Assembly (NCBI GenBank): GCA_000697475.1
Contig: JNEU01000829.1
Span: forward strand, 40,926 to 104,925
Length of the DNA: 64,000 bases
Reading direction: 5' to 3'
Source: Lichtheimia corymbifera B2541
Lineage: Eukaryota > Mucoromycota > Mucoromycetes > Mucorales > Lichtheimiaceae
In this document: piece after piece, positions 1 through 64,000 of the stretch
How the letters are laid out: every line of letters begins with the position of its first letter
How positions within the stretch are numbered: the stretch's first letter is position 1
Notes under the pieces: generated by a model
Seen by the model: the letters and a program-made list of their open reading frames with translations, nothing else
Told to the model about the DNA's origin: nothing
Databases searched by the model: none
Made by a program: the position numbers and the translations under genes

Positions 1-307
1 CACACACACACTTGCCTCGATCGTTGGTCATGCGTCCCATGGTATAACTTGTAGCAAGGCCACCACTATTACTACTACTTCCCGCAGCAGCAGCAGTTGC
101 ATGGGCACCATCCAGAGATTGCTGCATTGGACGAGCTGGGAAAGGGCATGCGGGCATAGCAGAAGAAGGATACACAAAGGAACACGATTCGGCGCTTTGA
201 TGATGTGCTGCTGCTGCCGTTTTAGTAACATTCGGCTCGGCCGTTGTTCTCAGTGATGAAAATGAAGGCATAGAAGCATCTACATCGCATTGATTATGAC
301 AATCCAT
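1..307 (-). CDS. Unrecognised protein, N-terminal part only (runs off window)
   Basis: An ATG at 305-307 on the minus strand opens a frame that stays open to the window edge. The predicted N-terminus is low-complexity: Ser/Thr/Ala-rich, with a run of Ala-Ala-Ala-Ala before a His-His pair, several Met-Pro and Cys-Pro pairs, and a second Ala/Ser/Asn run. No domain is recognisable. A possible exon end lies at about position 16, where GAG is followed by GCAAGT, a typical GC-AG 5' splice site; the frame is also open without splicing, so this is not settled. The composition would fit a disordered regulatory protein, but nothing specific supports that. The promoter would lie in the short 308-467 gap behind EMC4. 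Confidence 0.45.
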   Translation of the reverse strand, partial: MDCHNQCDVDASMPSFSSLRTTAEPNVTKTAAAAHHQSAESCSFVYPSSAMPACPFPARPMQQSLDGAHATAAAAGSSSNSGGLATSYTMGRMTNDRGKCVC

Positions 308-467
308 AGTGTGTAAAACAAAACAATAAAGGAAAAAAAGGAAATGAAGCGATCCCTCATTCTTTGCTTGCCATATTCTGGTTCAAATGTAAAGATTTCT
401 TTTACTTTTCCCGGGATAACGTCCTCGTCGTCATGCTTTATTATAGTTCAACATGCTCGAGTACCTA

Positions 468-1267
468 TCAAAGTAACATGTCAATAACCCAAGTACTATT
501 CCCATCCTTACTACTACTACTACTACTACTACTACTTGCCTGTTTATGAGGTAAAAAGGCCAACCAATCCGACGTCGTTGTAGGAAGCAAGCCCATCGCA
601 TTGACCTTGTACACACCCAAAAGCACTGTCAATAAATGAAGGCCAATAAACAAAAGCTTCGGAACAATCAAATCTGCAGCTGTTTCCTTGGATTCAAAAC
701 GACCAAAAGCTTAAAGAAAGTGGTTGTCAATAGAGTGTATACATATACACACAATATCATTTACTTACTTTGTTGCAATGACATGATGGCTTTGGCTGGG
801 TTCAAGAAGAGCATGATTGTAATCATGACACTGAAGATCTGCACACCATTGCCCGTCATATAAATCATGATGGCATTCATAGGAATACTCTTGGCTGGAC
901 CCCATGCGACATCCCAAGCTCGCTACATGAGAAGGTATTAGCAAAACATTATCCAGGAATAAACTCGCTTTACAAACCCGAATCTTTAATGCACTATCAT
1001 TATGAGCATCTTGTGTGGTAGTTTGTCTTGCTGACTTCTATGCTATTGTTCAGTGACCTGCTCCTGCTCCTCCTGTTCACAAGTAGTCTCGAACTTACTG
1101 AAGCACCCTTGGATTGTGAAAGTGCACCTGGCTCGTATCCCACAGGATTAGCAACCGCTTTTGTCCTAATGTAAAGGAAAAGGTTGGTCCCGTCATCGAC
1201 ACTCGAATGCTGAACCCCACCTTTTGTTTGCACTTATTGAAGCGTAATCGATCGACCAGTCCGTCAT
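468..1267 (-). CDS. EMC4: ER membrane protein complex subunit 4 (EMC4)
   Basis: EMC4 is a membrane subunit of the ER membrane complex, an insertase for tail-anchored and multi-pass proteins. The spliced protein begins MTDWSIDYAS, followed by the conserved NPVGY element. It then has an RAWDVAWGP segment, two hydrophobic helices (one containing IPMNAIMIYMTGNG) and the diagnostic C-terminal stretch MGLLPTTTSDWLAF, which is close to the animal version. Four introns are inferred; one joins AAA-AG to G-ACA near 1220 and another separates KIR from RAWD near 975. The start is the first ATG giving the family N-terminus. Oddity: after the conserved end the protein carries a run of nine serines encoded by an AGT microsatellite, then a short tail. 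Identity is firm; exact exon ends are hand-drawn. Confidence 0.9.
509..536. repeat. (CTA)n trinucleotide microsatellite inside EMC4
   Basis: About nine tandem CTA units on the plus strand. Read on the minus strand they are AGT codons giving the poly-serine run near the EMC4 C-terminus. Confidence 0.9.
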
Positions 1268-2260
1268 GTTGAAGCTGAGATGTGCGCGCCGCGTTTGCGC
1301 AGAGACCACAACCTGTAGTGATTTTGCGGAACCATAACTCCCTGATCCTCCACATTTGGATGCGTTGCCACCCAACCATTGCCCATCGTCGTTGCCAGGC
1401 AATCCATGAGGCCCTCTTTGTATATACACATATTAAATACATTCATTTCAAGAGATTCAATCCAATCCTTTCCTCATAATGTCTTTATCCTTCTCCATCA
1501 GCTATTATGAAGAATACTATCTGGCTCATATAATAGAGGAATAATATCTTCAGTATACCTCAAACGCAGAGGACTATGGGCACACAGCACTGCCCGCTGA
1601 CTCCATCTTTATCATTCAAAGTGAAAGCTTCGCATTGTACGTGACCCTTTAGAAATTCTACTGCCCATTTGGCTCGTTAATAAACATGCAAGAAGTTGTT
1701 ATATATATTCATTCATCCGCTTTTATCATGTTTTTATCACGAGACACAAAGATTGTCCGAGTTTCAGGAACATCAAATTCAACCGCGGCATGTATGATCA
1801 TCGTTCAAATTGCACTTTACCACGATTGGGTGACACAGCAACTTGCAAAACGCCACTGTTTATATGTGTTCATTGTCACTCACAAGGTAGTATTATCTAT
1901 GGGTTATGTACAAGTTGGTGTTCGATTAGCTTACGCCTCAGTTGTCGCATGGAAATATTGCCACATGACGTTAGATATGTTTTATGAATGACTTTGGGAA
2001 GGTGGCCTTCCAGGATTGACATAAGCGGAGATGCCATCTGGAGGAGGTATGCTGTATCAAATAGTGTGCATGACATCGTCGTCAAGTATCGTATGAATCC
2101 ACCAATAGATTGCTTTTGGTGCTATTCCCAGTTAGGCTGAATGCAGTGTAATTTCTTTTCTCCAGCCTTGTTTACTACGCGCACGCTTGTACAATATAAA
2201 AAGGACGTATCCTTTCTCCCATACTTCTCATTGTTTTGTCTCTTTTATCAGTGCTTCATC
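1268..2260. other. Intergenic region with a TATA box for the next gene
   Basis: Several small open frames occur on both strands, but none shows family similarity, splice support or a clear start context. A TATA-like element (TATAAAAA) lies at 2195-2202, about 60 bases ahead of the ATG at 2261, and is the likely core promoter of that gene. Nothing else recognisable is present. Confidence 0.6.
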
Positions 2261-2681
2261 ATGTCATCAGGTATAACACCAGCACTGTAAATGTTGACAC
2301 CTAGGACCAATCAACAGTATATACCTAGACTTGGTTGCCATCAAGGTGCTTTACAAGGAAGACGTTTCAAATAACGATATTATGATTCATTTTGAGAAAC
2401 ATAAGGATTCTGGAGTCGAAAATTTACGATATCTCGGGCAGGAAGAAACAGACGAAGGCAGAGGCTATACTTGTGAAGTCGACACCAACTATTTGGATCG
2501 TTTTCTTAATTATCCTTTTGTGGGTACTGTCGATAGCGTCACCGCAACGGACATGTTGGAAAACATGATACCTGAAGCTTTAGCACGAGATGTATCCACA
2601 GTACTAGGATCGCATTCCCCTACCGGGAGGATGGAAGAAGATGCTGTTTCAGCATATCAAAAATACCTAGGAAATCAATAA
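2261..2681 (+). CDS. Small unrecognised protein, about 128 aa
   Basis: The ATG at 2261 is followed after ten bases by a splice donor (CAG|GTATAA) and an acceptor at 2301-2304 (CCTAG), a 34-base intron. The join gives MSSGPINSIYLDLVAIKVLY and runs in frame to a TAA at 2679-2681. Without this splice the frame has no ATG until 2382 and an in-frame TGA upstream, so the intron decides the start. The product is acidic, with no signal peptide, membrane segment or known motif. A TATA-like box sits about 60 bases upstream. It may be a lineage-specific conserved protein. Function unknown. Confidence 0.6.
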
Positions 2682-3074
2682 AAGTGATTATGTGACAGCC
2701 ATTTTCCGACCGAATGTGCAAAGTTAGGTCGTTTACATCTGGATGGAATATGAGGGCACACCACTGAAGGGAGCATTCACGATTGTAAAACTCGCGACTA
2801 GGAGCAAAATGAGTAGTAGCAATAATGCTGAAAAGCACATGGGAGACCCATAGATCTACTGGAATGGGTGCATTGTACTTATGTGTATACATCGGTGGGC
2901 TACATAATAGTGTGCATGGTTTATGCAGGTCATGTGATTTAGCTATTTTCTAGCATGACCCTTCTACTCATCAAACAGTGTGTTTAAACCAGTAGCACAA
3001 GGTGAGATATTTATTGCTTAGTATATTCTTAAGCGATGGGCGAGTTACGAGGGACATTTGGTTTTATTGATTCT
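2682..3074. other. Short intergenic gap between convergent genes
   Basis: The upstream gene runs right and the next gene runs left, so both 3' ends meet here. A minus-strand open frame at 2620-2892 overlaps the upstream gene and has no support. Nothing else seen. Confidence 0.5.
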
Positions 3075-3854
3075 TTATTCTTCATCATCACTACTATCGC
3101 TACTATATGCTGCCATGAGGGAAGACAGGGTATTGGCTGAAGACGTTGGCTTGCTTGTACTAGCTGCTGTGTTGTTGCTGTTGCTGTCATCTCGTTTTTC
3201 GGTTGTGCTCTTACCCGTTGATTTTGCCTTTTTGGTCGTATGCGTATCTCCCTCATCATCCTCTGCATTCCGTTTCTTTTTGACAATGACCAATCCATTC
3301 AATGCTGCCTTTTTGGAACTGCCAGCGGAGGATCGTCGATGGGGTGGTGGTTTCTTGGTAGCAGCTGTTGTTGTCGTTGTTGTTGTCACGGTAGCCGGTA
3401 ACTCGGGTGCTGTCGTCCGTGTTTGTTCCACAGCCCTAGTAGGATGTTAAGTTTTCTCCATCATATGCTGAATATCATGACACACACTTGCGATAGGCAG
3501 CAATCTCATCCTGTTCTTTTTGTCGCTGTTCGAGTGCAAGCTTCTCTTGAACATCCAAAAGTGACTCAAAATACTCGGCTTCTTCATCGTCCACTCGCTT
3601 GATCAAGTTGCTCAATCGTGTAGCTTCCTGGAACTGCTCTTCTTTGATCGTTCGTTGTTCTTGCAATCGTTCAAATAGCGTGCGAGGATCGTATTCTGGT
3701 TGTGGTTTGGATGCATCTGAAACAGCCAAGGTTGCCCATTAGTCTCCATGCTCAAGGAAGCTCTCGTTGTAGTAGTAGTACCCTGTTCATTCTGCTTGTC
3801 GTTGATTTCTAACTCCTTATCCTGATCGACGATGGAACGCGAGACGAACTTCAT
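3075..3854 (-). CDS. FAM192A/PIP30-Fyv6 family nuclear protein (NIP30 domain)
   Basis: In animals this family (FAM192A/PIP30) binds the proteasome activator PSME3; yeast Fyv6 is a splicing factor. Exon 1 starts MKFVSRSIVDQ, typical of the family. A 5' site after GAACAGG (GTACTA) and a TTTCAG acceptor, with an ACTAAT branch-like site, join it to EYDPRTLFERLQEQ. This leads into the charged NIP30 helical region, containing EEAEYFESLLDVQEK and ending near AAYRK. A second intron leads to a low-complexity Thr/Ser/Lys-rich exon with nuclear-localisation-like KKKR and KKAK runs. The last residues, YSSDSSDDEE, are an acidic CK2-type tail. Length is about 220 aa, usual for the family. Assignment rests on the conserved N-terminal domain. 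Confidence 0.82.
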
Positions 3855-6249
3855 TGTGTGAGAGAGGAGAAAAGGGAAAGGGAAAAAGCTCAAGGACAAA
3901 TTTGGGTCCGCTGTCTTAAAACTCATATGCGGATTGCATAGCAACGTAACCTAGAGACCCTCCTTTGTAGTAGTAGTCCACTGAATAAAGCATTGCTAAT
4001 TATCAACATCATCGTGGTGGAATTATGTATGCTGGGGTGAATTACAATCGTAATATAATGCAAGACAAAGAACAACCCGAGACCATTTCTTTGTTGCTGG
4101 CCATGATGTCAAGTAATATACTACATGCGATAATCCCCTGAGTGTTTTGTATCAGAAAACTAGGCTTGGATAGGAATTCTTTATCTTGGTCGCCATGTTG
4201 ACGAGAGACAAATATTAAAGAGAATACGACACCACCTACTTGAGGATGGTTATCAACACATATTGAGCGTGTCGGAACCATGGAAACTGTAGCACATGAC
4301 CCACCCAAAATGACACCATCAAGTCCGATAGTCCTTGGATATTTAAAGAGCTGTTTCGTCAAAGTAAAGGAGCACTGTATTTCTTTCTTCTATCGTTGTC
4401 TTTCTCAGTGTATCCTGTTTACCATATTCAGGCAGCTATATAAAGAGAAACTTTTGGTGCTTTGATATTCTCCCTAGCACCTACAAGCAACATCCCAACA
4501 TCACTGACACTACTGTTGTGGTTGTGTAGGGGATCATGACAGCTTATAGTAGAAAACTATCGGTGGGCAGATAGACTCGGCTCGTGTATGGTTATATCTT
4601 AGGGGGCTACCCATTTCCCACTTTCTTTGTTCTCTCGTTCAAGAACACAATCACACAAAATGCTTGCAGTGGAATTCAAGGACCACGACTAAACGCTTGA
4701 GTTCACAGCGAGTGTATATCTTCCAGATGGTGTGGTGCGCGTGGACTAGTCAAGAGGGGAAAAAGTGTTCAGGCCAGGTTCATCTTCTTCATGGCTGAGC
4801 TACAAAGAACCACACGTGAAGCGTTCGTTGAACCCCTTGATCTCAGCTGCTGATGAAGGAAGGGAACATGGGTTTCCGAGGTGTCAAGGGCATGGACTTC
4901 TTGGAAATTTGCCCTGTGGCTTCAGTATACAGGCCGGCCAGGATCCCAACTGATCATCAAGCGAGGGTTTCTATATGGCCGTGTGTTCTCTTGAACCGTG
5001 ACAAGTACAACAACATTAAGGCAACCAACGGCATTATTGACCGAGCTTGCCACAACAACAATACGATGATCACATCGAGTTCATCGACTTGTTTAGAGAA
5101 AACGACACAGCATATAGAATGGAGATATTCCAATCCTTCTTTCATGCGAAGTTATCCTCATCATCCACCTGTCAACTCGCAGCCTGGTGGTTTCTACCGA
5201 AACTATCTACTCTCGCATAGTAAAGGATATTACCAAAAAGTACTGGTCTCTTCATGCTTCAAATAAACGGCCGGCGAGTAAAACTGAACATGTCATTTGT
5301 TGTTGTGAGCTTTAGTGATGCTGCAATTCCTTGTTGATGTTGTATATCCTTTTGGTATCATGCGATCTACTACTGTATGTAATGGGTAGTGGCGGGATGG
5401 CACCCTTACATACAATGCTAAAGCTGTTACCAATAGGATCATTGTTGTCGTTACCAAGCACAGTAACTGGGCATGTGTACGACGTCAAAAACTGTGCTAG
5501 ATCATACATGGCATGCATGTATGTTCAAAGACGGCATAAAATGTTCTTCTCACACCGACGTTATCTTTTGTGTTTCGGTCATCAGCTGCTTCTTCTGTTA
5601 TCATTGTCAGATGATGATGAACGACTCAAAATGTGTGCTGACCATGCTTATATTCTACACGCCACAGAGCATTTTTCTTATTTTCTTTTTCTTTCATGTC
5701 AACAACAACAACAATGACTACTCTGACAATCAAGATAATTGACAAAAAGCCATCGGATGATCGAAGCATGCTAAACACCTCCTCCCCCGTTTCTCCAACA
5801 ATGAACAAGGAAATGGCTCAAAGCATCAAGTACAAACACTCTGTGTATTGTGATTGTAAGTAAATGGTAAAAAAAAAGCATCCACACACTCATGCTTGTA
5901 TTATTAGGCCATGGTTCGGGTATGGGTTGCGAATGTACTCAACTATGTGAATGCACTACCACGTACTATGTGCCAAGGTGTGAATGTGGAAGAGGATGTC
6001 ATCGTGCATGGGATCCATGTATGTTAGCGTGATAGTTGTAGTAGTATGGTTGTGAAGAAAATAAAAGAAAAGCATAGTTGTGTGAGTGATGCATGAATGG
6101 GGAGGAGGGAGGTGTGGGTGCCAAACAGCGCAGACTAGCGGTAGAGTAGAGTGGAGTGGAGTACGTACCACGTCACCCCTGTCATAATAAATTTTCAGGC
6201 TGGCAGGCCTTGGGGGATTGCTCTTGATCATTTACACACAGAGAATAGA
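3855..6249. other. Gene-poor interval, 2.4 kb
   Basis: No convincing gene was found. Open frames near 4042-4362 (minus) and 5331-5742 (plus) lack family similarity and splice support. A stretch at about 4650-5266 looks like decayed coding sequence and is listed separately. Simple-sequence patches occur, for example an AAC-rich stretch near 5698-5715. The last 100 bases should hold the OSCP promoter. Confidence 0.5.
4650..5266 (+). pseudogene. Possible decayed gene, family not recognised
   Basis: All three plus frames carry coding-like stretches that hand over to one another, each ended by a stop. One frame has the charged segment RENDTAYRMEIFQSFFHAKL around 5090-5150. Another is open from 4853 to 5266. 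This is what a once-coding region looks like after frameshifts, but the parent family could not be named. It could also be chance open sequence. No splice pattern restores one long frame. Confidence 0.25.
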
Positions 6250-7172
6250 ATGGCCTCCCGCTTCACTCGACTGACCACTCTTGCTCCCAAGGTACAACCT
6301 TGTGCTTTTATTATCAATACAACCCTATTTACGTCTATGATATGATATCTCCTTGTTTCTAGTTGGCTCGTGGCTATGCTGCTGCCGCTGCTCCCAAGGT
6401 AAGAAACGGGATATATAGATATGGATACAGATAGAGAGAGCGACATGCCCATGAACAACCCGCATTGACCCTCCCATGCGTAGCCTCCTGTCACTCTTTT
6501 CGGTCTTGATGGTCGTTACGCTACTGCTCTTTATACCGCTGCTGTTCGTCAAAACTCGCTTGATGCCGTTGAACGCGATCTTACTCAGCTCCAGAACCTC
6601 ATCAGCAAGGACAAGACTGTTCAAGCCTTCCTTGAAAACCCCACTGTCACCGGTCAAGCCAAGGCTGATGGTATCAAGGCTCTTCTCGCCAAGGCTGGCA
6701 ATGTGAACGCTTTGACCAAGAACCTCTTTGAAGTATTGAATGAAAACAGCCGTCTTGATCAAACCGCCAAGGTCCTCAACGCTTACGCTGAATTGATGAG
6801 CGCTCACCGCAACGAACTTCCTTTGGTTGTCACCTCCGCCAAGGTAAGAAAACTCATGATGATGGAATAAGGATAAAGGCTTATTATGGTATATAGGAAT
6901 TGGATAAGTCTACTTTGAACAAGATTGCCGACTCTCTTCAAAAGAGCAAGCTCGCTGAAGGCAAGAAGCTTTTGATCTCCAACAAGGTCAAGCCTGATAT
7001 CCTCGGTGGTATCCTCGTTGAGATTGGTGACAAGAGCATTGATTTGACTGTCTCTGGAAAGGTTGCTAAGCTCAACAAGCTCGTCACTGGTAAGAAAAGA
7101 GAGGGATAGGATATAGCATTGCCAAATGATGTTAATGCAAATGGGTGTTCTCCTTTTGTAGATTCCGTGTAA
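6250..7172 (+). CDS. ATP5: ATP synthase subunit 5 / OSCP, mitochondrial
   Basis: OSCP links the F1 head of ATP synthase to the peripheral stalk. Five exons are read: 6250-6291, 6363-6398, 6484-6843, 6897-7089 and 7162-7172, with GT-AG introns throughout, giving 213 aa. The first two tiny exons encode an Arg/Ala-rich mitochondrial presequence (MASRFTRLTT, then LARGYAAAAPK). Mature OSCP starts at PPVTLFGLDGRYATALY, a family hallmark, and ends with the conserved segment PDILGGILVEIGDKSIDLTV followed by a basic helix. The last exon holds only the end of the final split codon, two codons and the stop. Length and motifs are normal. The first ATG with a presequence was taken as the start. Confidence 0.95.
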
Positions 7173-7464
7173 ATGACTAGCATATTGATTGTATCATGAT
7201 TTTTTCCATAAACAATGAGGATGTCTATTCTTATCGTTTGTAACAAAGAGTACTTGAGGACCCCATTTCTTTTGATCATTGCTTAATTAAACGTTGGCAT
7301 GTGTATCTGTTGCCTAGCAACCAGCCAATGCTTATGTATCATCCCATTTTTTTACACGCCACGTCCAATTCCCAATTCATCTCTTTCGAGATACATCATC
7401 ATGATCCATAGTGTTGTCCCTGAAGGGGGGTAATGTTTAATGACAGCGAAAAAACGTAAAAGGC
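7173..7464. other. Short gap between convergent genes
   Basis: The 3' flanks of the OSCP gene and the eL36 gene meet here. No other feature was seen. Confidence 0.5.
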
Positions 7465-7939
7465 TTAGTGCTGACGACGGGACTCGGCGATGACACCCTG
7501 GAGCTCGTCAATTTTCTTCTTGGCGCGAACAAAGGTACCAAGCTATAGAAGAATGTCAATATCTACGTATCAATATAGTCAATAAAGAAACAACGTACTC
7601 TTCTCTTGGTGAGCTTCTTGGCACGCTTGTCACGGGAGTTCTTGATCAATTCCATAACACGGCGTTCGTAGGGAGCGAAACCGGCAACTTCACGGACGAT
7701 GCTGCGAACGAAAGCGGTGCGCTTGCCAATAGCCTAGTCAATGTGAATGGGGTTGTTGTTGTCGAAATGAGTTGACTGTATTCATCATCATCCATCCATC
7801 CATCCATCCATCTATCTACAGGATGAATCCATCCATTACATACGCGACGTTGAGAAGGCTTCTGCTTGAGCTCACGACGGGTGGTGATGTGGCCCTTGTT
7901 GATACCAACGGCGATGCCTGACTTTTGCTGGGGTGCCAT
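7465..7939 (-). CDS. RPL36: 60S ribosomal protein eL36
   Basis: eL36 is a component of the large ribosomal subunit. The protein starts [17 protein letters not shown], the family N-terminus. A central block includes [20 protein letters not shown] and a basic [10 protein letters not shown] run, and the C-terminus is [15 protein letters not shown]...ESRRQH. Two introns split it: one after the codons for SQRR (GTATGT), one after KRR (GTACGT). About 100 aa, the usual size. The first intron contains an ATCC microsatellite. The stop is the TAA complement at 7465-7467. Confidence 0.96.
7789..7812. repeat. (ATCC)n tetranucleotide microsatellite in eL36 intron 1
   Basis: About six tandem CATC/ATCC units inside the intron, followed by related imperfect units to about 7835. 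Confidence 0.85.
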
Positions 7940-8136
7940 TTCGAAAGAGAGGGGGTTCCAATGGAGTGTCTTGGAGTGCCACTTGAACACCAACCACCAC
8001 CCCCTGAGCTTGAAATCTCAGCTGCTGCCCACTCACTACTTTCTTTATTCCCCAAATCTATGTATGCATTTCTCCTTTTTTTTATTATGATGCTTCTTTT
8101 CAACAACGATGAATGATGATGGGATGGTATTTATAG

Positions 8137-9230
8137 CTAATGTGTTGAAGTGAATCCTGAACGCGTGGGGGCAATCACGGATCGAACAGTTTGGTTCATG
8201 TAATTGGAGGATACCATGGTAGGTCGATGGCGTAAAGTAACTCGTAAAATACGACCTATATGATATATATATCAATAAATTGTCTCCCTCTCTCTCTATC
8301 AAACAACTTACCATCCGCCACTTCATTATCCAATTTGTTGATACACTCCAATGCTGCACTCTTTTGAGTAAACTCGATCTCTGCTTCACCAAAAGATCGT
8401 CCCGTCCTATCCACCAATACTTCACAATGGGCCACTTGTCCAAATTGAGCACAGATCATCTAACATGTGTGTATCAGTATCAAATCTCCATCTTTTTCGA
8501 TCCACGTCTCTCTTACCCTGATATCTTCTGCATTGGCGGAAGGATCCAAATTGCTAATGACCACGGTAGCAGGGCCAGATTCTCCTCGGATATTGATGCC
8601 ATGAACATTACCACCACCCATGGATGATCCCATCGGGGAACCAAAAGAAGAGGATGCACCATACGAAGCGCCACGGATCGAAAGTCCACGATGCATCACA
8701 CCTTGCTGTTGTGCATTGTTGTGTCCCACTCCTCCAATCATGGATGGTAACTTGTTGTTGTTGTTGTTGCTATTGTTGATGTTGTTGTTATTTCTACGAG
8801 AAACCTTCTTCGTGATGACGATGCTGGCTGGATCAACTACATTCTTGTTGGTCTTTTCTTGTTTGGATTGCTGACCCTATATATACATCAAACTCTATCA
8901 GTGCCTTGTCAAAAAGTGAGTGTGAGTGTGCGTATGTACCAGTCGAGATGATAGATTGGTGTTGGGACGTGGTGCTGATGCCTTGCCAATAGACTTTTTT
9001 GACTTGTTGCTTACGCCGAGATTGACATTGTTGCCGTTCTTGAGCTTGTCGTTGCGTCGCTGTCTTCCATTGCCACCGGCATTCTTGTTCTGATTCTTGT
9101 TGGATTGCTTTTTGGCGTTATTGCCTCGCTGGTTTTTCTGTTGCGATTTCCTTTGTTGTTGCTGTTGTTGTCGACCACCTTTGTTTCGCTTCTTAATTAT
9201 GTCATCGAGGGGACGATCGATATCCATCAT
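8137..9230 (-). CDS. ALY/REF-type mRNA export adaptor (Yra1-like)
   Basis: ALY/REF proteins bind mRNA and the helicase UAP56/Sub2 to promote nuclear export. The N-terminus, MMDIDRPLDDIIKKR, matches the UAP56-binding motif. A long Gln/Asn/Lys/Arg-rich disordered region follows, then one RRM. The RRM starts at TVVISNLDPSANAEDIR, continues after an intron with FGQVAHCEVLVDRTGRSFG and EIEFTQKSAALECI, and ends after another intron with GRILRVTL. The tail after the RRM is short. Four exons are supported by in-frame joins, including VADG|RILRV. An in-frame upstream ATG exists at about 9276-9278, but the double Met at 9225-9230 places the motif at the true N-terminus. The stop is at 8137-8139. Confidence 0.85.
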
Positions 9231-9384
9231 TGTGGTAGAATAGAGTAGTAGAAGAGAGAAAGGCCGTTTGAACTCCACACACCCACCCGCAGCCTCCCAA
9301 TCTTCTTGCAGGAAATTGCCTAAATAAAATCGTCACATGCTCTCTCCATCCAACACATGTCCACTGTTGACAGTTGTTTTATTC

Positions 9385-11527
9385 TTAATCGCCTGAGAGA
9401 GGTTTATCTCTAGGATAGTAGATGCCATGAGGTGCACCCGATAAATCATAACCTTGTTTACCAGCGCCATTGCCTGATGATGGTAAGCCAAGCTTTTCAC
9501 ATTGAGCAGCTAGCTCAGGAGGCACTTGCATGATTTCTTGTGCTTGATCAGGTGCTTCTATCATGACAACACCCATACCCGAATAGAAATGCCAATCGAT
9601 ATGACAGTGGAATAACCATGCTCCTGGATTATCAGCTCGATAGCGGATCACAGCAAATGATTGGCCATGGACACGCAATGTATCTCGCAATACAGGCTTC
9701 TCTAGATTCCACTTGCCAACCGATGTGCCATCACCTTCATGATACATTTGTTTTTTGTGTGTGCCTCGAGCCACCACTTGGAACTTGTGGCCATGCAAAT
9801 GGACTTTTAAAGTTGTTAGCACCTTTGTGTAGCATAAGATAGTTGTAATACATACATGGATGGGCATCTTCGTCATAATTGTTAACAACAAGCTCCACGA
9901 ATTCAAGGTGTTTGGTAATATATGCATTGCTTTGAGGACCATAAATTCGATGATCGTTTGCCAACCCTCCCATTGTGAGCTCGGAAAATAGCATGGGCGT
10001 CAATGGCTTGATAAAAGGAATACGATTCACCATGCCCCGATTAAGACCATCGGTGGTAATACCTTCTTCGATTGTGATATTGAGCGTTCTATCAGGATCA
10101 ACGCTGTTTTGATCTGCCAGAGAGCGTAAATTGAAATCATCAAATTGACTTTTCATGCCGATATCTTCACTAGGTGCGTAGTTGTCATGCGAGTCGTCAT
10201 AAATGATCTTGGCCGTGATATCTGTTACCACAGATGATGGTTGTTAGTATTGATAAATGAATGACCTGGCAGGCATCTTTTACTTACTGGGATTGAGACC
10301 ATTAAGCGGTAGATCAAATTGATTTTTGTCCATGTCGAAATGCATATAGTAATTCAAATCGGTCTTTTCTTTGGCCTTGACAAGAATGGACATGCGTTGG
10401 GCCACAGTGAGATACGCGTTTTTGGCTCGATAGGGTTCAGTGTAAGCCTATCGAATTGTGTTAGTGCCACATGCGTATAAAAACAAGCTGTTACCACTTA
10501 CCCCATCGGTTTCGATGATGTCAAATTCATGCCCGTCGATGCTAAAATAGAACGTGGTGTAGCCTCCCATATTGATTAATCTCAAGCGGTATGTCTTTCC
10601 AGGCTCGAAATGAAATTTGGCATCTTGTTGATCATTCACAACACCCGATTCTATAGTTCCATGTTGTCAGTGAGCTCGTTCATGAATGAGGTAGCGCTTT
10701 TCCTTACGCGGCATTGGTTCAGCGGCGTCGAGGTTTTGCTTGCTAAGGAACCATTCTGCATTCACTCGCGACTGATTATGGTACCAATCTATATCACACA
10801 CGCAAAAAGTTGGTTGTCATTTCCTCATCTCAGAATGTTATCGTGTATATTACCGGACACAGTAATGATCAGCTCTTCGTCATATTGGTCCTTGTAAGGA
10901 TCGTCGGGATCATGGATGATAAATGGCGTGCGAAGACCATCGAGGTATTGAGTCTAAAATGAAAATAGCTTAGCAGGGTTGACAGCATCATTGAAGCATG
11001 TAAAAATCACGTCGACATGGCTGTGGATCCAATAAGTGCCAGTTTGGTCCCCCAAGTCATACTCATAGGTGCGTAACTCGCCTGGTGGTACGCCACTATA
11101 ATCCATGTCAGTATTAAACTTGCGAGTGTATTGCTATTCCATCTTACCATTCTGACACACCAGGACCTCCATCTTGATAACTGGTACCGTTTTGATATAG
11201 ACCATGTGCATGTAAAGTAGTAGTCCAGTCATCAAGTTGATTGCGGACATTGATGACTACTGTATCACCTTTTTCAGCTTCAACAATGGGTAACCTACAA
11301 TCATGTATGTCATCCTTTATATCAGCAAAAGCATCCTGTGTACGTATGTGTGTATTTACTTACGGCCATTGTCCATTTACGCCAACCACCACGCGTTCAA
11401 ACAGCCCATCTGGATTGCCGGTTGTATAGGTGACATCCCAATTGTGCTCCACTCGCTTTGCTTTGGTTAAAGCCGCTAATAGTAGGATCAACCCACTATA
11501 ATGTATCACTGGTAGCATAAACACCAT
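9385..11527 (-). CDS. Fet3-like multicopper oxidase without a C-terminal membrane anchor
   Basis: Multicopper oxidases of the Fet3 group oxidise Fe(II) for high-affinity iron uptake. The N-terminus, MVFMLPVIHYSGLILLLAAL, is a signal peptide. Three cupredoxin domains carry all four copper motifs: HAHGL, HSH in GTYWIHSHVDV, HLHGH, and HCHIDWH with a downstream Met. YKDQYDEELIITV matches the Fet3 region with the acidic residue used in iron oxidation. At least eight introns interrupt the gene. Oddity: the frame ends soon after the last copper site (GIYYPRDKPLSGD), with an AATAAA signal immediately 3', so the membrane helix usual in Fet3 is missing. No Ftr1 permease is nearby. It may be a soluble ferroxidase or a laccase-like enzyme. 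Confidence 0.85.
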
Positions 11528-12237
11528 CAATGACAAAAATAATCAGTGCATAAAAAGATGCATGAAAAGGTCAAAGCATCCCGAGTCTTTAAATGCCAAA
11601 TGTTTGTTTCTTGTGATATCGAGATTGCTGGTTTGAGTTTTACATTGCATGCAAATACAACAGTAATACCAAACGTCCGGTATGATGAATCCAAGAATGA
11701 CCTGCGTACTCGGATTTTTATCGCATGCTGCATGACGATGGAGGGCTATTTGGTATATGTGGTGAGGTCCAATGGATCAACTTGGATTTCTAACCCCGTT
11801 GCATGCATGTTTTATAATTGTAGCCATCCATCGATCCCTTATTAATATCTTGAAACAAAATTGAGATTACCCACTGGACAAGTTTTGATTGTCCATCAAC
11901 CCACTTTTTGACAACGTTTTCTCCAGGGCAAAAGTAGTGTAGGTTAATACTGCTGTTGCAGATGATCGAACAACTACTGTGAACATTGCGTGTCTCGTAT
12001 AGAAAAGATTTACTCGAGTAGTATGTTATCAGGGCATTAGGAGAAAGGGATAAAAGTAGGGTTATAGTTCGTAGTAAGATTACACAGACAATGAAAAAGA
12101 AGAAGCCAGGGGGTGGAAATGAATGACAGCAGCGGCCCGTCAACTGAAACCAGCAGCTGCGGATATTCGTCATCCGGCCGTAAATTCGACCGTGCCTTTT
12201 TCCTTTATTCTATTCTCTATCAACAATAACAACAACT
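11528..12237. promoter_or_regulatory. Divergent promoter between the multicopper oxidase and AFG3
   Basis: The two flanking genes start outward from this 710-base gap, so it must hold both promoters. No clear TATA box or repeated operator-like motif was identified. Open frames inside it lack any support. Confidence 0.5.
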
Positions 12238-14659
12238 ATGCTTTCACGACTTGCCCAAATCGGCACTCGACGACAGGTGGCCGGTTTGAGAAATGTTGTC
12301 CCTGCAACAACAGCACGATCATCGCAACGTTCAGCCATGCTTTCGAATCGCCGAGTTAACAACACACGCAAGTATTCGACCGAGAAAGAGAAACCTGAGA
12401 AAAAGGAACACCATGAGGACAACGACAAGCCATTCAATGTTCCCAAGGGATTCGAAGGGTTCTTTGGCAAGAGCAACAATGCCAAACGATCGGCAGCTGA
12501 AGAGGCATCAGATCATGCAAAGCGATCGGCTGACCAAGTTCCTAAACCTCCCAAGGGCAGCAACAACAGTAACAACCGTGGTAGCAGTGGTGGCAACCGT
12601 CCTCCCGAGATTCAAATCAATGGCAACGTGGTGCTTGGTACTGCCGTGGGTACCTATGTATTATGGAAGTTGACTGCACCCAGTGAGGATTCACGAGAAA
12701 TCACCTGGCAAGCTTTTCGAGCCTCGTTGCTAGACAAGGGCATGGTGGATCGTTTGGTGGTGCTTAATCGTAACCGGGTGCGGGTTCATTTACGGCCCGA
12801 AGCAACATCGCTTGGTGTCCCTAATGCTCAGACATTCTACTTCAGCATTGGTTCGGTCGATAGCTTTGAAAAGAAGTTGGAGGATGCACAGAATGAACTC
12901 GGTATTCCTTCCAGTGAACGTATCCCTGTGACCTATCGCGATGAAATCAGTATCCTCAACACCATGTTACATTTCGCACCCACCCTCTTGTTGATTGGTG
13001 TCCTTTATTACATGACCAAGCGGGGTCCCGGTGGCGGTGGACAAGGCATCTTTGGTATCGGCAAGAGCAAGGCCAAGATGTTCAACCAAGAAAAGGATGT
13101 CAAGATCAAGTTTAAGGATGTGGCCGGTGCTGATGAAGCCAAGGAGGAAATCATGGAGTTTGTAAAGTTCTTAAAGAACCCCGGTGCTTATGAGCGTCTT
13201 GGTGCTACTATTCCCAAAGGTGCTATTCTCTCAGGTCCACCAGGTACTGGTAAAACACTCTTGGCCAAGGCAACAGCAGGCGAAGCAGGCGTTCCTTTCT
13301 TGAGCGTCTCCGGTTCTGAATTCGTGGAAATGTTTGTGGGTGTTGGTCCTTCCCGTGTACGTGATTTGTTCGCTACCGCAAAGAAGAACGCTCCTTGCAT
13401 TATTTTCGTCGATGAAATTGATGCCATTGGTAAAGCACGTGGCAAGGGTGGTCACATGGGCGGCAATGATGAACGTGAAAGCACTCTCAACCAATTGCTT
13501 GTCGAGATGGATGGTTTTGATGAAAGCGAACATGTCGTTGTATTGGCAGGCACCAATCGTCCCGATGTGCTCGATCCTGCTTTGATGCGTCCAGGCCGTT
13601 TCGATCGTCATATTGCTATTGATCGTCCCGATATCGGTGGTCGTGCCGCTATTTTGAAGGTCCACTTGAAGCCTATCAAGACCAGTGAGGATATGGAAAG
13701 TCTTTCTCGCAAATTGGCTGCTCTCACTCCTGGTTTCTCAGGTGCTGATTTAAGGTATGCTCTATACATTTATCATCATCATCATTATCATCTACTCACA
13801 TTTTTTTTATAGAAATATCTGTAATGAAGCCGCTTTGATTGCTGCCCGTCATCACAAGGATGAAGTGACCGAGGTTGACTTTGAACAAGCTATTGAGCGT
13901 GTGATTGCTGGTTTGGAAAAGAAATCACGTGTCTTGTCACCCGAGGAGAAGAAGACGGTTGCTTATCACGAAGCTGGACATGCTGTGTGTGGTTGGTACC
14001 TCCAACATGCCGATCCATTGCTCAAGGTCTCCATTATCCCTCGTGGTGTTGCAGCTCTTGGTTACGCACAGTATTTGCCCAAGGATCAATACCTCTTTAG
14101 TGAAAAGCAATTGCTCGATCGTATGTGTATGACTCTTGGTGGTCGTGTTTCCGAGCAGATCTTTTTCGATACCATCACCACCGGTGCCCATGATGATTTG
14201 CAAAAGGTTACCAAGATTGCATATGCTCAAGTCTCCACCTATGGTATGAACCCCAAGGTTGGCCCTGTCTCATTCAACGATCCTCAGAGCGAACAGCAAT
14301 TCCAAAAGCCTTTCTCTGAAGAAACCGGCACTTTGATTGACAATGAAGCACGTGGTCTCATTCAGGATGCTTACACACGCACCACTGATCTCCTCACCAA
14401 GCATAAGGAGGATGTTGAAAAGGTTGCCAAGCTCTTGTTGGAGAAGGAAGTGATCACTCGTGAGGATATGGAGAATCTACTCGGCCCAAGACCTTTCAAG
14501 GAAAAGACCGTATACGATGAATACGTTCGACCCAAGAAGGTATGGTTCAAAAAAAGCGGGTGACATTAGGCAACATGTACTGATTGTTTTTGTTTATAGA
14601 CTTCTTCTCCCCCACCATTCCCTGAAGATAACCCATCCGGCGACGTTTATTCTTCTTAA
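12238..14659 (+). CDS. AFG3: Mitochondrial m-AAA protease subunit (AFG3/Yta12 family)
   Basis: This ATP-driven zinc protease of the mitochondrial inner membrane degrades misfolded proteins and matures others. Three exons are read: 12238-13754, 13813-14539 and 14600-14659, giving 767 aa. In order: an Arg-rich presequence ([13 protein letters not shown]), a first membrane helix ([15 protein letters not shown]), an intermembrane domain, a second helix ([14 protein letters not shown]), then the AAA domain. The AAA domain has Walker A GPPGTGKT, Walker [12 protein letters not shown] and a second region of homology ending RPGRFDRHI. The M41 protease domain has the zinc site HEAGH. All catalytic residues are present. 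The last exon encodes a Pro/Ser-rich tail. It could be the Afg3 (Yta10) or Yta12 orthologue; only phylogeny would tell. A decayed fragment lies 5 kb downstream. Confidence 0.95.
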
Positions 14660-15900
14660 TTCAGCCATTCAAAAGCAACACAACACCACACCGTCATTAG
14701 ACATTTGAATATATATACACACACACTCCTCACTCCTCACATTTCGGAAAAGAAGAAGCGACATTATGATAAATCTCTTGTATAGTATGCATCTCAATAG
14801 ACTCTTCGTTTTATAAACATAGTCATCAGGGTCACGCTGCTCCATTATCTTTGCTGTTGCTTTTTGTTATGCTGATATGTCTGTCTGAGGGTCAATATTT
14901 GTGTTGGGATCATGGCACTCGATTTCATTCTTGGTCCTCTTTGTCTATTCCATCCTGTGTAAAATCAATCCCTCAACCGGTTTCGTTCAAGTAAAGAAAA
15001 CCTGACATTGCCAATATCAATCCAGGCATAGACGCCTCAACCACTCTATCAGTTTATGCAACATCCTCTTTCCTGTTTATGATAAGAGATATACCCACGC
15101 CCACTGTGTGTAATATAAACAAGGATGTTGTCGCCTGCTATCGTACGCCAATTCATCTCTTTTTTCCATCACATCACTCTTTGATTGATTATACGCACCC
15201 AAAATCCAACACATGGTACGTATGTCATGTCTTGTACATACATAATTTGGTGGATATGGCCTGACTCTGTGGCCCTTTCATAGAGCTTCTTTGTTATCCC
15301 TTTACTCTCATTGTCATTGCTGTCATTGTGATCCTTTCTTTATTGGCATAGTAGTTCTCTTATCAAGCTTTTATGGTATAAATTATTTCCAGTCGATTCT
15401 CGTTTGGTACCCTCTATTAATACGTGTCTTGCAGAGAGTCATTCCAGCACAAAGTGACCGGCAAACAATGGACCATCATCATCGGGAGCTAAGAAGGAGG
15501 AACAGTGATCACGTGAATTCGCTGATCAACGTCGGCTTGCTCTCCTTCGTTTCCATACACCATCGCCCATGTTCAACACAACGATTGCTTTTTGGTGCTC
15601 AATGAGACTCAAGTGTTTCTTCTGAATGGCGAACTTGCAAGCATGACCACAATGGCGGCTCATGTGAGACACATCGTTTATCGACACACGACGTTTTTAT
15701 TCTTAATGGACAACCTTTCAAGCCATCGCAACTCATCTTACACAAGACATTGATGACTACCACGCTATAATGTGATCTAAGGTGCTATGATTGATACTCG
15801 ACTCTGGGCAAGGAGCACGGTTGACACTTGACAACATGAACCTCAATGCAGCTACATCTTGTGCCTAGTCCATGGTTTCGGCAGCCGACAACATCCCACC
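14660..15900. other. Intergenic, nothing recognised
   Basis: This holds the 3' flank of AFG3, rich in CA repeats near 14712-14730, then A/T-rich sequence with short open frames (longest about 104 codons at 15291-15605). None shows a start context, splice pattern or family motif. Confidence 0.5.
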
Positions 15901-18900
15901 AAGTGGTAGCGCTTACAGCAACTTTGTTGCCTCAAGGTAAAGCCTATGCATATTGTTTGATGAATAAGCTATTCATATTGCATTTCTTTTGACGTAGATC
16001 CATGCATTTATGAAGATTTGGTGAAGAATACGAAATGGATCAACCGCATGGTCAACAGCACATGGTGTTCGTTCAGCGACAATCCAAGAGACCACAACAT
16101 CACTCGGCAGAAATGGCGATGAATCATCAGACAGCTATTTCAAATGGAGAACTCAAGATCGATTGGTGAAGATCCGTGTGGTGTTACCACCATGTTATTA
16201 TCTTTTGTGGGATTGACACACGCTTGCTTCACACCAATACGTTCAGCAACATCCAGATCCGCAATTGATGCTGATCCAAAGCTTCATGCATTTAATATCT
16301 GCGGGCACTAGTCAATCTATTTTATCGCCAACGCCTTCTTGGGAGGACTTCCAGACGAACAGCAGGAGTCGACCAGTCAATTAAGGTAAGCATGGGGTGG
16401 CAGTAAAGAAAGAAAAATATCAACCACTGTCAATAGGCGAAGAATCTAAAGGCTCTCTGTAAGGCGAACCTCGGGTGGACAACAAAGCACGACTGCCTAT
16501 CACCAAGGACTTTGATCATTGCAAGATTTATGGCGATTTGTCTGATGCAACGTGGATCATGTATGCGAAGAGATCATCACGAAAACCCAAAGGCATATTG
16601 CGGGTGAAGATGGGATCATCGAGGTAGTGGTTACAAAAGCAGTGTCAGAGTTATCATTTTCATTTTACTTATTATCATTGTACATAGAAGATGTCTTCGC
16701 CCAAGAACAAGCAACAGTCAGATGGTTCCAGACCTTTGGATCCGGATCCGATTTGGGATCTAGTTGCTGACGTCGATGGGACCCGAACAACGCAAAGGGT
16801 ATGTGTCATATCATGGCTTAATGTCATATGTAGTAGGATACTGACTAAAACTGCATTTTCAGGTGGTGACGATGGGTCAGCTCTTTACATCATGCCAAAT
16901 GCAGCCTTGGTGGCAACGTCAAAGAACACGACAAAGACACCGTTCCTGTTGTGCACGTCTTCAACACCCAGCTCATGCGAGTCGCAGCGTTTATTGTCAC
17001 ATGACGTTTTTATCCGCCTAAAGTATCAAGAAGCCACTCATACAAATGGCCTACCTCACTGCACCATGATGGAAGGTGCTATACAAGGCTCTCAACAAGG
17101 AGAAAGATCGACGTTTGACAGCATGGATGTTATGTAATGCAGGACACCTGTCAGCCCACTATCTTCAGCACGAGCCTTCTTGCTCAAAAACAAGAACATA
17201 TCCTATGCACTATCAGGACATGATTTCAATTTCCCTACGTTCGCATGGAGTAAGCATATATCCACCGTGTACTTCGCCTCCGAACCCCACGTTGACATCT
17301 CCAATTAAGCCGTTACAAGAACCAACAAGCTATCTTCACATTGACGGCTACGAGTTATCTCGCTGCGATCAGATCAAACCATATCCCCAGGAGAGACTAC
17401 AGACAAACTTCCGCAACATGTGGAATCGCATCATCCAATGTTGTACGGTCCTTGATCATGGTGCGCAAGAACCAGATACACATCTGACGCTATATGTTGA
17501 CTATGGTGGATCCCATGACACTGTAGGTGGCATTTTGGGTGCTTACAAGGTGTTCAGCATATCGAGATGTTTTTCAAATTCACGCGTTGTCGATTTCAAA
17601 TGCCAGCTGCTCTCCAAGTGTTTAAAACGGCCGTTCATAAACAAAGGTATTGGAGTACAATCTCGGCAACTTGGCGATGACAGAACACGATCAAGAATAT
17701 GCCTTTGTTGCAAAGTATCCCCATCCAGTTTATTGGACCACTTCAAACCGTGCACAGATCATCCATTTTTACTTGAAGCTCGCTCCTCTTTTTGGTCCAA
17801 GCGGGTCATTGGCCAGGTCACCAAGCAAGGCGATCCTTCCCTTGATGCATAATAATCCATGCATTGCTCCACCAGAGGTCTGGCGACGAATGTTTGTATT
17901 GCGGATTCTGTGCCAACAACGGAAGAGATGCCTCCCTTGGCTTCTTCACTGCCGATGGATGTCATCACAGCGGCATTATTGATTGGATCGAAGAAGAGTT
18001 ACTTGAATTCATCTGGCTCTATCAATTTGCAATGGCGTATGGGAGTCCCAGATGCATACCATCAGCCGATTTTGTCCGGAAGGTCGTATATATTGCACAG
18101 GAATACATCGAAAACCCGAAACGGAATTACGATTGGCCTCTAATAATCATGAGATAGTCTAGATGATGGCGTAAACGTGGGGTTTCTATTGCTACTACCA
18201 GATCTTCTGAAGGGAAGGATAGGCATGATTACTTGCATTATGTACAAGTCTTTGGTGGAGGATGCCAGTGTTTTGGACCCGGGACATCACTTCATCAGAC
18301 CAACGGCTCCCAGCATAGCAACATGCCAAAGCAATTGTTGAGATCATGAACAATCACATCTCGGTCACCTATGCCCTCGTTATGCGATCATCTGACATCC
18401 AGCTACATATGCCTTATTGATGGCAACAAACAGCACAATCGCCCGCCAACCTGGAATGGGTATGGGTGACATCCCGGGAAATGTCGAAGGCTTGACATAT
18501 GCGCAAAACAAAAATCGCTGAAGTTGACAGCGCCTTCCGGACCACATCAACCAATTAAGAATGAATCCTTCCATGGCAAAGGTGTCTATGTATGGGCTCT
18601 AAGGAAGATATAATGGCAATGGATCGAGTACATGGTATATCGGACTTCTTCAGGACATCGTCATACGCAAGGGCACCTTGAGATGTGATAGAACGACATT
18701 GCATTGTAACAACCAATTGAAGACTACTTGGGGCTTTCCTTCCTCTTTCTTTCCGCAATTACTAAAGGCGCTGCTGGAGAAGAGGTCAATCGTATATACA
18801 TCAAGGCTGCCCAAAATGGACATCCTAGGGATTTACAGTATCAGGGAGGATCATGAGGATGCGATTTATCGCGCAATTGCTCAGTGAGTGTTGTTTATTA

Positions 18901-19470
18901 TGTCCCTGTTCATGCAACCAACAGCAATATTACTTTCAGAGACACCTATCCTATACCTCTTTCAGGCAGACGATAAAAGCTTGGGGCTTGTGCCGCATCG
19001 ATCGTAACCACAAGGAAAACGATCTAACGCTGTGGCCGAGCGAATACGAGCAGCAGCATCCGGCCAATGAGCGGAACCAAGCGAATACGAATACATCCCA
19101 ACACATGGACTGCAAATACAATCCCACAACGGCTGTTCTACTTGTTCGTGCGGGCGGTAAGTCAAGTAAGGATCCCTAATCTTGCTGTATCGGCACTTAT
19201 GGAGCTATGTTATGAAGAAAACACGAAAGGTTTACTGTGATGTGTGCGGATTCATCATGAAAAGTTTCCCAATGAAGATGGATTGGATGGTATGAAGGCG
19301 CATGAGGTATTTATACATTGTCAATGGTATGAGAAGTATGACCATTAACATTCGCTTATAGCTGACAACAGTACCTCGTCCGGATAAAGCTGTGGTGATC
19401 AAGACGAATTCTCATCCACGTATGGACGTCAAGATCAGAGGAAGCTAAATAGGAACATTATTATGCAATA
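15900..19470 (+). pseudogene. Long tract of broken coding-like sequence, family unknown
   Basis: Through 3.5 kb the plus strand carries long open segments that switch frame and are cut by stops. Examples are 16552-16770, 16691-17137, 17076-17852 (258 codons), 17650-17982 and 17864-18157. The last is Cys/His-rich at its start (ECLYCGFCANNG) and then mostly aromatic and acidic. Some junctions look like former introns, for example GTATGTG...TTTTCAG at about 16799-16862. No transposase, reverse transcriptase or helicase motif was recognised. The simplest reading is one or two old genes or elements decayed by frameshifts. It could contain a live gene with an exon structure not resolved here. Confidence 0.35.
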
Positions 19471-19570
19471 AGAATAAAAGATATACATGCCGATCCCACT
19501 TTACAAAGTATCTCTCACACTCCCCTTTTGGCGTTATAGCTCTTCTGTGTGCAAAATAATGGTAGAGGCT

Positions 19571-19680
19571 CAGCAGATCTTTTTTGATACCATCACCAAA
19601 GTTCACCTTGTCTCATTCAACAACCCTCACAGCGAACAGACATTGACAATGACGCTCGTGGTCTCATTCAGCAAGCCTTA
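19571..19680 (+). pseudogene. Decayed fragment of the AFG3 protease gene
   Basis: Three collinear blocks match the AFG3 gene of this window on the same strand. 19571-19598 matches about 14153-14180 (codons around the segment EQIFFDTIT). 19606-19639 matches about 14264-14296 ([10 protein letters not shown]). 19640-19680 matches about 14334-14373 ([10 protein letters not shown]). The sequence between blocks is missing, so the copy has two internal deletions, of about 85 and 40 bases. It cannot encode a working protease. The matched part lies in one AFG3 exon, so the copying route (DNA or RNA) cannot be told. Confidence 0.75.
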
Positions 19681-19894
19681 TCCTTCCATTTCGAAAAAGG
19701 AACCACATTATAAGCATGACTTTTTGTTTGTATAGATGTAGCCATCAGGCAATAGAAGTGAAAGGGTATATCACTACTACTTGGCTTTATAAGAGGATGA
19801 TGGTATTACTACTACTACTGTGATGATGAATTTTTGGATGTATCGGTGGGTGTATAGTAGATTTGACAATCTAAGGGAGGAGGCAATATAAGGA

Positions 19895-19926
19895 TATGTA
19901 TATATATATATATGTGTGTGTGTATA
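19895..19926. repeat. TA/TG dinucleotide microsatellite
   Basis: A run of alternating TA followed by TG units in the 3' flank of the unknown acidic protein gene. Confidence 0.8.
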
Positions 19927-19977
19927 CGGGCCATACAATATATAGTAAACAATAAGGTTGGGAGATGTATGCAATTT

Positions 19978-20478
19978 TTAGAGCGTTGTGGGTGAAAGGA
20001 TGCAGCGCTCTCTTTCAAACTGCTCATCCGCCACGTCAAATGCATCGGCAAGTACTAAGCGGACATGCTCAGCCAAACTCAACTGCTGCTGCTGCTGCTG
20101 CTGTGATTGATATTCTTCGTTAGAAGAAAACTGCATGATCATCTTGCGAGAAGAAGAGTCGTCATCGTAATACAAGTCGTCGTCGTCTGTTGTATGGCTG
20201 GCACATGTAGACAAGTCAGGTGCTGTGGATGATGAATACAACATGGCTTCGTCTTCCCCATCGTCATGGTGATGGTTGCTTGGTAACCAGCATCCATCTT
20301 CACCAATGATGACAGTATCGGGTATCTCTAATTTACTGTCATCATCATAGTTCATCCAGTGTTGTTGCTGTTCTCCTCCTTGTTGCTGACGTGGCTGAAA
20401 GAAACGAGTAATTCTTTTACTGATGGCTTCTTCAGACTTTTGCCGAAGACGTCGTGGAAAAAACTTGTTTTCAAACAT
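19978..20478 (-). CDS. Unrecognised acidic, low-complexity protein, 166 aa
   Basis: Single open frame. The chosen ATG at 20476-20478 gives MFENKFFPRRLRQKSEEAIS, a basic N-terminal helix. This is followed by an acidic middle rich in Asp/Ser (DDDDLYYDDDSSS), a run of seven glutamines, and a C-terminal helix-like stretch (SLAEHVRLVLADAFDVADEQ). The frame extends upstream to 20829, but that part is hydrophobic and Phe-rich and reads like 5' leader. A TATA-like TTTATATG on the minus strand near 20583-20590 lies about 105 bases ahead of the ATG. No known domain, signal peptide or membrane segment in the chosen form. The compositional bias means it could be spurious, but the length and structured ends favour a real gene. 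Confidence 0.5.
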   Translation of the reverse strand: MFENKFFPRRLRQKSEEAISKRITRFFQPRQQQGGEQQQHWMNYDDDSKLEIPDTVIIGEDGCWLPSNHHHDDGEDEAMLYSSSTAPDLSTCASHTTDDDDLYYDDDSSSRKMIMQFSSNEEYQSQQQQQQQLSLAEHVRLVLADAFDVADEQFERERCILSPTTL

Positions 20479-21837
20479 AAAGAGAAAAAAGAGAAAGGGG
20501 CACAAGAAAAAGAAAGAAACCAATCTCCCCGTCCTTTTACAATGCTCCACAGCCTCTCTCTTTTTTGTCCCACCGCCACGCACATATAAACAACCAAGAG
20601 AGATCATTTCTTGTCCAACAACAATCCCCCCTTTCATGCAGCAGGTACACGGTGCGCATCTTTTGGTGTAACCAATAAAACTCACCACCTGCAGCAGTAA
20701 ATGCTGCCATTTTCTGAAACACATGTAAAAGAAAAAAAGGCTCGTGGGATGATATTGATGATGCTTCTTTTTATGCCAAACTCTACTTTTAGGATGCTGT
20801 AATAGATGCATTTGTGGTTGGTGGGTCAATCTTTTTTCTTTCGGAGCATAATCCCGGGTTGTATTCTATTGCTGTTCATCCCGTGTTCTTTTCCCCTGTT
20901 GTAGTCGTTTTTCTCTTTTCTTCTCATCCACCCATATTCCACCTCCTTGTCCGCTCCGCTTATGCACGCAACAGCCACATACAGTTCTTGTTTAAGGAGC
21001 GTAAATGAGAAAGAGAGAGGGTGTGTGAAGCATCATCCTGCGCTGCTTCCCGCTGAGGAAAGCGGTGGTGATACTGTACTTGCTGCTGCCTACACTGCTA
21101 TGTTTCGGGCAATAGAATGTAACATTATTACTGCTCAAAAATGAAATGGGACCAGTACCAACAAAGAACCAAAAAGGAGCCATGATAAGGGATACAGCAA
21201 AATGCTCAATGCGATGCATGCACCATCCAAATCTGGTCACGGTTTGGACACTCATTGATTTTAACTATAAATGCAATCGCATTGAACCTCGCACAATGAA
21301 TTCTTTTTGCTCGTCTTGCCTATAAGGAATGGATCAATGAGCAAAGTAGATGGCATGGTTAAGATGAACCTTTTGGCGTTATGTTTGTCACCATCTTCTA
21401 TAGCCTTGATCATAATTCTATTTATTACCAAGGTTAAGCAACAGGTCGAGTTTTGTATTTACAATTGGGTGAGGCTCCATCCGCGTATATACTGGCTGCA
21501 TTTTCTACTCTGAAGCGATAATCCATGGATTCTAAAGATCAACCCTCTTTTTGGCCGTGCACTTTGGCATCTTAGTTAAATTTCATTTCTCTCTCCACAC
21601 ACGATTTATGTATGCAATGCTGATCATACGAATACGTGCGGATCGACACAGCAAAGTTTCGATCATGCATTTTCCAAAAGATGGATACATGGCCGTTCAT
21701 GTTGCATACATGCATCTTACCATATGATCTACCCTACACAACGCTCCACGTTCCCCTTGCAGATAAATAAACAAAAATGCTTGGTACATCGCTGGCAGTA
21801 GAATAAGGTCTTATTAAAGAGGTACACGTAGTAAAAT
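20479..21837. other. Intergenic, nothing recognised
   Basis: This holds the promoter side of the unknown acidic gene and the 3' flank of the syntaxin gene. Small open frames (for example 21307-21513) lack support. No repeat or RNA gene seen. Confidence 0.5.
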
Positions 21838-23525
21838 CTAACTATTTGTATTTCCACCTGCTCCCTAAAAGAGACGTTGATGATGAGTGTACGAGCCGCT
21901 GTATGCAGTGTCCATCGACTTACGGGATGTCCAAATGCAAACCACCAAACCAGGATGGCAATCACTACACAAATAATAATCACAAGCACCAAGCAGCACC
22001 ATTTTTTCTAAAGCGGCCGACTCGCATTAACGAAAAAGATGCATCCTCGAACCTCGCCAACAACTTACATGGCGTGTTGCACGTGCACTTGCAATAGCCC
22101 TTGTAAGGAATGTGTTGCCTTGTTTTAAATCTCCAACTGTGTTCTCTGCATGTTGCTCGATATTGGTTACTGTTTCGCCTTGCTGCTCCACCATCATTTG
22201 CATATCTGAAAAGAGTTGATGGAGTTCCTTGAATGTTCCAACGTCGTCAGCTTTTATGCACATTTCCTTTATCCCATCCCCAAAGCATTACCAATATGGT
22301 CTTTTCAATGTGCTTAATGTCGTCATGACGTGTTTGTACTTCTGATAATACTGCTCTTGCTTGGTTGGTTCGGGTCGCATGCATCAACTATGCATAGGAT
22401 AAACGTGAGCAAAAAAGACTAGTAGGGTCCATGATCAGTGATACCTACTGATTGGGCAAACACCTGAGGAGAATCATCCGAATCTATAAATCGATCGACC
22501 TCTTCTTGTGTAGCATTTGGCTTTACTGTAGAGGATGGTTTGAGTACTTCCTACTCTCGCTCACTGGATGTCTCTCTTTTTATATATACCAATCCTGATT
22601 TGACGTTCTACACGTTGTCGATATTTTTGGTCATAAAGACGCTCCACATCCTGATATCTTTGAATCGTCTCCAAGAATCGTTTTCTCAATGCAGCTGTCT
22701 TTATAAAAGCCTTTCAGCCTAACGCTTTGGTGATCCACGTTTTATATATGTATGTACCTGAGATTGACGAATTTGTGCATCCGATGCATTTCCAGCCCTC
22801 GCATTGGCCACCTGTAATTCTATCCAAACATTCCTTTGTTTATCTCATCATGATTTACATTGGTCAACCTGCATACCTTTGAGCCTATTTTTGATATCCA
22901 AATTACGTTTCTGTGTTTCTCTTTTCAACGTGGCCAAGTCTCTTGAAATGTAGCGTGATTGTTCTTCGTTAAAACTCATCAGTGCAGACGTGTGTAGTCT
23001 TTCGATGCGATCCACATTATCGCTTACTGCCCCAACCTCATTCTTGATATCGTCAACCTATGCATGCATGTGCTTTGGTAAATATCTCCTACTTTTTAAA
23101 GTAACTATGGGCCTTATGATACCTCGTGAAAAAACCCATCCATTGTATCCAATTGGGGTGGTGGACGTGATGGTGGAGGTGCTGCTGCCATGGGTGGTGA
23201 CTGTTGTTGTTGTTGTCGTCCTCCACCACCAGCATAACTTGGAGGAGAACGCATTTCATATGATTCGTGAGGATTATAGCCGGCAGATGGTTGATTACGT
23301 GCACCATAATTATTTCCTCCTGATCGAAAAGTGGCAGCAGGTGGACGTTGTGGACCAAAGTCCTCGCTTCAAAACGCGTGCATTAGATATGGATGAACGT
23401 GTTGTGTCGATGATCTAGGTACCTGTCGTCACCCTTCTTTTCATATTAGTATCCAATCCATGATGATGATGACAATGTTATTTAATTACCCTTAATTCAG
23501 CGGTGCGGTCTCTGTAAAAAGACAT
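21838..23525 (-). CDS. SSO1: Plasma-membrane t-SNARE, Sso1/syntaxin-1 type
   Basis: Sso syntaxins drive fusion of secretory vesicles with the plasma membrane. The protein begins MSFYRDRTAELR, then a Pro/Gly/Gln-rich linker. Next comes MDGFFHEVDDIKNEVGAVSD, the start of the Habc region with its usual DxFFxEV form. After further exons the SNARE helix reads ELHQLFSDMQMMVEQQGETV, with the central Gln of Q-SNAREs in VEQQGE. The tail anchor is KKWCCLVLVIIICVVIAILV. The last intron is placed after FAFGHP (GTAAGT); the final exon gives GAGGNTNS and the TAG at 21838-21840. About eight exons. The exon near 23360-23490 is the least certain, because more than one acceptor restores the frame. It is divergent from ferrochelatase. 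Confidence 0.9.
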
Positions 23526-23832
23526 GATATACAAAAAAGAAAGGAAGAATTGGCCACCACTTGCAAATGGACCGGCACAAAAATGATATGGATTCGCAAG
23601 CCAACCGGTGCTGCTAGATATCCAAAGGGATAGGGTGGGATTGGATCGGCAAGACAATAGACGTACACATTATCATCACCATCATGCTGCATCTTCCATT
23701 CAAATTGTTGTTGTATAACGTGAGATCTCTCTTGTGTTCGCAGCTATAAATTCGATCGACGCTCAGTTGACTCAGTCCTTGCGCCGATTGTCCCCACTCT
23801 TTTCCTCTTTCTTTAAACTTTTTTGACACGCC
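23526..23832. promoter_or_regulatory. Divergent promoter between syntaxin and ferrochelatase
   Basis: A 307-base gap separates two genes pointing outward, so it carries both promoters. No specific element was identified. Confidence 0.5.
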
Positions 23833-25310
23833 ATGTTTGCTCGTTATGCGTTTGGTAGATTTTATCCTTTTATTCCATGATCATCCTCTTGATACTAATC
23901 TATTCAACCAGCACGTTCTCATGTGCCCCTGACAACACCTTCGGCAAGGATAGCAGCCTTCAATCGTGTCACCACCACGATGCGTCACTTTAGTACAGCA
24001 AAGAAACCGTAAGCACACACGCACACATACCCTACGTGTTTTCTTTCTCTCCTCTTACATACAATGACCACGCCCTAGACCAACTGCTGTATTGCTCACC
24101 AACATGGGTGGTCCAGAAACACTTGACGACGTTCACGATTTCCTGCTCAACTTGTTTTCCGATCGCGATATTATGAAACTGCCATTACAAAAGCACCTTG
24201 CAAAGTACATTGCCAATCGACGTACACCCAGTATCAAGGAACAATATGCACAAATCGGTGGAGGATCGCCCATTCTAGCGTGGACACAGAAGCAAGGTGA
24301 AGCCATGGAAAAGATCTTGGATAAGATCTCTCCCGAAACAGGTAATAAATGATGATGGCATAGCAACCAACGCCAATTGTATTCACATGGATACGGCAGC
24401 TCCTCACAAGCATTACATTGCATTCCGTTACGTCAAACCATCCACGGATATGGCGCTTGAGGAGATGAAAAAGGATGGCGTGCAACGTGCCGTGGTATTT
24501 ACTCAATATCCACAATATTCATGTTCAACCACTGGGAGCAGCTTGAACGAGTTACACAGAGGCATTGTCAGGGCTGGTATGGAAGATTTGGATTGGAGCA
24601 TCATTGACCGATGGCCAAAACATCCTGGATTCATCGAGGTATGTATATATACACCAACAACAACAATGAATGACTAAGCATGCCTACGATATAGGCTGTA
24701 GCAAAACGCATTGAAGCCAAGTTACAAGAATACCCACCTGAAGAACGTGACAATGCTGTGATTCTGTTTTCGGCCCATTCATTGCCGATGTCCGTGGTCA
24801 ATCGAGGTGACACATATCCATCGGAAGTGGCCCACACGGTGCATCAAGTCATGGAGCGTCTTGGTCAAAAGTATCAATATCGTTTGGTTTGGCAATCCCA
24901 AGTGGGTCCTCAACCTTGGCTTGGTCCTCAAACATCCGATGCTATCAAGGGCTATGGCGAGGCTGGCAAAAAGAACCTTTTGCTTGTTCCCATTGCATTC
25001 ACCACAGATCATATTGAAACCTTGTTTGAACTGGATCTTGAATATGGAAAGGAGGCTGAAGAGGTAAATGCGTGCTTGTCGTCATGGAATAGTGGGATTC
25101 ATTGCTGTTATTTAGGCTGGTATCACTGGATTCAAGCGTGCCGAATCACTGAATGATGATCCTACTTTTGTCCAAGCCATGGCCGATATCGTCAAGGAAC
25201 ATCTCCAAGAGGGTGGAATTGTATCAAAGCAGTGGTATTTACGTTGCCCAGGATGCACATTTGATAGCTGTGGAACTACAAGAGAGTTTTTCGCTTCAAA
25301 AGAAAAATAA
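23833..25310 (+). CDS. HEM15: Ferrochelatase, mitochondrial, with [2Fe-2S] cysteines
   Basis: Ferrochelatase inserts Fe(II) into protoporphyrin IX, the last step of haem synthesis, at the matrix face of the mitochondrial inner membrane. A presequence rich in Arg and Thr ([16 protein letters not shown]) is split by the first intron. The core starts [12 protein letters not shown]. It has the [16 protein letters not shown] segment, the active-site [15 protein letters not shown] and [13 protein letters not shown], all typical. The C-terminus has CPGCTFDSC, a C-x2-C-x4-C pattern. With the Cys in YSCST this makes the four ligands of the [2Fe-2S] cluster known in animal and fission-yeast enzymes and absent from baker's yeast. 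Six exons with clear GT-AG sites. Stop TAA at 25308-25310. Normal length. Confidence 0.95.
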
Positions 25311-25577
25311 ACGCGCGTGGATACAACAGTCTTTGTGCATCATCCTATCTTGGATTTATTAGCCATGTCAACAAAAGTTGAAGCGGTTGCTGGAAGTGAT
25401 AAGGGAGGTCTATCAAAATGGGATATCTTTATAGGAAGTGGATGTAGTTTTCCGATAGTAGTCGATAGGTGTAAAATATCCCTATCAAATATAGTGTTAT
25501 GAAAGACAGTTCTTATTGGTATGCTAAGTTGGTATGAAGAAAGAAAAACATATTACACTACTACAGTAGAAACTCTA

Positions 25578-28325
25578 TTATAAAATGGCACGTCGTTTGA
25601 TGGCAGCTGCAACACCTTGAGATGAGGATGCCTTTTCTTGTTGGCGCATCATTAATAATCCACCAGCCGCTTCGCCAGCATGGGACAAACGACCTGCAGG
25701 CCGTTGTTGCTGTAATAGTGCATCATCACCACCACCACCCTTGCCACCACGATGGACTTGATCTGGCATACATAACGAATCACGTGAGCCATAACGTACT
25801 TTGACTTGGGCAGCAATCTTGACTTTGCGTTCCACGGCTGCTTGTTGTTGTGGGTCACCACTGACACCATTTGCATACACTGTGTGCTTTTCCACGCTAC
25901 TACTATCCGATGTTGTTCCACCACCAGTAACGACACCTGCTGGGGCTTCAGGTGGCAATACACCCACCAAGTTGCCTTGAGAACGACGATGTCGATGCTG
26001 TCGTGTTGTCAGTTCCTGAATAGGACTAGGTGCTTGTGGGACACCCATGGATTGGGCACGTGATCGTTTGGAGGTAGCAGCCTTAGCAGCCACTTCAAGC
26101 GCTTGCACATGGTTATCAGCATGACCACCACTCGTACTTGAACTGCTAGCTTGTGAGCCGGATATCTCATTCATTTCAGTAGTAGTAGTCGCTTGCTGCT
26201 GTTGTTGTTGTTGGTGCAATTTCATGGCGGCTTTCATATGAACTTCAGGCACATATGGTTCGGTAAATGGTTCACCAGTGATGAAGGGATGATAGCGTGC
26301 TTGTATGGGAGTCCATCGATTCAGAGGATTGAGTTGTAGTAAGCCTTGTAAAAAGTCAACCAAAGCACGTCTGACTTGTTGATCTATAGGGGGTGGAGGA
26401 GGTGCTCATGAGTCAAGCAGCTTTCATCCTAAGTAGCAACCACAAACCTCGTTGACGTTCTTGCTCATCCAATGGTGCTGGTGGTAACTGTGTGGCTGAT
26501 GCTGATGATGTTCCTGAACGTGGTCTGGGCGTGTAATTCATAATGAGATCTGGTAATGTCCTCTGAGGAAAGTAACGTTTGCCTGGCAACTCCATCTTGT
26601 GCTGCTCTTTGCTGTACTGTTCTCTGTTTTTCATCGTATACACGCGTTTGCCAGAGGATTCATCCACGTTGTAGAATTGCTTTGTGCCTTTGCCGATTTC
26701 CAACATATCTTGTGGTGGATCGCTACATAAAAACGTTGTCGATTAAACATCGTGCCCAAAAAGTACACGTTTGTTGCTTACCCAAGCATCTCGACAATGC
26801 GACTGAGTTGGTTATATTCGGAGCTACCAGCAAACAATGGGATACCAATAAACAATTCGGCGACAATACATCCAAGTGACCACATGTCGATAGCTGAAGT
26901 GTATTGTAAACCGAGAATGACTTCAGGTGACCGGTAAAAGCGGGATTGGATATAAGTATAGATGCGACTGGATTCATGACATGCTGATCCAAAGTCAATG
27001 ACCTTGATGGAAGGCGACTTGACACTATGAATGAGAGCGTCAATAAGGATGTTACACGCGTGATGTCATTCTATACCTTTTCAACAACACATTCTCGGGT
27101 TTGAGGTCACAATGGATGATCCGTGCACTTTTCAAGAGAGCCAAGGTATCGAGCAATTGTAAAGCAAACACACGCACCAGATTGAGAGACACGCCACGAT
27201 AGCTGTTTTGCTTAATAAGCTCATAGAGGTTGAATGATAATAGCTCAAAGACGAGACATAAATGGTTCTTGTGATTGAATGTGTGCTGCAATTGCAATAT
27301 GTGATCTTCATGCTCCGGTCCAAGCTTTTGGCTCAGCTAAATAGTAGGTGTGTGTAAATGTGATGGCTCCATGCAAACCTTGTGCACCCACACACACACT
27401 AACCTGTTTCAATATTTCGACTTCCATTCTGCTCTGGGTACGATACGCTGGTTTGTTCTTGATCACCTTGACCGAATATAATTGACCATTGCTGATTCTC
27501 TCGCACTTTACGACCTGTCCAAAGGTTCCTTGACCCAAGAGATCAATCACACGATACCTATCATACAGGACAATGAATTTTATTGTCAAAACCCCTCATC
27601 ATTTCCACTTACTGATATTCTTTGTCATCACCCAGGATATCGTTCACTCGCAAGATATAATCGTGATTCTCGTTATCATATCCATCATTCTTGGCTGGTT
27701 TACTTGGCTTGGTGAGGACACGCTTTGGATTGACATCTGCAGCATCGTACAGGTATCGAGTATCGAGCTTGGCGTAGGTATTGGCGAGTTTGGTTGTTAA
27801 TGCATAGAGAGGCTTATAGGTAGCCATATTCTACGTATGAAATGAATCTTCCATCCATGTCTATTAGAATAATAAAATACCTTTTCTCGAACAAGGATCT
27901 TGGGTCGTTGACCATAGGTGACTCGCTGGAATCCTTTGATCACATTATGACCATGGGGTGGCCATTGCTCTCCAAGTGTCATGCTTGGCTCTACGAGGGT
28001 CGAATAATAAGGTGCACCTCTTGGATGATGATGGTGTATCCGATACATGTCTTCATCGGCTGCTGAGTCCCAACTGGGTTCTGCATAAGTTGAAAGAGAG
28101 AGAGAACGATAAGCATAAGAGCCGACGACGACGACGACGAATGACTCTCATTGGAAACAAGAAAAAACACCCACCTCTTCGCGACAATGTTGTTTTGGAA
28201 TGCATGGAGGACATGGAATCACGACCTCTTTGTCGTGTGGATGGCGCATGTTGCTTTGTAATGTTGCCTGGGCCTGCCAGGGAAGCAGTATAAAAAGGAG
28301 GTTGCTTTGGATAAGTGGTATACAT
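25578..28325 (-). CDS. YAK1: Dual-specificity kinase Yak1 (DYRK family)
   Basis: Yak1 is a stress and nutrient kinase that acts opposite to PKA/TOR signalling. The start, [15 protein letters not shown], is followed by a disordered N-terminus and a conserved pre-kinase region ([14 protein letters not shown]). The kinase has the glycine loop [10 protein letters not shown], the VAIK-like SVKVIKN, the catalytic loop [17 protein letters not shown], and the DYRK activation loop [13 protein letters not shown], whose second Tyr is autophosphorylated in the family. A Gln/Ser/Thr-rich C-terminal tail ends RRAIL. About eight exons; the first intron contains a GTC microsatellite. The start is the first ATG giving an in-frame join to the second exon. 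No residue needed for activity is missing. Confidence 0.93.
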
Positions 28326-28486
28326 TTGGGAATAAAAAACAAATGCTTATGTACAAAAGTGGGGCGTGGAGGAAATGTTTGCGTGTGAAAAGAACAAGAA
28401 AGGGGCAGGGGAAAGAAAGAAAAAACACTAGCAAAATACTGGAAGCAAGAGAGAGAGAAAATGCAAGCTGTTTTCGGTTTACCAAA

Positions 28487-31400
28487 TCAGGATATTTCTG
28501 GTGAACAGCTGCTGCTACCATGGCTTGATCGGTTATCTTGCTTGCCATCTGTACTTGATGCTCTTAAAATATGCTCTTGAGATGTTCCAGCCTTTTCTAT
28601 ATTGCCTATTTTTGCAAAAGTGGATGTTGCTGCATCATTGGATTGAGTAAGAGTAGTAGCAGAAGTAGGTTTCCATGGAAACAAGCGAGTTAAAAGACCA
28701 CGTTTTGGTTCTTGATGGTTGTTTGTGGTCCGTCGTTTGACCGACTCGGCTCTTTTTAAAAGTTGCATCAAGTCTTTTGCAACCACCACATGACTTGCAT
28801 AATGCCGCCTTGAGAATCGTTTGGATGCTGGTACTGCTGCTGCTGTAGTAGCACCACCCCCACCCACCTCACCACCAGCCTTTACAGGTAGCCACAGTTG
28901 TGGCAATATACCAATCAATGCCGGGTTGGCGTAGGCTTTGAGTCCCGTGTCCAACACACCTGGATTGAGTTCCATGGGAGGTTGTCGATAATCCGTGTAA
29001 CGATCTGGGATAGCTGCATAGTCATCTTCATCCAAAATCACTCGTCGTACATGTCGTTTACGACTAGAGGATGGCGATGATACCATTTGTGATGCCATTC
29101 TCGTTGCTTTTCTCCATCGTTCACGTGCTGCTTCTGATGCTTCTTCATCTTCATCATCACTGCTACTGCTACCGTGATTACCGTCGTCGTCAGTCGTATC
29201 GTATGCATCATCATCGTCATCACTCATCATGCCGCCACCGCCACCAGGTAATTGATCGGTCTTATCACGTAGAACCTGCATTGGTAAATGCTTGCTGTTG
29301 CGATCAAATGCAGCATCCATGCCCAATTTAAAGAGCACAGTGAATACAATCAGTGGTACACACAATGCAGCAAGCGTAAAAAAACTCTTGAGCACAAAGA
29401 TGCCAGTCATTGTCAATTGAAAGAGGATCATGCCAAGAATGATGCGTGGAAACACCATGGTCCATGCACCTCCCACTGCATCAAACGGTTGAAAATACAC
29501 TATAAGAGAAGCGAAGATTATAAGCTCACAAGCAAACATCCATGTCTTTATGTCATCCTTACCATACAACAACTGGTACTTGTAGACCACATAGGCAATG
29601 CAGAAATAAATGGTGCCAAAAAGAAGGATAATGGGTGAGATGGAGGAATATTCAAGTACAATGATAAATATGAGTAGCAGTGGTGGATAGCCTGTGCCAT
29701 AATTGAATGCCCATGGTGCTCGATTGCTGGCATAGTCTCGAGGAGTTTTACACAAAAAGACGTGCGAGAAACCGCGGATGATCAATGCACCAAATAAGAG
29801 CAAGCTGAGCGGCATCCTGCATGGAAATGGTAATAAATCAGTACGACACCATGCAGGGGGTGTCCTCTAGCTTTGGCCACACACGCACTCTATGGACTTA
29901 CAAAAGCATCCCTTGCAATACGGTATAATTGATAAAGAAAGGCGCAACCTGCACATATAATTAAGTATACACAACTCACCTCCATCCATACTGCTGTTGT
30001 TATCTTACCGCTGGCAGGGTGGTACCCAACAAATTAGCTACGGCGGCGGGGTGGTTCCACAATTGTTCCAGAGTCTTGGTAATCGTGCTGGCAATGGTAA
30101 ATACCAATAGCACGTTGAACAAGAGAAAGAAAAAGTATCTAGAAGGGTAGTACAACGTGTTAGATAGTGAAGGCTATCATAGATATAAATGAGATGATAC
30201 ATGCTTGCTGAATGTGGCTTCGGCAATTGCACTGCGTGAACGTAATCCTTGGATAATACCTAGGGCTAAGAGTAGTACGTAGGTGATCCATGTCAATACA
30301 TACGTATGATGATCTTTGGTTGTACTACACGTACCATCAAAGATCAAAGGCAACACTGCCATAAACACGTTGACAGCTATCGTTGGCAAAAGTCCTTGTA
30401 GGATGTTTTGAAGAAACACCGAATCATCTGCTGCAGCGACAAGTTGAGGAAACACGCGTTCCAGAGCATCAAGACTGGTAAGGGTGGAGAATGCTGATAT
30501 CGGGGCAATCCAAAAGAAGGATAAGAGAATGGTCACTGCCCAAACAAAGAGCTCTCGCACCAATCTTTCTCGTCCACGCACAGAGATATTGGACCATAGC
30601 ACATCACGAGGCTCAAAAGTCATCACTGTGCGACAATTGAATGGCTCAGGGTGAATGGCGATTTGGGATGCAATCAACTAGATACAAGATGAATATATAT
30701 ACATCCAATCTCAAAATCCATTTAACTTACAGCGCTCGCCATATGCTTAAAGGTGACAAATCCCACATTGGTCATTTCAAAGGTGGATGATTCTCTTGCT
30801 TCGAGTACTTTTTGATCCAAGTCGTTGAATTGTTCGGTGTAATACTGTATGGCATTCACCTGCTTTCCCCAAAGCCCCAGAAACCCTGTTCTTATTTTTG
30901 GGAGCTTCTTGGTCAAAAGGGAAGCTGCCATGGCGGACTCTCGTTCCATGAATTCGATGGGGTCGCTATTGTTGGTCATGCTGAGATGATTTAAAATCTG
31001 ATCAGGATCGTATCCAGGTACTTTGCACGGGTTGCCCCAATATTGCGTATAGGCTGTTTCAAGCTTTTGCAAGGCGCGTGCACGTTTTCTGAGCAATGAA
31101 TTGAGATGATGTAAATGGCGTACAATATGTGCGTTATTGACTGGACCGATATTGAGATGAGAGTAATACTCGGCCAAGGCGTCGTCGGTGCGTAACGGAT
31201 GAGGAATACCGGTAACCACCACTGTACGACTGGAAAGCGTTTTTCTCATACGAAGCAAGTAACGTGCACGTAGATCAAGAAACGAGCGGAAATTCCGATG
31301 CAGGAAAAAGAAGGTCAGGAAACAAAAAAAGTAGGTGAAACACAAGTAGGCAATGAGATAATTGGACCCATCTTCTAACACAGTGATAGCCAATTCATCC

Positions 31401-32044
31401 AGCTGCCCAGTGACATTTGCATGGGTGGCATTTCCTGTTGTAACGCTGATAGGCACAAGTGTAACTACGCCGAAAAACGAGCACACACCAAATAATTTGA
31501 TTGCCATTGTGATAAACTGGAGGATCTATATGTAATAAGGAGAAGGTAAGTAAAGGAGAGAGCGTTGTAAAGCACGTGGATATATGTCTCATACCACCAC
31601 AGCATCCAAACCGACTTTATCCATCACCTCTTGATGATCGATTTTGATCAAAGGGATGATCCAGCCGAAAAACGAATTGGGAAGTTCAGGAGGCTTATGT
31701 CTGCATATATGTATCTTTTGTAAACAGCGTGTTGCTTCTTTGGCAGCTTTTGACCTAACCTTTTCATGTTCATTCGTGGAGCGAATATCACAGACCAGCT
31801 TGGCCTTGGTGGATCAAAAAAGTTAGGAGTGCTTGTTGGTGAGAACCGTCATCATTATTATTACAGCTTACCGTGGTCGTAAAAAGCAAAACACAAGAAA
31901 GCAAAGTAACCCAATACTCGCACACACCAACAATTGTGTGATCAATCCACTTTGATTCCGAGCACTGTAGGCCGAGGTACCTGGAACATCCTCAAACCCA
32001 TCACCGATATCAAAAAAAGGAACCCCACGCTTCTCCAGTGTCAT
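28487..32044 (-). CDS. CSC1/TMEM63 family osmosensitive cation channel (DUF221)
   Basis: Proteins of this family are mechanically or osmotically gated calcium-permeable channels related to TMEM16. The N-terminus is short, then a membrane helix (QLLVCASIGLLCFLVFCFL) and conserved RPK. Further on are a cytosolic loop with RTVVVTGIPHPLR, the RRM-like soluble insert, and FVTFKHMASA. The hallmark region EPRDVLWSNISVRGRERLVR starts the DUF221 pore domain, with about nine more helices including ILLSFFWIAPISAFSTLTSL. The C-terminal cytosolic tail is long and acidic, with an Asp/Ser cluster near 29150-29230. About ten exons. The ATG at 32042-32044 is the first in frame. Roughly 1,000 aa, usual for fungi. 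Substrate and gating are inferred from the family only. Confidence 0.9.
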
Positions 32045-32672
32045 TGTTGGAGGAGCAACCAAACACAAGAGGAGAAGGCGATAAGGAAGAAAAGAGGAGA
32101 AAGAGAAACAAAAGGCCAGGATCAGAATTACAGAAAGGTATGTTATTCCACCGCCACCACGTCACCCTGCATGATACATCATTGGCTTTGACACGGAAAG
32201 GCAAAAGCGTTACACCATCAGGTGCCACCCATGCATTGATAAGCAACGGAGGTGATGTATCCGGAAAGCGCTACATGTTTATGTATGATCCCTAATAAGA
32301 CTATTCATCACTCTTCTTGTCGCTTTTGCATTGATTCAATTTTGCTCTTATCTGCATACCATTATTTGATTGATTGATTAAACATCAACAAACATCGGGT
32401 ACAACGTGAGTGGGATGCTGGACCTCTTTGTCCTCCCAATAAGAATTGCCATTGTTGGGCTTTATATTACACAAATGCCGCATCAACTACCATTGCAGTA
32501 GCAGCCTGAGTTTATAATCACTTTAGCTCGCCGAGAAACACCTCTTTACATTGAAGCCAACCACACCCACCAATCCCGCATTAAAAACTTGTTCTTCCAA
32601 TGATATAGTAATGATTAAGAAAATGAATATATCCTAGCTAGCAGGCGTATACAATGATGATGGTGATGATGA
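32045..32672. other. Intergenic, CSC1 promoter side and VAP 3' flank
   Basis: The region holds open frames on both strands next to the CSC1 start that lack family similarity. GA-rich sequence at 32069-32115 lies just upstream of the CSC1 ATG. Nothing else seen. Confidence 0.5.
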
Positions 32673-33635
32673 TTAGGAGGAGGAGGAGGAAAGGGAAAGA
32701 AGAACCCAAGCAAAAACAAAAGCGACAAGCGCAACCAAGGCAACGATGTATGGAGGATAGCCTGTCGATTCGATCCGAGTTTCTTTGACAAAAGTGGTTG
32801 TAGTTGGAGGTTCGTCATTGTCCTTGTTGATGTTACGTTGTCGAAGATGGGAAATCTCTCCTTGGTATGCTTCCAGTTTTTGTTGCATTTCCTTCAACTG
32901 TTTCCTTGCTTGTGCCAATGCATCCTCGTTCTTTTCTTCGGCTGCTGCTGCTGACACGGATAACAGTGATGATTCATTCGCAGTGACCGATGATACTTCC
33001 ATATTCTCCTCCTCTTGATGTTCTTGTGGTGCTGGTGCTGGTAATGTGCTATCCGGTTGTCGATATTCACATCTCAACTTGGTCTGATTAATGCGTGATT
33101 TTTCCGTAGATTCAATGCGACTCCACTGTAAAAAGATGAGGATAAGGATTACTGCCCGCCCGCCCGTGTCCTTTGACTACTAAAATTGGTCTTACCGTTG
33201 CATGCAAGTCAGCCATAGCGTCTGCTGCGTCGACGGTGGCACTGAGGATAAGGAACTTGTCTTTGCATGGCTTCTCAAGAGGAGGTTCTTCCTTAAACGC
33301 TTGGAGATAGACTATGTATGATTCATTGCTTAGCAACAATAAACGAAAACGCGTGCAACGACGACAAGTGTTTTTACCTTCTACTTGAACTTTTGAATGA
33401 GGCTCGACGCGACCTACATTGGGACGGACACAATAAAGCTTGGGTGCTGTTGTCTTGACTTTGAATATAATAGGCTCGGAACCGGTGTTTTCGAGTGAAA
33501 GGTGGTTCTTCACCATGCGTGTCAATGGTCCTATTGAATCGGTTAAGCAACACAATAAAGTCTAGGAAGGGCAATGGAGTATGCTGAATTACGTTCAAAT
33601 GACAGTAGATGCGATGGTTCCACTTTTAGTGACAT
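32673..33635 (-). CDS. SCS2: VAMP-associated protein (VAP/Scs2), ER contact-site tether
   Basis: VAP proteins sit in the ER membrane and bind FFAT-motif partners at membrane contact sites. The MSP domain spans the first 120 residues: MSLKVEPSHLLSFE joined by an intron to PLTRMVKNHLSLENTGSEPI, then FKVKTTAPKLYCVRPNVGRV, which contains the FFAT-binding lysines, and QAFKEEPP, DKFLILS. A charged linker and a coiled coil (ARKQLKEMQQKLEAYQGEIS) follow. The C-terminal tail anchor is YIVALVALVAFVFAWVLLSL plus a run of serines. Four or five exons. The serine run at the very end comes from a TCC/TCA microsatellite next to the stop at 32673-32675. Confidence 0.93.
32674..32692. repeat. (AGG)n microsatellite at the VAP 3' end
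   Basis: Tandem AGG units on the plus strand encode the terminal poly-serine of the VAP homologue on the minus strand. Confidence 0.75.
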
Positions 33636-34074
33636 TGTTGAAGCTTGACAATAGGTTACCAAGTGAGAGTTAGAGAGAGAGAAAGGAAGAAGGGAATGCA
33701 CTCCCGGAGGGCTCGGGATTCCATTTGAGCTCGAAATCTCTCACACACCTGCACCCACGCGAGTGGGATTCTGTAACACGGGAGAAAGCCTAAAATCATG
33801 CATTGTTCATAGCAACCCATTTTATACGTACTTGATATCATCCATTGCTTTATTGCCAAACAACAACGTAAGCTACTATCCAAAGTCTTCGCTTCTACTA
33901 TCAACCCAACCCCACCTCCCCAACATGAATTGATTTCATGAAAAGAAAATTAAAATGCACGTGCGGCACGTGCTATGGAAACCACCGACCCCCACGTATG
34001 GCTTATGGCCAAAAATGAATTAGATCCATCTCATCAGGTACCATCATTCAAAGAATGTAAGAATGCATATATTA
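33636..34074. other. Intergenic, nothing recognised
   Basis: This is the promoter side of VAP and the presumed 3' flank of the AAA ATPase. A minus-strand open frame at 33656-33904 has no support. A short CACGTGCGGCACGTG palindrome-like pair lies at 33958-33972. Confidence 0.4.
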
Positions 34075-36314
34075 TCAATCGTTGGCTTTAGAATGTATGG
34101 ATTGCTTCTCGGTTACAATCTTGTATATATGTGCAAATGTAATCTACATCAATCTCTCATGTGAGCCCATTGTACAGCACTAACCGGCCACCACGTCCAT
34201 CTTACCTTGTCATTTTCAATATTTTCCCGTAAACTAGCCAATGCAGCTTCTCGAAAGAGGTTGTCCAGATCAGCACCTATAAAATCCATACCATGTCAAC
34301 CTCCTGAATAAGAGCGCGCTCTCTCTCCCCCATCTTCTCACCTGTCCATCCTTGTGTCATTTGTGATAATTGCTGTCGTTCCTCTTCAGCTAGTAGAGTA
34401 GGCATTTTCTTTCCCAAGCCATCGATGATTTGTAATCGTTGCTTTATAAAGGAACATACATTGAGTGTGGTTGTTGTATACGTAGTCATCACTTTTTTTC
34501 TTACCTCAGCATCAGGGATCTGTACATGGATATGTTCATCAAAGCGGCCTGGGCGAAGCACTGCAGGATCCATCACATGGATACGACTGGTGGCTAAATG
34601 AGGGTCATGAATATATATATCCTGCAAGTCGTAAAACGTGATCACACTTACCACCAACAACGAGTACATCGATATGCGCTGAACTTGATCTCTTTTTGGT
34701 CAATAAGCCATCCATTTCTATGTTGACCTTTAAGTTTCCTGCCATAGCAACGGTTTCGTAAATATATACATACCTGTCAAAAACCCAGTAACTATGCGAT
34801 CACTCGTATTTTCAGACGTTGAGCTCGTTCCACGTTTTGGTAACAGCATGTCAATCTTTAAAATAACCACGTGAGAAAGCAAGCCTCTCAATTGCTGTTT
34901 CCCTCCTACCTGATCAATAAAAAGTATACAAGGAGCATTGGATCGTGCTTGGGCAAAGAGCTTTGCAAGATTCTTTTCAGATTCACCAACCACCTTGGAC
35001 CGTACTTGGGAACTCTGCGTATATAACATAGCATCATTTAGTAAATACAAAGACGGTGGACGTATATATGACTCTACCTCGACAAACATAAAGTTGACAC
35101 CTGCTTCATAGGCCAATGCACTGCATAGCATAGTTTTACCCACACCTGGTGGACCGTAGACAAGGATACCTCTGGGCGGTGATATGCCTAGACTTGAGTA
35201 GGATTCCGGATGATGGAAGGGATGAATCACAGATGCCTAATAATAAACGTCAGCTTTTAGAGCAAAGAAGAGGATAATCCCTTACCTTGAGTTCATGAAT
35301 AATCGGATCAAGACCAAAGATTTCTGAAAACTTGACATGTGGCACTCGGTATTCGGACAATGTGGATGGTTTAACATGTTCAAGTGCGCGTTGGAATTGT
35401 TCAAAGTTGGCCGTTGATGCATCCTTTTGTCGCACAAGTTCCAAAATGACCTGGGTACATAAAAGCTGCATATCACTCGGTACAAAGCCATGCGTCACTT
35501 TTGATATCCTTTCAAGCACCAAGGGTCGATCAGAAACATCCAAAGGCAACTCTATCCATTCATTAATCTCCTATCAAAAGGATACAGCGACGATCACACC
35601 TACTTTGTGTCATGATGTCTAGGATTTCGTATCTTGCGGCGGGGGGATTGATGATGATTTCCTGAATGTCGTCGAGGCGTCCAGAACGAAGAAAGCATGG
35701 ATTGACTGCATGTAAACGACTCGTGACACCTAGACATCCATCCTATCAGCCGTCGCTTAATCACTTTACATTGTCCAACTTACCGATGATATAGAGAAAC
35801 GTTTGATCACGATCAATCACCGAAAGCAATGCTGACGCTACTTTGACTTCTTGACCAGCCAACATGTCCATTTCATCCAAAACAACTATACAATCTTTGG
35901 CATCCTTAAAGAAATCCAGTAGCTTGGCTTCACTTGCACCTTGCTCTATGCATATCCTATGTCAATATCGATCCCATTGTACTACCAGCATCTACATACC
36001 GCTTTGGAAAATGTCAGGGCCATTGAGTACACGATAAGGCAATCCAGAATGATCTATTGCAAGGAATATAGTATAAGCATAGATATACATATGCATGTGA
36101 TGGATGACTCACGTGCAATAGCTATTGCTAGACACGTTTTGCCACAACCCGGTTTGCCATACAGCACAAGACCCTTCGATCGTGGTAACAATGGGATCCT
36201 GGCGGATGCCGATTGGGCAGTGGCGATAGCGTTGACGACATGCTGTATCAAATCGTGACAACCTCCAATGTCTTTTTGGACTCGTGCGATCCAAGCGTTG
36301 GTGTCAATGGTCAT
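34075..36314 (-). CDS. Tandem AAA ATPase of the Cdc48/AFG2 group (SPATA5L1-like)
   Basis: Two AAA domains in tandem, as in Cdc48-like unfoldases; the closest family by layout seems to be AFG2B/SPATA5L1, linked to ribosome maturation. The N-terminus, MTIDTNAWIARVQKDIGG, leaves almost no N-domain. D1 has Walker A GKPGCGKT and Walker B CIVVLDEMDML, then NPCFLRSGRLD. D2 has Walker A GPPGVGKT, Walker B CILFIDQIDML and DPAVLRPGRFDEHI. D2 therefore has Gln where the catalytic Glu is expected; the codon is CAG at an exon end. At least ten exons. The 3' end is uncertain: the chosen last intron (GTAAGA to GATGTAG) gives a tail ending at 34075, but reading through would stop near 34150. The first in-frame ATG is used as start. 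Confidence 0.8.
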
Positions 36315-36436
36315 TCAAGTTGTAGCTGTCAAATAGGTGGGTAGGCAGCGGGAAAAAAGAAATATCAATTGTTACAAAACCGCATAAAGGCCAATTCCTT
36401 TTTTTATTCAAACTATCACACACGCACACTCTTTCT

Positions 36437-37821
36437 TTAGCATCTTTTAGCACGCCGACGACGTAATGTACCGTTGGCCACCTTTTCTTGCCGAGTGACA
36501 CGACGTGATCGCATATGAGCATGGCGGTTACGATACGAATCCACCGCACGTTGAATTAAACCTCTTCGACCACAAAGTTGTTCTTGATTCAGCCAACATA
36601 ATTTCCATCCAAGTTCATTACAGCTGGTCTCATATTCCCAACGATTGCCATCATATTCTTCCTTGTCCACATTGGCTCGTGGATAAATCTATGCAGCATA
36701 GAGTAATGAGTCTCATGTGTATATGCAAATAAAAAAGATGATGTTATACTACATACTGCATTGACCATGCGGAAATCAAGTGGAATGTCTTCAAGTGGAC
36801 AATTTGCTGCATCGGTGCGCACTGTATATTCCTTGACAAGACGATCATGCGAGTACAAGAATGTAATATGTTCAATTCCATTGATAGTATGAGCCACAGG
36901 TTCATGAGCAGAAAGTGAGACCACTGATGCGACCGATGGCTGAGATGATGTACGTCGGCGATACGTTCTTCCAGGTGTTGATTTTCTGCGTCCTGTGGAT
37001 GATGGTTTGGTAATAGCATTATTATTTTCAACAAGGTTGGATCCAATGGCTATGCTGTGTCGATTTGCACGATTCATGTTGGGTTGAGAAGGAGGAAACG
37101 GCCATAAACTTGACATGTCAAAAGGATTCATCTCGGGTGGAGATTGATGTTGTTTGCCCAAGGTTGTATTATTATTAGTATGGGTGGAGGGAATACCATT
37201 AGTAGGATGGCTGGGTGTCATGCCGAGCCATGGAGGAGGAAAATGCTGTTGTTGTTGTTGTTGTTGTTGTTGTGTAAATGCCAATGACGATGGATGATGA
37301 TTCCCCGTAGCAGGTGATTCAACAGGTGGTGTAGGAGGGAAAAAGACACCAGCAGCAGATGCAGTGGAAGTGATACCTTGGTTGGGTGCAGCAGCATTGC
37401 TTTGTTGCCAGCCTAACGGCATTTGCCAAGCCTTGTCAAACGATAACCCGAATGTGGATGGAATACCTGCACTTGTGTTGTTGATATTTGGTTGTGATTG
37501 TGGATTGACAGATGTTTGCAAAAGCGACAAGCATGAATTCGTATCCAGCGGATCCACCAACTCGGATTGTTGTGGTTGTTGTGGTTGTGGCGGTGATGTA
37601 TTATCATTACAAGTGGTGAACATGGGCATGTTTATATGATTGTTGCTTGCCGACAAGAGAGCATCTTGTGGTGACATGAACCCACCAAACAGCTTATCTT
37701 TGTTGGGCGTCGTAGGGTCACTAGCAGGCATAGAGGTATCTCCACCACCAGTAGTCTCAGTGGGACCCATAGCTTGGGCAAGAGCAACGGCTACATCGAG
37801 TGGATCAGACGTGGGGTCCAT
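36437..37821 (-). CDS. DUF8032-like conserved fungal protein
   Basis: The N-terminal 270 residues are disordered, rich in Pro/Asn/Gln/Ser, with a run of nine glutamines. A short basic stretch (GRRKSTPGRTYRRR) follows. The conserved part starts at HTINGIEHITFLYSHDRLVK, crosses an intron after FRMVNAV, and continues through EEYDGNRWEYETSCNELGWK, RRGLIQRAVDSYRNRHAHMR and SRRVTRQEKVANGTLRRRR to the stop. This matches, from memory, a domain (DUF8032) found in many fungi; its function is unknown, and the basic, Arg-rich end suggests nucleic-acid contact. The start MDPTSDPLDVAVAL at 37821 was chosen. The frame extends to 37938, but that part looks like leader. Stop at 36437-36439. Confidence 0.75.
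37246..37274. repeat. (TTG)n microsatellite encoding poly-Gln
   Basis: Tandem TTG units on the plus strand, read as CAA on the minus strand, encode the glutamine run of the DUF8032-like protein. Confidence 0.85.
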
Positions 37822-38032
37822 TGTAGTATTTGTTTGCTTTTGATGTTTGTTGACAAGCGTAAACAAAGAAAGAAAGGCAAATTGATCATCGCGATCGATT
37901 TTTTTGTCTCGTTCTCGGCAAATAAGGTCTGAAACCACAAGGTAAAACTATGGATAAATGCTTTTTATTTTATACATGTATTTCTAATGCACAAATGTAA
38001 ACTCTCCGATCCATTATCAATCACTATTACTA

Positions 38033-38864
38033 CTACTGCTGCTGATGCTCCTTGAGATATTGCTTGATCTTTTTCCGAAGTTGACCTTCCGTCAATTGCA
38101 TAACATTGAGTTCCTTGTCCCAAAACATGGCTTGATAATCATCACCGTGCTTCTCAATCAGTTTTTCAATCCAATTCTGCTGGTATCCAGATTGATACTT
38201 GACATTCTTGACACCATTTTTGGCTTGTTCCTCGAGTGCTTAAAAAAGAAAAACGAAAACGTCGGTTGGTTTCAGATTGTCTCTACCATATCGGTCCTCA
38301 TATATACCTCGAACAACATCTGTTTTTGCTTCCACGGGTGCTGGCTCCGCATCAAGAATATCATTGTGTGATTTGGCTTCACCCACAATAACACGGATAA
38401 CATTGCCTTCGTCATCACGTTGAATAAGACCTTCACCAGGCTTCAATGTCTTTTTCAGCTCTTCAATATCATCATCTTGTAATTCACGTGGTTCTTGATC
38501 TTCCTCCATTGCTTCTTCAGCAGCAGGGTTGGTATCGGGGTTGGCTTGTTCTCGGCCACCAGCTGTGCGATTGAGAGAAGTTAACAGACCAAGTCGTCGG
38601 TAACTAACAAATGAATACCAGTTAAACACAATCCAAATGATAATCCCTATTATCGACCTACTTTTGCATAAGAGTCTGCTTCTTGTCCCAGTTGGCTTTA
38701 ATAATAGCATTGCCCTATTGATCAAGGTCAGCGTTAGACGATCGGATCTGGATTGTGTCTCTATTGAAACATGCCTTGATCTTGTAATTCTTGTGCTTGT
38801 CAGCTGTCCTCCGAGTCAATTTCTTGCCGGATCGTTGTGTGCGTCGTTTTCGTGGAGTTGCCAT
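38033..38864 (-). CDS. NOP16: Nucleolar ribosome-assembly factor NOP16
   Basis: Nop16 takes part in 60S subunit assembly in the nucleolus. The start, MATPRKRRTQRSGKKLTRRT, is strongly basic. After a GC-AG intron comes GNAIIKANWDKKQTLMQ, then NYRRLGLLTSLNRTAGG, both family hallmarks. An acidic middle leads to LKPGEGLIQRDDEGNVIRVI, and the last exon reads QSGYQQNWIEKLIEKHGDDY and AMFWDKELNVMQLTEGQLR, the conserved end. Four exons. The first intron begins AAG|GCATGT; no GT donor keeps the frame, so a GC donor is required. A run of Gln ends the protein, with stop TAG at 38033-38035. About 220 aa. Confidence 0.92.
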
Positions 38865-40456
38865 AGTGAATGTTTAAATGAGTTGTGTGAAGGAGGAGGG
38901 GTGTATGTGTGTCGAGAACAAGGAAGCCGCTGGACGAGAAAAAATATGCGCTTGAGTTGTGTGACGCTGATGCAGAAAGCCCTTTTTGTGTCAATTTAGA
39001 TCGCTGAGGGTCAATTTAGGGAAAAGTTGATTTGTGAGTAGCAAAGCATACCTTTGAGTAAATTCATTCAACGTCTCGCTTATAGACAAGGCGGTCATGG
39101 GTCAATGATTGAATCTTATACAGTAGTGGGATACGCAGACCTACACGGATGTCATTATTAAAAAGAGCCTAAGAATGCCCTTACACATACAAACCATTCG
39201 ATGATTGTATTATCACCTACCCTAATTTGCCCCGGTTTATGCTTGGACAGACTCAATCCTGGTATCCCATCATCCTGTGTATCAGCTCATGCACCAATTT
39301 ATCGATCCATCATCTCCAATAAACATGTTACATATCACGCATTCCTTCCCTTTGTCATCAGATCACTCTTCTTTGACGCATACAAAGTTGAAGCTACAAG
39401 GATTTTGTGCGTATTTCATTTCTTCTTGTAGCTTTGTGAATAGTAGTAGATGCTGATTCTGTGGTCATTCATAGTGCTTCATTGTTATCCTGCTCTCATT
39501 ATCGTCGTGGTCAGCAATGTGCTGTCGGATGCTACTATCAACGTAAAGCCTAATAATACTGTTTGGTGGGTCACCTACTCATACATCACCAAAAGTTGGA
39601 TTCGGTGCCATGGCCTTCCGTCGGATGCTGAAATTGGCAACAAAGCAACGACCTTCTTAGGTTAGCAGTTGTACTCCAAAATCAGAAAACACAGAGCTTT
39701 GGTTGATCATTCCTAAAGACTGATCTCCTCGTTCTCTTGACCAAGTTGTAAAATGGAAGCGAAGAAACTCAGGCACCGTGCATTATTATGCATGAATGAT
39801 TTAAGCTGCCATTAATCAACTACATACTATTCCTCTCTTCCATAGGAACTAATTTGCTTAGTTCCTATGCTGTGATCGGTATTTCACTATCAATGCTTAC
39901 AACGAAGGAAAGGGTTATCGATTTATTGTATTCTTTGTTGACATTGATTACTATAAAAAAGTGTTTTGATCGACACTGCATTCGATTCATAGAGATCAGC
40001 ATCGTTGTACATGGGAGGGGATGACAATTTTTTTGCTCTCCTTGGTGGTATGGAGGTGATGCATAATAAGATGTGACTTTTTGGGGGCCTAGACTTGACC
40101 ACAGGAAGGAAGGAGACCAATGTGCTCCTTGCCACTTTGTGCAACTTTACTTGCTTTGGTATTTCCATGGAAGTTTTTTTCCAAGAGCGTCAAAGAAGAA
40201 AAAGCTTCTATTCTTCTTTTGCGGTTGTGTTGTATCGGTCTGTCCTACTTGCATTGAACGCCTAACTATTCCCCGCTCTCCTCTTCTCTCTCTTTCTTAC
40301 ACACAAACACACTTTTTTGACGCCAAGGCAAAACGACAGCGTCTACTCATTCAACGGCTACTAGCTTGTACGAATATACACGAGCGAACACCATTCCACC
40401 TTCCTCGACTTGCACAATCGCGGAGCGCACGCCGACGATGTCAGTGGACCAGTAAT
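38865..40456. other. Intergenic, 1.6 kb, with one perfect stem-loop
   Basis: Open frames here (39201-39431, 39450-39665, 40073 onward) have no motif support. The interval should hold the divergent promoters of NOP16 and the HSF-type gene. A perfect 12-base inverted repeat at 39841-39869 is listed separately. Pyrimidine-rich sequence lies at 40270-40310. Confidence 0.5.
39841..39869. repeat. Perfect 12-bp inverted repeat with 5-base loop
   Basis: The arms CATAGGAACTAA (39841-39852) and TTAGTTCCTATG (39858-39869) are perfectly complementary around TTTGC. It could form a hairpin or be a two-fold protein site. It lies about 590 bases ahead of the HSF-type start. Confidence 0.7.
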
Positions 40457-42250
40457 ATGATTGACGGAACAAGTACAGACCATCTTCCTCAACATGATGC
40501 TCTCAACCGTATCATCAGAACGAATCCAACCAACAACAGCAACGACGACCATGACGAATCACGGTAATACTCGGCTCTCTATTGAACACAAGTTGATATT
40601 GATTCCCCTTGTTTTCAAAGCCATGATAACCTAATAGAATCGACTGAGCAAAGCCCAGCAGCAGTTTCAGGAACCAATGATGCAGATAGTTCCTCTGGTT
40701 CCGTTATGAGGACACAAGCAGCCTTTGTCAACAAACTATACAAGTATGTCACACACTCTCTTTATCCTTCACTCTCTATTCACACACATCAAATAGAATG
40801 CTGGAAGATCCATCCATTCATCATCTTATCTCATGGTCTGAGAATGGCGAATTGTTCAGCGTCAGCAACCCAACATCTTTCTCCAAGGTGGTTCTTCCTC
40901 AATACTTTAAGCACAACAACTGGCAAAGCTTTGTTCGTCAACTCAATAGTAAGTTGCCTATGAAGAGGAGTGCTCTACCTTTATCTCATCTCCATGTATA
41001 TATATATATATATTTTAGTGTATGGGTTTCATAAAGTCAATGACATGATCCATTCCAATCTCACGAATGAAAACCAAAACTGGGAGTTCCGACATCCTTC
41101 TTTCAAACGAGGAGCCGTGGATGATCTCAAAAACATCAAGCGAAAAAGTGCCAAATCCCGTCATCAATCTCAGTCGCGTATGCATTTGCCGACCTCACAG
41201 TTCAGTGATGCAGACGACTACCTCTATGGACCCATGTACAAGCGAATCGTCAGCACAGAAGAACGTTTGCATAATGCGTTGGCGGCGTTTGAAGTGTTGC
41301 AGAACGAAGCAACGACGTTACGCAATGTCATCTCCGGTCAGCAAGAGGTGAGCAAGGAGAGAAGGTGTGGGATCGGTGAATTTCACAATTTGTTTGACAA
41401 AGAATGGATGGACGGATGGATTCTTCTAGATCATTAGTGGTGTTGTAAGTCTGCTGATGTCACTCTATCAAAAACAAGGTAAGGACACAGATGATTGGAT
41501 CCATCATGTGATCTGATGACCTCTTACTCCTACATATAGGTGATACACCACACATTATAAAAGGTAAAACTGGATACTCTTTGGAATGCTTGGGATAATA
41601 ACAAATTACATAGCCGAAGGGATCCAGAAAAGAATCAAGGTCTTGTCAGATCAAATGGCTTCAATACCACCTACATCCTCCCGCTTTGCTCCAGACATGT
41701 CACAACAGCAACGATTACCATCCATCACTTCAGGGCCGTCTTCATTTGCAAATGGATTTGATACGACCACGACCACAACAACAACAGCCACTACCACCAG
41801 CACCATGAGCTATCCTACTGCTTCACCATACAACAACAACAATAACAACAATACCCCAGACCCTGTACCTACTCGAATATCTTCATCATCACTTCAAGGC
41901 AATGTCCACGATAACAATGCACCGCGACTACCTTTAAGCGAGTCAACTTTTCTGAATGGCAACGGTAAGAGGAACATGATGGCTTTACGTTCTATTCTTA
42001 TACTCTATCTTTTAGGAAATGATAATCATATACAAAGGCATTCGTCCATTCTCAGCTTCGGTAGCCGGTCTCAACTATTAAATCCACAGCTACCATCCTC
42101 GCAATCTTTCTCATCATCGATATCCCCCAGTAAGTTTCACCTCCGTCTTCCTCATTGACTGGCATGTCCATCTTGCTGACAAGATAAACAATGTTAGGTC
42201 AAAGTGCAAAAGGAAAAGGAGTGAAAAGGATCCGAGCAGAAGATTTATAA
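40457..42250 (+). CDS. HSF-type DNA-binding transcription factor
   Basis: Heat-shock-factor-type proteins bind nGAAn repeats or related sites. After a short acidic, Asn-rich N-terminus the winged-helix domain begins at [20 protein letters not shown]. It continues [20 protein letters not shown] and [19 protein letters not shown], which contains the recognition helix, and ends [15 protein letters not shown] coiled-coil region follows ([20 protein letters not shown], later [15 protein letters not shown]), then a Ser/Thr/Asn-rich tail with TACAAC/ACC microsatellites. The last exon ends KRIRAEDL with TAA at 42248-42250. About nine exons, two of them very short (41540-41565 and 41615-41642). No response-regulator receiver domain was seen, so it is not a complete Skn7. 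Start: first ATG in frame after an upstream ATG that stops after four codons. Confidence 0.87.
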
Positions 42251-43199
42251 CCAAGTGTTGGATGCTGGATCTCTTTGCAACGACGGTATCATGGAGCAAC
42301 GGTGTTTTTGTTTTGGATCAGAGAGCTTTCTATACCTATACCTTGAACAATCCTTGGCCCATTTTGTAACCCTTCTTGATGATGGATTCATAGAATAAAT
42401 TGTCTGGATGGTCTCCGATACGTGTGCATGTGTGAGCAATCATCAGGCCGTAAAACTTGTATATCTGCGTGTTCTTGTTGTATCATGTACCTTACTACAT
42501 ATAAGCCTTGCCCTCTGAAATGGTTGGATCACTGGTATCATTTGTCACCTGTTATGCTCGCTAAAGCTTCCTAGTTACATAACAGCTGACAGATGCGATT
42601 CGCGAACGCTTTATGATGTATGATGTCCACCAATAATAATGCTGGATACAGAAGCTTGCTTCATTAAGTTTAAGGAATGACCTCTTCATATACCGTGCCT
42701 ACCTATGACAATTTTCAGCAAACGTTATCTTATGCAACCTTACATGAGAACGAACCATTCCATACATAACGCAGGCGGACGGACCTTACTATAGGGGAGC
42801 GATCCATTGTTGTGATGTAGCTTGAGACCGTTAGTAGCTCTCACACGGTCATGCGTTTGTAAGCTTAGTGATGCATGCGTATTATAAACCATTGAACGAC
42901 AACGAATAAACATAAGGCTCTCTTCCCAACTTCTTACCTTAGGGTACGGATGGACACGGTTTTGTCAAAGCGCTTGTTACCCTAGTGGTATTGAAGGAAG
43001 GACAGGTTGGCGACCGCGTTTTATGTATTTTTCTCCAACGTGAGAGTCTCCCTTGTGTATCTTATCCCTATGCACATTGTATCGCACGTACGTTGTGGGT
43101 GGTGTTCAGTTAGTGTAAACGCTGAGCATCACTGCAGTTGAAGATCCCATGCAACACCATTATGCACTTTAAACCAATAGTATTGTACGGTCCAGGTGG
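42251..43199. other. Intergenic, nothing recognised
   Basis: This lies between the HSF-type gene and the repeat island. Only short open frames without support are seen. Confidence 0.5.
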
Positions 43200-43456
43200 C
43201 TGTGTTACCCAAACAAGTCGCTCTGCATCTTGAGCTCTATTGAGGTCTAACTGATGACGATAAACAAAGACCACTCTCCATATAGCATAACGCTTACAGC
43301 ATATGTAAAACATAAAGGTGCCTGTATCTCTAAACTTTACAATGAAGCGTGGGCTCTTCAATCGAACAAAGTTGCGCGGCTGGGTGAAGCGCACCTTGTG
43401 TAGAAGTTTCACGATCGTCGTGGCCATTCTCAGATTCACCCAATGTCACCACCAGC
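43200..43456 (+). repeat. Left arm of a long inverted repeat (repeat unit copy 1)
   Basis: The inner part, 43270-43456 (187 bases), is the reverse complement of 43501-43687 with only two mismatches seen, both C versus T. The outer part, 43200-43269, still pairs with 43688-43759 but is much more diverged. Within it an ATG at about 43342 opens a short frame reading MKRGLFNRTKL that recurs in the other copies. The mirrored open frames on opposite strands at 43110-43439 and 43518-43718 are a direct result of this repeat. Confidence 0.92.
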
Positions 43457-43500
43457 CAAAGTAGATCGTGAGTCGACCTCTTGAATTTTTTTTCGACGAA
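43457..43500. other. 44-base spacer of the inverted repeat
   Basis: The spacer joins the two arms and contains a T8 run and a GTCGAC site. It shows no internal symmetry of note. Confidence 0.8.
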
Positions 43501-43759
43501 GCTGGTGGTGACATTGGGTGAATCTGAGAATGGCCACGACAATCGTGAAACTTCTACACAAGGTGCGCTTCACCCAGCCGCACAACTTTGTTCGATTGAA
43601 GAGCCCACGCTTCATTGTAAAGTTTAGAGATACAGGCACCTTTATGTTTTACATATGCTGTAAGCGTTATGCTATATGGAGAGTGGTGTTTGCTCATTGT
43701 CAAGTAGGTAGACCCTGATAGAGCGAAAGATGCAGAGGCACGTGTTTGTGTAACACAGC
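43501..43759 (-). repeat. Right arm of the long inverted repeat (repeat unit copy 2)
   Basis: This mirrors the left arm. 43501-43687 pairs almost perfectly; 43688-43759 pairs with gaps and substitutions. The outer match ends at GTAACACAG on this side and its complement on the left side. Confidence 0.92.
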
Positions 43760-43789
43760 TCATTTGCATGATACTTCACAATGAACACC

Positions 43790-43951
43790 CTTTTCCATAT
43801 AACATCACGCTTACAGCATAGTAAAAACATAAAGATGCCCATAACAAAAAATTCTACGATGAAACGTGGGGTCTACAATCGACCAAAGTTGCTCGTCGGG
43901 TCCGAAAGTAACTTGTCTAGAAGTTTCACGATCGAGGTGGCCAATCTCGGG
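43790..43951 (+). repeat. Diverged third copy of the repeat unit
   Basis: Same orientation as the left arm. It shares CATCACGCTTACAGCAT-like, ACATAAAGATGCC-like and AAGTTTCACGATCG-like blocks in the same order and spacing. The short frame here reads MKRGVYNRPKL and later SFTIEVANL, against MKRGLFNRTKL and SFTIVVAIL in copy 1. Confidence 0.8.
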
Positions 43952-44194
43952 GACGCTCCCATCCATTCATCATTTCTTATATATTTGGGCCGTTCGCATT
44001 CAAAGTTTTCATAATGAATCATATGGCTTTTAAATGAATGGAATTGATCAGCATGATGTAGAGAACCTTCTTACCAGGTTTCAAGTTCGAGAGTGTGAAT
44101 CCCAAGGTAAGTCATAGTAATTGACATTTCATGAATTTGGGCGGGTGCGGAAATTCCGTCCATCATAGTGAACCCCACATTATACCCCCCCCCA

Positions 44195-44310
44195 TTTCAA
44201 AATTTTCAAATGAAGTGTGGGTTCTTTATTAAGACAAAGTTGATCAGCATGCCCGAATGCATATTGTGTGCAAGTTTGAAATTGGAGGTGGGCAATCTCA
44301 AGATCATGGA
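44195..44310 (+). repeat. Highly diverged fourth copy of the repeat unit
   Basis: ATGAAGTGTGGGTTCTTTAT, an ACAAAGTTG block and GGAGGTGGGCAATCTCAAG line up with copies 1 and 3. The frame reads MKCGFFIKTKL and later ASLKLEVGNL. The 5' third of the unit is not recognisable here. Confidence 0.6.
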
Positions 44311-44529
44311 TCAATTACAGTGTTCATGCATTTATATGACAGTATCTGACAGCTCAACCCACTTTGATTTCCAGCTCTTCCACTCCCACCTTCTTGTCTT
44401 TCCTCTCATTCTCAATTGTTGCCCATTCAAGTACAACTACCACTATTACGTTGCTTCAATCCAACATGTCGATCCTGCAACTGTCTTGATTCGATTGCCT
44501 TTGACTGAATGGCAACTCCATGGCGTGTG

Positions 44530-44775
44530 CACAGCCGCCTTATCACTCTTCTACAACACAACACACGAGTCTCTTGACACAAAGTACGTTCTTGCACATT
44601 CCTCTGCCACAACCAATCGTCACAGCAGCCGCCATTAGCAAGGCCTCCACTCCATCGTCTCATGCAGCGTTCACAGCCTTGTCACTCTACTATAACACAC
44701 GCGCCTGCATACTTTTCTGCCGCGACCACGTAGCAACAGTTGCTATTAGCAAGGCCTTTAGTCCATTGTCTCACA
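44530..44775. repeat. Imperfect tandem duplication of about 105-135 bases
   Basis: Copy A (44530-44664) and copy B (44671-44775) share ACAGCC..TATCACTCT-like, TTCTGCC..AACC-like and ATTAGCAAGGCC..TCCAT.GTCTCA blocks in order. Copy B is shorter. No gene is recognised across it. Confidence 0.65.
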
Positions 44776-44908
44776 TTACTTGCAGCAACTTGATTTGACA
44801 CATACGATTCCAATAGATGGGATATCATATCAGCTATCACAATACAAGTAATCTTCACCTAGTTATGCATCAATGAAATGACCAAGAAAGAGATGGATCA
44901 GCAGCAGG

Positions 44909-45148
44909 ATGGGGAAGGAAGCATATCAGCAAGCGATCACATGGCTCGTTTCAACCAACCTACCGGATTTGAAATGGCTATGGATGGATGGGATCTTGGA
45001 ATTACTTGGTACGTCATTATCAGGAAGGATGAATAAGGCTGAGGATGATGATGGATTGATGAGAGGGCTAATATCTTTGACCCAAGGTTTTAGTGCTGTG
45101 GATTTGGAATACGCGAGTCAATGCACCCAACATCTTGTGCAATCATGA
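44909..45148 (+). pseudogene. Possible relic of an AAA ATPase lid domain
   Basis: An open frame of 79 codons contains LTQGFSAVDLEYA, which resembles the GFSGADL segment that begins the lid helices of AAA proteins. A preceding stretch (NLPDLKW...ILELLG) resembles the usual LPD...ILE spacing. No Walker motifs are present upstream, and the frame starts and stops abruptly. If real, it is a fragment; the similarity is weak and could be chance. Confidence 0.25.
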
Positions 45149-45601
45149 AGGATGCTTATGACGGCAGCAATCAAGAATACAACACCACAATTATCCCTGC
45201 CTCCCCTACATGATTCATCCGTATCTTAGTCAATATGCAATACTGTCCATTTGCCGTGTTCACTTGATAAACATTCACGCTACCATATTGTGCTATTCTT
45301 CGACCTTTTTTTTATTGAGTGGAGATTGGATAAAACGTATGTTCAGAAGGGAATCATGCTATCAGCCCATATGTTTAATGTATGTAGATCACTTGGGTTG
45401 GTGTCTGGGATGAAAGGAGGGAATAGAAATGTGGAGCATGGTACAGGGAGAGTGGATGGGTTGCCTGGCAACGCATTGTGCTCCGCTGTCAAGTGGAAAG
45501 CCAAATTTGGAAGTTGAGTCAGACCCCGCTGGGGCGAGGCGGTTCATGTAGGAAAGATGGGTGGAACCTACTGTCCCTTCTTTTCGAACGGCCACTGAAA
45601 A

Positions 45602-46232
45602 ATGGTATGTAGCTTGCATGACAAGTAAACGAGGGGATTCCATAGAGCAAAGGAGTGCGATATTAGAATGGATGAATGGATGGGTGAATGGATGAATGGA
45701 TTCATTCGATGGATGAAGAGATGAAGATATATGGATGATATATTACGACCACCCACGATTCCCCCATTTCGAGATTCACTCACATGCGCACGTTTCCACT
45801 ATAGACCAAGGGTACTACCTCGTTCGGTAAACGTCAGACCAAGACCCACACCTTGTGCCGTCGTTGCGGCAACCGCTCTTACCACAAGCAAAAGAAGACT
45901 TGTGCCAGCTGTGGTTATCCCGCTGCTAAGATCCGCAAGTGTAAGATATATATACATACACGTACGACTCGATGATATCGATGGCTTATTTGGGATTATT
46001 ATTATAGTCAACTGGTCTGAGAAGGCTAAGCGTAGAAAGACCACCGGTACTGGCCGCATGAGCCACTTGAAGGTTGTCCACCGCCGTTTCCTTAACGGTT
46101 TCCGCGAGGGTAAGAAATACACACCAGATACAGTTTTTGTTGGAATAAGGTGATTTTGACTCTCTTGGTTGATTGATTATAGGTTCCCAACCCGCTAAGC
46201 GTGGTGGCAAGGCTGCAGAGGCTTCCGCTTAA
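45602..46232 (+). CDS. RPL37: 60S ribosomal protein eL37
   Basis: eL37 is a zinc-binding protein of the large ribosomal subunit. The first exon is just the ATG at 45602-45604, followed by GTATGT. A 200-base intron leads to exon 2 at 45805, which reads [20 protein letters not shown] and includes both zinc pairs (CRRC and CASC). Exon 3 reads [20 protein letters not shown], and the last exon ends [14 protein letters not shown] with TAA at 46230-46232. Total about 92 aa, as expected. Placing the start codon alone on an exon fits the lack of any in-frame ATG next to exon 2 and the pyrimidine-rich leader just upstream. Confidence 0.93.
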
Positions 46233-46559
46233 ACATGTGTGTTCATTAACATGCGCGAATAAAAGGCTCCAATAAGCTGTTGGATTCCACGTTTATTGTT
46301 GTCAACTTATATGATGATTCGATAATGGATGACGGTGTATATGATACGACTTTATAATCCTCGTTTTTTTATTATGGATTATGAGAGATTTACAATGTAT
46401 GGGTGGAAAAAGGGTGTAATATAGACTCTTCATGTGATAATGCCTCGTTTATGCATATAAGCATAGTGTTGCCAGAGTGGTGTGCCTAGGTCATTCTGTA
46501 AATCCATTACCGAATGGAGTAAAGGGAATTGACTGAATTATCTTGTTTCTCTTCTCGAC
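46233..46559. other. Intergenic, eL37 3' flank and COG4 promoter
   Basis: A/T-rich sequence with an AATAAA signal at about 46258-46263 just after the eL37 stop. No other feature. Confidence 0.55.
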
Positions 46560-49438
46560 ATGTCTTGTGATACACCCACGACACCACCACCAGCAGTGAA
46601 ACACTCTCCTACACCCGATGATAACATCCTCGCCGGCAATTTCGAGTCCCTGACCAACATTGACGACATTCGCGAGTGCCTGCGCCAACTTGACCAAGAA
46701 GAAACGCGCATCGATGCTTCATTGGATCAACTCTTGTCCCAGGAATCGGCCCTTGTCGAGCAATTAGGTCGATTGGACCTGTTAAGGTAGCGCGAACGAG
46801 TGCATATATATGTGTGAGAAGCAGTAACATACCTTGCAACTAGGCCACAGCTTGGTCATCTCAAGGAGGAATCGTCAGACATGATGAGCACTATACTAAA
46901 AACGTCGCGTTTGGCTGAAGGTATCAGCGACAAGGTGCGACAGATCGACTTAGAACAGGTAATAGGGATGTGAGATGGATAGAAGCAAGGGACTTATATA
47001 TGATATAGTCAAGGGCCAAAGAATGCATTCAATATGTTGAAGATGTCCAAGAGCTGAAACGATGCGTTGGTGGTATTCAAGATGCTATGCAACACAAGGA
47101 TTACGATGCTGCAGCAACTCTATTACAAAGCGCTTCACGAATCGATCATCACATCTTGCATGGCTCGCTGGCCGAGTTTACAGTGGTTCGTTGTTGTTTT
47201 ATTCTCGAGTAGTGTGATCGACAATCATGTTCATTGATTTATCCTTTGCAGCCTACATCCGAAAACCCAGATCATCCAGCAAAGACATTAGCAGATGCCA
47301 AATCCACGCTCTTTGATATCTTTTCACAACGCTTCGACGACGCTGTGGTCCAACGCAATGAATCCGATATCACGCGCTATTTCAAGTTATTCCCTCTCAT
47401 TGGATGTCAAGCAGAAGGCCTGGACAAGTATTCACGATTCGTATGCAATATCGTAAAAGGTCGATGCGCTGAAGAGCTCAAAATGGGAAATGGTAAGGAT
47501 ACAAAAGCTACTCACTATGGGGGTGATATTGATGGTTATTTTATATATATAAATAGCCACATCACCAACCTATTATGCCGATATCCTGACCCGTCTCTTT
47601 GAGAACATTGCCGTGATTATTGATCAGCATCAGCCTCTGGTTGAACTTCATTATGGCAAGGGACGCATGCTTCGGGTCATTCAACGTTTGCAAGAAGAAA
47701 GCGATGAGGAATGTGGATTGATATTGGATCAGTTTACTCAAAATCGCAAGCTTGAAGCAAAGGTGAGTAGAGTCAACTGGACACATCCACGAGCCATGAT
47801 CTGATCTTGTATTGTAGCTTGTCGAAATCCAATCCTTGAATATTGCCATGATTCGATCTTCGACAACCAACTGGAGTGTCAATAGCCCATCAAGCAATCA
47901 GCCTACAAGTGGCAGTGAACATTCATCGCAGCTTGTGGATCCCCGTCAATTGGATGCAAATCTATTGGAGCTCGCCTTGATTGGTCAACGCAGTGCCTTG
48001 TTTTATCGATTCCTTCATGAACGTGCCAACGAGGAAATGGAAATTATTGGCACTGATGAAAGCACACAGGACGTCATTATGCATGGCAAGGACAAGCGTT
48101 TCTATGGTGACAACGGCCTCTTGGCATCCTCGGGCTTAACCAAACGTACTCGTGAGCTGATGAATTCGTACCTGGTCATTGACAACTATTTGCTCAAACG
48201 TAACATTGAAAAGGTAACCATAATCACCCTGATTGAGATATAATATGCTGACTCTTTGTTTGTTGCATAGGCCATGAAACTGGATGATTATGATCCTGCA
48301 GCTGGACAAACATCGACGTGCGTGGACGATGTATTCTTTATTCTGAAAAAGGTCATCAAGCGTTGTATCACTACGTGCGAGCCAGAAGTCCTCGCTTCGA
48401 CAGTCAACAATATCCTCAAGGATCTCGATACAGGCTATCTTCAGGTCTTTCAGCAAAAGATGTCTGTTGCGTTCACGGGTCAAGAAACTGGTAGTCGAAG
48501 TGCTGAACGATCTGCAGAGCAAGCTAAAATCAATTACATGGCAAGTTGAAGGACACATTTTTTGTGGGAGGGGCCTGGATATATAGGCTGACTCTTCCTC
48601 AATATAGGTGTTGCTGAATAATCTCAATGTGAGTGCCGAGTACATGCAGCGCTTAGCACAAGACGCACGACCCGATGTGGATAGAGCTATCTGGAAGAAC
48701 AAAGAAAAGGACCTAGAGACAGCGGAAAAGGCATTGAATTCTCTTTCAGCGGCATCATCCAAATTCGAACGCCTACTACAGAGCGGATTGGAACAACTCT
48801 TGGGACAGATCCTCAAGCCACGGATACGACCTTTATTCCAGCATGGATATCGGGAAGTCAAATACGTCTTGGATGAGGATGAATACAATGAAGCGGACGT
48901 TGAAGAGCTTTTCGTCAAGCGTTTCCAAAGCGGATTCGATAAGATGATCGACATTTATCGACGCACATTGACCGAGGAAAACTTTGGTACACTCATGGGC
49001 ATGCTCTTGGATGCTATTACTGCACAATGGGAACGTATCATTTCACAAACACGATTCAACCAGTTTGGCGCACTACGCTTTGACAAGGATTTACGCTCTG
49101 TGATTCATCATCTTTCGTCAATGACTGAATGGCTTTCTCGGGATCGATTCACTCGACTTAACCAGATGGCGACATTGTTGAACTTTGAAGAGGTAATAGC
49201 ATATAGAGAGACCTCTACGATGAACTCACACATATCGTTCTAGCCATCCGAGATTTACGATTATTGGGGTGCAAAGGCTGGACCCGTGAGCTGGCGATTG
49301 ACGGTAGCCGAAGTCAAACGCATCCTGATGCTAAGGTATGTTCTGCGAAGGATCATGGTCATTTATGCAAATCCGATTGACATGTTACACAGGTTAGATT
49401 TCGACGAGGAAGAGGTGACCAATTTATCATTGCATTAG
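46560..49438 (+). CDS. COG4: Conserved oligomeric Golgi complex subunit 4 (COG4)
   Basis: COG4 belongs to the lobe A tether that directs retrograde vesicles within the Golgi. The N-terminal coiled coil reads [20 protein letters not shown] and later [12 protein letters not shown], then [20 protein letters not shown] and [19 protein letters not shown], both conserved in the family. The middle contains [20 protein letters not shown]. The C-terminal part includes [16 protein letters not shown] and [20 protein letters not shown]. The last exon ends [13 protein letters not shown] with TAG at 49436-49438. Eleven or so exons, all with plausible GT-AG ends. The ATG at 46560 follows a stop-rich leader. 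Confidence 0.93.
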
Positions 49439-49575
49439 ACTATGTATTGCTGCTACTGTTTAATATAGAATACCCATACTGCTTTCTAAATACACAAAGA
49501 AAAGGCTGCTCAAAGGATTATGTTACATTCATGGAGGGAGGGAAGGGGGAAATGGTGCTTCATCATATATAGTAT

Positions 49576-52377
49576 CTAGCCTGCGAATATGCGGATGACG
49601 AGATAGGTACAAGATCCCAAGAATCTGAAAAGAGATAATGCTGCTACGCTCCACAAGATGAATCCCAAGTAAATCATGCTCCGAGTATCAAAGCTACCAA
49701 TACCATCAAAGGCCGAGTTGGTGATAGCCACCACCAATGCTAGATTGCTGACGATCCATGTTAAGACGATGCGTGTGCGGAAAGTACGGTAATAGTCGAG
49801 TTGTTTGGTTTGTGGGTCGCGATGCTCTTCTTCTGCAGGCGGCTTTGTTTGAAGTTCCATGCATGAAATTTCATATGCCTCGTCAACATCGGTTTGATTG
49901 GTAGGGACTTCAACTTCGACTGTCTGGTCTCCTTCCTTTTCGGTGCCCGTTTTCACCACACCCAAATCGGTTTTGACTTGTGTATCGCCTTTGGTTCCCC
50001 ATGAAACATCATGCGTGTTGCAGAACGCATAGATATTGAGAATATTTGTATAGCTTGGAGAAAGCAAAATATATTGCACGGAGCTATATGTAGCCGTCAA
50101 CATTGAGTACATTGTTGATCATACATATTCCCGACATACCTTGTAAACATATGCCACGGATCCAGAAACAAAATGCTTGCCACGAGATATAACGCATATG
50201 TTGACAACAACGATACAATGATGTTGCGGAACAAAGCATCCCCGAGCATGGCACCGAAGGAGCTACCAGAATCGTTTACAGCGGATCGGACACCAACCAC
50301 TGTGATCCATAAAGTGGCAAAGATCATGTAGATCATCAATGCTGCAAATCCAATAAAGCTAGCTGTATAAGCCAACTTGCTTCCTTGAGGACGATTACCG
50401 AGCGCCAATATAAATTGAATAATGAGTAACAAAAGATAAATGTAATTAAAGATCGTATGCAGCACATTAGCGACAGTGCTTGAGAAGGGTGCTGGGTCCA
50501 GAGATTCTGATGCGAGAGCTGCTGTCAGAATATAGAACGTAAGGTAAAAGTTGCCCTGCAAGGAAAGAGGGTTTGAGTCAATCGGACACCATGAGTATGC
50601 TCTTATGTATTTTCACATACCATGGCAAACCAAGTAAATAGCATGTTGAAGGCAGTGTAGACGCTTTCAACCATGAACATCATCTTGCGTATCAGAGAAT
50701 GATCGGATTTCCACACCTTGTGCCAATGCCATAAGGCATAAACGCCTGCAAAGAACGACCCATTGAGCCATCGGCGACGTTGAGCAATAAACTCAGGTAC
50801 CCTATCGGGTACATCGGTCTCTCCATAACTGCGATTGACATAATGCAAGACATAGTTTGAGTTCTTTTTTGCTACGAGCTCATAGCACAAGATACGATCC
50901 TCAGCGAGATACATGTTGGCTGTGAAGACATCGGCATCACCACCATGCAAGGTTTCACCGAGATAATACTTTTCCAAAGGGCCATGACCATCGGCGTCGT
51001 TTTGCAAGGCCGAGTAACGATAAGCAGAAAATGCACCTGGCAATACTGAAATGTAGCCAAACACGGATTCCAAAGGCTTATCAAGGATGTTGGACATTTT
51101 GTACTCGAAATTCTGTGATGCCACCAAGGGATTAAATAATGCCTTTCCTGCTGTACCTGTATTCCATATGAGACCATCCATCCATCATGCAACAAGCGGC
51201 AGCTCTTACCACACATGGCCCTTATTTCTCCGCAAGCACCAGCCAGATTCGATTTGATATCAAACGCCTTCCATAAATGATAAATGGATGAACGACCCGG
51301 ACGTGTGCCAACATCGATCAGGACGCAGACATTGGGTTGGATGAGTGGACAAAAGGCTTGAAAGAACCATCGATGGGAATTGATCTTTTTCTTGTTTCTT
51401 TCCTTGATACAAAGTAAAATCTGGCAAGGCGTGATGCCCTTGTCTGCAGCTTTGAATTTCATTGCAGGATCAATGGAAAGTTGTGTGGTGTATTCATAAA
51501 TGTGTGCTTCCACAGCTTTATCACCCACAATGTTTTTGGCAACGCCATCCTGATACACGCCTAGTGCCGCTAAAAGTGAGAGTACCCGTGGATTGATCTT
51601 ATCACGTCCATCAGCCACAATGCACACGACAATCTTTGTCCAACCACTCGGACCCCAGACACGTGATCGATCACGCGCACAAAGATACGAAATGTTTTTC
51701 ATCACACCATGGAGCGTACGTGCAAATAAAACTTCATCTTCCTAATAATAATGTTTGAGTCACATGTAAGCTCGTCAAAATTCATGCCATACTTACATTG
51801 TACATGGTCAACACGATAAATAATTCAGTGTTTCGCTCAAGGAGTTGTTGTCGTAAATTGTAGCCGTCGGATACAAATTCCGAAGGGTCGCATGTTGCTG
51901 CTGTGTATCGCATGCTTGTGAATTCTTTGTAGTCTTTGGCAGGTACCGCTTGTAATAAACGAGAAGGCACTGGACAATCAAGCACAAGATGACCACGGTG
52001 TAGCTTGACTTTGCGTGCTATAGGATCACTTTTTTAGAGCATGATCCAACATGCGACATGATGACGATGATATAGCAACAATAATAATACTCACTTGTCT
52101 TATATCGACGTGGTTGTCTTCGAGGGGCAACACCATGGTGCATATGATTGTTGCTTAAAGGAATGCCACCGTGTATGGGTGGTGGTGGTGGTGGCGGTTG
52201 ACCTGATGTAACACTTGGAAGTAGAGGCTGATGGTCATACGATGCTGGTGTTGGTTGCTGATGTTGCGGTGGTGGTGGTGGTAATGGATGTTCTGGAAAC
52301 GCGGTTGGATCATGTTGAAAGTGATAAGGCTGTATACTAAATCCTGTGGGAGGACGATTTAGATCATTGGGATCCAT
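49576..52377 (-). CDS. Chitin synthase (class I-III group)
   Basis: This membrane enzyme polymerises UDP-GlcNAc into chitin for the cell wall. A Pro/His-rich cytosolic N-terminus ([14 protein letters not shown]) leads to [14 protein letters not shown], the usual class I-III lead-in. The glycosyltransferase core has [20 protein letters not shown], then [27 protein letters not shown], the EDRIL motif and [11 protein letters not shown], which together make the catalytic signature. Multiple C-terminal membrane helices include VFMAT-like segments ([34 protein letters not shown]). No myosin motor domain is present, excluding classes V and VII. About seven exons. Start at the ATG 52375-52377, stop TAG 49576-49578. 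Confidence 0.93.
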
Positions 52378-53238
52378 GGGTGGCGTAGAGTGGTGAGAAT
52401 GAAACAGGAAAAAGAAGCAAGAATGAAGCCTGCACTGATTGCGTATCTTTTATTTGCCAAGCCAACACCAGCTCATGCGACCTTTCAACCTATTTGCCAT
52501 ATGTAGTTGTTTACCCGCCTCCAATGGCAAATCGATCATTCACTGCGCACGGTGCACCAAATGATAATGGCAACAACAAGCTACGTATACAAGCATCCTA
52601 GCATGCTGATGATCGGTTTTTGTTCGCTACTTTTTGTGTCACGACGCGCATTTCAAGATGTTTCCTATCGTATTTAATGTGCATTGTTGGCTACTTATGG
52701 ATATGTATTATTGATTTCATTGATCCCTTATTATTATGATGGTGTTGGTTAAGGTAGCTGACGATGGAATGTGATTAATGTTGCCATGGTAACATGTGCT
52801 CAAATGGATCGTTCAACATGGATCAATGATGTGAGCGTTCACGGCGAAACTCTATATTGGATTATGCAGCTACTCTCAGTGCAGAAGAATGACGCACTTG
52901 AGCCAATTCATGCAGTGACTTGAGAGATTTCTTCATCCCCAGGGTTGCCTAGCAGCATGCATACAAATAGCTATTTTTAGCATCATACCAAATTGAATGA
53001 TTCAATGGGATTGGATAGCATGCCATTGTCTGTTTCAGGCCTCTTTCTCATTTTGCTACTGATATATGCCAGGGTAAGGAAGGAAAAAGGAGTACACACA
53101 CAGCTTGGGGGGTGCGACCACAAAGTCAATTGCACCCAAAATAGACTAGTGCATGCGGACACAAGCTTTTCAAAAAGCGGTTTTTGGATGCCAAGCATTG
53201 TCCTACTTTTTTTTTTCTTCCACTCTTTCTTTTTCCAT
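52378..53238. promoter_or_regulatory. Divergent promoter region of chitin synthase and a MARVEL-like gene
   Basis: Both flanking genes point outward, so their promoters lie here. The plus-strand frame is open from 52993 into the MARVEL-like gene, but this part is hydrophobic and probably leader. No specific element identified. Confidence 0.5.
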
Positions 53239-54317
53239 ATGACGGGCAACAATCCCTTTGAAGATAATCCATGGTCTGGGACAAACAATGGTCCTCGCTA
53301 TGGCAATGCCTATGAAGATGATAATACCAATGCTTGGTCGTCGTCAACGCCTTCTCAACCACATCGTTCAACACCCGATCCTATTCCTCGCATGCCATCG
53401 CCATCGGATTATCGGGCCAACAGCACGGTTCAGCAAACTACTTGGAACGAGTCGAACAAAACCGAATATCCGACCACTTCTTCAGCATGGGATCAAGACC
53501 CTCCCTCTTCAATTCCCTCCACACCACAAAACGCTTATCAATACTCAGGCACTCGTTATGCTTCACCCACCTTGAGCAATAACAATACATATGAAAGCGA
53601 CAATGCTTATTCCAAAGTCGAGGTGACATCTCAAGCAACCCCGCCTCCACCCGCTGGGGGTAAACCTCGTCCCAACAACAAGAATAACGATGCAGAAACA
53701 GCTTTACCTCCTGTGTGGGATGAGAAGCGAATGAACCCTTCCAAACTCAGGCTCCTGTTGCGTTTCCTACAACTCATTGCATCCATTGGTCATCTTGGAT
53801 TTGCAGCCGGTGCATCTCCTGTAAGTGGTATATCTCCATTTGGTATGTAGGATGTCTCATTGACTCATTTGTATCTCTATTAGTACTCAGGAGAAGATGT
53901 ACCCTTTGACAATGCGGCGTGTTTTTATTTTCTATGGGCAGTGGTACGCTTTAAAATTCTATTTGTTTGTTTGCTCTCTCACACACACGTTATGCATTTA
54001 CTCATGTGACATGCTGTTGTTTATAGGCAATCCTCACCATCCTGTGGTCGTTTTTCCACTTGTCATTTTGGTGTTATCGTCGAGTAGCACACGGTCACAA
54101 ATTTAACCGTGTCATCATGACAGCCATTGACCTGTTGTTGGCGATTTTGTGGGGCATTGGTACAATTGTAGATATTGCAAAGTACCCCTGCTCTCCTGGT
54201 GATGGGTGGTGCGATTTCTACAATGTCAGCATCTTTTGGGGAATGCTCTCGTTTGTACTCTTTATTGGAGCCGTTGCCTGGGATTTTGTTGGTGCATGTG
54301 TGGCACGTCGCAAGTAG
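53239..54317 (+). CDS. MARVEL-like four-helix membrane protein with an NPF motif
   Basis: Three exons (53239-53820, 53884-53943, 54027-54317) encode 310 aa. The start, MTGNNPFEDNPWSG, carries an NPF motif of the type bound by EH-domain endocytic proteins. A disordered Ser/Pro/Thr/Asn-rich region of about 160 residues follows, then four hydrophobic segments: FLQLIASIGHLGFAAGA; FYFLWAVAILTILWSFF; AIDLLLAILWGIGTIVDIA; and IFWGMLSFVLFIGAVAWDFV. The third and fourth flank a Cys pair (CSPGDGWC). The layout resembles MARVEL proteins in fungal membranes. The tail is short and basic (ARRK). The upstream in-frame ATG at 52993 was passed over because the sequence between looks untranslated. Function unknown. 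Confidence 0.75.
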
Positions 54318-54557
54318 TAATAATGCCAAAGGCATTAATGCTAAATACCACCACTCCCTTACACATAACAAACCTCTCATCTGTAGCATACCTTCATTTC
54401 CATTCTCAGCTTACTCTTTGTACACTTTACAATTAATGTGCTTTGCCTTTCAACCTTTGTCACATCTTTATTGCTTTCAAACCATAAATAGAACTTGACT
54501 ACATATCTCAATTTGACGTGATTAGACTGGTCACCCTATGGGTGGTATGTAATTTTC

Positions 54558-56548
54558 TCACAACCGAGCATTAGCAGGGAACTTTTTCATTGCTTGACGC
54601 ACTCCTTGTTCTGCCATGATTTCCTCAGAGCCACCAGGGATCGAGAAACACTTGTATGTTCGCTGCAATGCTTCAATATAGCGACCCATGCCAGTAACTG
54701 TGAGAGCTCGTCCGCCAAATATTTGACATGCGTTATCACTAACGTCATGGACCATATGTGAGCACTATGTAATCTTGTTAGCTCCCATCATGTTTCAGCG
54801 CTTAGAAGAAGAAAAACTTGCCAAGTATTTACACAAAGCAATAGGACCACCCAGCTTTTCATATTGCTCCTTGCTTCCCATATTACACATCTGGTATGTT
54901 ATATTCTTCAACCAGCTCTGGGCACTCTCCACGCTTGCAATCTGTTTTGTCGATAATTACAACGTAGCCTCCAGTATATGTATCACGGCAAGTACCATTT
55001 CAGCCATCTTGTTACGTATAACCAGTTGATCCATCAAGCGTTGGGAAAAGACCTTTCGTTGCATAGCCCATTTGAAGCATTCCTCAACAGCAAATCATCA
55101 GCCAGCTAATGAAAATAAAACCATGAGTTTCTGAAATCAATCCGTCTATATATGATCATCTTTTTACCGCTCATGGTTAAGATTTGACCTGAAAAGAGGA
55201 TATTTGTTAATAGGAAATTCTCAAATGCTTGCAACAGCATGTATTATACGTACATCATCACCTCAAATCCTTTGTTTTCCTCTCCTAGCAACTATTCCAC
55301 AGGGACCTTGACATTATCAAAGGTGACATAAGCCGTACCAGAGCGTATTAAGTAGGAAACGTTGATTGGCTTTGTCTCCACGCCTTCACCACGTTCTATC
55401 AAGAGCATTGATATACCCTTTTCAGTGCGCACGGCCGTAGAGAAATAGTCAGCCCAGCATCCTGTAATTGGACTGAGTCGTGATATAATATTAGCTATCG
55501 TACAATCGAAACTTACCCATAGTGATCCATTTCTTGACACCATTCACAATGTAGTGCTTGCCATCAGGCGTGCGTTTTGTGGTTGTTCTAATGTTTGTTG
55601 CATCATTACCAGCATAGGGCTCGGTAATGGCGAGGGCCAAACGCTTTTTCCCGGAAAAGACTTCTGGAATGACCTATATACTACGCGTATTAACAGCTCA
55701 TCTTTTTTCGCTACAAGTTTTTATCTTCGGTACCTTATCCTTCAGAACTTGAGATGCGTGATTGATGATTGTGGGAAGAGAAATAGTCGTTCCCTAAAAT
55801 AGACCTTCTACTCCCATACGCATCACTTCTTCATGCATGATTAACTGGAGGAGCCAACATCATGATGAATAATAAGCTTTATATGTAGATCAAGGTCAGA
55901 AAAGAAAAACATACCTCATGGAAGTGATCGAATTGATCATGTATCAAACCACCTGGGAGTTGAAGATTATAATCACAAAGATAGGAACCAGGTCCCATTC
56001 TGGCTGCAAGGATCTGATGTGATATAAGACATAGATTCACGTCGTCGGCAGGTCTTCCACCTGTAGCTTCCATTTCTCGTAGCTTGGGTCCAAACCCATC
56101 CATCGTTTTGCGCACATGGGCTCGGAATTTGATATGCGATTCACTAAGGATGGATACGACATTGATAAGTCTGCCATCACCATTCCCCCTATTACCAAAA
56201 GGACACTTACTTATAGTAGGGAGATATGAATCCCATCCAAGCGGCTGGTTCAGTATAAGGCACTTTGGATAAATCACCAGGTTGTCGTATTTTTATCTGC
56301 GGGGTCTCGCTTTGGATGGTACCGATTTTGTACTTGGCGTATGTTTGCAGCACCTCTTGACGATGTAAGCCATAAAACGCACTCGTGGCGTCTTTGCCAC
56401 CATACTCCAGAATAGAAAAAGCGTCACCAGGATGCATGTTGATAAAGTCACTCATATCATACACAGCTGTGCTGATGATGATCCACAAGTCATCTTCGCT
56501 AGCATGGCGGCTGACTTCTTTACGTGTAAAAGTTTCGTTAAAAGACAT
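54558..56548 (-). pseudogene. Broken cytochrome b5-acyl-CoA dehydrogenase fusion gene
   Basis: Intact homologues join an N-terminal cytochrome b5 haem domain to an acyl-CoA dehydrogenase and oxidise fatty acyl-CoA. Here the b5 part is whole (HPGD and GLHR carry the two haem His). The dehydrogenase is recognisable to the end: LAITEPYAGNDATNIR, YIVNGVKKWITMG, KGISMLLIERGEGVETKPIN, TFDNVKVPVE, ECFKWAMQRKVF, and the final GGRALTVTGMGRYIEA and GGSEEIMAEQGVRQAMKKFP. Breaks: a TAG at 55794-55796 in EGLF*GTT, and a TAG at 55292-55294 directly after KVPVE, where homologues continue with Asn-Leu-Leu-Gly. The region matching NFNHERW is missing. Some exon joins near 54800 need a GC donor. Very likely a pseudogene; an unusual splice form is the alternative. 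Confidence 0.75.
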
Positions 56549-56878
56549 TAGGAATTGGAAGATAGAAAAAGGAGTAGAGGTAAAGGATCCCACCCTTTAT
56601 ATAAGCTTGTTCCTCTGTTTTACAATGCTGTGTAGTTGCTGCTGCAGCCGAGCTTATTACAATGACAACCCCCGCATTTCTAGCGATCGGTGTCCAAGTG
56701 CAGCGAGTCGGCACGATAGAAACGCAGTAGGGCATAAACATGCACTGATATGCAACTTATGTATACAAAGAGTAACGTCATATATCGCTCAACAAGAATG
56801 TGTAATGCAGTGCAAGAATATGATGTATTAGACAAGTTGCTTGTACATAGGAAAAGAAAAAGACGGCTACGTAGCCAC
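56549..56878. other. Intergenic gap
   Basis: This lies between the ACAD pseudogene start and the SEC20 3' end. Nothing recognised. Confidence 0.5.
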
Positions 56879-58069
56879 TTAGAGCTCGTCCTTCAATAAT
56901 GCTGAAAGCGTAGTTTCTATGGTATACATTGTTGTAGTAGTGGATGAGGAAATAATCGAGTCGGTTGTGGAGGATAAGGAGGAGGACGAGGAGGTTGTGC
57001 TACTCGTTGCCGTTGCCATTAGAGAGGATGTTGCTGTTGCCAAAGTCTCGCTAGCAAATGATGCAGCTCTTTTAGATACAGATGTTTTGCCCATGATCCA
57101 TGATGCCCATGAAATTCCAACGTCGTACGTCCGCTTTTTGATAATGTAAGCAACCACGAGCATGAAAACGCTAAGACCAAAGAGCAATGAAAGACGATCC
57201 AACCAATCCGCGGTTTCCAATTGCCCAACCAGTCGCTTCGATATAGTCAAGAGTGATCCAAAGTTTTGATATTCGGAATATGTCGAGTGAAGTGTGCGTG
57301 ATGAATCAACTACAACTCAAATGTCAGAGTGCTTCTTTTTCTATGCTCGCGTCCAAACTTACCAAGCATGCTTGTCGAGTAAGAACTTTTCTCTAACTCT
57401 TGTTGCATCAATGTACTCGTTCTTCGTAAAGCTTCAGTGACATCGGTATGCGCTCGTAACAACGATTCATCCTGCCTATCATATAAACTTAGCTCGTTAC
57501 CCTGAATTGCCACTCCAAGCATCCCACCTTACCCTTGGTTCCTGCGTAGCTTGAGTTCATATTGTTCAAAGTCATGTTGATCCTTTTTACCGAAAAGCTC
57601 AAATCGCATCTGCTGTTCTTGCTCTTCTAATCGTCGCTTTGAGGCCCATAAAGCATTTCTTGATGATGATTGAAGTCTGAAAAAATAAAGTCCAATATCA
57701 GCCATAGCTTGTATATGTAAAGTGAAGCACCCTACATACTGTGAAAACTGTTGTTCATATTCCTTGAGCTTGTTCAAGAGTATTTTCCTTGAGGACCCCT
57801 CGTCTTCTTGCTCAATAAGCTGGTGTATGAACTAAATGAAAGCAAGATGCAGCCACGTTTAAAGATATGCTTGAGTTGTCATAAAGGGCTTGCGTTGCGT
57901 GGTATACCTTAATGTCCTGATCGAGTTGACGCAGATCGCTACGTATTTGAGCCGCCGTTTCTTCACGGATGCGTAAAGAGTCCACATTGCTCAAGCGTCC
58001 AATCTGTCGTTGACATTCTGCTGCACGTTTGCTCAGTGAACGAAACTTGGCTTCGGCCGATGTATTCAT
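56879..58069 (-). CDS. SEC20: Sec20-type ER SNARE (BNIP1/Sec20)
   Basis: Sec20 is an ER Qb-SNARE for retrograde Golgi-to-ER traffic, working with Ufe1, Use1 and the Dsl1 tether. The N-terminal coiled region (MNTSAEAKFRSLSKRAAECQ, RQIGRLSNVDSLRIREE) continues through several exons to the SNARE-like Sec20 domain LRAHTDVTEALRRTSTLMQQ. It carries on after an intron as SSRTLHSTYSEYQNFGSLL, ending KRLVGQLETADWLDRL, which contains the conserved family end. The membrane helix LSLLFGLSVFMLVVAYIIKK follows. An unusually long luminal tail rich in Ser/Thr is added. No HDEL retrieval signal is at the end (LLKDEL closes the protein, which resembles KDEL). Start at 58067-58069. Confidence 0.88.
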
Positions 58070-58344
58070 GGTGGAAAAGGGTGCATGGATACGCGGAGTA
58101 CAGCAGCACGTCTATTATGTAACACGCCCCGACAGCTGCCACAGCTGTGATAAATGCATTGGCTTGCAATGATGCTATACAACCTATCCTGATTACCCTC
58201 GCCGACGTTGATTGTATTTTTAACCTTTTGATTTCTTGAGCCGACATATCAGGGACAAATAAAACTAGTGTTTCTCTCTTTATCGAATAATAAAAATCAA
58301 CTTATCAGAGATAGAAAGGAAAAAAAGAACCAAGATGCTCCTTT
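58070..58344. other. Intergenic gap
   Basis: SEC20 promoter side and the 3' flank of the cysteine-rich protein gene. Nothing recognised. Confidence 0.5.
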
Positions 58345-58695
58345 TCAGCATTTAGCCGTGAGATAATAGGAGGTTTTAAAACTACCAGTCCAGAAAGATG
58401 CAGATTTATGGCGGCACATGTAGTCACAATCCATAAAACTCTTGTCGCAGGTTCGACCGCATTCAAGCGACCAGTCACTTTTTCCTTTGTCAATGTTACA
58501 GAAGAACATGTTGCCAGATTTATGGATCATTCCCTTTTCCGTGCGGGTGGCTATGCTTTCGTCTTGACATTTGGACTTGTAAGCGTTATCGCCGAACACA
58601 ACAATTTCACAAGGCTTATCAGTAGGAGTGCTTGTCAAGGATTTGGCAAGTGTGAATGCAATGAATGTAGAGAGAGTGAAAATAGAAGGCAACAT
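58345..58695 (-). CDS. Small secreted cysteine-rich protein, 116 aa
   Basis: Single exon. The start MLPSIFTLSTFIAFTLAKS is a signal peptide. The mature part of about 97 residues has eight cysteines: KPCE, SKCQ, FFCN, LECG, RTCDK, MDCD, YMCR, and one as the last residue. The even number suggests four disulphides. The chain is mixed basic and acidic, with no known domain recognised. A TATA box (CTATAAAAG on the minus strand, 58744-58752) lies about 50 bases upstream, supporting independent transcription. Small secreted cysteine-rich proteins of fungi can be effectors, antimicrobials or wall proteins; which applies here is not shown. Confidence 0.7.
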   Translation of the reverse strand: MLPSIFTLSTFIAFTLAKSLTSTPTDKPCEIVVFGDNAYKSKCQDESIATRTEKGMIHKSGNMFFCNIDKGKSDWSLECGRTCDKSFMDCDYMCRHKSASFWTGSFKTSYYLTAKC

Positions 58696-58743
58696 ATCTT
58701 GTAATAGAGAGTAAAACAATCATAAACGCACACTATCGTTTAT

Positions 58744-58752
58744 GCTTTTATA
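58744..58752 (-). promoter_or_regulatory. TATA box of the secreted cysteine-rich protein gene
   Basis: CTATAAAAG on the minus strand, about 50 bases ahead of the ATG at 58693-58695. This is good spacing for a short leader. Confidence 0.6.
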
Positions 58753-58970
58753 GTATTTTACGGGTGAAAGCTGCTAGAAAGGTTGTAGGAGGGTGCTGCT
58801 CCGCTGCATGATGCCTTTACGTGAACCAACCACATGAACTCCATTATAACGAAGCCTCCTTTTCATACAAGGGGTGTAACTGCTCAGCGGACATACACCC
58901 TTCCCTATTTTTACCCCTGAGATAAAGGAGCTCCCAGATAACTTCCTCCGCCTACAATCTTCCACAGGCT

Positions 58971-59468
58971 ATGGCTGATACCTATCCATATGCACCCCTG
59001 GTACAATACAACGGAGCATCATGGAAATTCCATCGAATGCAGGCCGTACATACCGTTGATAGATTCCCTTTACTACTTTGCCTAACGCCCTCAAAAGGGG
59101 AACCAGTAGATATGACCCTTGTTCTATTCAGGTACCAAAAAGCTGGTTGCTCGCAATCATTCGAATGGCATACGAAGACCTCTGCAATAATGGTTGCATC
59201 CAGGATGTGTGATGGTTCGAAAATGATTGTTGCAAGACTAAATATTTCTGTGATGGCCAACCCTGAAGCAATGTTCATGGCATGGAATGCAATGGTAGAT
59301 GCAAGGCGTGCATATCCGCAATCTCAATTGCAAGTCAATCATGATACTCCATGCATACACTCTCAACGCTCCTATATCTCATGTTCCGGTAGTACTCCTA
59401 CGTACCCCGTACACATCTATCATAGTGTTCGTTCAAAGTATGTCATTTTATGTTTGCCCAAATGTTGA
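58971..59468 (+). CDS. Uncertain open frame, 165 aa
   Basis: An ATG at 58971 opens a frame to 59468 (MADTYPYAPLVQYNGASW to the end CLPKC). It has eight cysteines, no signal peptide and no known motif. The minus strand is open over part of the same region, so the coding strand is not settled. It starts about 220 bases from the TATA box of the secreted protein gene, pointing away. It may be a divergent partner gene, a decayed gene or chance. Confidence 0.25.
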   Translation: MADTYPYAPLVQYNGASWKFHRMQAVHTVDRFPLLLCLTPSKGEPVDMTLVLFRYQKAGCSQSFEWHTKTSAIMVASRMCDGSKMIVARLNISVMANPEAMFMAWNAMVDARRAYPQSQLQVNHDTPCIHSQRSYISCSGSTPTYPVHIYHSVRSKYVILCLPKC

Positions 59469-60562
59469 TAATATCCAACTACAGGATAGCAGTGACCCTC
59501 AGAGTGTTTACATTTCACGTTGTTCTTTATCGTGAAAAATATAAAAACGATGACGAGACTAGGATAACAATTGAGTCTATGGATAACCGTATGCATTAGC
59601 TTAGATCCACAGAGCTGCTCAGAAGACTGCTCATCCTGACAGATACTGGAATAAATCGGATTTCTGGATAGCGTAAGTAATGAAAGCGATCTAATGGATA
59701 TAGGTGGTATACGATGGGGGATAGCGTGGTTGTTTAATGATGGGTATTGTAGACGTGTAAATTTATGCGTTAAATACAAGCCAATTTTGCAGGACAGCTA
59801 TTTGAGTTGATCAATTACCAAGAAGAATGGTTACACATCGGCAGGCATAAATCAGTGGTGATCAGACCGGGGGCAGAATAAGCCGTTGGTGCGTCGTGAA
59901 TCGGCATCTTTTCATTGTGTGGGTGTTTTGGCGTTCGAGTTGTGTAAATATGATAGCAGCAATCAAAATCCCCCGGCAATGGCAGTATGGTGGCACCTGG
60001 ATTTGGATAAAGAATGGTCCAAGAAATATCATTGTGCATGAATCAACATGTTGCTCAGATTCCTTTCTCTATGATAAGACAAGACATGCCACAACATATA
60101 TATCAGCTTCTCATTTCTAGTATTGAATGGTTGATTGTTCACTACCCACTTTATTGCTGTAATCAAAGGACGGTGACGCATATACAGGGTTGGGTCACTG
60201 ATCCACAAGCCATCGATCGTACTTTTCTATCCCCGATAATATCGAAGCGTCATGCAACAATGGGGATGCATTATTACACATGAAATATAGTAACCCCTGC
60301 CATTATAAAATCGATTCTGAGGGATAATTGTGAGATATTTATGTATGCGATTCTGCCATGTCGATCAGCGTCTAACCCCACATGTCGTTGATTTATATCG
60401 ATTCGTTAGCTGGTACAAACTGCATGTAAGTTTTTTTTTCTTTTATTGCAAAACGAATCTAAACGCATTACGATAATCAAAGTGCAAGCAAGGTGAATGC
60501 TACGATATGAAATGGATCATGTGAGATGCTTGCGCTCTTCTTCAAAGGATCTGCAATGAAAT
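59469..60562. other. Intergenic, nothing recognised
   Basis: A 1.1 kb A/T-rich region with short unsupported open frames on both strands. No repeat, RNA gene or motif was found. Confidence 0.5.
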
Positions 60563-61187
60563 TTAATGGTGATGGGCATCCTCAGAGCCAACAAAGTCCA
60601 TCTTGAAAACGGAACCGCACTCTGGGCAACGATCGTGTTCGTGGGACTTGTCCAAAGAGATCCAGATGGTGTCGTGGGATTCGGCAGGGAAACCTATAGA
60701 AAAACAACGCGTTGAATATGACCGTTCTCCAATACGTATATATATATCTTCCTTCACCACCACCATCCATCTCCCTTATACATACCAGTGCAGCCGACGA
60801 AACGAATGGCATCATGAGACTTGACGACAATAGGGTCTTGGACAGTACCAATGTGGGTCATGTTCAAAGGCTCCATATCAAAGAGCTCCTTGCCTTCAAG
60901 CTTGGCCAACAATTCCTCACGCTCAAGACCAGTGGCCTGCTCCAAATCAGTGGGAACGGTACCATCAGCAGCACCAGGGCCAATGTTCTTTTCAATGCTC
61001 TCGGCAGAAACGGCACCGGCTAATTTTAAAGAATGGGAATCGTTGATTGTTAGTCGCGTGTGTTGTTGCAAAGTGTCCATCAAGTCGGGTAATTACAGAA
61101 ACGAGCACCCAAGACGGAGAAGGGTCTAATGGCAGGGCGAGCGGCAAGAGGAGCAGCGCGGATGGCAGCACGACGAAGAGCGAACAT
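60563..61187 (-). CDS. COX4: Cytochrome c oxidase subunit Vb (yeast Cox4)
   Basis: This nuclear-encoded subunit of mitochondrial complex IV binds zinc. The presequence is Arg/Ala-rich (MFALRRAAIRAAPLAARPAI). After an intron the mature chain has the conserved start GAVSAESIEKNIGPGAADGT and VPTDLEQATGLEREEL, then MTHIGTVQDPIVV. A final intron separates the first zinc Cys (RFVGCTG) from the last exon, which reads FPAESHDTIWISLDKSHEHD and then RCPECG, the second Cys pair. It ends with a His run and TAA at 60563-60565. About 150 aa, normal for the family. Three exons. Confidence 0.95.
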
Positions 61188-61469
61188 TTTGTATTAAAAG
61201 GGAGAGAGAGGGGAGAACAACGTATCGACAGCTGTGTCTGTTTTGGCTTTTGCTGAAAAAAAAAAACTCGCCACTTGCGACCCGACCAGCCCATGCTGCT
61301 GACGTCATTGGCACATGTGTTTGCTATGGATTTCTCTCAGTGGACGTCAAATGCAATCATTTCTTTAAGCAAATATATAGATGTCTATTAAACACTTTAT
61401 CCAAATAAAAAATATATCTAAAATTGATCTATGGTTACAAGTGTAATGTTGTTGTCTAGGCGACGCCGT
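61188..61469. other. Intergenic gap
   Basis: COX4 promoter side and the 3' flank of the rhodanese-MBL gene. Nothing recognised. Confidence 0.5.
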
Positions 61470-63247
61470 TTATTCTGCCCAACGAACAGGTATCTTGAAA
61501 AACTTGCCAGCTTGACCGCCATTGGGTGTCTTTTCGTTGTCGGGGAGATTACCACCCCGCAAGTTTGTCTAAAGTGGCAAGTTTTAAAAGCGATGTATGT
61601 AACAATCTTATTGAATTTACCTGCAAAGATGGGTGGATATAGCGTGGAGCTCTAAGCTGTTTATCGCGTGCTGACCTTTTTTGGATGTATTCATTGACTG
61701 ATACATTCTCATTCACCATCACATTGAATCGCTTGTGAGCTTCTAAAGTAGTCATCACCTCGTACTGCTCTTGTCATTGAGTAAAACGATCATCCCACTT
61801 TTTACGTGTGCATTATACTTACGGATCGATGGCCATTGGCAGGTGGATAATCATGACCCACATAGATACGTGTATCATTGGGCCATGCATTGTACATTTT
61901 ATGTACGCTTTGATACATTTGCTCGGCACTGCCACCAGGGAAATCACATCGAGCCGTACCAATATCAGGCTATTGAGACAGCAATGAGTTCTATTGTTTA
62001 CCCAGAAATAATCATCACCTTACCATAAACAGCGTGTCTCCCACAAATGCTGCATCACCAATTCGGTGTGACATGCACGCTGGTGTGTGCCCAGGGGTAT
62101 GGATGGCCGAGCATTGGATATTCTTACCCAACACCCATGACTCTCCTTCGCTCACAAGATGGTCGAATTGCTCACCAGTGACCTTGAGTTCACCATTGGA
62201 CAGGTTGTAACGTTCACGGAACACCTTTTGAACATCGGTCACCTTGTTGCCAATCCAGAAATCAGGCTAAATAATGAAATCTTTCAATGAATTATTTTAC
62301 CCACGACAACCCGATCGAAGGATAAACAATACATTACCTTTGTAGGCAAAGCATTTTTCAAAAAGATGGCAGCTGAAAGATGATCCTACACCTCAAAACA
62401 TTAATAAGCAAGCAAATCATCTGATTCATAAGATATTTACAGCGTGCACATGTGTATCAATGATCTTGGTGACATGAAGCCGGCGTTTTTGAATATAATC
62501 CAACACAGCTTTTGCGGTATTGGGACGCACTGTACCAGCAAAAGGATCATAATCCAATACCGGGTCAATCACAAAAGCTTCCTTCGTTTCTATATAAAGT
62601 GGGGATGTTAGGCTTTTCTTGAAGGATGTGCATGGGATCCAAAAGCAATTACCAATATCAGCGACGACATATTGGGCTGTTTCCGTCTCAGGTTCGAAAA
62701 TGGTATGCACCCATGGCGAATGATTGTTCTTGTAAGGCTCATAGGCAAGTTCATCAGCGAGCCATCTCTTGAATCCACCCACCATGTTGTAGCTGTTTTT
62801 GATTCCCATGTCCATAGCAAGTTGAGTCACTTCGTGGCTACGTCGACCTGACATACAATGGACGACAAGCTTGGTATACAACCAAAACATCAGTTTTTAC
62901 CATCATCAACATCATGGATACCTTACCGTGGTGTCATCATGTTTGATGCCATTAAAGACATCCTCAAGGGCCGCAGCATATGTCTCCTTGTCATTTTTGA
63001 AAACGCTGAATGGGATATTGAGTGCGCCGTGAATACGGCCAAACTCTTCGATTTCGTGACGTTCACGTGCATCAATCAACTTGATTTGTTTTTGAAAAGG
63101 ATCCGTCTTGAGTTGTTGATCCAGCAACTTTGATAATTCAGTAGGCGTCATTTCCTTGACAGCCGCCGTAGTATTGGTACTCATGCATCGACTGCCATGC
63201 CGTAAAAGTGGGAAGGCTACTGCTGCTACACGAAAGTGGAGGACCAT
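61470..63247 (-). CDS. Rhodanese plus metallo-beta-lactamase fusion (persulfide dioxygenase-like)
   Basis: Sulfur-handling enzymes of this kind oxidise or transfer persulfide sulfur in mitochondria. The N-terminus, MVLHFRVAAVAFPLLRHGSR, looks like a presequence. Residues about 40-140 form a rhodanese domain with the CMSGRRS active-site loop (Cys present). The MBL domain has the metal motif THVHADHLSAA, split by an intron between HVHA and DHLS. It also has HTPGHTPACM and GDTLFM...PDIGTARCDFPG, then YVGHDYPPANG. The tail matches bacterial MBL hydrolases of the ETHE1-like group (NLRGGNLP, FKIPVRWAE). All metal ligands appear present. About nine exons, so it is a settled nuclear gene. Stop TAA at 61470-61472. 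Confidence 0.87.
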
Positions 63248-63548
63248 ATCCTTCGGAAAAAGTGAATGTTTGAAAAAAGAAATAAGGAAATGGTTCGATG
63301 ATGTGGGGTTGGTCTTGTACCAGGGAGCGGAGTGTCTGTGTGTCACGCGGCAATGATGATTAGGCATATCGTCAGCATGCGTCAGCACTCAATGTGATTG
63401 GAGCAGCACTCGACCTTGATTTATGCAAACCTTCGGAGCCTACGGAAATCGATGCCGTTTCATCCTCACACACAAGCCAGCTCCTGTCAAACTACCTAAA
63501 TCCCTGCATTCTTTGATAATCACGCATCTCTTTTTTTACACTCTCTTT
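63248..63548. promoter_or_regulatory. Divergent promoter of the rhodanese-MBL and phosphate transporter genes
   Basis: A 301-base gap between two outward-pointing genes. No clear core element or repeat identified. Confidence 0.45.
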
Positions 63549-64000
63549 ATGCAAACGACTAGTACACCTCGTCCGCAACCACAAGCTAGTCCCCTTGAGG
63601 CCCTTGATGATACAGGCAAATTCATCAATTGGCGTCAAGCGAGGACATTATTGATTAGCAGCACAGGCTTCTTTACCGATGCGTAGGTTCTTTCTCTCAT
63701 GATTTTGGTAGTAGAAGAAAATTTCTCACTTTGCAAGCTACAATCTAGCTATGATATTTTCATCATCAACCTGGTTACGCCCATGTTGGGCTATATCTAT
63801 TACAAAGACGATCATAATCAGGTATGAGCACTTCTTGTTGGTATATAACCAACCACTTAAACTTTTTGACTCTCAGATGCCCAGTGGTATTCAAGGTCCC
63901 TTTAAGGGTATGGTCTCATTTGGCCAGCTTGTTGGTCAATTAACATTTGGTTTCCTTGGTGATGGTATGTACATATACGATGCAGTAGTAAAATGAAAAA
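63549..64000 (+). CDS. PHO84: Inorganic phosphate transporter, Pho84-like MFS (N-terminal part)
   Basis: Pho84-type permeases are high-affinity phosphate:H+ symporters of the plasma membrane. After a Pro/Gln-rich start (MQTTSTPRPQPQAS) the chain reads NWRQARTLLISSTGFFTDA. An intron joins this to YDIFIINLVTPMLGYIYY, the family's first helix with the acidic residues of FFTDAYD. Next comes GPFKGMVSFGQLVGQLTFGF, the second helix with the MFS loop LGD. Three exons are seen, then the window ends inside the next intron or exon. Identification rests on these first helices; the transported ion is inferred from the family. Confidence 0.85.

Follow-up and report, generated by a model that had tools for sequence, protein, structure and literature searches.

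Work on conversion between palindrome arms and on spacer inversion has usually relied on very short repeats or on a handful of large palindromes of sex chromosomes. Two published cases, as given in excerpts of the cited papers, fit this focus. In the human Y-chromosome palindrome P6, conversion homogenises the arms of one palindrome, and inversion occurs as well (PMC3723533); at short inverted repeats in yeast, template switching between the arms homogenises them and inverts the spacers (PMC8604942). Inverted repeats maintained in Caenorhabditis keep their inverted-repeat form while the sequence changes, according to excerpts of the corresponding paper (PMC1803023). The foldback transposon Tetris of Drosophila virilis is described, again in excerpts, as a non-coding element whose long inverted repeats harbour tandem repeats and whose middle is variable; it occurs in many rearranged forms, and satellite-like arrays arise from its internal repeats (PMC4079207). 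Each of these features has a likeness in the repeat family of the fungus Lichtheimia corymbifera that we describe here. The genome of this species has been reported to contain 4.7% repetitive elements, and the main text of the genome paper has no match for "palindrom" (PMC4133162). Titles and abstract openings, mostly of papers available without subscription, hold no such family in Lichtheimia or other Mucorales, and the consulted part of a paper on fungal hairpin small RNAs has no match for Lichtheimia or Mucor (PMC9757828).

We consider it likely that the palindrome analysed here forms the centre of a foldback-like repeat, non-coding and dispersed through the genome, in which partner arms occasionally overwrite each other, some of these events also inverting the spacer.

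The palindrome and its surroundings

The window, a stretch of 64,000 nucleotides from contig JNEU01000829.1 of L. corymbifera B2541, carries fungal genes for a chitin synthase, COG4, an FtsH-type AAA protease and an RSN1-type channel. Relatives of the protein encoded at 36592-37944 come from Mucorales, with 71-92% identity in the top four; those with a species or genus name and the highest rank include Lichtheimia ornata, Dichotomocladium and Zychaea, all Lichtheimiaceae. The parts of the palindrome and the neighbouring features are listed in Table 1. A previous sequence-only reading had described 187-base arms with two differences around a 44-base spacer, and the arm alignment reproduces this exactly: the inner arms (43270-43456 and 43501-43687) are reverse complements that differ at 43375 and 43416, C versus T in both cases once complemented. 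Repeat finding extends the inner arms to 202 nt (43255-43456/43501-43702, 97% identity) and places the outer arms at 43199-43252/43706-43759 with 81% identity. The lower-identity continuation that had been noticed farther out was confirmed, with an outer-arm identity of about 80% (77-81% across three measures) and complementarity that ends at 43199/43760; the adjoining 100 bp at either end score -0.23, against -0.23±0.05 for shuffled sequence. The drop between the two parts is abrupt, as the reading had also noted. In 40-column windows of the arm alignment, identity is 0.73-0.83 in all three windows within columns 1-80, 0.90 at columns 61-100 and 0.975-1.00 farther inward, and is thus not uniform along the arm.

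Table 1 Features of the palindrome and its surroundings, in positions of the window.
Feature	Position	Strand	Remarks
"End" module fragment	42693..42795	+	70% to locus L039, same direction as right half; module mapping
Separate dispersed 349-bp repeat, TGTTG...CAACA	42808..43156	+	solo-LTR-like; outside palindrome family
Left outer arm (arm positions 1-56)	43199..43254	+	~80% complementary to right outer arm
Left inner arm	43255..43456	+	43270-43456 vs partner: 2/187 positions differ
44-bp spacer	43457..43500	.	conserved family-wide; both orientations occur
Right inner arm	43501..43702	-	repeat finding and arm alignment
Right outer arm, diverged	43703..43759	-	repeat finding and arm alignment
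Junction between palindromic units, with ATTTGCAT	43760..43783	+	conserved in palindrome family
Third arm copy, truncated	43784..43948	+	direct orientation, 77%; repeat finding
"Mid" block, decayed sub-repeats	43949..44330	+	module mapping
"Body" of repeat	44331..45457	+	genome copies, full-length and near-full-length, 68-80% identity

The window copy of the repeat retains the palindrome and the right half. Within its mid block lies a fourth, partial arm-like copy (44194-44300, 68.5%), and the block is also similar to itself (43999-44138 versus 44196-44333, 65.5%). Position 45457 is the point at which the window copy diverges; other copies run on into the end module. The 349-bp repeat, flanked by CCAT at 42804-42807 and 43157-43160 (read by eye), is inserted between the end module and the palindrome, directly to the left of the latter. 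It has dispersed copies of up to 97% identity, and a related copy in locus L033 (7629-7905) likewise adjoins an end module. This insertion, the third and fourth arm copies and the genome-wide recurrence described below were absent from the sequence-only reading.

Genome-wide spread, architecture and class

We searched the assembly (35.0 Mb in 432 contigs) for an exact palindrome-centre pattern, with 10 arm bases on either side of a gap of 30-52, and found 414 occurrences on each strand and none in a backward-read control. Since the pattern is self-complementary, 414 occurrences per strand correspond to 414 palindrome centres. DNA matches of the palindrome number at least 351, a lower bound from scoring 40 of 924 candidates. 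The first 50 listed of the 414 centres are spread over 32 contigs by hand count, so that, as far as contig distribution shows, a repeat confined to centromeres is unsupported. Eight of these 50 lie less than 1 kb from a contig start, for example C28:694, C61:503, C96:55 and C140:79, and arrays may therefore break the assembly.

Near-identical arms around a short spacer are a typical form of assembly artefact, and the eight listed centres close to contig starts would be in keeping with a fold-back of this kind at the window as well. However, the arms differ both internally and outwardly, the right flank is asymmetric and runs into a third arm copy, mid and body, and diverged homologues with the same spacer are present elsewhere in the genome. 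On these grounds, we regard a fold-back artefact as exceedingly improbable, the diverged relatives being many.

We mapped five modules (outer arm, inner arm, mid, body and end) on 24 stretches of 7.8-10 kb, 20 of them around high-scoring palindrome matches (L021-L040, the window being L021) and four around body matches (L041-L044). As the loci were chosen among high-scoring matches to the window and not randomly, the sample is biased. Loci share a layout with an array at the centre, where successive arms alternate in orientation, followed by mid, with its decayed sub-repeats, then body and end. The left flank mirrors the right in 8/20 loci (L023, L025, L026, L029, L031, L035, L036 and L037), and also in L041; the flanks run in the same direction in five (L021, L022, L030, L032 and L033), and the remaining 7/20 are one-sided, lack a clear arrangement or run into a contig end (L024, L027, L028, L034, L038, L039 and L040). 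Thus, the mirrored form is not universal. The usual array unit of about 520 bp comprises a short arm, the spacer, a full arm and a conserved junction of 16-26 bp, with ATTTGCAT in most; units are spaced 518-526 bp apart in C61, C66, C80 and C115. Many of the mapped loci have short arrays of these units, with several palindromes per locus. Arms at the array edges are a diverged version (67-71%) in several loci, such as L022, L023, L025, L031 and L041, and decayed sub-repeats covering roughly arm positions 131-234 stand in series outside the array centre. Taken as a family, the repeat is non-coding and foldback-like, with the structure [end-body-mid](-) / array of ~520-bp palindromic units / [mid-body-end](+). 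Two of the stretches around body matches, L043:286-1057 and L044:239-1010, contain an identical arrangement of facing end modules with about 225 bp between them, which suggests that this form is also copied as a unit.

The non-coding character of the arms agrees with their variation, which has no three-base periodicity (0.079/0.094/0.088), and coding arms were rejected. Rfam models gave no match at gathering thresholds in window positions 42000-46500, and a tRNA scan of the window by ARAGORN under the bacterial code was negative.

We compared the family with the traits of known repeat classes. Tandem sub-repeats within inverted repeats, a foldback trait, are present. So are a tandem array of a conserved monomer, which is a satellite trait, and two traits of a gene-converting palindrome, namely partner likeness and tract-like identity. 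No target-site duplication was detected at nine spans, where the best shared word of 5-6 bp is at chance level, in a test that is weak since the outer ends are poorly defined; simple transposon ends were rejected on this basis. The sequence-only reading had likewise seen no terminal target-site duplication and had concluded that this is not a simple cut-and-paste element, a fair statement for the 560-bp module, itself internal to a larger foldback-like repeat. Searching the genome for the MULE domain, the sole transposase family included, returned nine matches. With no target-site duplication at the nine spans and no transposase tied to the family, the term transposon rests on architecture and dispersal, and membership of the foldback class is not proven. 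Dispersal of the family would probably have depended on a transposase supplied in trans, as it does in non-autonomous foldback elements.

The dispersed arrays could instead be satellite DNA, in which a ~520-bp palindromic monomer changes copy number by unequal exchange and no transposable element is involved. Alternating-arm arrays with conserved junctions, multiple palindromes per locus and diverged arm versions at the array edges are all features that this explanation accounts for, but the arrays are embedded in a larger recurring mid-body-end structure, partly mirrored and common to loci. We hold a satellite origin to be possible but rather unlikely. It is compatible with conversion between arms and competes with the transposon part of our interpretation alone.

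In L026, a 1.3-kb insertion (6475-7787) that has a poly(A) tail and carries a zinc-knuckle ORF lies inside an arm and is flanked by a duplication of about 15 bp of arm sequence; because this ORF sits in a separate insertion, it was rejected as the element's own gene. In five other places in the genome, the match to the L026 insertion query begins at residues 2-4, within the part of the query that comes from the arm. Other retroelements may therefore have inserted at about the same arm position, pointing to a possible target preference. In L030, genes of a non-LTR retroelement with a zinc knuckle and an endonuclease domain (7909-9998) directly follow a mid block of the palindrome repeat.

Likeness of partner arms and spacer orientation

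Both inner arm ends were found for 37 palindromes, 36 of which were used; L026_7788 was dropped as its left arm is cut by the retroelement insertion. Partner arms share a longest identical run of 61.0 bp on average (n=36), compared with 33.6±1.8 bp for random left-right pairing, and none of 2000 permutations reaches 61.0. Identical runs of at least 100 bp occur in 8/36 partner pairs, in one of 80 pairs from different palindromes of the same locus and in 8/2440 between-locus pairs. With the partner pair of the window removed and the innermost part of every arm disregarded, runs of at least 70 bp are seen in 7/35 partner versus 4/2440 between-locus pairs (Mann-Whitney p=0.0045).

Specifically, 12 of the 36 palindromes have a run of at least 60 bp, and the starts and ends of these tracts differ in arm position: 72-176 (the window), 100-258, 90-165, 59-158, 158-258, 1-218 (twice), 59-119, 184-244, 169-258, 27-177 and 72-213. 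In L041, where both arms are short, alignment columns before about 59 belong to the flank and not to the arm. At p<0.01, 13/36 partner pairs have clustered mismatches, compared with 29 of 300 sampled between-locus pairs, and the patchiness of the latter indicates that some of it arises in other ways, for instance through uneven constraint or through exchange from one palindrome to another. The partner is the nearest relative of 16/72 arms by identity and of 17/72 by longest run, where chance predicts about one. The signal is thus genuine, but that the partner is nearest for just 16 of the 72 indicates that conversion is occasional and far from complete, and that the arms also owe their sequence to common descent or to exchange with other palindromes.

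We next set the window against 50 full arms, each more than 60% alike to its outer arm. Between loci, identity among these full arms is 77.0±8.8% for the outer part and 86.0±4.2% for the inner part. In the window, the outer arms (77-81%) are at the between-locus outer level, whereas the inner arms (97%; 185/187 in the innermost part) are above the inner level. The identity drop is therefore best explained as the edge of a recently homogenised stretch on arms that are otherwise as different as those of separate loci, and arm-to-arm gene conversion is the process that, judging from sequence, best explains it. Between the two causes offered by the sequence-only reading, ongoing gene conversion is favoured by the partner-specific long tracts at varying positions, while recent inverted duplication is disfavoured by a palindrome and homologous spacer that recur family-wide. 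An inner palindrome newly formed over an older, decayed one would produce the abrupt step from about 99% to about 73-83% along the window arm. It would leave unexplained the same palindrome and homologous spacer at hundreds of sites, outer arms of the window that are in register with the family arm, and identical tracts at other positions in other copies, and we judge such a de novo duplication very unlikely.

The spacer sequence is conserved across the family and is present in both orientations. Polarity can be assigned where a palindrome has one short and one full arm and its outer flanks give the direction, as is the case for 14/37 palindromes; among these, spacer orientation relative to arm polarity splits 7 versus 7. 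The other 23 are uninformative (18 full-full, four short-short and one cut). Some polarised palindromes have innermost arm parts that are clearly unlike each other, which anchors the spacer in the assembly; they occur in both orientation classes, with L023_6191, L026_4285 and L036_2973 in one (innermost arms 71, 84 and 75%) and L030_6712 in the other (85%). The even split appears to reflect flipping.

These observations are consistent with a process in which the two arms of one palindrome would pair, either inside a single chromatid or across sister chromatids, or in which a polymerase would switch template between them. A stretch of one arm would then be overwritten by the other, and in some events the spacer would be inverted. 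At the window, the latest overwritten stretch may correspond roughly to the inner 187 bp, a limit that would have left the outer arms diverged.

Template switching at a hairpin during replication, as opposed to conversion induced by a double-strand break, could by itself both copy an arm and flip the spacer. Arm homogenisation and the presence of both spacer orientations in the family match what excerpts of the yeast work report for inverted-repeat arms (PMC8604942), and 3/12 long tracts (100-258, 158-258 and 169-258) reach the centre. However, the other nine stop short of it, and the yeast arms are described there as only ~7-16 bp long. We therefore entertain replication-based switching tentatively, and retain conversion between partner arms as the preferred reading.

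Comparison with known systems

A speculative and rather doubtful proposal is that the palindromes act as standing sites of intramolecular recombination, with overwriting and with flips frequent enough to randomise orientation, and that they perhaps also serve as sources of hairpin RNA for RNAi and as preferred landing sites for a retroelement. With about 400 palindromes of intermediate length, this small fungal genome offers natural replicates for tract length, tract position and flip frequency, and the family would add to the cases in which satellite-like growth takes place within a foldback-like repeat.

Set beside the systems introduced above, the family differs from each in scale or in structure; the particulars of those systems are again taken from excerpts of the papers. 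Tetris has target-site duplications of 8-10 bp and tandem repeats of ~220 bp in its inverted repeats (PMC4079207), whereas no duplication was found for the Lichtheimia family at the spans covered, and its array unit is itself a palindrome that stands at the centre of the structure. The Caenorhabditis repeats involve gene pairs and intergenic sequence and do not form a dispersed repeat family (PMC1803023). In P6, the arms are ~100 kb long and inversions are rare relative to conversions (3 versus 56 events; PMC3723533); in contrast, the Lichtheimia arms measure ~200-260 bp, the copies are dispersed and number in the hundreds, and the two spacer orientations are equally frequent. Compared with the short arms of the yeast repeats (PMC8604942), identical runs in the Lichtheimia family extend over 60-218 bp. 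By analogy with these cases, the palindrome probably works like an arm-converting palindrome with occasional inversion, for which the known mechanisms, as far as excerpts of the two papers describe them, are gene conversion as in Y-chromosome palindromes (PMC3723533) and template switching as in yeast (PMC8604942).
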